DNA from: Citrus sinensis
Lineage: Eukaryota > Streptophyta > Magnoliopsida > Sapindales > Rutaceae
Length of the DNA stretch: 64,000 nt
NCBI RefSeq assembly: GCF_022201045.2
Contig: NC_068564.1
Span: forward strand, 30,223,001 to 30,287,000
Reading direction: 5' to 3'
Shown: one piece after another, positions 1 to 64,000 of the stretch
How the letters are laid out: each line of letters opens with the position of its first letter
Numbering within the stretch: the stretch's first letter is position 1
Translations under genes and position numbers: made by a program
The notes under the pieces: model-generated
The model's input: the letters and a program-made list of their open reading frames with translations, nothing else
Database searches by the model: none
Told to the model about the DNA's origin: nothing

Positions 1-225
1 AGCTACAGCTGCCCAACCTCAATCCCAAACGCACCATTCATGTGCAGTAACGAGGGTTTTGATATTACGTTATTGGTTCATGACGTTTCGGCAGATTTTA
101 ATTATACCTAGATATATGCACATTTGTATGGTAACATTACAAGAAAAAATTAAAAAAAAAATTGGTGATTGGATATTAAAGATCCTTTTGGATTGCTTTT
201 AGGTAGTCTTAAAATGATTTTTTAA

Positions 226-290
226 AAAAATATTTTTAGTAAAATCACTCCATCTTACTGTAGATTTTAAAAAACAAAGAATGAGTAAAT
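226..290. repeat. Dispersed repeat, copy A (MITE-like)
   Basis: This stretch matches 8285-8340, sharing a block around the motif CACTCCATC followed by similar A-rich sequence. Both lie in AT-rich, ORF-free surroundings, as expected for old non-autonomous DNA elements. I could not define the ends or a target-site duplication, so the element class is open. Confidence 0.4.
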
Positions 291-1128
291 TTGATTTTAA
301 AAATCACTTTAATATTTAAAAATAACTTTAATTTGATTCTCTTTCTCACTAATTATTTCTATAATACAATTAACAATAATAATTTTAAAAAATACAGAAT
401 TATCAAACTGGTTCTAAAATAAAACCGACCGAAATAGGGTAATAACATATTTTGAACTTGTAGAGAAACATTCTAATTCTATTAAGAGTGGGAAATGAAG
501 AAAATAAATAAATAATCTCTAAAAATAAAATGTGACGTTTAGACTTTGACCAAACCACGCGGTTGGTCTGCTGGCAGGTGGAGAGAGTGACGACTGTCAA
601 ATAAGGTTGGCATTTGGCAATTTTACTTGGCAATTGGCGGGATCTCCAATTTATTATAAATTTTGTCAGCAAGAAGATTATCCAGTCAAAAATAATAATA
701 ATTTAAATTGTATAATTTGTATTCTCATTTTTAGATTAATCGTAGATGAAAAATAGATTTACATAGACACCTAAATTTAGCTTTTTTTAAAAAAAAAAAT
801 TGATAATTGAATCTTTTTGTAACAGAAATCAACAAAATTCAGTGCCCAAGCAAAATTTAGATGTGCGTTTATGAAATAGTGGTGAATAGTTGTGGTCTAA
901 TGTCCGTGAACCCAAACCTGAAAGTCTCAGTGTTTTTGACATTTAAAAAAAAAATTATTTAACAAAATTATACCAAATAAAATAAATAAAATAAAATAAA
1001 AAGAGAGAGAGAGAAAGAAATTGGGTGACACTGATGAATAATAGTGTGAAAGAGAGGTGGGTGGACTGTGCAGGCTTTTTTCGGCGGTGGCAGGCAAGGG
1101 CCAACAAATTGTTTCTCTCCGTGCATCC

Positions 1129-1210
1129 CACGTGGCAATCTGCATCTGATTGGAGCCTCAAACCTCATCCCCTCAATGGGAAAATTAGCCGTTTGATTGT
1201 GACGCGTCAC
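1129..1210. promoter_or_regulatory. Promoter-like motif cluster
   Basis: Within 82 bases there is a G-box CACGTG (1129-1134), an ATTGG inverted CCAAT motif near 1149, and a perfect 12-base palindrome GTGACGCGTCAC (1199-1210) that holds two TGACG elements back to back. A TTTATAA motif follows near 1372. The surroundings are richer in G+C than the flanks. Motif identities are seen directly; promoter function is inference, because no gene is adjacent. It could serve an unannotated transcript or a long leader of the gene at 5684. Confidence 0.35.
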
Positions 1211-4200
1211 ATCATGTCCGTCACTCTTTTGCAGACGGTCCCACCTTTTCTCCGCCATTTAATCATCGATCGAAATAATGAACCCCCAGTCCCATTTTAA
1301 TATGACCTGCATACGGCGTAAATGACCAAATAAACCCTCCTACATGTTCTGCACCTCTCGCACGAATTTCTTTTATAAGAAAAGAGGAAAAAAAAAAAAA
1401 ACAATAAAATCCATCATTTCATTGTAAGATTGACAACTACCAAATTATTTTTGGTACCGAAAATATATTCGTAGCGATACAATAATAACATTTGGTAGAC
1501 GCTAAATACAGTTTATTAAGCGTTACCGTAACATATGAGGCTAAGGTCTACTCCGGGCGGTGAGCAACGACTTTTCTAAAATTCTGGCCCCACATTCGAA
1601 CTGTACAAGTTTTAATTAATGAAAAAATTGAAGAAAAAAAAATTGTGCTCCCAAAGTGCCTCAAAATTTGAGGGCTGGGTTCGAATCGCAGCTTTTGTGA
1701 TAGTTAAAATAAATCCGGATTTGAAAGGCAATTACTGACTATTATTTGACCTGTCGTCTGCTTTTGTAGGCTTTGAGCGCTGGCTGCGACTGCGAGTTGC
1801 AGTTTTCTCCTGAATTTAGGCGAAAGAAGGAAAGTGGTGCTGGCGGCTGCTCCAGATGTGTATGTAATGTGTAGTAGTAAAAAGAGGATAGAAGATTAAA
1901 GAAATATTTCACAAAAATCTGTTTACTGCTTCTTCTGTGTGAACGGAATCCAATGGATTGGATGAAACTTGAAAGAAATAAAGAGAGAGAGAGAGAGAAA
2001 TCAAAAAATATATAAATAAATAAATAAAAGCATATGAGGGGATGACTGGCGAGACTGGGACAGTGGAGATGGTGAAATGTGATTCGTCGAAGCAATCTTT
2101 TCTCAATCTGCGCGTGAATTGGATTGGTGGAAGCTTTCTTTTCTCTCTTCGTCTTTATCCATTTCTCTGAAATAGGCAAGCCACCTCCCCCCTTTCTCTC
2201 TGCTCTCTCTTTATTTTATTATATTCTATTTATTTAATATTCTAGTAATTTTGTCCTGGCTATTTCTCTGTGTTCAGATGTAACCGAAATGTTTTTTTTT
2301 TTTTTTGCCCTTTCCCTCCCTCTGTGCCAACATTCTTCTTTTGGTTGTATTTTAGACTCTCTTTTTTTTTTTTTTTTTTGGTGTGTGTGTGTGGATTTAT
2401 TACATTTCGTACTAATTTTGATAATCTTGACTTATGTATTCCTTAAGTGATAGCTTGGTGATCACATAACCAGTTGACAGGGGGTTTTGTTTTCATTTTT
2501 TAGGGATTAGGAGGATATACAAATACAATGTGTGTTGCCATGGAGACTAGGAAATTAAAGACTATAAAGATGGATAATATTTGAAAGTTGAGACTTTTAA
2601 CAATAAAATGATCAGAATGAAGTGTATATTTAGGTTATTTATTGTTGAAACCCCAATTTATTCTGCATATTAGAGAGGAATCAGCTGCTTATGCTCAAAC
2701 CTGTAGATCCGCATATATGATGTGTCTAGATCAAACAAATGGATAGAATTTTCCACTAAATTTAGAGGTGGGGGCTTATATTTATTTTCAATGCCTAATT
2801 TTTATTTTTTTGGGAAAAATATGACCCTTAATTACATTCAATACTGTGAGGGAAGATTTCCCTGCTAGAGACAGCCAAATGTTATAAATGAAGATTTTTG
2901 GCTGCTCATGGTTGAAATTATTATGATTATACTGTAGAATTAGGGGAACATCAGTGTGCACTTTGAATTATTATCAACATTCAAATAGATTTTCACACAC
3001 TTGACCCAAAATTTTAATGAGTTTATAGGTTGTAGGTCATGACCTAAATTATAATATTAAGCTCTAACAAGTTCCCCATAGGTACAAGATCAATCCAAAT
3101 GAGCGCGTCACTTAGAAGAGATAAAAGATGAAAAAAACAAGCCAATTCCACATAAGTCAGTCATATGCTAAGCCTAAATAACGATAGAAGACATAAACAA
3201 GGCCAAACAAAGATAAGAATGTACAAATATAGATTTAGGTGAGGGAAATTGAATACATCATCTCTTAGTCAAAATTAGCTCTAATATCAATTTTAATGAT
3301 TTTTTTAACATAAAAACTTAAATTGATAGTTAATGGCCCGAACGATAGCAATGGGCTCTAATATTTTCTCTTAAGAATTCTTTCTATAGCGAGCACTTGA
3401 GGGGAAAAGAAAAATCAAATAAATAATTTTTGTCCTATTTGATTGATGGTCGAAGTAACCTTCATATTAGAATTGTCATTTGTGTACGTATGCTTTGTAT
3501 TGCTCTTGCAAGCTGTTGTAAGGACACATATATTTTGACTTAAGAGTAATTTTTTTATTGTATTGATCAATTTTGATCATAAAAGTCCAAGATGTAGTAG
3601 TGCAAGTGGTAGCTGTAAACCTGAATGCTCAGATTGGTTGGTTTTACTAATTTACGTATTTCGTATGTAATTTGCTTTTTTATATCATGACAGAGAGCAT
3701 TTATACTAACATTCAACTTGGCCAGGATATGGAATTACTTAAACTACCTACATTTAAATAATTAATGTATCCAACAAATATTAAGAAATGATAGGAATAA
3801 TAGCAGCATTTTGATGGTTGGAATAAAATATTTGTAGCAGAATTGCTGTTGAGAGGGCTTATACTTAGGGGGAAGGTGATGACGGCTTGAAAGCTACCTT
3901 GAAAGCTACCTTGCTTTATGCCGTATTGATGGGTAGTTACTTGAGAGTGATTTGATCAATAATTTGTGATTTGGATATGCAAAATTAGATGATTGGTAGA
4001 GTAAAAATAAAGTCATTACATTTCAAGATTTCGGTGAAACTTCCTTTCCCTTTCTATTGTTGTGCATTAATTTATTTAGACAGTGGCTGATCAATCCTGT
4101 TACTGTGCTGTCTTATGTGCTGTCTTATGGCACTACTGGACATGTTTGCTTGAGTTACAAAAAGAAATATGTGGATATGTGTCATTCTACAATTCAGGAG

Positions 4201-5487
4201 GGTGTGTGTTCATTGTTTGAATTTTATTACTTTGGAATGAAATGCAGACATTTTGTCTCCCTATATACACAACAATTTCATCTTGTGAACAAACAGTGTC
4301 TGTATCTAATTTTAAATAGAATTTTGCTAATTTCTTTAAATTTACAGCAGTAATATCTTCCCTTCTCTAAGCTTTATTTCACTGTTGTTGGTGCCTGAAA
4401 ACTCTGCTGAAAAACATAGTAGCCACGCTCTGGCTCGGTCCACCTCCAATTGGAGTAAGAAGTTGAAACGAAAAATATCAAGTGAAGTTAGGCAATAAGA
4501 GGAAAAAATATATTATAAGGGAAAAAAAGAGGATAGTATGGAGCATTTCTGTCTTTTATATATGTGGAATGCCTTTACCAAAGGTCCAAGTTCTCTGTTT
4601 TTTATGAACAGACTCAAATAATTTTAAACAATTTGTTTTAAACAGAATAATTGGAATTTTTTTCTTCTTTCCTAAAAAAGGGAATACTAAAAGAGAAGGT
4701 TACAACAGTAATGGAGATTCTTCTGTCAGGTCTCAATAGGCTTTTACTGACGTTTTTAGTGCCTTGTCCCATCCTACTTGCAGACAAGATATAGATACCA
4801 GAAAACCAATTAATAATCCTTGACTAAATTACCCCCTGAGGATGAGTAAGACTAGTTAATCAAGAAATTACAATCCAAAAATCCTTCCAATTACCAAAAG
4901 AACCTTATTTCCTCATGGACCTAAGAATCCACCTTTTATGTATTCCCACCCACCTAGGAGTCACTGGATTGGACCTTTATACTATGAGGACTTGATTCTA
5001 TGTCATTGTAAGCATTTCCTTTTCCTCTGTAGAATTTTTAGCTAAGTGATGCTCAGACAATATAGTTTCGTGGGGGTATGGTGCACTTCTCTGCCTTCAA
5101 CAAACATTAGGCAGTTAACATCAAATATTTGTTGCCATCTCTTAGTTCATCTTGCGTATTTATGAAGTAGATGAACTTACAATCTGTCACATGATGATCC
5201 CTCTTTAGTTTTTCTTTATTTTCATGGATGATGATTAAGAATATCCCAAATTATGTGTTTGTAGAAAGAATTTTTCACTGTTGGATTATATGATTGCTTA
5301 GGACTAAGGGAGGTATAAACTGAATTAATTTCATCTTGAAGGGGATGGGAAGTATTCCAGCCTATCGAAAAACCTCTAGTAAAGGGGTACCTGGGTAATG
5401 GAAATCTTCTAACTGCCCATTTAAGGTGGGTAATAAAAAGGTAACATATGTGGTTTGCCAAATCAAGGAAAAATCCAAAAGAATTTA

Positions 5488-5520
5488 AAAACCCTAGACT
5501 GTCCCCAACTAGTATTTATA
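5488..5520 (+). promoter_or_regulatory. Core promoter of the 5684 gene: telo-box and TATA
   Basis: AAACCCTAG-type telo-box at about 5488-5497 is followed by TATTTATA at 5513-5520, about 160 bases upstream of the start codon. Spacing fits a TATA box with a leader of roughly 130 bases. The telo-box is common in promoters active in dividing tissue. Confidence 0.4.
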
Positions 5521-5683
5521 ACACCCATGAGGCCTTCAGGAGTACTGCGGATCAGCCTCTGCCTGTCTCTGCATTGTGTACTTTGTCCCTCACAATATAG
5601 AGAAACCCATGATTCTCCCAACCCACCTTCTCTCTATACATTCCTAAGTTTAAAGGCAGAGATTAAAAGGAATTGAGAGAGAG

Positions 5684-7343
5684 ATGAGGGGTAGATCTTC
5701 AAAGCAAGAAACTAAAGAGGGAATGGAATTAGATAGCAAGCTTAGTAAGCTCAGAGGTGATCAGCCCCATCTCTCTGGTGCTTACATCCGTAGCCTTGTG
5801 AAACAACTAACCTCCTCAAGAACCAAAGACCCCATGAGCCCCAAAGACCCTGATTTTGATGGAGATAGTGTCTCTAGCCAAAAGTTGACCAAATTTGGTG
5901 AAGGATTTAGTGAAATCCCAGAAACCCAGCAACCTCAACAACCTCAACAACACAAAAAACAAGTTAGGAGGAGACTCCACACAAGTAGGCCATATCAAGA
6001 AAGGCTTCTAAACATGGCGGAGGCTAGGAGAGAAATTGTCACTGCACTCAAGTTTCATAGGGCAGCTATGAAACAAGCCAGTGAACAACAACAGCAGCAA
6101 GAACAGCAACAACAACTACGACAGTCACAACCTTTACATCTCTCAACTCAACCATGTTTTGAGCAAGAAGGAAAGTTAAAATCAAGGAGAAATCCCAGAA
6201 TATACCCATCAAATATAGCCAATTTCTCATACTCATCCTTCTCTTGTCCTCCTCCTCCTAATTCTTATTCTTGGCCTGCTTCTCAAGTTCCTTCGGCTTT
6301 TCCTGAAGCTCTCAATTTTCCTCTGCCAAATCAAACCTTGGGCCTAAACCTCAATCTCCATGATTTCAACAACTTGGATACCACTATTTATAACAATAGC
6401 AACAACCCATCAATCTACTCATATTCATCTCCATCGTCATCTTCGTCTCCCCCACTTTCAGTTGCGACTGAAGAGCACCCTTTTACTGCAATATCGCAGG
6501 ATATGGGGGGCCCTACTGCTATGACTAATGTTCTTGACTCCAGTGGTGGAATTGGCTTACATCCAGCTTTGGGCGATGAGGAGATGGCAGAGATCAGATC
6601 AATTGGAGAACAGCATCAGATGGAATGGAATGATAAAATGAATTTGGTGACCTCAGCATGGTGGTTCAAGTTCTTGAAGAACATGGAACCTGGGCCGGAA
6701 GAAATGAATTCTGAGGATGATGGGTTCCATCCCTTTGATGAAGTCATGGAGTTTCCAGCCTGGCTGAATGCAAATGAGAGCTGCCTGCAACAACATTTCA
6801 ACGATTACTGCCCAGATGACTACTTCCAAGATCCTGCCTTGCCTTGGTAAGTTTGTCTAATTTTTAAAATTGAAATAAAGAAGAAGTGGCATGTGCAAAT
6901 GTTTTATGTTACATGCATTGTATCCTGGCATCTTTTATCATCTACCATGAATCACACCTTTAATTTAATTTAGAACACTAATATAACAGTTAAAATTTGG
7001 ATCCATAAGTGATTCTAAATGCAGTACATTTCTTTAGATAGTAGTTATTAGTCGGTGTGGAATCAATATTAAAATTTTTCCTATTTTAGCTTGGAATTTG
7101 GAGGCATCTACCATGTCCGTATCCAAATTGACGTGTTAGTTTGATCAGCCTACAAAGGAAAATTTTTAATTGTGTGCAACAATGAGATTTATATTTATTT
7201 TTATTTTTTACCCCATGTCCATACAAAAGTTGTTGCTGGATGATAAGTTTACTGATTCTGTTTTTGTTTTATCCTGTAATTTGGTGATGAACAGCATGGA
7301 CATCGGAGAATTTGAAGGAATGGATAGCGAGTGGCTCTCTTGA
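5684..7343 (+). CDS. Plant-specific protein of unknown function (Q/P/S-rich), two exons
   Basis: Model join(5684..6846,7295..7343), 403 residues. I do not recognise a named domain. Residues 30-48 hold a polar segment with the core GAYIRSLVKQL. Residues 91-131 form a strongly basic, probably helical region (RRRLHTSRPYQERLLNMAEA and following). Then come a glutamine tract (about 135-147), a Ser/Pro/Asn-rich middle, and an acidic C-terminus rich in Trp, Glu and Asp. Reading through the first exon gives a stop right after LPW at a GTAAGT donor. Splicing to the CAG acceptor at 7294 instead adds a 49-nt exon in frame, ending MDIGEFEGMDSEWLS, and an AATAAA lies 30 bases after that stop. Basic region plus acidic tail suggests a nuclear, possibly regulatory protein, but this is inference. 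Databases often label such proteins hydroxyproline-rich glycoprotein family; no signal peptide or extensin repeat supports a wall role. Confidence 0.75.
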
Positions 7344-7372
7344 GTCTTGGCAAAGATTGACTATTTTTTGTC

Positions 7373-7378
7373 AATAAA
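7373..7378 (+). terminator. Polyadenylation signal AATAAA
   Basis: Canonical AATAAA about 30 bases after the stop of the gene at 5684, followed by a T-rich stretch. It supports the short second exon as the true 3' end of that gene. Confidence 0.5.
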
Positions 7379-8284
7379 ATCTTTGTCATTTTTATTATTA
7401 TTTTTTCACTTTGATTAAGTTTTGTTTCGGTAGTCTTTTAGAAACTTTTGAATCTAATAAGGCTTGCAAAGACAGATGTTTAAGTTGGCAGGCTGGCCAT
7501 GGAGGAAAATAATGTAAAAAGGGAGTAAGTATACTTTTCTCCCTAGTCAATTTCTTATGTGAAAGAAATTAAATATATGTAGTAGCTCTCATCATTCTCT
7601 CTTTTTCAACAGCTTCAGTGCTGCCCTTCGTTTATCCATTAATGGCCTTTTAAGTGACAATTTCTTCAATTCTGCCATGTTGAAAGTTGAAAGTTGATTG
7701 TTGAAACTGTTAAATATAGTCATGTGCTTGCCGAAGTGAAGGCTGGCAAGTAATGAAATGGGATGTGATAACATTTTCAGTGAGAAGCCTGTGGGCTTAA
7801 TAAAGTGGAATTGCTTTTATGCATGTATCCTAAATGTCAAAGACACTCCCAAGAGAATCCAGATAAAAAGGGAGAGAATAAAGGAAAATTAAAGAAACAA
7901 AAGAGCAAAAGGGGTATTATAAAAGAATAAAAAAAAAAGTGATTTTTTTTTTGTTCTCTCCAGTCTCCAAGGCTCCCACATATAATAATCAATTAGATGA
8001 ATTGTATTTTTATGTTTAAAAGAATTAGATGTATATTTTAAGTTGTGAAAACTGGTATTTTTTTCTGTTTAATCAGTTTTCAGAAATCAAATAATATATC
8101 GAAAATCCTTAATTTATAATACAGTTTTCATTGGTCTCTTTATATTTATTTAGAGTTGTTTTTCCGCTATTATATGTGGCAAGTAATAAATGTCACATAG
8201 ACAATCAAACTGCCTTTGTAGTTGAAGAGAACAATGCCCATAGAAATAAGGTCATTGCTTTTGAAAAGTTTTTCAATAATCATT

Positions 8285-8340
8285 TTTGTCAAAAGCACTC
8301 CATCCTATAGTATACTTTGAAAAGTAAGGAAAGAGTAGTT
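8285..8340. repeat. Dispersed repeat, copy B (MITE-like)
   Basis: Homologous to 226-290. The surrounding block begins near 8252 with a CATTGCTTTTGAAAAG-like end and closes near 8815 with CAAAGCAACCC, which look like degraded inverted ends, but no clean target duplication is visible. Confidence 0.4.
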
Positions 8341-8365
8341 TTTCAAATTCTAATTTTATGAATCA

Positions 8366-8366
<1 letters not shown>

Positions 8367-8405
<39 letters not shown>
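8367..8405. repeat. (TA)n microsatellite
   Basis: About 39 bases of uninterrupted TA repeats. Confidence 0.9.
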
Positions 8406-8408
<3 letters not shown>

Positions 8409-9065
8409 AAAAAAAAATATTCTTATTCAATTAAGAAATAAAATCATTATATTTAAAGAGAAAACTATTACTTCCAATTATATTGAGATAACAAAAAAAA
8501 ACCATTAATAAAATAAAAATATTTATTCTAGTTATCGATTATTACTTATAAAATATTATGATATACAAGTATTTATAAATGTATGTGTAAATAAATTTTA
8601 TGCTTTATGTCTATTTAAGTCATTTATATTCTTATGGTATTTAAAAAATGAGATTTACTAAACATTTATTAATATTTTAAAAAATAATAGTACTTTTAAG
8701 AATAAAATTTACTAAACATTTAACTGGTTTTCTTTATAACTAATTATTTTTACAACATGACTAATATTAATTATTTTAAAAACTATACAACATCATCAAA
8801 GCAACCCTTACTAATATTTTTCAATTTAGTCATGTCCTTTTATTCTATGTTCATTGTCTTGTTTTAAAACTAGTATAGTATTAACATATAGTGGCCGTAT
8901 AAGCCCATAACTCATGATGAGTGATGATGAGTCATGACTAGGACTCAAATGTCCAAGAAATAGCGTGATCTTGAATTTTTCCTTTGTTCAGCATGTTGGG
9001 CTTCCGGGTCCCAAAGCATTAAGCAACCAATGTAAAAACAAAGATAATTTTTCTCAGAGTTTTAA

Positions 9066-11037
9066 GGGTTCCTCTATGATGCTGTAAAGTTTTTTACAGC
9101 ATCAATAATGTATTAATTGTGAACCATTAGATTTAATTAATGGTATATAACATTTGTACTAAAAAAAATTTTAAAATAATGATAACCGTTCAAGTGGGTG
9201 GATAATTTTTGTAAAATAATTGTGACCACCCTTAGAGTTTGAAACAATTTCACTTAAATAGTATATTTATTTAAAATTACTTTTCAGCCCTCCTTTAAAT
9301 TTGTAATATGATAATCTCTTTTAAAGAAATCTTTCATAATCAGTTACCATTAAGTATAAAATATATTATCAAGTAGGTTATTTAACACAAAGTCTTGTAA
9401 TAATTTGTATTGTATGAATTTAATTACAAACCATTAATACCTAAACAATAATGATAATAGAAAGCATTGCAATAAATTAACTATTTTATATGTGTTTTAT
9501 TAATAATATTATATGAGTCACAACAAATGAGAAATATTTTATTCACCAATTATTATTGAAAAATATATATGTCTATATAACTATAGTCTATAGAGTGAGA
9601 AATATTATGATTTAATTTTTTATTAAAAAATTAAACTATTTATTTCATGCAATTCAATGGTGGAGGATATAACATTTTGAAATGTTGCTTTGACTTTCAA
9701 TATCAACCATTAGATTATGAGATATTAGTGGGTCAAAAATATTGTGCCAAAATTTTAAGTTAAAGTATTTCAAACCATATCTTTATAATGGAAATATAAA
9801 AACATACAATGATTTTTTTCCTCATTTTGTCCATTAAATATTATTTGATGTAATATTTTATTTATTGTCACTATTTATTATCATAATAAAAGTAATGACT
9901 TTTCGTAGCATAAAAAATTTATAATTACTATCAAAGAATAACAATAAAATTATCTTTTATGATTCATAAACTAAAGTTAATTAGGAATATGTGTTAGATT
10001 TAACTTTTATTAAATTAACAAAGTGACATTTGAAAATAAAATGAAAACAAACTTGTAAAAGATAAATTTTATAAGGCTGAGATAATTTCCTACCATGTCA
10101 ATAAAAATCTAAAAATATACATGATATTCTTCACTTTTTTTTCCAACGTAAATATTATTGGAGGCAATATTTTATTTATTGTCACTATTAATTATCATAA
10201 CAAAAGTAATGATTCTTAATAACATAAAATTTTATAATTACAATCCAAGGATATCAATAAAATAATCTTTCACGGTTCATAAACTAAAGCTCATTAGGAA
10301 TATATATAAGATTTAATTTTTGTGAAATTAACAAAGTGATATTTGAAATTAAAATGAAAATATATAGGCTTATAAAACATAAAATTCCTATCATGTAAGG
10401 ATATTAATTGTAAGATAAATATAAAGTTAAGAGAATAAGTATGTTAAATGGGTGTTAAAAATAAGACATACTTCATGATCAATTATACAATGACCCTTAA
10501 TATTATATAAAATAATGAGTATTTTAATATACGATATTAAATTTTATTAAAACATGTGTGATCAAGTAATTTTTATGTTACAAGCAATCTCAATAATGAG
10601 TTTATTAATGTAACTATGATATTTACTTAAGTATATGTACTTAGTTATGTTATTTATTACTATTATATCATATATAAAATTTTCAATTGTAGCTTATTTA
10701 TTTGATTTGTGTTAAATAACCTATCATTATATTTTATACTTAATGGTAATAGATTTTGGAAGATTTATTTAAAAAAAGATTATCACATTTCAAATTTAAA
10801 GGAGGATTAAAAAATAATTTTAAATAAAATATGCTATTTAAGTGAAATTGTTTCAAACTCTAAGGATGATCATAGTTATTTTACAAAATTCTCCACCCCT
10901 TACACGTTTGTTAACCATTTACCATTATTTTTTAATTTTTTTAGTACAAATATTGTGTACCATTGATTAAATCCAATGGTACACAATTAAAAACATTATT
11001 GATGCTGTAAAAAAATTACAGCATCATAGAGGAACCC
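9066..11037. mobile_element. Non-autonomous Mutator-like element, 1,972 bp, intact ends
   Basis: Long terminal inverted repeats of about 330 bp: left 9066-9391, right about 10706-11037, both starting GGGTTCCTCTATGATGCTGT. The element is bounded by a perfect 9-bp direct repeat GAGTTTTAA at 9057-9065 and 11038-11046. Nine-base duplications with long inverted repeats are the established signature of Mutator-like elements. The extreme tips fold on themselves, with GATGCTGTAA pairing with TTACAGCATC. The interior has no coding frame and contains a direct duplication: about 9831-10045 resembles 10141-10365. It therefore depends on a transposase supplied elsewhere. Confidence 0.9.
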
Positions 11038-11631
11038 GAGTTTTAAAGATAAAAATGAAGTTGAGAGGTTTCTCCAACTTCTAGTTTGATTTTATCTTGT
11101 GGAACGTCACATGGCATGATTGCAAAAGTACTTGAATCCTCTGTTTCTTGGCTATTCTAAAATTTTGTGTTTTAATTTCCGAATATTACTCTCCTAACTT
11201 ATTTGTATAAGTTTCTTATCGTCTGAATTTTTATATAATTTTCTTGTCATTTGAATTCTAATAAAATTTGGATCACCAACCTTTTTATAGAAAGAGTTAC
11301 TATTTTTTTTTTTTTTTGGTTTCCTCCGAACGTAAACTTGAACTCTTATTGTTGTATTTTGACAATTATTTGCATAAAAAATCATCTAAATTTTAATAAA
11401 ATGAAATGTACACAAATAAAGAACAACTCTATACTAATTAAAAGATAATCAAATTTATTCTTTAAAATATATAATAGTTTCCTTTATTCCATAGTAATGA
11501 CTAATTTAGAAGTTCAAGCATACAAAAGATAATAAGAGAATTTTAAATCACTCACAAGAGACCGATAAAATATTTATTTAGATAAGAAGAGGGTCTTGAT
11601 CTTTAGATAATTTAAAGATAGAGAGACTTTT

Positions 11632-13434
11632 TTAGTATTTCGCTTCTTGATAATCTTGGCTGCTGTAAGGCCTAAAAGCTTCCGAGATCCAATTGTTCTT
11701 CCTCCAAGATTTCCATCCCATTTCTTCACAAATCTCATCGCTATGGTTAATGCTGAATGTAGAAATGCAGTGTCTCTTGAAAAATCTAGTCGTTTGCTTC
11801 ATTATTTCCACCTCTTTAGTTGTTTGCTCAAGCATTTTTTCAACAGCTGGAAGCTTGAATTTCTGATCAGCAAGCCTAGCCAACCATTTGCACCTTATCT
11901 CTGCTGTCTGAAGATTTGACACAGTCTCAATGTAACCCACAAATGCCATGTTGGGTATCAACGGATGAATAGTGCCCCTGCCGCACATATTAACGTACAC
12001 ATTCTTCCGTCAGCACATGCATTAATTAAAGCAACAGTATTGATCCATGCAGCACAATCATCCAGTAATATTACACAACGTATACGTCAAGATTAGTTTA
12101 CCTGTACAAGGGCATGATCCCCGAAGAGTCGGCAAGTAGACTTGAGAAGGGTTTTGGTAATATAGATTGGAGCTTCTTCTTGCCATCGTAGCCAGTAGCA
12201 AGAAGAACAACATCAGCTTCCAATTTGGACTTGTCTTCAAACTCAATTCCTCCACTCCAAAACCACCATTTTGGCGCTCTTTTGAATAATATGTTCCCCT
12301 TTTCTGCTTCAGAGAAGAAATTTTCTGGCAAAATTGCCATTTGGCAAGATGCATAGTCCTCCTCAAATGGATGATCTGGTTTTAGCCCAAACTTCACAAG
12401 AGGTAGCTTCCACACCAAGTAGGACTCTATGAACTTCGAAATTGCTTTTCGCTGTTTTTTTTTAAAGAACAAAAATTAAGTTTCTGTATTAGTTAATGAA
12501 AAAAATACTTATATAGGTGCGGATATTAGTGTCTTGTAAATGTAAAGTTCAAGTAATTCAGTGTTTGTGTTTTTGTAACACGATAGAGTTCATATTATAC
12601 TGAAATTAGTTACTAATTACTAACTGAGCATTTCACAAAACGCGGACATCTGGCACTGGAAAATAAGTATTATTAATGTCCTAAAATAAAAAATAACAAA
12701 GAACTTTGAATTTACCATGGGTGATAATATGGAACAAAGGGAGGTCCTGAGGAAGCCTAAGTTTGGCCTCGGATGGAGAAATTGAGAAGACCTTGTTGAA
12801 TAAAATAAGAAAAAGGGCAATCCCCATATCCTGTATGATGGAAGAGTCCAGTGTAAAGTCCTTATCACCATTGTACATGGCTGTCCGTTTGGTCCTTCAA
12901 TAGATAAAGAAATTAAACCAAACATATGTCAGTTTCTAAGTAATGGAAAAGACAATAATTAAATCTCTCATCTGGCATTCAATTAATTTGTCATGGAAAC
13001 AGACATTAGTTGTCTAGCTTGGAGGAAAAAAAAAATTATTAGTAAAATTGCTCATCCTGGATATTCTTAATATTCTTCTAAAATTTCTCTTATTCTTAAT
13101 TTCTACTTCATTACTTTCAATGAAATTTCTATTCAACTAGTCAATATATTATTTCCTTTTGTGGAAAGTCATTTCCTCAAGTTCTAGGAGATTCATATAA
13201 CCCTAGAGCAAATAATTATTGGATTGCGAAGTCAAAGAGCTGGTTAGTATCAAATCAGCAGAAAGCATACAAATCAATAAAACAAAAAGAACGAGGAAGG
13301 AATTCTCTCAGTCAAACTATTTGAGGAAGGAATTCTCTCAGTCAAACTATCTTAAATAATTTATTTAGACTCTATCAAACTATCGCATATAATTTTTATA
13401 TATTTTCCTCTATCCTCACACACGCGCGCGCGCG

Positions 13435-13466
<32 letters not shown>

Positions 13467-14521
13467 ATTCAACTTGTACAAGTTAACGTGACATTATTAT
13501 AATTTGGAACTTGACACTTAATCACTTTCTCCTAATAAACAAGAGATATATCACAATCGTGGAAATTTTAATTAAGATGTACATTAGAATTTCACCAGCA
13601 TAAATATATCTAAGGTGTGCCAAATAAATTCCACCATTAAATTGTGTTAAATAGAGATATTACATGCCGTATTTCTATCAATAAATGTATATATTAGAAT
13701 CTTCTTAGCTAGGTTAATTAATTTTTTGGATACCTTGATTTGCCTCAGCGCACTCTACAGCCAAATCAATAGCTGATTTTCTGTAGCCGATAATTGCAAC
13801 TTTCTTTCCTTGAAGTAGCTCCGTAGCTGCTTCTTTGTCAAGCTTTGAGTAATCCATGGAGTGCAATACCTTGCCACCAAATATTTCTTCACCTTTGTTT
13901 GCTGGGAAAGTTGGCATTCTTGGGATGTCTCCAAACTTTCCAATACACATCACAAGCAACTCGAACCCGTACCACTGTATCATGAAACACAATAGATGCC
14001 TTAATTAATTATTATTATTATTATTTTTAGAAAATCAGCTAAATTGCCATGTTTTGTTTCAGTAAATTAATTATTTTCCTTTTATGTTTCAAAACCCATC
14101 AAAACTCCACCACTGTTAAAAAGAAAGAAATGTTAACTTTAACAATAAGCCATTTGGTCATGCTATCTTCCAGATAACCTATCAAATACCGAATAGCTTG
14201 TAACTATGGATATTTAGATAAATCATAATCATTTGACCTAAAAGCTTTAAGGTTGCAGACAAGAGCCAAACAATACTAGTATTAATTAAAGACATGGCTT
14301 AACAGCCTATCCCACATGAAAGTCGGTGGTGTTAAAAGATTTAAACAAAGACCCAAAAATGAGCGTTTCCAATTTTAAGATTAAATCGATCAAGACAATG
14401 GTAAAAAAAAATGAGCTGACATTTTAATTGAGGTACCCGATGAACACCTGAGGGGTTGAATACAAAACTTTGGCTTTAATATGTCACGTGTTTAAATAAA
14501 CCACTCAACCTACAAGCTTAA

Positions 14522-14553
<32 letters not shown>

Positions 14554-15065
14554 GAAGAAAGAATAAAATTTTTGCGATGGGCGTATAACTTGGAATTAAT
14601 TAAAATAACAACCTGAATGGCTTGATTGGTCTCAACAGCTACTTCCCAGACAGGATGGCCTTTTAATAAAGAGCCATACTCTCCAGCAGTATCAGAAACT
14701 CGGGCAGTGTCACGGTCACCAAGGTGCCGAATTTCCACCACCTTTGAGTTAAACTTGATGTATTTGAGTACATCAAAGTGAACAGCATAGCCATGCAAGT
14801 AATCCAATAGCTCAACATGAGAAGGAAAGCTTGCATCATCCCTTTCAGGCCAAGGATAATCCGAAAACTGGAAATCACATCGAGGGGTTTGGAGCTTAGT
14901 TGAGTTAAAAGAGCAATGTTTCCAAACACCCCCAATTGAATTTGTGGCCTCAAAAACCAATGGATCATAATGGCGAAGCTGTTTAGCGGTAGCTATACCA
15001 CTAATGCCAGCCCCAATGATCCCAATTTTGGAAGAATATTGAACATGGTTTTGTGCACTAGCCAT
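11632..15065 (-). CDS. Flavin-containing monooxygenase, FMO1-like, five exons
   Basis: Exons on the minus strand: 15065-14613, 13974-13734, 12894-12716, 12451-12102, 11977-11632; phases close exactly to 522 residues. FAD-binding GAGISG at about residues 18-23; the FMO signature FGGKVLHSMDY (FxGxxxHxxxY) and the later LATGYDG motif are present. The second nucleotide-binding motif reads IIGYRKSAID, so the last glycines of GxGxxG are replaced, as I recall for plant FMO1-type proteins. The C-terminal region (KRHCISTFSI, SSQDY) closely resembles Arabidopsis FMO1, which N-hydroxylates pipecolic acid to make the systemic immunity signal NHP. Orthology and substrate are inferred. The start is the ATG at 15065; an in-frame upstream extension has only a TTG. 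Intron 1 carries a 31-G run and intron 2 a CA/CG/TA microsatellite and a 30-bp tandem duplication. Confidence 0.9.
13293..13350. repeat. Tandem duplication, 30-bp unit
   Basis: GAGGAAGGAATTCTCTCAGT and the following bases to 13320 are repeated perfectly at 13323-13350. It lies in intron 2 of the FMO gene and has no effect on coding. Confidence 0.9.
13417..13466. repeat. Compound (CA)(CG)(CA)(TA) microsatellite
   Basis: Alternating purine-pyrimidine run of about 50 bases in intron 2 of the FMO gene. The CG/CA part could adopt Z-DNA under torsion. Confidence 0.9.
14522..14552. repeat. Homopolymer of 31 G in an FMO intron
   Basis: Uninterrupted G run on the plus strand, so the FMO transcript carries a C run in intron 1, 61 bases downstream of the exon 1 donor. 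Such a tract is rare in AT-rich plant DNA and can form a G-quadruplex on the plus strand. Exact length may be affected by sequencing slippage. Confidence 0.85.
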
Positions 15066-15143
15066 ATTATTGCTCAATATGATGATACAACTAATGCTTT
15101 CTCGTGCGTTTTATTGTGAAGTTGGAAGTGCAAGAATGCGAGC

Positions 15144-15151
15144 TATTTATA
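15144..15151 (-). promoter_or_regulatory. TATA box of the FMO1-like gene
   Basis: Reads TATAAATA on the minus strand, about 80 bases upstream of the start codon. This spacing fits a core promoter with a short leader. Confidence 0.6.
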
Positions 15152-16277
15152 GAGCAGGATGGTGACTAATTTCCTTCATTAACATATGGCTCTTAGTTAA
15201 TTAAGTGAGTATTGGTTGGTTCAATGGTAGTCCACGCAGTCGTTTTCTCTGTCCACTTCATGATAATTAGGTAAATTGTGAAAGTATTTATTTCTCTCTT
15301 TTTAAAAATAAAAAATAAAAAACTAGTTGAAAATTTTTCAAGTAAAACATTTAATAACTAGTTTAGTTTTTTGGTTCACATGCAAAACACACCACGTATC
15401 ATTAAAAAAATTATTTCCTTATGAGTTGTGACCAACTAAAATGAGATTTTTGTGCATGATGCAAGCATAACACCTTAAACGCTTTCCATAAGAGGTAATG
15501 ATGCCTTGATCCATTCGCCATTTATTTTTCATTATCAGAATTTTGCTTTGTTTTATGATAAATAATTGTAAATATGAGTCACTTATGTGCATGAATAAAA
15601 TATATAAAAGACCGATTTGAATTCTTGTGTTCCCATAGTTTTGTGATTAATTTGACCATTGTAATCTTCAGGCCATGTTTTCGTAGTTGTACTTGGTTGA
15701 GGTCAATGAGTTTTTATAATTTTGTTACACTAGACACTAGAGGTCTATCTACTAATTTATTTATGAAGATTTCCACGGTAGCTTGCGCTTACTTATGTTA
15801 CAATTAAATCATTACATAATCTGTACTATGAAACCGTTGACTCACTACTAAAATATATTAGTACGTAGAATATTTATATGTTTCAATTAAGAGTTCAATT
15901 AAATCATAAGAATATTTATATACACAAGATAATTAAAAGATGAATAAGAGTTCAAAGTGGAATACAACATAGAGAAAAATTATGCATCTTAATTTGAGAA
16001 CTAAGAATGGCAGATAAAAAAAAAATTGTTATATTGAGTGATATCAAAAATATCTGACATTGATTAAAAATAGTTATTGGACTAATAATATTAGCACGAG
16101 GAAACATTCAACTCTGGAGCCATTTTTTGATTGTAAGTTAGGCCGGACTTTGTAGTGTTAGAGCCGGCCAAACTTTTACAAGAGTAAGTCTATACTGTTT
16201 TATTACGTGACAAGCACTAGTAAAAAACATTGGTCTGCATCTGATAGGTGTATTGGAAAAAAAAAAGGGGGGGTGGG

Positions 16278-16721
16278 GGGAGATTGTTAGTTTCTCCCTA
16301 TTGAAATCAATGTATATTATTTATTCCCTATTATTTTCATCATACCTACTAACCTCTACAACAGCATAAGTGCACAATATTACCCTTATTTTCACACATT
16401 TTTATTCATATTTATTATAAATTAAATTAATCATATAAATTGAAATTAAAATTAAAATAATTAAATACAAAAAAAAAAGAAAAATAGTTTTTGGTATGAA
16501 TAAAAAATTAACAATAAGATATTTTTCTTGAATTTTTTATTTTTAAACATTTTTCTTATAGTAAATATATATTTTTATATTCCTAAGATCAAATATCAAG
16601 AAAATGACCCATTTATCCCTCTTTTCCTTTAAACATTCTTGTGTCAAAGGAGAGTACTATTGAATATTAAGGGATAAGTGGTATATATCGACTTTAGTAT
16701 AGAGAAAACTAACAATCTCCC
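16278..16721. mobile_element. MITE with GGGAGATTGTTAGTTT ends
   Basis: Left end GGGAGATTGTTAGTTTCTC matches the reverse complement of the right end (GAGAAAACTAACAATCTCCC). The inside is AT-rich with no ORF. Its ends and part of its interior resemble the 730-bp element at 37991-38720, so both belong to one family. The left flank is a long A then G tract, which blurs any target duplication. Confidence 0.65.
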
Positions 16722-18007
16722 TTGAAAAAAATAGCTATTAGACTAATAATATAAGCTTAACGTAACTCTCAACTCCTGAGTTAGTTTTTCAATATGAGTT
16801 AAATCCATATTAGGAGAACCCTAAAACAATTCTTGGTTAGACTTTTCAAGGTGGTAGATAGACTTCAATTTTTCGTAGCAAACCCTAAATTTTTGGTTTA
16901 TAAGATACAAGTTAATGTAAACAAATACTTACGAAATTTAACCAATAATTTGTGAAGTAAATCCAACCAGAGTACCAATGCATGGTAGCTAGAGAAAATT
17001 TTTAATATTCTATAGAAGTCGCATATTAGTACCATTTTATCCAAAAACTTTATCAAATTCCACATTTTTTCTGAAAATCCTGTAGTCTCGGTCTAGCTGG
17101 GCTAGTTCTCTGTCTTTCACTTTGGAAAAAAAAAAAAAAAAGAAGTAGAAAAATCTGGGATACTAAGGAAGAAGGTGCGCGGAAAGGCGGCTACAGGACT
17201 TGGGTGATAGCTTGGAAAAAGTATCTGATAATACATATATCGACAAGAAAAGTGCGTGCATGTATAGAAATTAATTCTTGTCCCCATGACTAAAGATAAG
17301 AGACAAACGTGATGAATTTGTCCATTAGTAAATGTGTGAAAGTTAATTGGTCTCCGAAACGAATACATCAATGGAAAATTCTTGTTAACTACCTTTTTTT
17401 ATTTTATTTAATCCATTGAAAGTTAACTATCAATTTCATTTGTATATCCAATTTCTTTTCTAGTGAAATATTACTTTCGAGCTAATTTAAGCAGTTCAAG
17501 TAAAGTAATTTGTTTCTCAGTCTCAGCAATTTCCTGACAGTTTTGGTACACTTGGTTCTAGAGAATGATAGTTCTTGAAGTCCAAATTTTTGTGCGGAGT
17601 CCATTTGGTGGTTGAAGTTATTTAACATATATACACATCTATCATATATCGCTACCAAGACTTTACACGGAATTTGAAAGTCAGAAGAGTAATGCTGAAT
17701 CAAGCCCTACATAGCCGGTGTTATTTTTCTCAATTTTATATACACTCAAATTTTGTAAGCCTCTGCTTTAGTTTTCTGTTGCAAAAAGAGATCATGAATT
17801 CTGTCTCACTGCAGTGCAGATAATGAAACTCCGATAGCTACGGGCAATATGCGATGCAAGCATGACTCGTGCGTGCATGTATTCAGCGATGCTAATTAAT
17901 GTCTGTGCTCGAGTTAATTAATAACTAGTTTTAACTTGAAAGAAATAGATTGTAACTGTTCCATATTGACACGTACTTTGACCAGTACTCTACCGAAAAA
18001 CATGATC

Positions 18008-18178
18008 CACGTGTCACCTAATAATACAGTACATTGATAAACCAAGCTGATCCTAAATTTGTCCTATGCATGCAGATAGCATGTTATCAGCCGCCTGACG
18101 GCTGACAGCCTTCAAGAATTAGAACTCTTGTTGGCGTTACGTTGCCAACCGAAGAGGCAACCGCCGCTAAAGGCGGCG
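18008..18178. promoter_or_regulatory. G-box, GCC-box and three GC-rich hairpins
   Basis: CACGTG followed by TC (ABRE/G-box) at 18008-18013 and a GCC-box AGCCGCC at 18089-18095. Three perfect 6-bp stems follow within 91 bases: CAGCCG/CGGCTG (18088-18104), GTTGGC/GCCAAC (18130-18149) and CGCCGC/GCGGCG (18162-18178). The block stands out from AT-rich flanks. Whether it is a distal enhancer, a promoter of an unseen transcript or a structured RNA cannot be told. Confidence 0.35.
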
Positions 18179-20960
18179 TGGAACCACAGCATATCTCTTA
18201 GATTTCACTTAGTTTCCGGAGAGGAAAGTGCATGTGTGACATTATGTTATATCATTATTGGTGCTGTATCATATGCATGCATGCATCCGTACTGCTGGCA
18301 TGTTTTGCTCAAGACAAAGGCAGCTGAAGAAGTGTGCCACTTACTCACTCCAAGCTAGCAATAACACAGGCCGGCCTCTTGCCGCGTGTCTACAAGTAAA
18401 ATGATAATTTAACACTTTGGTCTTAAGTTGGGATTGACCAAAATATAATCGAGTTATCAATCCGTGCATCTCAAGTAATATTCTTTCTCTAATTATTTGA
18501 TGCTTGCCAAATTATATCTAAAGTAAAAGTGAGAAATTCTTAGGACGTCTGAGGTCTGTACTACGTCATTCATACAATAATTAACGATTCAAATCATATG
18601 TTTTTATGTTGAAAATTAATCAAACTAATGGGTGTTTATCTTAAAATAAAATACGCATCATAACTACATTGGTTGATTGCGTATTACCTAAAAAGTATAT
18701 CTACTTTTTTTTAATTAAATAATGTGGTAATACCAAATAAAAACACAAAAGAAAAAAATAGAAAAATAAAGGTGTGTTTGGTATTTTTATTGGATTTTTG
18801 TTTTTCGTTTTGCAAGAATAATGATATAAACGGCCACTTCTAAGGCACTTTTTGTTTAATTTTTATATTTGAGAAAAAAAAAGGATTGTAAGTCTTCTTT
18901 ATTTTAAAGGTCCCATATATTTTCACTTTTTTCAAATGTATTTAGTATATCAGAAGTAATGATATATAGAGTTAAATTTAATATAACTATCATTTGCATG
19001 TTGATTTTTAAAACAAATGAATAAAAGGAAAAACATTATTTGGTATTATACACCTGATGTAGTAGCTCCAATATATTTTAGAATTTCTCACTTTTTGTTT
19101 AAATTTTATTAATATAAATAGAAAGACACCCTTTTATTATGAGATTTGATCAGATAAATCTTTTTCTTTTTTTAACTATTAACTTAAATGAAAGAGTGTA
19201 TAATTTTTTTTAAAAAAAAAATGATCAAATTCAAAATTTCCCCTATGTAATAATAATTTTTTAAAAAAATGAACGACAAAATATGGTCAAAGAATGACAT
19301 TGCTTGTCGCCACATTTTTTTCTATCCCACATAACAAAGATCGAGTCCAATAGTGGGTAACTTGAAATTGTCATATTAGTTAACATATTAAGGAATCATT
19401 CATGTGTGCAAGTCTGGTACTAAAGTTGAACCTTTACTCTGTATTCAAATTTTATAAACATAATATTACTAATTAAAATTTTTAATGTACGAGCAGATGA
19501 ATTAATTATTTAAGCAAGCAAACTAATTAAATACTTGGCAACAAATTGTGTGGCGTCATTGAGTTTTCCATGTGAAATGAAGTAGCATTCTCAACTCTCA
19601 ACCACCTTGTACATTACCATCATGTATTGAAATTAATTCAAAAGTTCAAGGCCATACGTGCTTCACAGCTAGCTCAGTCAACAAAACTGCATGCTCTTGT
19701 TAGTTGTTTGTGATTTTTTTTTTAATTACTATATGTATTAAACAAATATAAATTTATTCATATTTACATGAGACACCCATTGGAACCAACTAGATTTCTA
19801 CTTTAAATTTTTCTATTTAGTCACTTACATGTTTCCAATATTGAAAGGATATTTACTCTAATTAAGACATCTGTTGGGACCATCTAGATTTCTATCCTCT
19901 TTTTTTTTTTAATCACTTACATGCATTCAAATATTAAAAGAAATATCTACTCTACTCACAAACTAATAGAAAAAATTACTGTACTTAATTTTTAATTGGG
20001 GGAGGAATGAAATTGAGTCCGAACCATGCTCTCATCAAAACCAGGCCATGGGTTCACCGCTCCGCTCTGGGTAGCCCGGAGGGAGTTGTTTGTGAGTTAA
20101 ATAGCTAGGCATGTGTTTCTAATTTTCCAACTCTAACCACACATGTGGGCTCTTTTCTAAATGTTTGTTTAATTATGAAAGCTGACCAGAGATAAAGTCT
20201 TTTGGATTGATAAGTCTTCCTATACAATCTTAGATTTAATTTAATCATATTGACAGAGTCGAAAGTTGGAATTCATATTAAATTTTGGTAGGAGTAAGGA
20301 TTTGTAAACCTCATGTTAAGGTCAATTATCAAGACTCTTTCAAAAAAGAAAACTAAGGAGGATTATAAAGACTTTCTCGAGTCTTGATTAGTCAATTAAA
20401 GAAATTAATGAATTAATGAAGTGTAAGAGTTTTTTTTTTTTTTTGTGTATGTGAATTTTCTAAAATATGTTATATCTATAATGGGCTAGATTATGATTGA
20501 TTCTCAACTTAAAATCGTTTTTGCAATTTGTTTGAGCCAAATTTATGATATATTATTTTTTTATGACTTTTAGGAGGTGGACAAAGTTTAAATTAATTTT
20601 TAAAAGTCTATATATTTTAAAATTTGAAATTGATGGTTAGTTAAAAATAAATAAATGATTAAAACCGCTCCGGTATTAATTTACTTTTTATACATATAAA
20701 ATTTATTCTAGTTAGTAAAACTTTGGTAAGTTAGTACTTGATAAATTAATACACTAATCAAATAATAATTTTTTGTGTTAAATTATATGTTGATTAATTA
20801 ATATATTTCTTTTGTCCAGTGGTATTAATTTATCCTTTGATGGACATCAAACCAATGAGTAAGATGGGATATTATAATTCACATGGTTGAATAAAATTTC
20901 AAGAAATTTTTTTTAAAAAAAAAACTGATCTGTGGGCTAGTCAACTCAATTATTCAACGA

Positions 20961-21053
20961 GAGTAGTGCTAGAGAGAGAAGCATGAGAGAAAGACAAGGG
21001 AATTTTGCTTTCTCTCGTCTTTCTCTCGTATTTCTCTACACCAAATATTTTCC
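20961..21053. mobile_element. Mini-MITE, copy 1 (93 bp, 9-bp target duplication)
   Basis: Flanked by ATTCAACGA at 20952-20960 and 21054-21062. It starts GAGTAGTGCTAG and ends ATATTTTCC, with the two halves largely complementary (GAGAGAAAGAC against GTCTTTCTCTC). Same family as 24779-24908. The 9-bp duplication suggests Mutator-type mobilisation. Confidence 0.75.
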
Positions 21054-21815
21054 ATTCAACGAGAGTAAAATGTCAATCTTGTATCTCTCCTTTCACAACA
21101 ATTTTTTAATAGTCTTGCAATCATACTTAAATTCAACCTAGATATTTTTTATTTCATTTTATTCCTCCGGAGTAGTTATTATTATGTGATGATGGTCACG
21201 ATTTACGAGATTTTCAATTTACAAGGTTTTTGTTTTTCAATTTTTTTTTTAGTGGTTATGGTGGATGCTTTTGGCCTTTGGGTGTTCTTTCATTTTTCCA
21301 CGCCCCAATATCTCTTTCACAAGTTTGGGACAATAATACAAAGAAACTAGAGAAATTTCTGCTGTCAATTCTTGTTTAATTTGTATAAAAATCAATAAAT
21401 GTGATCAATATGTGCCACAAGTAGCAAGTTACGAGTCCTCTTTACTTCATAAAGGTGGGAAAAAAAATTCAGGTACCGTGTACAACATGTACAATACCTA
21501 TATGTGTCCATAAACTTACAAGTAATTTGATAGAAAAATTGATGCCAATGACTCTAATGTCCATTATCTACGAACCCTATTATCTTTCAACCATCATCGT
21601 TTTAAAATTTTAGTGTGAAAATTTTAGGAAAATGGCAGGTTAATTGCGAGAGTATTATTCATCAAAGACTTCCTTTCTTACATGTTCATCTATAATTTCA
21701 TATTCATGCAATTTTACAATCGCAAAGGTGAAGAAAAAAGAAAGCCAGTAGAATATTAATTATTACATAGAACTGAGGCAAACATGCATTCTACAAGCAA
21801 GCCCTAAAACTTAAT

Positions 21816-24370
21816 TCAAAGAGCAACAGGGTATCTGTCAACACAGTCAAGCCATGGATTCCTAGCAGGCTTCTTGACACGGCGCATTGCCTGCCAAACA
21901 ACACTATTGCACTTGAACCCCGAACCAAACGCTATTTGCCAAACTCTATCTCCTCTTTTAACTCTCTCTTTAGCTTCCAAGTACGCTAGTTCATACCAAA
22001 TGCTACTGCTTGACGTGTTGCCAAAGCGATGCAATGTCATTCTCGACGCCTCCATGTTCTTTTCACTCAGCTCAAGGTTCTTCTGTAGTTCATCCAACAC
22101 CGTCTTGCTCGCTGCGTGCACGCAAAAATGCTCGAACGCCAGCTTGTAATCGGGAATGTAGGGCTTTGTGCTCGCTAAAGATGAGGAACGGGACTTATCG
22201 GCGCTGCCGCTGAATAAGTGGCGCCAGACTAAGGTGGCGAAGAAGAAGAGCTGTTCGGAGAATGGAAGAACCAGAGGCCCCAATGTCGTGATGTTTGTTT
22301 TGAGAGCATCACCCCCTATTTCCATTATATTTTTACTCACCTTCAGCCCTCTGAATCCTTGTTCATCTTCCTCTTGGTAAACGCTCCTGATGAATGCATG
22401 AACGAATTTAGGTTTTGTTGATGATTTGATTGAAAAACATATAATGAAATACACACCAAATTTTAAGTGGCAGTGTGGAAGCCTCAGAAGAATTAATTTG
22501 TGTTGATGGGATGCAACTAAAATTCTGCTAATAAATTAATTTATAAATTGAGAAACAGATTCTCTTTCTCTGAACTCACCCGTTTATATATGCTATTAAT
22601 AGCCCTTTAAATAATGTAACAGCATCTTTGCCAAAAGGACAGAGGTTTTTTCTTAGTGGCCTACTTATGTTGTTACTTCACACGTACATGACAACCAACC
22701 TTTCAAGGTTTTGAACGATATAATCCATAACACTATTGTATAAGACTGATGCATATTAGATTGATTTTACTTAATTATTTAATAATTGAATGAGGATTCA
22801 CCGTAATATTTTTATAAAAGTTCGAACTCTTAACTTTTACTATTGTAAATATAAGGACAAGGACTCTGGCCAAACTTACTTATATTATCACTTTCAATTT
22901 TCCGATTCTGAAAACAGTGAAGAGTGTAATTAATTAGTAGCATATTTTTAAAATTACAACTAAAAGATGGAAACCAACATTCTCGTTTCCATCATTTTTT
23001 TGGAAACAGGTTTGTAGTAAGAAAAAAATACTGGAGCCTACCGCATCAAATTCGATACATTCTAATTAGATTTTATCTCACATAATTTACATTTATTTAT
23101 CTCAGCTAGGTGTGGCTACTGACTTTAAAAAATGATACCAAACTAATTCTTTAGTATTATGAAATTTAATTATAACGAAATCACTGCATATAAAGTAACA
23201 AATTATGAGCACTATGTGTTAATATATATCACACATGCAAACAAAGTAAAAACAAACCTGAAGCTCCGGTCATCGGCGCCGGTATGCGTGCGGACGATGA
23301 GCTGGAGGCGGTACTTGGCGCGGTGATAGTCCCGTCGCCGGTTGGACATGAGGATGGCGGAGCAGCCCATCCGAAAAAAGCAATTAGGAATCATCATGGA
23401 CCGGTCTCGGCCCGCATACCAATTATAGCCCACCATCTCAGTGCTCACAACGACAGCATAATTATTAGGATTAGCCTGCAACATGTCCCGGGCCAAGTCC
23501 ACTCCAATGACGCCGGCGCTGCAGCCCATGCCCCCAAGATTGTAACTTATGATATTCCCTCTCATTTTGTAATGGTTTATTATCATCGCTGAGAGCGATG
23601 GTGTGGGATTAAAGATGCTGCAATTCACGACAAGGATCCCGACGTCCTTCGGCCTCACCTTAGTCTTTTCGAATAGCTCGTCCAGAGCTCCAAACATCAC
23701 CATCGAAGCTTCTAAACGACCGTGTTTCATCGTCATGCAGTTCTCCTCAGCAGACATCACTACCTTGGGGATGTACGTTTCATCTCCAATCCCCGATGAT
23801 TTCATTATTCTCCTTTGAAAATCCAAGCTCGCCTCGTCGGACTTGCTCCATTTTCCTGCCACTTCGATGAACTGCTCTCTCGTCACCTGAAAAATGATTC
23901 GTTAGTTCAACAAGTTCACTGTTTCAGGCTAATGTCAATGTCCAGTAAACGCGCACCTTGAGATCATCGGAGGGGCGATAGCAAGCAAAATCAACGAGAT
24001 AAACGGAGCGAGGGCGTGACATGAAGTAAACGGAGAGCGTGAAGGCGAACACGCCGAAGAAGCCAAGAACGGAGGCGAGATCGTGGCGGGTATCTTCCCA
24101 GAGCTTCTCCCAGAGCTCTTCTCTACTGAGACTCCCCACTTCAGCACTAAACACAAGTAACAACACAGGAATGGTGGCCAAATATATGGCATGGTTGATG
24201 AGGTAATGGTACCCTAGCTTCACGTACTTGAGGTTCACGGACTGGAGAAAATCTGGCAGCCGTCTCCGGACTCTCACAGAGAACGTCAAAGAACCGGCAT
24301 TGGGACCGGAGGACTCGATCCCACGGTTGACAATTTCAGTTGACAGGAGGTCTCGTTCACTTCTAGCCAT
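21816..24370 (-). CDS. 3-ketoacyl-CoA synthase, FIDDLEHEAD/KCS10 type, three exons
   Basis: Exons on the minus strand: 24370-23957, 23886-23258, 22386-21816; 537 residues. KCS enzymes condense malonyl-CoA with long-chain acyl-CoA, the first and rate-limiting step of very-long-chain fatty acid elongation at the ER. The catalytic triad is visible: Cys about 260 in GGMGCSAG, His about 438 in HFCVHAAS, Asn about 471 in RFGNTSSSS. Two hydrophobic N-terminal membrane segments lie about residues 58-78 and 96-115. The N-terminus ([12 protein letters not shown], then [20 protein letters not shown]) and the tail ([12 protein letters not shown]) are what I recall for FIDDLEHEAD, which prevents organ fusion by acting on epidermal cuticle lipids. 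A serine-rich loop ([11 protein letters not shown]) lies before the KPYIPDYKL motif, also a FIDDLEHEAD trait. Paralogy within the FDH clade cannot be excluded. Confidence 0.93.
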
Positions 24371-24439
24371 GACGTTAATGTTATGTGTTATAGCTATCTA
24401 GTTTTGATAAGAATGGTTTTTGAGAGTAGAGTTACTTTA

Positions 24440-24448
24440 TATTTTATA
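24440..24448 (-). promoter_or_regulatory. TATA box of the KCS10-like gene
   Basis: TATAAAATA on the minus strand about 70 bases upstream of the start codon. Confidence 0.6.
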
Positions 24449-24778
24449 ATGTGTAAAGCGCAACTGAATTTATGAATTACGAACAATGACAACTTGGTGG
24501 ATGAAGTGTAGTTAATGTTGTCACCAACTTGACTGCTCAGTCGGTGAGTAGTTGAAAGATTTTATTACATCTCTTAAATTCATCGTTGAATGAGGATTGT
24601 TTGGGTGATTTTTTTTTTTTTGTTTTTTAAAGAGAAGAATTTCATTAATAAGAAAAAAGGAGAGAAAATTTGTAATTTAAGTAATAGAATGATATTTTAG
24701 CAAACATCAATTATCTTCAAAATGGTTCTTCCGAATAGAAATTGATGGGTAATTCCACCGAACGAAAGAATTACAAAA

Positions 24779-24908
24779 GAGTAGTGTTAGGTGTAGAGAA
24801 GCACGAGAGAAGGACGATAAAATTTTATCCTCTATCTCTACCCACTCACTCTCTCTCTACCATTTTCTTCTTTATTTCTCTCGTTCTTCTCTTCACCAAT
24901 CATTTTCC
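24779..24908. mobile_element. Mini-MITE, copy 2 (130 bp, 9-bp target duplication)
   Basis: Flanked by ATTACAAAA at 24770-24778 and 24909-24917. It starts GAGTAGTGTTAGGTG and ends TCATTTTCC; the ends are imperfect inverted repeats of about 35 bp (GTAGAGAAGCACGAGAGAA against AAGAGAAGAACGAGAGAA). Sits in the upstream region of the KCS10-like gene. Confidence 0.78.
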
Positions 24909-26888
24909 ATTACAAAATAATCTTAAGTTTACTAAAGAATTAACAATAGAATTTCTCTCTCCGTAAATATGAGAACACCTAAATTCAATTTCCTTTGGTA
25001 ACGAAGACAATTAACCCATCTATTGTGAAGAAGCCAATGAAGATTATAATCTTGATTAGGGAGGCACAAAAATACTACAGAGAAGTCACTTTCCAACCAA
25101 CCATACTCGGCGCCTATCATTATGAAAGGCAACCTTAATAGTTAGGATAACAATAATATATAACTCAGTAGGAAATGCACTGTGATAGCTAAAGCGCAAA
25201 ATAAAGTAATCTTTAAAGATGCCATTAAAGCTTCTATACACAGCATGACAAGATGAATCGATTAGGTTCCGTTTGTCAATTCATCCGTATTAATTTTAAT
25301 TCAAGAAATTATTGATGAATGCTAGAATACCGTGAAAATATTTGGAGCTCTAGGTAAACGCTTGTTAACTTGTTCAAATGTTTGGGCGAAATGCTGAATT
25401 GTGTGTATCTACGTATGTGTAATCAAAAGGGTTTCTGGCATATCATCTAGCGGCCATATGTCATTTCTCCTTAACATTATTTTTAGACATGTCGATTACA
25501 CCATTGAAATTGCACGCTCAGTGAGGTTAATTTCATTCGTAGTTTCTAATATGTGTTTTTAATTTGACTTGACAAAGAGATGGTTCATGATGATCAGATA
25601 ACTTGTGGTTAGGGTCGCAATAACGTACGACCCATAACGTTTCGATTGTAACATGCACAACCAAATAGAAATTTATTTTTCCTTTTTTGGGGGCAAATGT
25701 GGCGCAAGGTGATGGTGATAATATTGCCACTCTTTGGGTCGGTTTCTTATGAAATATTTAAATTAAAAAGGCTACCAAGAAATGGCCAAGTAGTTGAAAT
25801 TTATGGGAATCTGATGATCCTATCTTCGCAACGTCATCACCATAACCAGCTGGCCTCTCTGTTCGTGGACTCGTAGTTTAGATACTGCCTTCTCTTTGCA
25901 ATCCAAAATAAAGCACGCAATAAATAGAGACGAAATCGTTTAACCACCACCTGATCACCTTTGAAATTCTTAATTATTTTAGCAACTTGCGAGGAATTGG
26001 ATACATCCAGGGGGTGACGCTACGCGTTGGACTCTTCTAAGATTTGTTTCTATCACTTTAATTCATAATAAGACATTTCGATACTTCATTAAAAGTCCAT
26101 AAAAAATAACACACTATTAATAGATTTTTTTTTTAAAAGAAAATTATTCACTAAAAGATGAATTTTCTTTGTTTGGTCTTTTGTTTGTACTATTTTTAGT
26201 CCACGTAACATTATTCTACTTTATTTCATCATAGGTGTTTAAATAGTGAGGATAATTTTAAAATGTAGATGTATATAAATTAACAGTTTTCATATTCAAT
26301 TTATATGTGAAAAATTGCATATTTATTCTTCAACAATGCTTTTTTTTCTTTTTCGTTGTTGTCTTAACACTAGGGGTGAAATAGGTGTTAAACAAATTAT
26401 AAGGAACTAAAGTATCATTCTTATATTTATAAACATTTAAAGCGTGTGTTAGTTTTTTTAATGGTTTTTATCAAACACCATAATTTTTTTTGTTGATAGC
26501 TGCAACATTTATTCCACCATGGGTGGACCCAACCAAGAGCTAAATAGACCTTTAAACCTTATCAATTAACATTGTAATGAGAAAAAATAGTGATGGTTGG
26601 ATATTGAATACTTGGGAGTCAGTTGGTATTTGGATCATTCCAATCAATTCACGGAAGAGTTATGCACTTCATTTTCCAACTAGTAAGTACTATCTTGGCT
26701 ATCACAATTTTCAAGAGTGGGCACAATGAAATAATAAATAATTTTATAAATTATAATTTTTTTTCGTTTAATAACTAAATATTATACTATTTGGGGTAAA
26801 AAAAAAAGAAATAACACTTAAAAAATTCAAATATGGTTGTTTATTGAATGAGAGTCAACAGTCAATACGTGTTTTTTCTTTTTTGGTT

Positions 26889-26911
26889 GGGGGGGGGGGG
26901 GGGGAGGGGGG
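26889..26911. repeat. G-rich tract
   Basis: Sixteen G, one A, six G. Possible G-quadruplex; no gene adjacent. Confidence 0.85.
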
Positions 26912-28107
26912 TTATTTGAATTACAAAAGGTCAACGCGTTTTGAACAGTCAATTTTGTTTGAAATCCCCTGGCAACTCTATTGTGACATCCAGTTTCGTG
27001 CTTTCAAATTTATGATGCATCGATTGCTCCTTAAAGTAAATCCAAAACACTTATTTATTTATCTCACAGTGATTAACTGAAATACATAAACATTTTAAAG
27101 AAAAAAAGATGATATATATATATATATATAAATTGTTTTTCGAAATGAAAAACACTTAACACATCCAGAGTTATTCTCTCCTCCGAATATCTACTTTTTA
27201 ATATAATTAGAATCAATACCAACCATTCTGTTGTAAAAGGGCTTGTTAAAAGATAAAATTTTGCTAATCTTTTTGCGCAAAAAAATTGTTATTTCTTTCG
27301 GTAGAAAATTTAAGGATACAGTTGTTAGCCATCCGTCTATTTATACGACTTGAATGAATCACCAAGGTGGTTGTTACAGTTTAGCTACACAATGTCTTCC
27401 TGGATTATTGTATTCACGCCAATCTTGTGTCCAATTAAAAAAAAAAAGATCATAACAGCTAACAGTTTACTTTAAGCAGAGAAAAATGGTTGCTTGCTGC
27501 GGAAACAGGCAGTGGGTCCCCACTTGCTGTTCTTGTTCGCGATTCTGCAGGTTGAAGATGATGCGAGTGCCGACGTACAGCATGAACGATCACATTTATC
27601 ATAGAACTAGAGCTATAAGACTTGAGTTTAGAACTAGTGTATGGCTAGAGGAAGTTTCAGAATTTATCACATATAAGAACTGGCAACTATTAACTATCCT
27701 GTTCATTCAATAAGAACACAACCTTATGTAGAGCTTTGAGTATGACTCAGTCATTCTTTGAGTTTTGATTCTAGCTGTTAATGCCAATCCAGTGCCAAGA
27801 GTGCTTCAAGCAACCAAAGTAAATTAGTAAATATGAATAATTTTCGCGTAAATTTATCAAAAGTTACGTGAAACAACTGTGTTTTAATTACTGTTCGATG
27901 ACAAATGAGAGATATGTGTGGCTCTTTCTCAGCTTCTGAGATTTTTAAGTTTGGCAATAGCACATAAAAGGCAGAGCAGAACTGGCATGAAATTCTTCTA
28001 TTAAAATAAAGGGTAAGACTCAGAAAACTTTTTTATCAACAAGCCAATCATTTTTCAATGCTAAATTAACGTGACCAAAGAAAGGCAAAATGAAAAAGGT
28101 TATGACC

Positions 28108-29487
28108 TCAGGACGAATTGGTGTCCTTGTATGCGCTGCAAACTTCTCCAACCTCCATCTCATCATCATCTGCAAATGAAGCATCCTCTAAACTCCCGAT
28201 TGTTTCCGCCTGCTCAAACTGTATACTCGTGTTGACACTCTCAGAATCATCCTCAAGCGGATCCTTATTCTCCATGTCTGATAATTCAGATAAATCACTA
28301 AAACTTTGAATCTTCTTCTTCCTTCCTCTGTATCCACTAAGGCTCAGGACTTTTTCCCTCCAAAGAACTAGTGGTCTCTTCTCAATCAATTCTGAATCTT
28401 CATAACCTTCTGTCAAGAACACACTAAACCTCTTTCCCCTCTCTGATACATAAAAAATCCCAAAGTGTTTTAACAGCAGTCTCATTAACTTCTGTGGCAT
28501 GACAAATTCCCTTCGGTAATGAGTAAGGTGATCAGTGACCAACCTCTTTTCAAGGGTAAAGCTAAGCAGCTCGTGCATAACCGCAACTGCCCTCTTATCA
28601 AACTCTAACGACCCAGCTTTAAGCTCCCTGGCATCCGCATACGGAGACAAATAAGCCCTCTTCTGAAAATGCTCAATCTTCCCTCCATATCTATACACTT
28701 TCTTGTACTCAGGGGGAAACTTCAAAGGAAAGGGCAATGAAAGCATTTCCGGGGTATGATCAGGACCAGCCTCAGTTACCCCCAACACCTTTTTCTCCAA
28801 CTCTGTGATAGCCCACTTAGGATTCCATGTTACAAGCCCCAAATACTCGAGTTCAGGGTCCTCCTTACATTTAACGACTCTAAAGAGTTCAGGATACTTG
28901 TGCACCCAACTAGTCCTAAAATCAAGTGGCAAGCCAAAGTCTCTTCTAAAATGTGCAATCTTGGCCAACGGTAAACGTTTATCAACTGACATCATTAAGC
29001 ACCTAGTAACATACTCCGCAGCTTTATCCGAATGCTCTTCAAGCAACCTCTCCTCTTCTTCCAACAAGTCGTCAGCTTCTTCGGTCATTCCACACCACAA
29101 CAGCCCGTTTTTATCCTTATACAATTCAAAGAGCTTTGGTGATTTTCTAATGAAATCTGACATTTTATGGGGTTTAGGCAGATTAATTTGCTTCCTGTAC
29201 TGATCCAACGATCTAACAGGTATCACCATTTCGGGTTCTTTCCTTAGAATTTCCATTAAAAACTTCATTTTAGAGAATATTTTCCACTTCTCAGCAGCAA
29301 TCTCAAGTGGACGGATTCTCTTATTCTTGCTTCGGTCTTGAACACGCTTACTGCTGGTCATTAATCTATTCTGGGACCACCAAAGTGAAGAAGATTGCTT
29401 GTACCAAGCTCTTCTCAGAGACAAATCGTCGAGCAGGTTGAGTTTATTGACCAAAGAAGAAATTTTAACAACTTTGGCTGTCATCAT
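28108..29487 (-). CDS. PORR domain protein (plant organelle RNA recognition)
   Basis: Intronless, 459 residues from the ATG at 29487 (a second ATG follows directly at 29484; further upstream in frame there is only TTG). PORR proteins bind group II introns in chloroplasts or mitochondria and help them splice; WTF1 and RPD1 are known members. The PORR region runs from about residue 52 (RSKNKRIRPLEIAAEKWK) to about 395 and shows typical family strings such as HFRRDFGLPLDFR and KYPELFRVV, and later THYRREFVMPQKLMRLLLKH. The first ~45 residues are rich in Ser, Arg, Lys and hydrophobics with few acids, as in an organellar targeting peptide; mitochondrial import is more likely but inferred. The last ~60 residues are acidic and low-complexity. 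The intronless state is usual for the family. Confidence 0.9.
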   Translation of the reverse strand: MMTAKVVKISSLVNKLNLLDDLSLRRAWYKQSSSLWWSQNRLMTSSKRVQDRSKNKRIRPLEIAAEKWKIFSKMKFLMEILRKEPEMVIPVRSLDQYRKQINLPKPHKMSDFIRKSPKLFELYKDKNGLLWCGMTEEADDLLEEEERLLEEHSDKAAEYVTRCLMMSVDKRLPLAKIAHFRRDFGLPLDFRTSWVHKYPELFRVVKCKEDPELEYLGLVTWNPKWAITELEKKVLGVTEAGPDHTPEMLSLPFPLKFPPEYKKVYRYGGKIEHFQKRAYLSPYADARELKAGSLEFDKRAVAVMHELLSFTLEKRLVTDHLTHYRREFVMPQKLMRLLLKHFGIFYVSERGKRFSVFLTEGYEDSELIEKRPLVLWREKVLSLSGYRGRKKKIQSFSDLSELSDMENKDPLEDDSESVNTSIQFEQAETIGSLEDASFADDDEMEVGEVCSAYKDTNSS

Positions 29488-29844
29488 AATAACTACAAGC
29501 AATAACAAACGAACATAGCAATGCAGAATGATATCTGAAATCAAAAGGGGAATCGTATCTCTAAAGAGATTCTAGATTTGATGGTTGATTTCTGACGAGT
29601 AGATTCTCGCTGAAAGTGTTTGCGAAAATGCCAATATGAGAAACTTGCAAGAGGCGAAAACTGGATGATACACAAATCCTGCGGGCAAAAGACGCTTTGG
29701 CATCGCATAGCCCCCCGGAGCCCAATATTAAAGGCCCAAGATTTATTATTTTGAAAGTCCAATATATTAACTGCTTGAAATCTTTTTTTCTCCAATTTCG
29801 AGAAAATGTATTATGTTAAGCTTTTTGCTTGCTAAATATTTTGA

Positions 29845-30449
29845 TGCGTAAAAGTTTGTTTAGTCTCTATATTTTGATATTAGTGTTCGTTTACTCTCTA
29901 TATTTTTAAAAATATCTCAAAGCATCCTTACGATTAAATTATTGACACTCTTGTCATTATATTTTGTTCCTTTTAACTTATTTTTATAATATTACCCTAT
30001 TAAAATAATATTTTTTAGACATTATTAAAAAGAAAAAATAAAATTTTAATTTTAATTCCAAAAAATAAAATAAAAACAAAAAATATATATTAATTTTTGT
30101 AGAACACTCTCCCAAGGAGTTCAAATATTATTTTTTTAAAAAAATTGATAATCTAATTTCTTACAATATAAATTTTTCAGACATACGTGAGCTTCCAAAA
30201 AAATTAATATATAATTTTTTTGTTTTTATTTTATTTTTAGGTTTAATTTGATAATCTAATTTTTTATTAATATCTAAAAAAGAAACATTAATATAAGAGT
30301 GTAATATTATAAAAGTAAGATAATAATAATAAAAAACAACGGCACAAGTGTTAATATTTAGCAGTATGGACGTTTTGAGGTAATTTTAAGAATATAAGGA
30401 CTAAATAGGCACTAATCTTATAATATATGGACTAAACAAGCTTTTATCC
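29845..30449. mobile_element. MITE, 605 bp, with 8-bp flanking repeat
   Basis: Terminal inverted repeats of about 50 bp: left TAAAAGTTTGTTTAGTC matches the complement of right GACTAAACAAGCTTTTA. TATTTTGA at 29837-29844 is repeated at 30450-30457, consistent with an 8-bp target duplication, though AT-rich. The interior has a further foldback around GATAATCTAATTT. No ORF. A partial relative starts near 36737. Confidence 0.7.
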
Positions 30450-31836
30450 TATTTTGAATGGAACAAAAATTTGACACAGCAAATTTCACAAACAAAAGTT
30501 TAAAATGATATTACAAAAATTTCAAAAAGTAAGTTGGGGAGTTGAAGACTTTTTGCTTTTTTATCGTAGGTTTCAAAAATTTTCTATAAGTAAGTTGGTT
30601 GCCTCGAAAACTTTTACATTTTACAATACTTTCCGAAAATTTTCAAAAAGTTAAGAGCTGCCAAGGCTATATATCTTCAGGCATTAATGTGATTCCGCTA
30701 CGTATAGCCAAACTTGTAGAGAAGTAGCTAGTTTCCATTTTGGCAAGGTTACAATGTGCGGATAAAACACGTATGAAGAAAGAACATAGGGATTGTTGCA
30801 GGGGGTTCTAGGAATTTATGGTAGATCTAGAAAATCTCGACACAGAGTTGATTTTTCTCACTCTCTGATTATTGAAGTTGCACCCCAACTAGTTTCTTGT
30901 ATTTTTTACACAGTTTAGGGTGTATATACGCGACTTAAGCTGTGTTTTTGACATGTTTTAAAGCATACAAACACAGTAATCAATTTGGACTAAACAACAT
31001 TGATTCGTTGAATGCTCACCAGACAACAGGCTTTCTTAAGAGACATAATATTTATAATATAAGTGAGCGTGCATGGGAATTGAAAATTGGCTGACTACAT
31101 GGGATGCTTAACTAGCAATTTCTTTGGTTTGGTACAAGGTTGTCTACTGATTACGAGTCTAAATTGCTTAGCGCGTTTGACCCACTTCGCGAGGTACCTG
31201 CGGATCTACAAAATTTCTACAAAAAAATTCAAACAATGGAAGTTTGAATTGATGCTATCACATCCCAATTTTACCTGCAGATCTACAAATCTCAATGGAG
31301 GCAAATTAAAACTCATCTTCAAAATTTTACTTATGATTGAAAAAATATTTTGTTATTAAAAAAACTCTTTTAACCCATGAAGATGCAATATCATTCATTC
31401 ACTTAATACACGAACAATCAATACGACAATGGAAGACAATTTAGGTAGTGTTTATTTTTTACATTAGATTGGAAATTCTAAGGAGTAGGAATCGTGGGAT
31501 TGAGAGTATAGAGTGTGAAAGGAAATAGGTTATTTTCTTATTTAAATAGAGCTTATTTAAGGAGAGATTTTATCTAAAAAATTTTAGTTGTTTGGTTGTC
31601 AATGACCGATTTTATTAAAAATTATAAAATTATTTTAATAGACAAATTTTAAAAAGTTATTTTATGAAAAGAATTAAATAAGATTGTAAAATAAGTAGAG
31701 GATATTTTAAATATTTTAACATTTAAAAAAGAACTTTTCATTCTCTACTTTTAAAAGCTCAAAATTTGAGCATTTTCTAGTAGAGGTAAAATAACTTATT
31801 TAAAATTCAAAAGCTCTACTAAAAATTCAACTAAAT

Positions 31837-33402
31837 TGTTGACATAATATACTTATAATATTGATTTTGATGATAACAAATCATATGTGTCATAGGTAAA
31901 CAATGTTGGAGTCTTTAAAATTGAATGAAATTCTTACGCTATATAGTGTTTTGGGACAAAATTGAGGTTTTGGAAATAAATGGATAACCATTGACTTTGA
32001 AACGGTTAACCGATAACTCAAGGTTACATTTTGATTGATTCTGGAAGATCCGTTAACCGAAAATATGCAAACAACAAGCCCGCTTGGAACAGGTAAGCTT
32101 ATGAAATTTAACAGCAAACTGTTACTTGAAAATGGCAAGCCGACTTCAATCAGTGAACTCGTTGGAATTAAACAGCTAACTGACATCCTCTAACGGCAAT
32201 CTGACAATTCAAAATTCTGCATAATGGTAACTTGCAAAAGTCGAAATAGTAATCCGACTTGTGTTAATACCGATCTGATTATGCCCAAAAAGTCAACAAC
32301 TACTAATTTTCTTCTCCAACTATAAAGGCTCAATCAAATTCAAATTTAGGTAGAGATTCAACAATTGTCATTGAGCTTGCTTTTGCATATTCAGAGGCAG
32401 ATGCAGCACATGACTAGTGGGGGCTCAAGCCCCCACTGCCACTGGCCAAAAAAAAATTTTAAAAATAAAAGAATTTTTTTAATTTTTTAATTAACCCCAT
32501 TAAATTTATTAAAATAGTCACTATAAAATGTAAAACCCATAAAATTTAAACTTTGACTTTAAAAAAATATAAAAACATATATTTTAATTAAAAATAATGA
32601 TAGCCCACTACTCAAAATATTTTATATTCTAAAAAATATGGTTAATTCTTCTAGTTTATATAATAATAGTAGAACGAACATTTTCAGTAATAAAACTCAT
32701 GAATGATCATCTTTGGAATCGGATGAGATAAGTGATAGTTTGGTTGTCTATATAAGAAACAATAAATTTAATAATATTGATAATAAGTCTATTGCATAAC
32801 ATTTTTAAAATATAAAAATGCGTAGAGACTAATTATAAATATTTTATATATTCAAAATTTTAATTTTTTATTTTTTTCTATTATCTAATTTAGCCCCCGG
32901 TAAATTATTTTTTTAGATCCGCCACTGTGCATATTCAAACTATATTGAGTTCAAACTTGTTTTTTCCTTCATCAAATCACACTTTGAGCTTTCATTTGTA
33001 AATACATATATGTGTAATCTTCATTTCAATTTCAATATTGAGTGATTTTTAAGTGTGGGAAACACTTTGAGAAAAATGTGAGAGGTCATCTCAGATTGTA
33101 AAGGTTTTATTGACACATTAAAAGTCAATTGTAAGTATCTTGAAGCCTTGAGTTACAAAGGCTTGTATAGTGGAATTCTCAAGCTCAGTTAGCTTGGAGG
33201 TATAGACGTAGGAAGAGTTTGTCGAACCACGTAAAAATTCGACGTTTGATTTTCTTTCCCTTATCTCCTTTAAATTTATCGGTTATTATATTTATTATTT
33301 CTAGTTTGTAGCATAAGTTTGTATTGAATTTTAAACTTATTACTTAATAACTTTTAGAAACTCAATTCACCTACCCTCTTAGGTCGCTTTGCTAGAATTT
33401 CA
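31837..33402 (+). mobile_element. Probable solo LTR of a copia-type retrotransposon
   Basis: Starts TGTTGACATAAT, then ATTTTGATGATAACAAA, a string I know from the 5' ends of Tork-type copia LTRs. It closes with CTCAATTCAC..CCCTCTTAGG and ends about TTTCACA, as such LTRs do. No internal gag-pol or second LTR is near, so it is probably a solo LTR from recombination. The hAT at 32392-32927 inserted later; without it the LTR would be about 1.0 kb. I found no clear 5-bp target duplication, so the exact ends are uncertain. Confidence 0.5.
32392..32927 (+). mobile_element. Non-autonomous hAT element (536 bp) with transposase remnant
   Basis: Inverted ends CAGAGGCAGAT and, complemented, CAGTGGCGGATC. 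Flanking 8-bp duplication TGCATATT at 32384-32391 and 32928-32935, the hAT signature. From about 32669 to 32770 the plus frame reads VERTFSVIKLMNDHLWNRMR followed by stops. This resembles the C-terminal dimerisation region of hAT transposases, so this is an internally deleted derivative of a coding element and not a random MITE. Inserted within the LTR, hence younger than it. Confidence 0.82.
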
Positions 33403-34913
33403 CAAAAAAATAGCAAAAACTTTGATAAAAAACTTATGGGATTAAATAAATACTTATGGTCATTAGATAAGTCATGCTAAACAGACACTTACACTAGAAT
33501 ATGAGTGTGAAATAAGAATTAAAATCTCATTTATATGTTTACTTTGTCTTGGATTAGAAGTGAATCGTTTTAAATTATAGTTTACCTTTATTTAGAAAAT
33601 TGTAGTTTTTAATTACAAAGTGAATAAAAAATATATTTGTAAAATAAACTATTTATTTAATTATTAGTTTTAATTATATAAATTAATAATAATTAATAAT
33701 ATTCTTATTTATGTAAATCGTAATTTTTTTAATTAATTTAATTATGTAAATTTAAAATTATTTGTGAGAGCAGCAAAAATGAAACATTATTAATAATAAC
33801 ATAGTACAAAATAAATATTTTCTTTGAGTAAACTATTTATTGTTATTAATTATTAGTATTAAATAAATATAATAATTTTATATTTTCAAATAAAAATAGT
33901 ATATAATAATATCATTAATTCTCTATGAGCACAATAATATTATTTTTAAGTAATTTTAATTTAGAATCAATCTAAATTATTATTTTTAACTTCATATAAT
34001 AATATTGTATTTAAAAAGTTTAATAATATTATTTTATTTTAATATGAATATAATAAGAGAAAGTGAATAAAAGACCCACTTTCATCTCACTCCGTGCGCG
34101 TGGTAATACCACTCCTCACTCCAAAAATAATGTACCCCTCTTTTTTAAAATACCCAAGCCATATGGGGGAAGGGCAAACATTGCAGAGACATGTCATCTA
34201 TTTTGGCGGAGCCCACATGACAGCAACTTCTTAATCTTATCGTCGTTTATTAGACTATTGAGAATTGACCCGCCACAGTTCCACATCACCTGAAGTTACT
34301 GTGCTCCACGCGCCAAAAGAGAATTCGCAAATCGCAATTCACGAACAACTCCCAGTCTATAATTGTTTGAACTGAGTAATTTTTATTTACATTTGCAAAA
34401 TTAGAATATAAATAAATACACGCAGCAACTGGTGTTCGATGAAGATCCTAATCATAACTTCTGGACATGAGATTCATCTATTAAATAATTGAATTTATTA
34501 TACTGTCAACAAATATTTTCATGAGTTATAAAAATCAGAATCTTATATGTAAACTAAATCATTAATATTTCTATCTTTTTGAGATGGAAGAAAAATTGTG
34601 GTGCATTCTTTATTATTAACTTAAATTAAATGGTTGCAATTTATTTATTCATTTAATACTCACAAAAAGACAAAATACTTTAATTGAAAAGTAAGCAAAG
34701 GGTCAAAAATGAGCATGACAAGCGTCCAAACCCATCACGTAAAAGGACGAAAGCTCCGGCGGGCCGTATCTACTTCTCGAAACTGGGACAGTAACAGTTA
34801 AAGCCAAAATGAAAAGAAACAATAATAATACACATGACACAAAAATTATCCCACGTGCAGCTTTAATGTGGTCCTACCGCGTACAAAAATCACTAATCGC
34901 ACTCACAACCCGC

Positions 34914-35063
34914 CACGTGTCCATAACCTTTACGCTCTTCCCCACCCTCCCCTCCCCTCTGACTTCGCGAATCAACGCGCTTAGATTAGCATGGACCCTT
35001 CAAAGGAAGAATAGAAAAAGGGAGCTTTACTATCCATCAAGTCTCCAATTCACTCTATATATT
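34914..35063 (+). promoter_or_regulatory. ERF promoter: G-box/ABRE and TATA box
   Basis: CACGTGTC at 34914-34921 is a G-box/ABRE core bound by bZIP and bHLH factors. TATATATT at 35056-35063 lies 106 bases before the start codon and is a good TATA box. The motifs suit a stress- or ABA-responsive gene. Confidence 0.5.
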
Positions 35064-35168
35064 TCACAAGAGCACAGCCGCCATTGTTGCTATCCTCCTC
35101 CTCCTTAATTAAAACCAGCATCAAAATAAAAAAAAAATCAAACGAAATACTACGTCGTTTCAGGGGGA

Positions 35169-35843
35169 ATGGTGAAGACAACTGAAAAAGAACAACAACA
35201 ACAACAACCAAGAAGTAGTAGTAGTGCTAGTAGTTCGGAACCCAAGTACAAGGGTGTAAGAAAGCGGAAGTGGGGCAAATGGGTGTCGGAAATCCGGCTC
35301 CCGAACAGCCGCGAACGTATATGGCTTGGTTCATACGAAACACCCGAGAAGGCAGCGCGTGCGTTTGACGCAGCTCTATTTTGCCTGCGTGGCCGCGACG
35401 CTAAGTTTAACTTTCCCGAAAACCCGCCCTCGGAGTTGGACGTTACGGTCCCTGGTCCTGAAGGAGCAAGAGCCAGGTCACTGACTCCTCAGGAAATTCA
35501 AGCGATAGCTGCCAGGTTTGCCAACGAGGAGCCTCCGAGAAGTTCTGTAGATCACGCTAATAGTAGTAATAATAACAATAACAATAATAATAATAATAAT
35601 TGCACGTCATCGTCATCCGACGGAGGGGCAGTCCACGTGGACAGTGATTCGACCATTGATTGGTCGTTCTGGGACATGCTGGATTCCAACGAGGGCGCTT
35701 CCGACTTTGGGTTCTACTCAGGAATGGACCATATGAGTGATGAGCTATATCCATCAGCTACAGCAGAGCCTACCATTGACGATATTAATGAGGAAGATCA
35801 AAATGCCTTTTCTCAAACGTCGTCGTTTCTCTGGAATTTCTAA
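35169..35843 (+). CDS. AP2/ERF transcription factor, ERF017/ORA47-like
   Basis: Intronless, 224 residues. A single AP2 domain at about residues 26-84 ([17 protein letters not shown], then [20 protein letters not shown]) binds DNA in the nucleus. Position 14 of the domain is Val, a DREB-type feature. The [16 protein letters not shown] segment following it is what I recall for Arabidopsis ERF017 and ERF018/ORA47, the latter a wound- and jasmonate-responsive activator of JA/ABA synthesis genes. The N-terminus has Gln and Ser tracts. An Asn tract encoded by an AAT/AAC repeat (about 35563-35600) separates the domain from an acidic C-terminus with [10 protein letters not shown] and a final SSFLWNF, likely an activation region. 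The exact orthologue is not certain. Confidence 0.9.
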
Positions 35844-36736
35844 AATCAGGGCTTCGGCTAATTTTTGCCGCCGATATCCGACTGATTTTCTTTTACTTTA
35901 TTATTATTATTATTATAATAGTAATTTTTTTTCTCGTCTTTTCTTCTCTTTTCTTTTTTTGTAGACTATAAAGTCTATTATTAATTTGGTGTTCGAGGAG
36001 GAGGCAATGTGGTCAAGTTTTTTTTGTGCCAACAGCCGAGCATCTTTCTCAATACCGCCGCCATTCTTTTTTTTTTTTTTTTTCTTGGGAGGGGCAGAAT
36101 TGAATCAATTCAGTCTTGCCGATATTACTGTATCAACCATTCTTTTTGTTCCTACTTATATGTATACATTCCAATGATCGGATTAGTGATTGATTTGTTA
36201 TACTATTTATATCTGGTATGCATTTTTATTGCCCCATTATAGACCGTATTATGAAGGGCAAGAACTTAAGCTTAAGCTAATCATAGCTAGGTTGCTTTCA
36301 ACGTTCAACTTTAATATAGAATTCCTTTGAGTTATATCTATTGTCCCAACTTTCTACTAAACAAGCATGCATGTTCATACAATGACTTCAATTAATTGCT
36401 GCTCAATATCATCACTTCACTTTGGAGTCACAGTAACTAGACGAACGACTGTTTTCGAAATATCGTTGTACACAATAGGATTTAGTTGGGTTAGCATACA
36501 TGAACACTGACGTGATACAGTGAAAGCACTAAAATTTCGGCTCCTAAAAGTTCTAAAAGCTATAAAAATTGATGTATAATTGAAAAGGAAATCACCTTGC
36601 TCTTTTCGATTAGCAACTCTCAGATTCAAAAGATTTCTTAAATCCCACGTGAAACAGATTCATAAATTCATTTAAAAGAAATTTGAGATGCATTGTACTT
36701 TCTGTAATAAAAGATAATTTGATGAGTGATAAATAA

Positions 36737-37470
36737 ATGGGTAAATATTTGTTTAATCTCTATATTTTAAGTTAAATATTCATTCTGTGAGTATATTTAA
36801 AAAAAAAAAAAACATATTTCAGAACACTGTTATCGTTAGTTATGTCACATTTAAAAGCTACCTTATCTTTGCTTTTATAATAATACTTTTGTAATGTTGG
36901 CCAATATATATAAGCTCTCGAGTACCTGTCTTGAAAACATTTATAAAGAGAAAAAATATTAATTTACCAAATTAAGTTTTAAAGTAAAATAAAATGACAT
37001 AAAACTATATGTTAACCTTTTGTGGAAGCTCAATCATCTACAGTTTGTGAACAAATAATGAAATTTTTGTGGAAGCTGAAACGTGAGACATACCACTAGA
37101 GCGAGCCAAATTTCTTTTGTTGCTTAATTCTAACCTCTCCCATAACACTTTTTCTATGGAAGCAGTTGATGTTTTTTCAATAGAAACATGATAGATCTTT
37201 TTTTTTGAAGAAATTATCGATCCTGGCTTCTGTTTTTACAGAAAAAAAGATAATGTGTGTGTGTCACTTTTAGGCTTAATTTGGTAAAAAATTATATATA
37301 TATATATATATGTTAATATTCTTTTCTTTTAATGTTCCCAAAACTGTTGCTTGCACTCACGTCTAGTATTTTTAATTGTAATATAACTGATGACATAGTT
37401 ATCTTAGAGTATTTTTTAAAATATAAAGACTGAATGAATATATAGGAACGAAATGAATATTTACTCTTGA
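36737..37470. mobile_element. Probable MITE related to the 29845 element
   Basis: Left end GGGTAAATATTTGTTTAATC and, from the right, complemented GAGTAAATATTCATTTCG are similar inverted ends. The left sequence also resembles the end of the 605-bp element (TTTGTTTAGTCTCTATATTT). No target duplication seen, so the call is tentative. Confidence 0.4.
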
Positions 37471-37694
37471 GAAAAGTAATGTTGTAGATACTACAAATTG
37501 ATGTAACAATATTGTAATATGCGAGATGACCCGTATGAATCTTTGAATAACTCTCACATCCAAAAAAAATTCTTCAAATCTCACGTGAAGAGAAAAGGAC
37601 TCCTATGATAAAGAATATTGAGATTGACTATTCTATAAATATTGCAAATCATATCAATATACTGGAAAGAAAAACCATGAACTAACTGTTTAAT
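37085..37694 (+). repeat. Direct duplication, copy 1 (about 610 bp)
   Basis: Nearly identical to 39329-39957, in the same orientation. Begins GAGACATACCACTAGAGC and ends CATGAACTAACTGTTTAAT. Copies differ by few substitutions, microsatellite length (TG and TA runs) and a ~13-bp indel. No TG..CA LTR ends are visible, so this is more likely a segmental copy than LTRs. Confidence 0.85.
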
Positions 37695-37990
37695 AACTCT
37701 CACATTCAAAAAAGTTCCTTAAATCACGCGTTAAAAATGAAGCATATAAAACAACATTGAGGATTTGAGATTGAATATTTTACCTTTGAAAAGTTGATGT
37801 ATTGAGAAAAGTAGGAACGAACATTCAATGATTAGATTGATTATTTTATTTTAATTAACAGTCTAAGTCGCATCAGTTTGTAATTACTGCAGTATATAAT
37901 AGCTTGCCCAAATATTTATATATAAATTATAATGCATGGTTAACATGTTTGAATCCACCAAATTACACTTCTCACCCATATACTTAATAA

Positions 37991-38720
37991 GAGAGATTGT
38001 CAATTTTCTCCCATTGTAATTAATATATATCTTGTCAATTTTCTCCCATTGTAATTAATATATATCATTTGTCCCCACGTTGTTTTTATAATAGCTAATA
38101 ACTCCCCTAAGAGTATAAGTTTACAATATTACATTTCTTTTTAAATATCCTTTTATTTATATTTATTATAGATTAAATAAATCATATAAATAGAAATTTA
38201 AATAAAAATATATGTTTTGATGTGAAAAATTAATAATAAAATACTTTTCTTGTACTTTTTTATTTTATAAACATTTTTATAATAAATATATACGAAAATT
38301 ATTATAAAATATAAAAAAAATTATTGTAAGAAAACTTGAATGATAAATAAAAAATTATTATAAAATAAATAATAAAATATTTTTCTTGCACTTTTTACAT
38401 TTAATTTTAAAATCGTATAAAATATTTATTAGAAGAAAATGTTTACAAAATAAAAAGTACAAGAAAAAAATTTTATTATTAATTTTTTTCGTGCACATCA
38501 AAACATATATTTCTTATTTTTAATACTTAAATTTTGTTATTTAGTCTCTATTCATATGATTTATTTAATTTATAATAAATATAAATAAAAGTGTATTTAA
38601 AAATATGTGTAATATTATAAATTTATGATGTCAAGAAGGTTATTATTGGCTATTATTAAAGCAATAAGGGGTAAATGGTATTTACTGATTACAGTACGGG
38701 GGAGAATTCGATAATCTCAC
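37991..38720. mobile_element. Foldback MITE, 730 bp, 9-bp target duplication
   Basis: ACTTAATAA flanks it at 37982-37990 and 38721-38729. Ends: left GAGAGATTGTCAATTTTCTC, right (complemented) GTGAGATTATCGAATTCTCC. Much of the interior is self-complementary around AAAGTACAAGAAAA and TTTTCTTGTACTTTT, so a single strand could fold into a long hairpin. The left end contains a tandem duplication of about 32 bp (about 38000-38065). Related to 16278-16721. Confidence 0.8.
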
Positions 38721-39328
38721 ACTTAATAAACTCAAATGTAATTTTACTTTTGTTTAAATTATATTATCTTCTCGTTAATTTTATGTTTTGGGCATATTAG
38801 CAATAAAAAATAAATCAGGATTTTAAGAATATTTTGATGGAATTAAATAGCCTTTCATTGATTCACTCACAACAAATGTTTCAAATAATAATAATAATAA
38901 TAAATCGAAGAGAGTGGTTACCGAAACGCGCAGCAGTCTTAGTTTACGCAGGCAGAAAGTAAGTGAATTAATAAATGACTAATGGTGCGCACGAGGGATA
39001 CGGATGCTAGTAATGCTATGACTAATGAATATATAGAATAGAAGACTAGGACTTGAGGTCAAACCGCGGATGCTCATCAGAAGCACTTACTTATTGCTTG
39101 TTTGTTGCTACTATTTTCTTTAATTATTTTGCATATTTCTTTTTCAGAAAATTCTCAAATTTGTTTTGTTTATTAAGTATTACTACTCTTAAAAGATAAA
39201 TCTACAAAATTAATTAAGAGACAAGTTTTGTTTTTCCTCCCCTCTCTCTCTTTCTCGCGGCTTCTTCTCACTCCCTCCAAAGCCCACCAAACCGACCAAA
39301 ATTCAATTACCCTTAATAATATAAAATG

Positions 39329-39957
39329 GAGACATACCACTAGAGCGAGCCAAATTTCTTTTGTTGCTTAATTCTAACCTCTCCCATAACACTTTTTCTA
39401 TGGAAACAGTTGATGTTTTTTCAATAGAAACATGATAGATCTTTTTTTGAAGAAATTATCGATCCTGGCTTCTGTTTTTACAGAAAAAAAAGATAATGTG
39501 TGTGTGTGTGTGTCACTTTTAGGCTTAATTTGGTAAAAATTATATATATATATATATATGTGTTAATATTCTTTTCTTTTAATGTTCCCAAAACTGTTGC
39601 TTGCACTCACATCTAGTATTTTTAATTGTAATATATCTGATGACATAGTTATCTTAGAGTATTTTTTAAAATATAAAGACTGAATGAATATTTAATTTAT
39701 AATATAGGAACGAAATGAATATTTACTCTTGAGAAAAGTAATGTTGTAGATACTACAAATTGATGTAATAATATTGTGATATGCGAGATGGCCCGTATGA
39801 ATCTTTGAATAACTCTCACATCCAAAAAAAAATTCTTCAAATCTCACATGAAGAGAAAAGGACTCCTATGATAAAGAATATTGAGATTGACTATTCTATA
39901 AATATTGCAAATCATATCAATGTACTGGAAGGAGAAACCATGAACTAACTGTTTAAT
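39329..39957 (+). repeat. Direct duplication, copy 2 (about 629 bp)
   Basis: Second copy of 37085-37694, 330 bases downstream of the SNM1 stop codon (minus-strand gene). Has longer TG and TA tracts and a small insertion relative to copy 1. Confidence 0.85.
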
Positions 39958-40285
39958 TGTTGTGGACAAATTGAAGTTTCAACGTCAATGGCATGTGAGT
40001 TTGTTTGTTTCTGGGATTAGATCAAAGCAAATAATAACACTCAACTCCGGCTACTGCAAAGTCCAAACATGTTGTGTCCTCAGTGCGTAGACTTGCTTTC
40101 ATCAATTCCATTGACCGGCAGCCCCATCGCGTTTATTCATGCAACTCTATGTACAAAAAACAAAAAAAATTGGGTGAGAAATAATTGCTTAGTTTGATTC
40201 TAGAACGATGCAGAAGATACTAAGTTTGAAAAATCTCACCATGAGATTATTCAGGCAGGTCATTGATTAGCAGTGAACAACAACA

Positions 40286-43200
40286 TTAATTCAACAGAAG
40301 GGAAACCATGGCATTTGCAGAATCTCGTCCGTCGTTATTGACGCTCGGTATTATGTGTTCTGGAGATACAAACTTCACAAACTCTTTGAGCTCTGTAAAG
40401 CTGCAGTGCTCGCTATATGGCACTTCATATCTGGAGAACAGATGAGCTCAATCTCTGATTAGTTAAATATTTTGATTATAGAATATAGTACATATAACTC
40501 GGTTATTAATTGTTAAAAATAGTAACTTTCTACCGATAATTTGGTTTTTGAGTTTACGAATAGACACTTGTGAGAAGCTTTGTTTAAGAATTCAAAATTA
40601 AGAAAAAAAAAAAAAAAAACTTATAGGCATTTACAAATTGATGGAGACTTGGACAAACCTTATGATGGTACCCTGCTGCCACCTTCTCCCTGGAGATTTT
40701 TTCTTCCCTTTGCTAAATGTCCAACCAGTGGGAGAGAATGCAACGATAAGACTAAATCGACCCTGACCAATAAGCATTAAAAAGACCAGACCAAAAAAGA
40801 AGTGATATTAGAAATAACTGATCATGGAGAAAAGTGAAGTCTATTTCACGTAAGTGAAGTGCCAAGGCCATGCTTTTGCTTGTTACTCACAAGCTCACAC
40901 GAGCACTTGAATGGTACAGTAGCAAAAGAATATTGAGACTTAAAAATCTTCAAATAACAACCCATCACTGTCCCAAAAAAAAAAATCAAAGGAAGAGAAA
41001 AAGAATGAAAATAAATAAATCAAGTACAGAGAGTTTAATTATGTATTAAGAAATAACAATCCATCAAAGTAGTCATGGAATCAAAACTCACCCCACAAAT
41101 CAGAGATGCAATCCTTATTTGATGAAGCTTGTTTAAAAAGTGATAATGAGGTCAATAATTCCAACATACGTCACAAATATCGATAAATCAATTGGAACTC
41201 GGTTGATACCTTTTAGTTTATTTTATGTATCACTTTCACTATTTTATCATTTCATTGATATAAAAACAATGTGCTTTGTTTAATTGTTTTCTAAAATTGC
41301 TAAACAAGCCTGGTGGGTCTAGCATCATTCTGCTCATTAGCTAATGAAACTTGAGCACATACATTAGCAAGGAGCACTTAACATAACTGAAGAACCACCT
41401 AGGTGTTTGAGCATAATTGGGCATCCACCAAGCATTCTTAAATCATTTATACCTCACTTTAATCTCTAAGGAAAATGATCTGCTCACCGCATATTGATTG
41501 GACATATGTTTCAGTCGTTTGAAGCTGGCAAGTGTCCACATAGGCATCACATGTATGTGGCTTTCATGTTCATTTGTAGTAAACCACTGTATATCTTCCT
41601 TGGAAAAGTCCAGGCATTTTAACACACGGAACTTTGCAGCATTGACATAAATCTTTTTACGGAGAACACGAGCAACCTCCAAAAACAGCCTTTCCTTGCC
41701 TATAATAACACAAAATGATAAATATAGCACAGCAGAGAAAAATTGAGCAAGAAAGAGATTAATGGGCCCTACCAATTGTATAGCTTCCAATTAGAAAAAG
41801 TGTTTTAGGGTTGAAAGATTCTGCTTGAATGGCCTCAATAACAAACTGTATTACAGCCTCTTGCTTTGGAAAGTCATACTGCAAGAATTTTATTCAAGTT
41901 GTATGCATGAAAACAAATAGAATACTAGTGTACAATCATTTTCATGTTTCAGATTATGTATGATGTATGTAGACAAAAAATTTGAAGGCAGAGTATTTGC
42001 ATTATAGCAATTATGATTATTTAAAGAACAGCAAGCTTACAACAAACTAATACATATTAACATATAGATTTCATAGCCCATTGCCAGCATTATATGTATT
42101 TAAGTGATGTAGGAGACCGTAAACATACACTTGTCTGTATTTGAATTATATTTTCTTTCAAGAAACAGATAGAAGTATGATTCAGCCACTGGCTTTTACC
42201 AGCTATGTAATGGTGCAACCATTCTGTGCTTTGTCAACTTTAAACAAGTCCAAGTTGAGAAATTCAGCTAAACATGAGCATGTTTACAATCTAGTGTCCA
42301 AAATTATTTACATTGACGTACCAGAGGATTGCAGTAAGTGGTATCAAGGATCAGAGTGTGAATGGGACATGTCTGCAAAACAGACATGCTCGCCATTTCC
42401 TCACTAAAACGAAAATCTCCAGTATGTAGAACAGCCTAAATAGATGATTTTCTTCAGAATCACTCCCAGATATGGAGTTGTCAGACAAATAGCAATGCAG
42501 TATCTTAGAAGTTAATGTGGACCACACCTTACCATTTTGTGGCTCAAAGAGTATTATGATGGACCCTGGGCAATGGTTTGCTTCTAAGCATGTCACATCT
42601 ATACCAGCAATAGTAGTCTTTTGGTTGAGGGGCAAAACTTGTAGCCTGTCCCATGGTATTCCAATCTTCATATTCACAAGCCTTGCTGTGATCAACGAGC
42701 AATAAATCTTCCCATGATGGAAGGATCTTGTTAAACCTTGATAATCTGAAAGGACAAATACAACAAAAAGGTGCATAAATTGGTTGGTTGAACCAGACAA
42801 CCTGGATCGTGTCTGTGATTGCTTCATTAGCAGCAATTATTACAAAGTTACAGACATGTCAGTACATTGGATTCTTAGAGTCATCCAAGTTGGTGAAGTT
42901 GATGTGTAAAAGAATCTATACCTCATACAGTCTTTTCGTACAAATAACACGATCATTTTTCGAACAATCTATAACTCTCATACAGAACATTCCTGGTTAA
43001 AATCTTGATAAACTGAAAAGCAAAATGCAAATCTGGAGTAGGAAATATTCATTTAAGCTGCAGTGTTTTCTATCGGATTGATGATTTTTCATGTGGCAAT
43101 GAATTAGAGCCACATAACAGAATTAAAAACAGTGAACAACACGAAAGAAATTTTTTCCTGGAACTATAAAAAATTTGGAATTTGGAATTTGGAACAACTG

Positions 43201-45754
43201 TTAAATATTTGAAATTCTCACTGTGTCCTTACTCTGTATATTTCTACAGATATAACCATGAACTTATATAAGATTATATGACATAAATCACAGCAGTAGC
43301 ATGGAAAAAACAATATTAGATTATATGAAGGAAATGGATCAAGCTAAAAGACTTGGGGGGAAAGTAGCGAGAAGCCAGGAGGGTGCTCTGAAAAGATTTG
43401 ACAAGAAACTGACTGACTGAAGCAAATGTGAGGTGGAAACTGACAGCATTTCTTCTGAATTGTTCTGCAACTTAAAAGTAAGATTTGGTCGGAAAGACAA
43501 ATACAAGTGAACTTACGATCCATATGAAAGTGGGTGAGAAACCAATGCGAACAATCTCCTCTTAGATATTTGAAAGCATCCTGCAGATAGTAATTTAAAA
43601 TGAACTTAGCAACAAGACCTGCATCATTGATAATAAGAAGAAAGAGTAGTGAAGACCAATCATAATTAGTCAATGGAGCATACATAGACACTGTAAGAAT
43701 GAAAAGGAATGAAGTTTATTACCAAAATATAAGTGATTACAATACTTGTATCTAGAGAGACATTACCACGCCAGAAAAGATTATTTTCTCCTAACTAATT
43801 TTCCTCACTCTCCCATGCAAACAAACAGGGGAAAAAATTCAAGACAAAAGTTTATCACAATGATGTAGTTAGTTTCACTACTTCTATTTACAGAAACAAT
43901 AAAATGGCAGAGAAGCTCTCAATCTCTGTCAATATCACTCTCCTTCACACACATAACTGGATATATTGCTTTTTGTTTATACAAACAAACTATGCCAGTA
44001 AAGCATCTTCTCTCTCTCCGCATCAACTGAGTGTTCACAGCTCATATTGGGAGGCGTTACACTTGGCCTGAGGCCTAATATATCTTAATTAACAGGAATA
44101 CAGAATGTGAGTTTAGAAGAATTATACTTGGGTATATAAATAAGCAGGAGACAACATTTTTGAAGGGGTAAGAGGCAATTACCACTCGAAATGGTGTTCC
44201 TGGCACACAACACCATGTCGGAATGTCTTTATGTTTTCTGCCTTTGCTTTGATCTTTTGCTGCATGTTTTTTGCGATCAGAACCAGAGAAACTTTTTCTT
44301 GATCCACTCTGACCATTAGTGGGGGTGGAAACTTTCTTCACATTGGTAATGGAACCAAGAAAAAAATCTGTAATCAACTTGTTTGCAGCTGGTTTACTAC
44401 TTCCATCAACAATAACTTTAGATGCCTCCTTGTGTCTCTCTGATCCATGGTAACTACTTGATCCATCATTACTAACATGTGCGTCCTTGTTTGACTCAAC
44501 TGCACGGGAGTACTCTTTTTTAATTTCGCAAAGAGTATGCAAGATTTTCTTCCTGGGGCCAAGTGCAGTAACACCTATACCGATAAGATCCTGTAAAGAA
44601 AATGAAAATATAAAGTATCTACTCCAGTAACAAAATCAATAACAAAATGGTTCTTTAAGAAATCAACGTTGTGCAATAAATGTCAACAAATAAGAGCTTG
44701 CAAATAAAATTCTCCTTTACAAGTCACATCACAAGTCACCTTGATATTATCAAATACAATTTAATCATAAAATGTATGGATATCTTTACGAAAAACAGCA
44801 TTTTAATCCAAAACAAACCTCTTCTGTCAGCCATTGTAAGGTGTCCCAATCAATCTCTTCGCGAACAAAGGCTTCTTCATATCTAGCTAAACCAAGACTG
44901 TGCAGAAATTCAACAACAGGTGAAACATCAACAGCTTTCTGAGGGGACCGACCCAAACCAAGATCAATTTCTGGTTCTAACCGGGGCCCTCTTTCATGCC
45001 TGGGAAAAACAACCTAGAGCAAATATTGTATGGTCAATAATCATGTCACAAAATAAATACAGCAGAGCAAAAGAAAAAACTCATGGGCTTAAGCTAGTGT
45101 GGAATGGTCGGCGATAACTTCATTAAAGCTTACATCTTGAGCTTGGTTCTCGCATTTGTCGAGACAATTATTTGTATGAGCCTGTCTCAATTCCTCATTC
45201 AGATCCGAAATGTCAATTCCGCACAGCGGGCACCGAACAGACTCATCAATTTTGTTACAATTAACATCATTTTTGTCGCATAACTTGAGTAACACATCAA
45301 GCTCCGCATCTTCTTCTTCTTCCTCAGATTCCTCACTCAAGCTACAGTCCGCTGCTCTCGGCCTCAACAACCTAGACTCCACAGAATTACGCAAATACCC
45401 CTCGTTTACCTTCAAAATTTCCTTTATCTCCTCACACTCAGGCGAATGGTCGACATCGACACATGCTGTTGGACGAGTGCAATCGATGCTCGACGGTATA
45501 GCTTCCAAGCTGCAAGTTTCATCTGAATTAAGGTAAAAACCCTCGATGTTATTCTCCTTTCCGAGATTGGTAACAGGCTTGGGTTTCTTTGATGGTCGGC
45601 TGGGATTGTTTGAGGGTTTAAGGGGAATCTTCTGTTTTTTGGATATGGTAGTCGTAAATTTAGGAGTCTGGCTGAGCGGGACTTGGAAATCGTCGTCGTC
45701 GTCGTCGTCGTAGGCGGTGGAGATCGGTTGAGATACGGTGCGTTTTGTGGGCAT
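40286..45754 (-). CDS. SNM1 DNA cross-link repair nuclease, ten exons
   Basis: Exons: 45754-45134, 45013-44819, 44590-44183, 43580-43517, 42745-42528, 42435-42322, 41878-41773, 41699-41488, 40762-40659, 40430-40286; 728 residues, all phases consistent. SNM1/Pso2 proteins are nuclear 5' exonucleases that process interstrand cross-links and damaged ends. A UBZ4-like zinc finger starts at about residue 175 (CPLCGIDI...HTNNCLDKC); a SAM domain follows at about 225-290. The metallo-beta-lactamase fold has HFHMDHYQGL (HxHxDH) across an exon junction, ANHCPGS and LHTGDFRF. The beta-CASP part ends with [16 protein letters not shown], which carries the last metal-binding His. All expected active-site residues are intact. 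The acidic N-terminus (poly-Asp, poly-Glu) is low-complexity. Divergently arranged with the sterol dehydrogenase gene. Confidence 0.93.
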
Positions 45755-46279
45755 TGCTTCAGGTTTGAGCTCTGGTTCTGAATGAGTGACGAATTCGGAT
45801 TGACTTTTATTTTTAATTTTTCAAAGAATTCTACCAAGGCGTGCAAGTGGAGGGAAAAATTTCCTTGAATTTTTCGAATACGAAACAGAAGTTTAAAACG
45901 ACGGGCCATTCACTACTCAAGAGGCCCAACCCAATGTACACCTGCAGGAATGCTATGAAACCCAATTGGTGAAACACCAAATACGGGTCGGGTTTGTTAA
46001 AATTAATGAATAACTGAAAATACCCACTTCCGTGGTAGTGGAACAGCAAGACAAAACAGAGCATCGCCTGATCCGCTGACGCCACAGAATAATTTTTTTT
46101 TTTTTTTCTCTCGTTCACTGTCGTTTTCGTTTTCGTCTCTGAGCTCTCAGATCCTGGAATTCAAGATCCAATTGAAAGACTAAGCACGCGAAGGTTAGTT
46201 GAGTAAATAAAATAAAGCTACTTAAATAGTTAAATTTATTTGGTGGTGGTTTTGATTCGGTGTGGAGCAGATTGTAGCA
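45755..46279. promoter_or_regulatory. Shared divergent promoter, 525 bp
   Basis: Only 525 bases separate the SNM1 start (minus) from the dehydrogenase start (plus), so both promoters and leaders must fit here. A T tract (about 46089-46107) lies in the middle. No clear TATA box is seen, consistent with a TATA-less bidirectional promoter of housekeeping genes. Confidence 0.6.
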
Positions 46280-49200
46280 ATGTCGGGGGAGGAGAACGAG
46301 AGATTGTGCGTTGTGACGGGTGGAAGAGGGTTCGCTGCGCGGCATTTGGTGGAAATGCTGATCAGATACGACATGTTTTCTGTTAGAATCGCTGATTTGA
46401 GCGATTCTATTGCACTTGAACCGCACGAGGAGCAGGGGATTCTTGGCGAGGCTTTGAGGTCTGGCCGTGCTCACTATGTCTCCTTTGATCTCCGACACAA
46501 GGCTCAAGTACTTCAAGGTCCTTTTCTTTTTCTTTTCATTTTAGTTAGCTGGTGTTAAAAAGCACTTCCAAGCACAACATAATGTTTCGGATTGAATATT
46601 TAGTTTGTTTGTTTTACAGCATTACAAGGAGCTGAGGTTGTATTCCACATGGCTGCACCAAATTCATCCATTAACAATCACAAGCTTCATCATTCAGTTA
46701 ATGTGGAAGGTTAGATCTTCGGCTGTCTACTGTAGGAACTGAATTTAAATGCCTGTCAACTGACTGTTGTTATTATTGTTGTTGTTACTATTGTTGTTGT
46801 TGTTGTTATTATTATTATTGTTATCTGTTTCAACTGTGATTTGTAGGTACAAAGAATGTTATCGATGCTTGTGCTGAGCTTAAAGTGAAGAGACTTATTT
46901 ATACTAGCTCTCCCAGTGTGGTTTTTGATGGGGTTCATGGGATCATTAATGGGAATGAAGCATTACCATATCCGCCTAAGGTATTGATATTTGCTGACTT
47001 TCTATCTCTTCTATTTCTTGGTCATTCAAGTGAAGAGACATAAATTTGTGTACCTATATTAGTGTGTTCAAGCCTTTTTTTTTTATGTGTATTCATGTAA
47101 ATTATTAATCATTTAATATACCTCACTACCACTGACACTGAGGCTCACTAGATGTTTCGCTTTAATTGTTTCAGCACAATGATTTTTATTCAGCTACAAA
47201 AGCTGAAGGAGAGGCATTGGTTATCAAGGCTAATGGTACTAATGGGCTTCTAACCTGTTGCATACGTCCTAGCAGCATTTTTGGACCTGGTGATAGGTTA
47301 TTGGTTCCATCTTTAGTTGCTGCTGCAAGGGCTGGAAAATCCAAGGTATTATGTTTATTGTCTCTGTTAATTTCATTCTTCTAATTTAATTATTATTTAT
47401 ATGGTAGTAATGTATGTGCTCTAGCACCTTCCCCAACAAACACACGTGCATGCACACTATTGCCTCCCCCCATCTAAAACTCAAAAGAATGCTTCCTAAA
47501 ATTTAATGAAGAGTCAGTTTGTAGTTCTGCTTCCCCACTCATGAGTTGACTGCTGCTTGTGTGTAGCTATTATGTCTATAATGTTCCAACTCTGTTGTTT
47601 CTGTTCATTATGTCTATTTAAGTGCTTTCTACTTCTCGTGCCTGTGTGAAATTCCTCAAAGTTCTTTGACTGCATGGCACCAGAGCCAATGGCCCGGAAA
47701 CTCGGTATTATAAGTTTGCACTAAACAGTCTTCTCCTCGTGCTTTGTGTTAAACCTTTTATCAAGCTGGGACTTCTTTATTTTGTGGCTATCTGACCTCT
47801 TTGTAAATCTTCTATAATGTCAATAAATGGTTTCAGATCCTTATAAAGAAATAATAAAATGGTGGATTCATTTTTTAGCAAATTTCTCACTACAGATTGC
47901 ATATTTTTGTTGGAAATTGGGCTTTCGGTGATTTTCCTTGGCTTCGTACTCGCCGCAGAGTACATTATTGGCTTGTGGTTCACTATTATGCGGTCAAGCC
48001 TCTTGCTCATGCTATAGAATGTCACCTCAACTTGCCTTAGTGACCTTGCAATCAATTTTCACCTGAAAATGTGTAGAGCAGGTTTAGAATTTTCTGGCAA
48101 ATGGTTCATCAAAACTCTTGACAAGCCAGGATGGCAGGAAACCAGTGGAACAATTACTGTCATATAATGGCGCTTTGTTCCTTGACTGGCGTAGTCCTTC
48201 GTCAATGAAATCTAATATCTATCTTGTTCCCGACTGTTTTCAATTGGTCAGTTCATAATTGGAGATGGCAATAACATGTACGATTTCACTTATGTTGCAA
48301 ATGTGGCACATGCTCATATATGTGCTGAACGAGCTCTAGCATCGGAAGTGACTGTTGCGGAGAAAGCTGCAGGGCAGGTACTGTTTCAACACCCCCTCAA
48401 GTTCTTTCTATCTTAGATTTATATGTAAATGGGCCAATGGAATTTTTAGACTTGTCAGTATTTACTGTTGGTAGAATATGTAGAAATCACGGTATTGTGC
48501 GATATATGTGGCTTTTAAAGTTGAGTTAAGAGATTGCTTCTGGCGTTCCATCATAAACAAAATTTAATGATGATTTTGCAGGCATATTTTGTAACCAATA
48601 TGGAGTCTATCAAGTTTTGGGAATTTGTCTCACTAATACTTGAAGGTCTTGGCTACCAGAGGTGCTTCTTTATCTTTTATTCATTCAGTTTGAAAAATGC
48701 ACCTAGCTGTTGTCATGTGTATGCAAAAAGCCAAAAGAATACAGTTGGTCTTTTGTATTAAGCTATTAATATCTTAAAATTTCTATTAAGTCATCAAAAC
48801 AATCTTTATTGTCTAAATTAGTTAAGTCAACTCATCTTAAGCCATTAAGTCAAAAGACAAAACGAACACCCCCTAATTGTTTTTGCGCCTTCTATTATTC
48901 TGTATTCAAAATATATCCTGAATTTCAAGTGAGGAACTAAAAATGGCTATGAAAATGTATATGCCGATTGTCCCTTTGTCTTAATTGATGTAGTTTGCAG
49001 GCCGAGGATAAAGATACCTGCCTTTGTTATGATGCCAATTGCACACATGGTGGAGTTGACGTATAGGCTGCTAGGTCCTTATGGAATGAAGGTTCCACAG
49101 TTGACACCTTCAAGAGTTAGACTACTCTCTTGCAGCAGAACTTTTGATTGTTCAAAAGCGAAGGATCTACTTGGCTACATGCCCATTGTGCCACTCGAGG

Positions 49201-52200
49201 TTCAGTGTCTTTCCGTGAAATATAGCAAACTGTTTTTTGTTGTCCTGTTTTGACTATCTTGTCATTTTATTAAACTTCAACTTGACAAACTTGTGCTACC
49301 CCCACGGTGGGTTTTAGCTTTGCTTCAAGAGTAGCAATCATCAATGGAACTTTTTGACTTTAATAGTCTACTAATTTTAACCCTTCATAGTGTAATATTT
49401 ATTTATGCAGCAACTCTATACATATTTAACTGTTTGTATGAAGATTAAACTCCAATTTGGTTCAACCCTTAGGATAAGTATCTTTTGCCAGAATTACCAG
49501 TACAATTGCAGCTGAAGCTGGACACTTTTGACTAAAGTTCCTTTTGAGGTGCCAATTTTTTGAACTGTGGCTCAAGGAAGGATTCACTTGTGATATATTA
49601 CAAAGGAGTAAATCTAGTGTTTGTTTATTGCCTAAATGGAGTGTGGTGTGTAGAGGAAGGCTGAGAAAATTGATCATTTCTTTATTGCTTCATATTTAAG
49701 GGCGTTGTATTAACAGAAAAGCGGTGAAAATTTTTCAAGTCATTCCAACTTCTTGTACCTCATTTTTTTAATGAAGAATCATTACATTTTCTTGGATGGT
49801 AGAAAGCCAAGGCTTTATGAAGTTATATTGTGTAGCTTCTTTTAGATTATTTGGCAAGAAAGGAATAGGAGAGTTCTTAATGATGCTTACATGGAACTTA
49901 TTTTCTGTTAGTCAAGATCCCGTTTCTTTAAATTATTTATTCGTAAGACTTGTGGTACTCTTTTTGTGTTATTACTTTCTTAAGGGACAGCCTTCTTTGT
50001 CCTGTTTTGTTTTGCCTTGTGTTGACTACTGGTTCATGTTTACTGTAACCTCCCTGTTTGATCTAATATATTTATTGGGCAAGCAATTTACTTATGGTTA
50101 CGTGATTTGATTACTCTGAAGGAGGGCATAAAGAGGACAGTTGACTCTTATTCACACTTGAGAGCTGAAAATCAGTTAAAGAGAGTAGGGCCATCCAAAG
50201 CTTCTGTACTTCTTGGTAGTGGAAGAGGTACGAAACGTTTTTTTTGCATTCACATCTTCGTCGTTTTTGATGTTTGGCTGTGACTGTGATGTGGTTTCAA
50301 ATACTGTGTCCTCCCTGCAAGTAGTACAAAACAGAGGAAATATCTGCATTCATTTTTCCTTTTTTGTTTTGAGTTTATTATAATACGATCAAATTCTGAG
50401 GAACACTTGCTTCAAAAGTCAGGACATGGTATCATGATAATCTCTGGTACAATGACATTCACATTCTCTCCCCCCCCACTTTTTCCTTTTTTTAATGTTT
50501 TTGCACTTAAGCCACACATGGTATATCTTAAGCAGTGATGTATCATGTATTTTGCTTGTCTCATCACCATGTTAATCACCTGCAAAATGTTGCATTGGAA
50601 ACCAGCTCCTATATCCTTGTTAGGAACTTGCTTTTAAGTATACTATATTTGGTTATGGGCTATCTGAGAGGGAGCATAATGTTATTCTTTATGATGTGAT
50701 TATGGATTCAGCATTATAAGATGTTACAGAAGTTACTGAAAATATAATTCGTATTCTGGTAGGAAGAGAGAAGGGGTATGAGCAGAAGTACCTGTATTTA
50801 TTTTTTATCTATATGTACTGATCAACAATTTTCCTGCCTTGCTGCTGTCCTTCTCAGTTGCCGACACGCTACTCTGGAAAGATAAAAAGCGGACTCTCAC
50901 TGCAGTATTAATTCTGGTGGCAATTTACTACATCTTTATTGTACCTGGTTATACCATCATTACTGCATTTTCAAAGCTCCTCTTGTTGATGTTAATCTTC
51001 TTGGTAATCCACAGCTTTTTACCAGAGAAAATGTATGCTGCCTCGTCTCTTCTTTGAATGTCAGTATGTCAATTTGCCATTTCAATACTTCACTTAAATT
51101 AAGAGCTTACAATTGGCCAAATTTTCTTAATTGGTTTCTGAATATAAAAAAGAGTTTATATCTGTTGCTTCTATGTTGCGTGATCATCTAGCAGATTGAA
51201 TTCACATCCATAAAAAAAAATATATATATATATATAAATTAACTTCTTGCAATTGTCCTGTAATGTACTTTTAAATTTGTCATTAATTTTGTATATTAAT
51301 GTGGGATATGAATCTTCTGGAAATCTGCTTGACCTTTTTGATAACTTCTAAATTTTCTTTTATAGGCAGTAGACTTTATAATGTGGAACTATTGTCTCTG
51401 AATGGATTTTTCTTCTGGTGCAGATTTGAATATACATTTGAGAAAATTCCTGCATCAAGTTTCCACTTGTCTGACGAGAAATCGCTACGGCTTGCTCATT
51501 CAGTAGCCTCATCATGGAATACTTCTATTACTGTTTTAAAATCTCTTAGTAAGGGTAATGACTGGATGCTATTCCTCAAGGTATATATATGACTCTTTGC
51601 TGTCTTTTTATATTGAATCCTTTCAGTTTCCGCGCTTGCATGTGGATAAATGCAAGGCCTTTGGTCCTCTGTTACTAATATTTATTCTATGTTCAGAAAG
51701 TGCCATCGTGGTTTAAAATTATTTGATTATGCATATAGAAGGCATATCATTTCAAAACTCACATGCTGACTACTATGGGGGTTTATATTGTTCGCTAACA
51801 CTTCATTTTGCTCTGGCAACAAACAGGCTGCTATCCCCCTATTAATACTAAGCTTGCTTGGGGCCATATCACTTCAGAGCCTATTCATCAAAGGTTCTCT
51901 CTCTCTCTCTCTCTTTTACCCACGTGCATAGGCACATATGCCTGGATGCCTGAAGTTTTTGATTTTTCCTCTTCTTGCTAGTCTGGCTGCCATTTGCCAT
52001 TTTCAATTAGAAGCCATGTTGAAAGTCATGGCTCTTTGGCTTCTGGCCACCAAACTGATCTTGTTCCCCTTAGCTTAGAAAGTTGGACTGCTAGTATGTA
52101 CACTTTCCTTCTCGTATCACCACAGATGCATGTAAATCACAATTGTACTGTGAATTGAGTGCCTTGTGATTGATACACTTGGATATTCAAATGCGGCGAC

Positions 52201-52628
52201 TTGTCTGTTGACCTCAACCATGAGAAATTTCTGGGAAAGAAATGAATTTCGCTGGTTGTTTTTTCAGAGAAACCTGTTATACTTTGATCCTACATAAATC
52301 TTATCATAGTCTCCCACCATATCATCTATTTCTTGGGCTCCTGATTCTTTTTGTGGTTGAGATTTGCATCTTGCCTGCTTTGACTACCAATTTCTTTCAT
52401 CAATACTGATTTTTTTTTTTCCTTCACCAGAATAATTTATGGGATTTAATGGAAAAGTTATTTTATCTGCTGTCATCTGCAGGAATTCCCTTAGCATTTG
52501 TGATTTTCTACATGTATGAGAAAAAAGAGCAAGAAATTGATTCCATAGTACTCGAGGCTCTTTCCATCGGTGGCAAGTTTAAATCTAATATTGCCAGAAA
52601 GTTTCTTACTTCAAAAAAGAATGACTAA
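46280..52628 (+). CDS. 3beta-hydroxysteroid dehydrogenase/C4-decarboxylase with reticulon domain, twelve exons
   Basis: Exons: 46280-46517, 46620-46709, 46847-46980, 47175-47345, 48252-48377, 48582-48661, 49001-49199, 50122-50227, 50858-51032, 51424-51580, 51827-51893, 52483-52628; 562 residues, phases exact. The enzyme oxidises and decarboxylates the 4-carboxysterol intermediate in sterol C4 demethylation, using NAD+, at the ER. Cofactor motif [11 protein letters not shown] at residues 13-23; catalytic Tyr159-x3-Lys163 in YSATKAE. From about residue 382 a reticulon domain with hydrophobic hairpins ([16 protein letters not shown] and [12 protein letters not shown]) anchors it in the tubular ER. 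This fusion is the known plant architecture of 3BETAHSD/D1 and D2. I chose the ATG at 46280; the in-frame codon upstream is GTG. Intron 2 has a (TTG)n run. No anomalies in key residues. Confidence 0.93.
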
Positions 52629-53650
52629 ATAGATAGTGACCTGAAGTGATGGCATCTTCATTTCTTACTTGATTAGAGCTCTTCAACTCATATGCCTGGG
52701 TTGGCTTTTATCATATATCTTGTACCGATTTCTGTACTGTCATTCTTTTAAAACTATGGTAAAGCAAGCTATTTAACTTTTTCTTTTTCTCACGAAATGC
52801 TTGTGCATCCAATTTTGAATTATCCTTGGAGCTCTATGTATCATCTCTGTTTTAGATTAATAGAAAATTGTACATTTTGTTCATATCCCATCCACAACAA
52901 ACACAACACATACAACACACCCCCAACCACCCCCAACCCCGCCCCCCGCCCCCCCTCCCCGGGGCCCAATGTTATTCACCTCATGATATATGGAAAGTAT
53001 TACTTCTTCGTGCATTAAATTGGTGGAGTCAATGTTGGAATGATTTGGTGGTTGCATCTTGCATGAACTTTCGTCAAAAGTGAGGTGGCGCTGAGATAAG
53101 TTACCTTTCGTTTTCATTATTGTATTAAATTATAACTTCAGTGTTATGAGTTAAGCAGAATTAGAATTAACGTAACCTGTTATATTAGCACAGTTACTGC
53201 CCAACGTCTGAGCATGGCAACGGCCCAAAATGTTTCCGCACAATCAGATATTATTATACTCCAATTTGCAAGTATATTGATATGCCAAGCGCCAACTGAA
53301 ATTCACTGTTATTAGCAGAGGATAATTAAGGAAATAAAGTAGAAAACTCAGAATGGTGGTATATACCATAACATAATCCCAGCATTTAATTACATTCCTC
53401 GGATGCAACAAATTTCTTTCCATGGGAATTTGGACTGACATTTGACAACCCCACTTAAGGAAAATACCAAAAGGCTGAGGTTCCCTATCTAAGACGTTAT
53501 TGATTGGTTTGTATAATAAGACAATCAGGTCGGTTAATTCAAGATTAAAAATGCAGGCTTGCTGATTCGTTCCAGAGCATAAAATTTATCAGCGAGAAGA
53601 AACCAAAGACAAACGAATCAAGCAGAAGGAGAAAGAGCAGAGTTGCAAAA
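52629..53650. other. Intergenic between 3beta-HSD and nucleoredoxin
   Basis: No gene. A strand-asymmetric C-rich tract (52919-52968, runs of CCCC separated by A) follows the dehydrogenase 3' end; the complementary G-rich strand could form a quadruplex. The right part is the nucleoredoxin promoter and leader. Confidence 0.6.
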
Positions 53651-56600
53651 ATGGCACACAGTTCTAATAATGGGTTGATGTCGCTGCTTGGCAATGGTGG
53701 TGACAACACTCTGCTGCGAAGTAATGGAACTAAGGTTCATTTCTTTCTCAACTATCTTTTATCTTCCCAGGCAGCACATGAACTTAGTATATACCCATTT
53801 AATTTCATATTTTTAATCACGTGGGATTTATAATCCTAACAATAACCCGTCTTTATTATTTTTTTTAAAAGAATTCGCTACCACGAATAATTCTTTTGTT
53901 ATTATTTTCGTTATTGTTGTTGCGTTGTTCTAAGTAAGTTGACATTAGATAGGCTAAAGAAATTTTTCAATCAATTTAAAGGCATCTAAAAACTTAGAAT
54001 CTTATATCCATGAAAATCGCTAAAATTTTACCACCAAAAGACATTAAAAGAAAGCGTGCATATCTTTTTTTTTCCTTCATCAATCATGTAGATTTTGGAC
54101 ACAACAAAAGTCTCAAAAACTTCAATTATATATCTGCGTGAGCTGATATGACTTGTGACCTCCTTAAACTCTTCGAACAAATTATAAGCAGACCACATTT
54201 CATGAATTGGACCCCCCAAAAAGAAAAAGGTCTCTACTTCGCAGCCCCGTCCTCCATAATGTGCAAAATATCCACACCAAATATGATGACTGAAACCTAC
54301 AAAGAGCTGGTTACCAAAGGTGTTAATGATATTCCAATCTCAAAACTCGCGATCGATTGAAGAGTTTGTTTGCCGTTGAATCAACTCCTGGGCTCATAAT
54401 CTTGAATGAGAAAGGAATTCTAGTGAATGGTAACCGTCTCTTGGTTGTTTATAATTACATATAACTACGGACTCAAATGGGTACCCATTTACTTCAGAAA
54501 GAATTAATCAACTTAACTAAAGATAAAGTAGAGGCAACCAAAGTTTTGAAACTTTGTTGGCTACACTTCTATAGATTTTGCAATTTCAAATGATGGCAAT
54601 GAGATAATGTGGAAATTTCAGGGTTCGTTTGGCATGATTTTTTTTTTTTTGTTTTATTAGTAAAATTTATATAAAAACAGTGCCCTATTAGCTACGTTAC
54701 ATTATTCAGTATTTTGGATGTTTATTTGTGATATCGAATTGAGCAATATAATGTTCTTTTGTAGTAGAATCTTTTCAATGAGAATTCCTACACTTTATTA
54801 AAGTGCAAGAAGTCAGAAACATTATTATAATATATGGCATAATCGTGCAATGATTAATGGATAATAACTATATTCTGTAGCAATGTTGTTTTATAAAAAT
54901 ATTAATTCAAGTCTATATTTTGTAAAATGTGAAAATCTAGACCGAACAATAATATATTTTATCACAAAAAGTATAAGTTATTTGGTTGTTAATCTATCTT
55001 TTAACAAAAGTTGTGAAATTACTTTTGATAAAATTTTCTACTCTTATCTTATGAAAATGGAGAATAAATAACTAAAAGAAGAGATTAGTATGTTTTTTTC
55101 AATTTGTGATTTCGAATATCTTTATTATACATGTCTGGTGTGACTACTCTAACAAAAAAAGAGTTAGTTTAATACTTTTGAATAATTATCATGTGTACTT
55201 TTATATCAATCATGTAACAATCAATACATGCGCGACGAATTCAACTGATGAAAGGAGTATGTATATATCGAGAGCAACTAAGATTATATTTTTCAAGGAG
55301 AAGAGTTCGTATTTTTAGCATCTTTTGTAGTGAAATATTGTACCTGATGATCGTTCCTACACTTCTCAAAACTTGTGATGCAGGTTCCAATCTCAGAGCT
55401 TGAAGGGAAGATGGTGGGCTTGTACATGTCGCTTGGTTCATTCAGATCATGCCAGAATTTCACTCCAAAGCTGATAGAATTTTACAGAAGTTTGAAGGAG
55501 AAAGGAGAGAGCTTCGAAATTGTATTGGTTTCACTAGATGATGATAAGGAATCCTTCCAGAGACAGTTTGTGAACATGCCTTGGCTGACCATTCCATTTG
55601 GTGACAAAGCTCTTGAAAAACTGCCCAAGTACTTCGAGCTAAGAGCGATACCAACAATGGTGATCTTGGGGCCTGATGGAAAAACCCTGCACCTCAATGC
55701 TCGTGGGTACATTGAAGAATTTGGAATCCAAGCATATCCTTTTTCCGCAGAGAAGTTTAGTGAGCTAGAGGAGATCAAGAAGGCTCGAAGAGAGTCGCAA
55801 ACCCTGGAATCGCTTCTGGTTTCCGATGAACTGGATTTTGTCATAGGAAAAGAAAACATCGAGGTAATAATATATACTTTAATGATTCGCTTGATTGCAA
55901 GCATTTTTTTCACAAACAAAAATAGGATACGTATCAAGATTTAGGCTAACATCCCATGGTAAGTCACAATTCTTTTCTTCATCGTATGGGAAGATGTACG
56001 TTTAAGCCACATTATTTTGGGTCTAGATAATATTTAGACTGTGCTATAAAGAAACGAGTACAGTTCTGACAGAACCATGATTCTAGTGAGCATGTGTCTT
56101 AATTGTTATTGTATTCGATAGCTAGTGATTTCATTTAAGATGTCTACTGCATTTACAGGTTCCTGTATCTGAGCTTATTGGGAAGATAGTGCTTTTCTTC
56201 TTCTCTCGAAAGCAATGTCCCCAATGCAAGGTATTCACTCCAAAGCTAGCCAAGACATACAACGAAATCAAAGCCAGACACTCGGATTTCGAACTGATAT
56301 ACGTTTCACTTGACAACGACGAGGAATCCTTCCATGACTACTATTCCGAAATGCCCTGGCTGTCCCTCCCTTACAATGACAAACGGGAAGTTCTCCTTCG
56401 ACAATCTTTCGAGTTCTCCGGCATCCCTCATCTCGTTGCAGTTGGTCCAACCGGTAAAACTCTCACCAACGAGGCCAAAGACCTCGTGGTGCTTTACGGG
56501 TCCGAAGCATACCCGTTCACAGACATTAAAAAGAAAGAATTGGAGGGAAGGCTCGAGGAGATGGCAAAGGGGTGGCCTGAGAAAGTGAGGAACAAGAGAC

Positions 56601-56866
56601 ATGAGTATCATGAGCTTGTGCTTGCTCGCTGTGGCGTTTATGCTTGTGATGGGTGCAAAGAGTTGGGGGTGCGATGGAGTTTCAATTGTGATGAGTGTTA
56701 TTTTAATCTTCATCCTGAATGTGCATTGATGGGTGAAAAAGTTGTGAGTGGTGATGATGGAAATGATAAGCAAAACAATATTGTTGTTGAAGCTAATAAT
56801 AACGAAGACGAAGCTGCTGGTAGAGAACGCTGGATTTGTGATGGACATGGTTGCTACAAAGCATGA
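53651..56866 (+). CDS. Nucleoredoxin (NRX1-type) with two thioredoxin-like domains, three exons
   Basis: Model join(53651..53734,55384..55863,56159..56866), 423 residues. Nucleoredoxins reduce disulfides in cytosolic and nuclear targets and protect antioxidant enzymes. Plant NRX1 normally has three thioredoxin modules and about 570 residues; here a short 28-residue leader joins directly to the second type of module. Module one (about 29-165) has lost the WCxxC site, reading SFRSC with only Cys51. Module two (about 189-330) keeps CPQC (Cys208, Cys211). The C-terminus is a Cys/His-rich C1-like zinc region (HEYHELVLARCGVYACDGC, NCDECYFNLHPEC). Both modules begin with the repeated VPxSEL..GK. Intron 1 (1,649 bp) holds a decayed remnant of the missing module. 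So the protein likely has a single redox-active site. Confidence 0.88.
54220..54431 (+). pseudogene. Fossil first thioredoxin module inside NRX intron 1
   Basis: Plus-frame reading from 54220 gives KEKGLYFAAPSSIMCKIS, then TPNMMTETYKELVTKG, matching the start of a nucleoredoxin module (KxxGLYFSAxWC, FTPxLxxxYxEL). In another frame, 54363-54431 reads SLFAVESTPGLIILNEKG, matching the module's later part (the FEVxGIPxLVIL..GK region). The middle of roughly 45-50 residues is missing, the CxxC is gone (only one Cys), and frames do not join. It is read as the relic of the N-terminal module of this very gene. A relic from another nucleoredoxin copy is less likely given its position and strand. Confidence 0.72.
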
Positions 56867-59800
56867 ATTATTTAGAAGAGTGCATAGCAATGAACAACTT
56901 AGTAATTAGTATATCAATAATATTTTATTATAAATAAGTGTTTATCTTTTGTTATAAAGAATAACGCTATGCATATTTCATATTTAATTATATCAATGTG
57001 TTTTTGCTATGAATTATCAAACAATTATTCTTTCATTTCATTGCAATAGTTTCTCAGAGATTTCCTACAAATTTGTTCAAAATAGTTGCTAATGTGTCTC
57101 TCTCTTTTTTTTTTCTTTTTATAATTGAAAAATTGATAAAATTCATTAGTTTTGAATCGAGGAAATCACTATTCACTAACATATTGAGCATTAATTTACG
57201 AGAAATCACCGTATTAATTAATAACTTAATTAGTAATTTATTTATCAACTGCAGCTATATACTTAGCCTAGCCAAATAAAATATGATTAATAGGGTGGTG
57301 TCAGAGGTGGAACCACCTCCTCATTTGATTAGGTTATAAGTTACAAAAGTGTGAAAGTTTTGGAAATGTACAGTAACTGAATGTACATAGCCCTTGAGTT
57401 TGCATTAGAGATCAAGGGAGTATCAGGAAACTGCATACTTGTGGCCCTAATTTTCCTTTTTGGTTTTTGCCAACAGCGCAGCACTGAATGCCTTGGACTT
57501 ATGGACTTGGACCCCGCACTTGAAGACACACCAACCGAGCCAACTGACTCTAGCTCACCAGAAGAGAAATCCAAGAACCAAGAATGGGAAAGAAGTAACA
57601 GAATGAGTCTCCTGCTAATGAAATGCAAGATGTCCAAAACATCCGCAGCTTTGTGCCTCAAAACGACAATGCTAACTAAAGAATGTGCTCGAACACACAC
57701 TCACAATGTGCAGTTTTCACAGTAGATTGATTGCTGTTGGCAAAAGACTTGAGGAGAATTTATTTTTGGAACTTTAGAAAGTTTCTATGCCTTTGGAGTT
57801 TGATGGGTGTCCGGAGGATTGCAGAACACAAGGAATGGAAGCTAAATGACCTTATTTCGGAGTGTTGGCGTTGGGAGAAATATGTACTTAACCTGGTAAA
57901 TAAGGCTAGCCCTCTGGGTACTAATAAGAGAAGGCGGACGAGGCAAGAATTCGGTACCTAACTTAGCAGCTGCCTTTTGAACTTCATTTTTTCGGTCTCC
58001 AACATTCCATGAAAAGATGCATATTTTTCATAATTTGGCTTCAGGTTTCCTTTCTCACTTCCTGCATAATGCTTTTAAAATGCTGCTTCTATTCTTACAA
58101 TACACATAAACTGTGCTCATCTAGCGGTGGTAAGAGATATTGTCGCGTAATTAATATCTAATTAATTTAGAATTTTAACACTATTTTATGTGCTACATTT
58201 TATCTCCCTGCAAAAAAATATTAAAATTGTAAATTAATTAGACGGGATCACATGATAATAACGTCGCTCGCGATAAAATATATAACATGTTGTTGTGGCT
58301 CACTACCGACAATCGGAAACAACAGACAAAACCCAATAGAGGCGCAAAAGTGCCCTCCAAGCATCTTCAAAATCCTAGTGGGCCACGGCCCCATACAACT
58401 GGCAAAAAATTTCTTTGATGCTTTCAAAATCAACATCACAATTGATTACGAATTTGAAAATCCATTCCATTTGCAAAATTACATCTGCAGAACTGGAGAG
58501 CATTAGATAGAACAACCAGCCAACAAAGCAAAACAAAAAGAAAGTTTACTTGACTATCCTATATTTATACATATAAATTGAGTTAAAAAAAAAGTGATCT
58601 ATATAATATGCTTTTCTTCTGCAGCTTCAAATTTAGGAGTGTTTCTTTGATAAGGACAGCTCCATTGACTGTCTCCCCCTTGTAACCTTCTCTATTAATT
58701 CTATTAATTTTTTTTTCTCTCCTTTTTTTCTTTTCTTTTCTCCCGTGATTCATTTTTGCAGATGGGTGACTGATCATCCAACCACAAGCTTCGTGCTTAA
58801 GTTTTGGTACGTGCTTGGTGAGCGAGGACGTGCTCCCATGATCATGCATGTATGCTAACTGAATAAATAAAAATCCACTAGCTAGTTGCTAATAAGATAC
58901 AACTTTCCTGGAACTGGGTTAGCCTGTATTTGTAAAATAATGATCTCATCTCTACCTGTTACACCTAATACAAATTGAATCACTTACCATAAAGAATGAT
59001 CACCAACTTCAAATTTTAAGCTATTATATTATAACTTCATAGTTGCTTCCATATCCAGCAAATTAATAAGGATCAGCCGTGCTCCTCTTCCGGAAATTTT
59101 TGCGGAACACATGCAATTTTGCTTTCTCTATTCAAGTGTTATCATAACTCGTGAAGAAAATTATGAGTCAGGCTCTGGGGCCCTGGCATACACGTACAAC
59201 AAGATCATCATCAAAGATCATGGATGGACCCAGTGCTTTAAACACAATCAAATAATTTGCTCAAGGACTAACTTCCTTGCGTTGTCATTTTGTACACACG
59301 ATCATGAAACTTCAATGGTATCGGTTGAATTCCGATTTCACAAAATCTTCATTGAAAAGATTCAGATTGCACGCAATCAGTACATTTTGAACCCGTTTTG
59401 GAACCACATTGGGAAAAGGGGTTGCTCGGTCGATTGATCCCAAAAAAGATTAGCAGAAACATTTGATTTGGAATAATAAAATCTCCCTTTTGTCCCTGCT
59501 TGTTGCTTAAGCTTAAGCTTATGCTTATCTCTTCGGTGATAAAATCATAATCCATTAAATCAAATACGTGTCTTGAATTTAAGGTAGTGCCACCGTTTTG
59601 CGTCACCTATATTGTTACATCCTTATTAATAATAATATTAGTAGTCAACTTTGCAATGTGACCCAAAGTGATTCACGGAAAATGACTTCCAACAGTTTGA
59701 TAAAATGTGATTCATGGACACTGAAATGACATTTCTGTACACACGTTTCTCTCCGATTTACACAAATACAGGAGCTTCATCAATCATATAATGTTTCAAT

Positions 59801-60725
59801 GTTAATATACATACCAATCAAATTTAAAGGGATTGATGTTAGCTGTTATTATGTCACATTCATCCAATTATAACACGTAATAGAACAAACAATTCATGGC
59901 TACAGATATTGGCGATTGTTGTTATCATATCAATTGGAGAATAGTAATTAATAATTCGAACGATTAAGAAACTAATAATTCGTAGACACGGCCTACTTGT
60001 GGAGGCTTGAATTGAATTTACCGGAGCAGTCATCGTATTCATATGGTGGGAATCACAATTAATACCCCATCCATATTGATTGAACGAGTATAGACTATAG
60101 AAAAAGAAATCAATCAAAGCGAAAATACCAATTTTACACAAAAACAAATAATAAGGCCCCTTGGCAAATGCAGCCACTTCCCAATTCCATGGTGGCACTC
60201 CGGTAATTCTCCATAATCAAATCCCCATTGCAAATCAACATTAAGCTTTTCGGATAGCAAAAATATTGGGAGACCCAAAAAAAGAAAAAGGTTAAAAACA
60301 GTCCGTGCCTTGACTCACAGAGACAGAGTGGTGAGTAGTGCCACGGCCACCGCTTAACTTGAAAGTTGAAATCGTAACGCTTACCCGTGTTTCTTTTGTT
60401 CCTGGCTTTAAACCCAATAAAGCAAAAGCCAAAGAGAGCAGCACTCGGTTCCCCAAAAAAAAAAAAAAAAAAAATTCCAACTTTTTAGTTACGATCGCTC
60501 AAAGTTGTCATTTTTTATCTTTCATTTTTGTTACTTTCTTTATTTGATTCCTCTTCTTTGCCCACTAGATTCATACTCACATTCGTATTCCTCTTCTTCG
60601 TTTTTGCGTTGTTAAAAGTCTATGGTTGGTTTGTTTCCACTCATAGACTACAACTTCCCGCCTGTTTGCTGGTTGGCGTTTCAGGGTCAAATGAGAAAGA
60701 TTATACTATGGTTTAGCAGGTGACA
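56867..60725. other. Intergenic with copia gag remnant
   Basis: Apart from the decayed gag at 57487-57960 I see no recognisable gene. Small frames at 58252-58506 and 59111-59437 show no known motif. The last ~400 bases, with an A20 tract near 60453-60472, form the promoter and leader of the MEI1-like gene. Confidence 0.55.
57487..57960 (+). mobile_element. Decayed gag fragment of a copia-type retrotransposon
   Basis: One plus frame reads LMDLDPALEDTPTE and then WERSNRMSLLLMKCKMSKT; a different frame further on reads HKEWKLNDLISECW followed by a Lys/Arg-rich stretch. Both resemble copia gag (UBN2-type) proteins, which carry D-ALREDKP, WERSNR-SLM-MK, and W-LNELI-HC-QEE before a basic region. 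The middle is deleted and the frame shifts, so it is non-functional. No LTRs recognised nearby. Confidence 0.6.
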
Positions 60726-63678
60726 ATGGGTGGTGGTGGGAGAGTTGAAGTGGTAAGCAGCAAGGGATGCTCGCGGTTGTTTCTTGGTTCGGTGCCATCT
60801 TTAAGAAGATTAAGAGGAGGAGTGCAGTCTTTTGAATCAATGTCCCCTGCTTCTTCTTCCCTTGCCTCCGACTCTGTGCTTCCTGCGAACGCACCCTTTT
60901 CTGGCCTTGTCATTTGCGTCACCGGTCTATCCAAAGGTTTAGTTTGCTTCTGCTTTTCTTGTATCTCTTTGGTCGTTCTTTTAATTGAGCTTTATATTCT
61001 TTTATCAGAAATCAGATTTTTTAAGACATGAAGTCTTGCAGAATTGCTGTAAGATCAGATGTTTATGTTTGCAAATGCACCTATTTGTAAATGATGTTTT
61101 GTTGCAGATGGCACTGATGTGGTTAAATTATTCCCCTTACTATGATAGTTGGTTGGCTTCTTATATCTTCCTTTATTGTGCATATTGAGGATGGATCATT
61201 ACTCTCGCTTAAGATGCTAAGATGCTGAATATTTTATAAGCTATTCATTCATATATGAGGTTTCTTGTTTTTGCAGAAGCAAGGAAACAGGTTATGGAAG
61301 CAACAGAGAGATTGGGTGGCCAGTACAGCCCAGATTTGCATCCTCAATGTACTCATTTGGTGGTTCAGATATCCTTTAATTTCACATGCTTTTTTCTATC
61401 TACCATCACTAGATATGTTCATTGGTTTTTTTCCTTTTTTGTCGAGAACCAGGAATTCATTAGTTTTTTGGTTCTCTTCACAAGCGAATATAAGTTGTTC
61501 TAAATGTAGCCTTGGATATTTTTCCTTCATTGTACTTAAAGACCAAGCATATATACATTTGATATCTATCATTATCTTCTGATCTTGAAGCAGTATATAC
61601 CTTAGCACCTTTTACAGCTTTGGTGGACGTAAGTTTGAGCATGCTTTAAAGCACGGATCAAGAAATGGTCTCTATATTGTTACACTTGGATGGTTTGTTG
61701 ATAGTGTCAGGAGGAATGGTAAGATTCAGCGTGTTATTTTAAGTTGTAGACTACAGGATTTGATATGGGCGGAAGTTTTCAGAAGATAATTACCTTAGTT
61801 ACTGAACTACGGTTGTGCCCTGCCATTGATGATTTATGTTCATATTATACTCATTGTGGAGGGTCATCATTAAGAATGGGTGTTCTTCACATGGTTTTCA
61901 GAGAATTTTCTTTTATGTAAGGAGTCAGAATTTTGTTTCCCGAATTCTTCTAATGCAGAAACAACTTAATCCAATTGTTTTGTTGCAGTGAGATTGAGCG
62001 AATCACTCTACACTGTCAAGAGTATCGATGAACATGGTATGCACTTGGACAAGTTGAATAGGCTTGTTGGATTTGCTGGTACTGAAAATTCATGTCTCCC
62101 TGCTGGTATTTATGAAGCCAAGCAATTTAATGCGACTGGCAAGCATGAAAGAGACTCTAATAGAAGTATGAATTCAACTCTATCTGGCTGCTCCATGTAT
62201 GTCGATTCAGATGTTTCAGAAGAACTGCGAAATAAGGTGGAATTTTGGGTTTTCTGTCAGAATAATTTGATTAATTTTGGTTCAGAAAACCGTGGACACC
62301 TTGCTTTAGTGTTAGCTGTCAATCAAAGTCATACCCTTATTTCCTGTGTCAATGTTCGAGTCAACAAGTGGTCATTATTGCAGAAGTTTTTGCATCATGC
62401 CTTGAGAGATTTTATATGTTTTGACAGGTTTTTGAAGCAGCTGCTAACGAAGGTGCTACACTTGTAAATCAATGGTTTGTTGGTTGTGGTGCTAGTTATG
62501 TAGTGTGTGAAGAGGATTCAGTTCAAAAATATATGGGCCACTCTAACAATCTCGTAACGGTCAGTGCTTCATCTTTTCCTTACGATTTGTTTGAATGAGC
62601 ATCATGATTTTTCTGCTCTAGATTTATACTAAAATGGCCTTGTAGATATGAAACAGTTTCTATGCTCGAACTGTTTTGATGTACCGCAATAATAGTTTGT
62701 CGTATTAACGACATTTGCACACGTAATTGCTCTGTAGAATGCTTTTGTTTTATTGCTTCTGTAATAACTTTAAAATTTACTTGGTATGTTGTGTGTCTCA
62801 GCCAGTCTGGGTTCTGAAAACAGCCAAGGAGAAGCATGTGCAGAGACTTGTTCACATTTCAGCTGATTTGGCGAGGCAGGTCGGAATGATGCTAGAAAAC
62901 ATTCAAAATGGTATTGCAAGAGAGGTACTTCTGGATGCATGTTTTCAGAATTGAGAGTTTTTACAATATTCTCTTCTTTTATGCTGACACTACCTGTGTA
63001 TACTTGTTTGGCAATTATTTTTTTCGTATTTATCCTCAACTATTTTTTATAGTGACATCCCCATCCCTTGTTTTGTCTTCTAAGGAAATTAATGGAGGGA
63101 ATGTCCCTGAAGATGCTCAGAGCTGTAAAAATAAAATAAGCCAGGAAAAAAGGCAACAGACTGTAAATTTGGCTAAAAACGGGGTCAGAAGTCGCCGTAG
63201 CCGCCGCATGCAGGCAAGTAATTGATCATTTGACTTCACTGGTTATTACAAATTTGGCAACTAGTGTTCACATTAGTTTTAGTGGATTTCATTAGATGTT
63301 AGTGTGATTTACTTGCATACAGTGCTGACAAAGGGATAAATTATTAAGTAGGGGGGCGGGTGGCTGTTCATTGGGTTTATTGTTAAAGACTTCATCAGTA
63401 AATTCATTACTTAGTCTTAAATCTGAATCATAGCATCTTTTGTGCATTCTGTTCTTACAGACTTGTCAAACCCCAATACGTCCATTAACCCCAAGCAGCC
63501 TTCTGGATTCAATATGTTGGTCGATATCTGAACCAACTTCAACTGCTTCTATATACACAGATTCGTTTAGCGGTGAAGATGTTAATGAACATCACCCATC
63601 TGTGTTTTTTGATGCGGAAGCGGATGGCAAGGATTCAGAAGCTTCATTTGCAAATTTGACCCGAATGCTCACAGAAAG
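60726..63678 (+). CDS. MEI1/TOPBP1-like BRCT protein, 5' part (runs off the window)
   Basis: Exons seen: 60726-60936, 61277-61368, 61616-61718, 61989-62236, 62428-62559, 62802-62924, 63085-63213, 63461-63678; 418 residues so far, more beyond the window. The start is ATG 60726; the codon two triplets earlier is GTG. BRCT domains bind phosphoproteins at DNA damage. BRCT1 lies at about 57-140 (FSGLVICVTGLSK, CTHLVVQ, GLYIVTLGWFVDSVRRN). BRCT2 lies at about 219-300 (GATLVNQWFVGCGASYVVC, TPVWVLKTA). A basic segment (RSRRSRRMQ) follows. By memory it matches Arabidopsis MEI1, required for meiotic DNA repair in pollen mother cells. Two introns are non-canonical: an AT-AC intron after exon 2 and a GC-AG intron after exon 7. 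The extent past 63678 is unknown. Confidence 0.85.
61369..61615 (+). other. U12-type AT-AC intron
   Basis: Exon 2 ends CTCATTTGGTGGTTCAG. The intron starts ATATCCTTT, the exact consensus of U12-dependent AT-AC donors. It ends CCTTAGCACCTTTTAC just before AGCTTTGGTGGACG. CCTTAGC resembles the U12 branch site CCTTAAC, with the branch A (61604) 11 bases from the end, within the required range. No GT donor preserves the frame into SFGGRKF. The reading frame across the junction (LVVQ-SFGGRKFEHALKHG) is continuous BRCT sequence. Confidence 0.88.
63214..63460 (+). other. GC-AG intron
   Basis: Donor CAG|GCAAGT, the strong context of GC donors, and acceptor TTCTTACAG. Using it keeps phase 0 into TCQTPIRPLTPSS. 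Using the nearby GTAATT instead gives a frame with a stop within about 20 codons. Confidence 0.75.
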
Positions 63679-64000
63679 GTTTTCATCCCTCACTCTCTCT
63701 GCTATTATAGAGATTTTATCTTTACTGATAGGCAGTGGACAAAATTTGGGGAAAAATTCAAATAAGTCCTTTGAGTCAAATAGATATATTCACAATTTTA
63801 TCATTAATATTTCATTGTATTTAATGTTATTTTAACTTTTCTTTATTGTTTCTAATTTATTAATCTCAACCTCAATTTCTTTTTCTCTGTCTAATCTACT
63901 CTCACTTTCTACCTCGATAAATTAATCACATTGGGACTAAGAAAAATCTATTAATTAAACGAATATTAATTAATTGAATGATGATTTGGCTTGTTGGCCC

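Follow-up and report, generated by a model that had tools for sequence, protein, structure and literature searches.

Inside the first intron of a Citrus sinensis nucleoredoxin gene lies sequence that reads, in pieces, like a thioredoxin module that the gene itself no longer encodes. The locus therefore raises the question of what this sequence once was, and of how a gene might drop a whole domain and remain in working order. We address it in the window, the whole 64,000-nt stretch of DNA that was analysed (C9:30223001-30287000), and in a search of the genome from which it comes (299.7 Mb, 11 contigs).

The predicted gene model joins three exons (Table 1) into an open frame of 1272 nt, encoding 423 residues and a stop, with GT-AG introns and phase 0 at every joint. 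Exon 1 resembles exon 1 of a paralog on C4, which ends ...LLSSSARDFLIRSNGDQ/GT (a slash marks an exon boundary throughout). Exon 2 matches Pfam Thioredoxin_8 (E 8.2e-24), and exon 3 matches both Thioredoxin_8 (E 3.4e-23) and C1_2 (E 1.5e-06). With two Thioredoxin_8 modules and a C1_2 domain in exons 2-3, the live gene is therefore, by its predicted model, a nucleoredoxin with two modules, of which module 3 alone keeps the thioredoxin CxxC. A first-pass annotation of this DNA had described the live gene as lacking its N-terminal module, and this holds; the fossil occupies the place, after exon 1 and ahead of module 2, where module 1 would be expected. Module 3 (56159-56545) carries QCPQC instead of WCPPC, and its branch in the module tree described below measures 0.74, compared with 0.12 in the intact paralog. 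Further upstream in the window, an open frame of another gene (52410-52625) weakly resembles Reticulon, at E 0.0051 and with 17.2 bits against a Pfam cut-off of 31.8, and a C-rich low-complexity run lies downstream of that gene at about 52920-52968.

Table 1. Features of the nucleoredoxin gene and of the decayed exon in its first intron, in window coordinates.
Feature	Position	Strand	Remarks
Live gene, exon 1	53651-53734	+	MAHSSNNGLMSLLGNGGDNTLLRSNGTK; phase 0 end at AAG/GT; predicted gene model and boundary
Composite intron 1	53735-55383	+	1649 nt; GT at 53735, AG before 55384; predicted from sequence
AG near expected acceptor	54190-54191	+	...aattataagcag/ACCACATTT; at most 4 nt from the position predicted by paralog spacing
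Dead module 1 (thioredoxin-like) exon	about 54192-54603	+	412 nt, compared with 480 nt in the intact paralog
Fossil blocks GLYFAAPSSIMCKISTP (54229) and TETYKELVTKG (54289)	54229-54321	+	Frameshift-aware alignment
Site of net 79-nt deletion	54322-54341	+	20 nt, compared with 99 in the paralog; arithmetic on block coordinates
Fossil block KTRDRLKSLFAVESTPGLIILNEKG	54342-54416	+	Frameshift-aware alignment
Fossil blocks GYPFTSERINQL (54479) and GNQSFETLL (54533)	54479-54559	+	
Fossil block DFAISNDGNE, end of dead exon	54574-54603	+	
Lost donor position	54604-54609	+	ATAATG, where GT is expected; donor of live exon 2 is GTAATA
Live exon 2, module 2	55384-55863	+	480 nt, phase 0-0; no CxxC
Live exon 3, module 3 (CPQC), C1_2 domain and stop	56159-56866	+	

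Searching all six frames of the genome with PF13905 yielded ten matches. Three fall in one C4 gene, two on C5, two on C1 and two in the C9 gene under study; the tenth, on C5 near 29.77 Mb, is partial, covering 36 of 94 positions, and resembles another protein family. Judged by its modules, the nucleoredoxin encoded on C4 is of type I and intact: exon 1 (MNMNGANSHDIQSLLSSSARDFLIRSNGDQ) is followed by module 1 (WCGPC, 480 nt), module 2 (no CxxC, 480 nt), module 3 (WCPPC) and, by eye, a C1-like end, all with phase 0 joints. The C5 gene is type II-like, with two modules bearing WYPPC and WCIPC, and the C1 gene is type III-like, with two modules bearing WCRPC and WCPPC; both have a cysteine-rich C-terminal end that looks C1-like by eye. 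The second modules of these two genes group with type I module 3, so that here too the difference from type I amounts to one complete module exon. Every module exon that was read in the four genes is phase 0-0 and cut at the same point, and the residues that come before each module are supplied by the preceding exon (SNGDQ/VKI, SDGRK/ISV, SNGTK/VPI). The surroundings of the three other nucleoredoxin genes yielded no fossil module, in a search run without a shuffle control and with masks that were off by one base at C4 module 2 and by nine at C1 module 1; around the C5 and C1 genes the best score outside the masked exons was 53.

Each of the nine modules was aligned to intron 1 by a local protein-to-DNA method that allows frameshifts. 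The first-pass annotation had tied its proposal of a broken module to a significant frameshift-aware match to nucleoredoxin, and such a match was obtained: C4 module 1 scores 137, while 300 dinucleotide-preserving shuffles of the intron give the same query a mean of 31.1 (s.d. 4.2) and a maximum of 56, so the homology to module 1 is not due to chance. With the remaining eight modules the scores are 46-83. Among these, the module 2 queries (78 and 79) exceed all 300 shuffles, and three do not rise beyond them: C4 module 3 (47, reached by 2 of 300), the live gene's own module 3 (46, reached by 7 of 300) and C5 module 2 (55, reached by 2 of 300). Taken separately, the fossil's thirds (54193-54330, 54331-54440 and 54441-54603) score 53, 67 and 79 with the module 1 query, against shuffle maxima of 37, 43 and 40, and none of 1000 shuffles reaches the observed scores. 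When the window was cut into 152 half-overlapping pieces of 1649 nt and searched on both strands, the only scores above 53 came from the live module exons (313, 313 and 280) and the fossil (137). At the nucleotide level, the local score between the fossil and the paralog exon is 68 (200 shuffles: mean 31.5, maximum 57.5); a global alignment of the two is weak in its central part and out of register across the deletion. A Pfam hmmscan of the two originally noted fragments alone returned no family at E up to 10, and the best E in a tblastn search with the gene's own modules was 0.44; the case therefore rests on the frameshift-aware comparison with the intact paralog. A genome-wide search for more copies of the fossil DNA returned only the fossil itself.

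Both of the frames originally read as a broken module, GLYFAAP... from 54229 and VESTPGLIILNEKG in the block from 54342, match module 1 of the intact NRX1 paralog. The span first given to them, 54220-54431, does lie inside the fossil but covers only about half of it, missing the tail blocks GYPFTSERINQL, GNQSFETLL and DFAISNDGNE as well as the lost donor; the residues missing between the two frames, put at 45-50, come down to a net gap of 79 nt, or about 26 residues (20 nt against 99). The alignment takes in residues 9 (54220) to 160, the final one (54603); residues 1-8 lie outside it and are hardly recognisable. A start at 54192 is suggested by the AG at 54190-54191, a dinucleotide so common that it is weak evidence alone. 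The 5' end is accordingly less firm than the 3' end, because the alignment begins at residue 9 and itself sets the 3' end. With its 5' end deduced in this way, the fossil has identifiable ends and sits collinear between exon 1 and the module 2 exon. Intron 1 is, on this anatomy, a composite of the putative former intron 1, the dead exon and the putative former intron 2.

The damage to the exon is extensive. Its active site reads SSIMC in place of WCGPC, its reading frame changes four times by block coordinates (one of these changes being the net deletion), and two in-frame TAA stops, at 54518 and 54524, fall between GYPFTSERINQL and GNQSFETLL. Because of the four frame changes and two stops, the dead exon is uncodable. 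The earlier view that the exon had decayed is thus borne out by the lost donor, the frame changes, the stops and the deletion in intron 1; its wording "in progress", however, is too weak for an exon damaged to this extent. The second half of the composite intron also holds a degraded copy of a dispersed repeat, at about 54889-55123 (best conserved at about 54957-55068). At least 15 other places in the genome match this repeat, at 72-77% identity among the best candidates scored, and the 12 of these places that were compared share stretches of about 130-720 nt with one another in the part of the comparison that was displayed. A transposable element was considered as the breaker of the exon and set aside: the degraded repeat lies ~290 nt past the dead exon, and we claim no link between the two.

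Which module the fossil was can be asked of its readable residues, of which 43 of 84 are identical to C4 module 1. Residues that match C4 module 1 and not C4 module 2 number 17, and the reverse 5 (p 0.017); between C4 module 1 and the gene's own module 2 the count is 18 to 7 (p 0.043). The deciding residues favour C4 module 1 over each of the eight other modules, with the gene's own module 2 giving the weakest case. These residue and codon counts use the 84-codon row, a 91-codon row with a seven-codon block one base out of register having been dropped. In a domain tree of ten modules of this genome, the fossil pairs with C4 module 1 (97/93), C9 module 2 with C4 module 2 (99/97), and C9 module 3 with C4 module 3 (99/98). 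For the tree and the residue counts alike, the fossil row had been read in the register of C4 module 1, which tilts it towards that module. Scores, tree and residue counts thus all place the fossil closer to module 1 than to other modules, which supports the view that module 1 of the genome's three-module NRX1 is what it resembles most and is collinear with. Since the fossil and the two live modules pair with C4 modules 1, 2 and 3, the window gene looks like a full-length type I paralog that lost module 1. We put the probability at a little over nine in ten that this NRX1 paralog once had exon 1, three modules and a C1 domain, and that its module 1 exon was lost to splicing and decayed in place. 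The ancestral presence of that exon is deduced from the paralog and from position, in one genome.

Several other histories have to be weighed against this one. The fossil could have arisen when a tandem duplicate of the gene's own module 2 exon failed, in which case no ancestral domain was lost. The module 2 queries do match the intron above all 300 shuffles, at 78 and 79, and the AU test leaves a module 2 grouping unrejected, with p 0.116 for the fossil as sister of both module 2 rows and 0.080 for sister of this gene's own module 2. Nevertheless, the paralog's module 1 matches far better, at 137, the residue counts go to module 1, the tree places the fossil with module 1 at 97/93, and the fossil motif GYPFTxERI shares its G with module 1 of the paralog, at a position occupied by A in modules 2 and 3 of both genes. 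We therefore consider a tandem copy very improbable. Still harder to credit are sequencing or assembly errors that made an intact exon look broken: one frame change does lie within a C6-A5-G-A5 run, but single-base errors do not give a net 79-nt deletion, a changed active site, two stops and a lost donor, and the adjoining exons are clean.

Two further alternatives concern what the gene does at present, and we regard both as unlikely, to about the same degree, though less so than a tandem copy or an error. The dead exon might act as a poison exon, included now and then by way of its AG and so directing the transcript to decay. The AG at 54190-54191 is present, donor-like GTs occur at 54230, 54430 and 54623, and inclusion would bring a stop at 54291, 33 codons in. 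Against this, the exon no longer has its original donor, and the donor-like sites agree with 6 of 9 consensus positions, the same as the two live donors, a score that speaks neither for nor against their use. Alternatively, the whole gene might be a young pseudogene whose two-module reading frame is unused, as its fast evolution (branch lengths of 0.74 in module 3 and 0.38 in module 2, compared with 0.12 and 0.34 in the intact gene) and the alteration of the module 3 active site to QCPQC could suggest. Against this, the 1272-nt coding sequence has no stop, frameshift or broken splice site, where decay at the fossil's pace (six lesions, namely four frame changes and two stops, in 412 nt) would have left about 18; and pN is far below pS in both live modules, a measure that averages over the whole time since duplication. 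The intact coding sequence and the low pN together favour a working two-module protein. TaNRX1 offers an analogy, since its module 3 is reported as the strongest in vitro and its module 2 as the weakest (excerpted text of PMC8632643): because module 3 is kept here, the gene could remain active.

If the module 1 exon was indeed lost to splicing, loss of the donor, or another early lesion, would have led the spliceosome to join exon 1 directly to the module 2 exon. Donor loss alone would be expected to cause skipping, and that it came as the first event is a supposition on our part. With phase 0 on either side of every module exon, omission of the one for module 1 leaves the frame intact, and exon 1 would be joined to module 2 in frame. 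That the gene splices over the dead exon we infer from its GT-AG sites and matching phase 0. The tail of exon 1 (LLRSNGTK) would then replace that of the lost exon (DFAISNDGNE) as the lead into module 2, and the outcome would be a 423-residue, two-module protein with CxxC in module 3 only. Tryparedoxins are single-domain enzymes of trypanosomatids. They include the module's closest solved relatives by sequence (PDB 1o7u and 9fov), and LLRSNGTK falls inside the tryparedoxin alignments; exon 1 plus module 2 scores 76.6 bits against 1o7u and 77.2 against 9fov, compared with 72.9 and 71.9 for module 2 alone, in comparisons made without a shuffled control. The stronger proposal, that the loss of one splice site among interchangeable phase 0-0 exons turned a three-module protein into a working two-module protein in one step, with the exon 1 tail standing in for the lost one, we hold tentatively, at somewhat worse than even odds.

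As to timing, the paralogs are close to saturated at synonymous sites (pS 0.70-0.77), so dating by dN/dS is impossible and no date is given. The fossil has a pN of 0.33 (84 codons; a lower bound, as it covers alignable blocks only), and the live modules against the paralog give pN/pS of 0.26/0.76 (160 codons) and 0.33/0.77 (first 130 codons). Because the fossil's pN is close to that of the live modules, selection probably acted on the now dead exon through most of the period after duplication, and its decay came late. Taken as a whole, the locus looks like a completed domain loss in a gene otherwise under selection, and like pseudoexonization after duplication.

Domain loss is usually inferred from absence, whereas here the lost exon remains legible next to the part of the gene that still appears to work, and the genome also has an intact paralog. 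A readable fossil makes the order of events testable, that is, whether the splice site or the coding sequence was damaged first, and the locus gives a concrete example of why genes built as one module per exon, with symmetric phases, can shed domains unbroken. If the one-step reading is true, such a change of architecture could be replayed, and its steps ordered, in related plants. Among the matches listed in literature on nucleoredoxin gene families, exons and introns, loss, and citrus, there was no description of this fossil. We regard the case as a clear, well-preserved example of ordinary gene change, a good teaching case that calls for no new mechanism. On pseudoexonization in duplicate genes, PMC4852290 cites Xu et al. 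2012.

How the gene stands among known nucleoredoxins depends on how their types are drawn, which in the excerpted texts of PMC8632643 and PMC12052764 is by module number and active sites. It is like plant NRX1 (AtNRX1, TaNRX1) in that each remaining module pairs with its counterpart in the intact three-module C4 gene and in the phase 0, one-module-one-exon layout common to both, and unlike it in having no module 1 and QCPQC in module 3. Type I, as the available portion of PMC8632643 defines it, has three modules; with two live modules, and with QCPQC where WC[G/P]PC is expected in modules 1 and 3, the live gene, which by its module pairings descends from type I, is no longer type I by that definition. 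It shares with types II and III two thioredoxin modules and a cysteine-rich C-terminal end, but differs from them in active sites and tree positions: those types have two modules with WYxxC/xCxPC or WCRPC/WCPPC and a phylogeny to match, and the live gene falls outside both because its modules pair with type I modules 2 and 3 and its sites differ. The C5 and C1 genes, by comparison, carry the sites reported for types II and III in the excerpt of PMC8632643; the number of modules in type III is given as two there and as three in that of PMC12052764, and the C1 gene has two. Another parallel is pseudoexonization, presented in the accessible part of PMC4852290 as an established route of duplicate divergence, with the working definition that an exon of one gene aligns with an intron of its duplicate. 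The C4 module 1 exon aligns in just this way with intron sequence of its C9 duplicate. The published events sized in that part of PMC4852290 are of 8 and 45 nt, whereas what appears to have been lost here is a whole folded domain, contained in exactly one symmetric exon.
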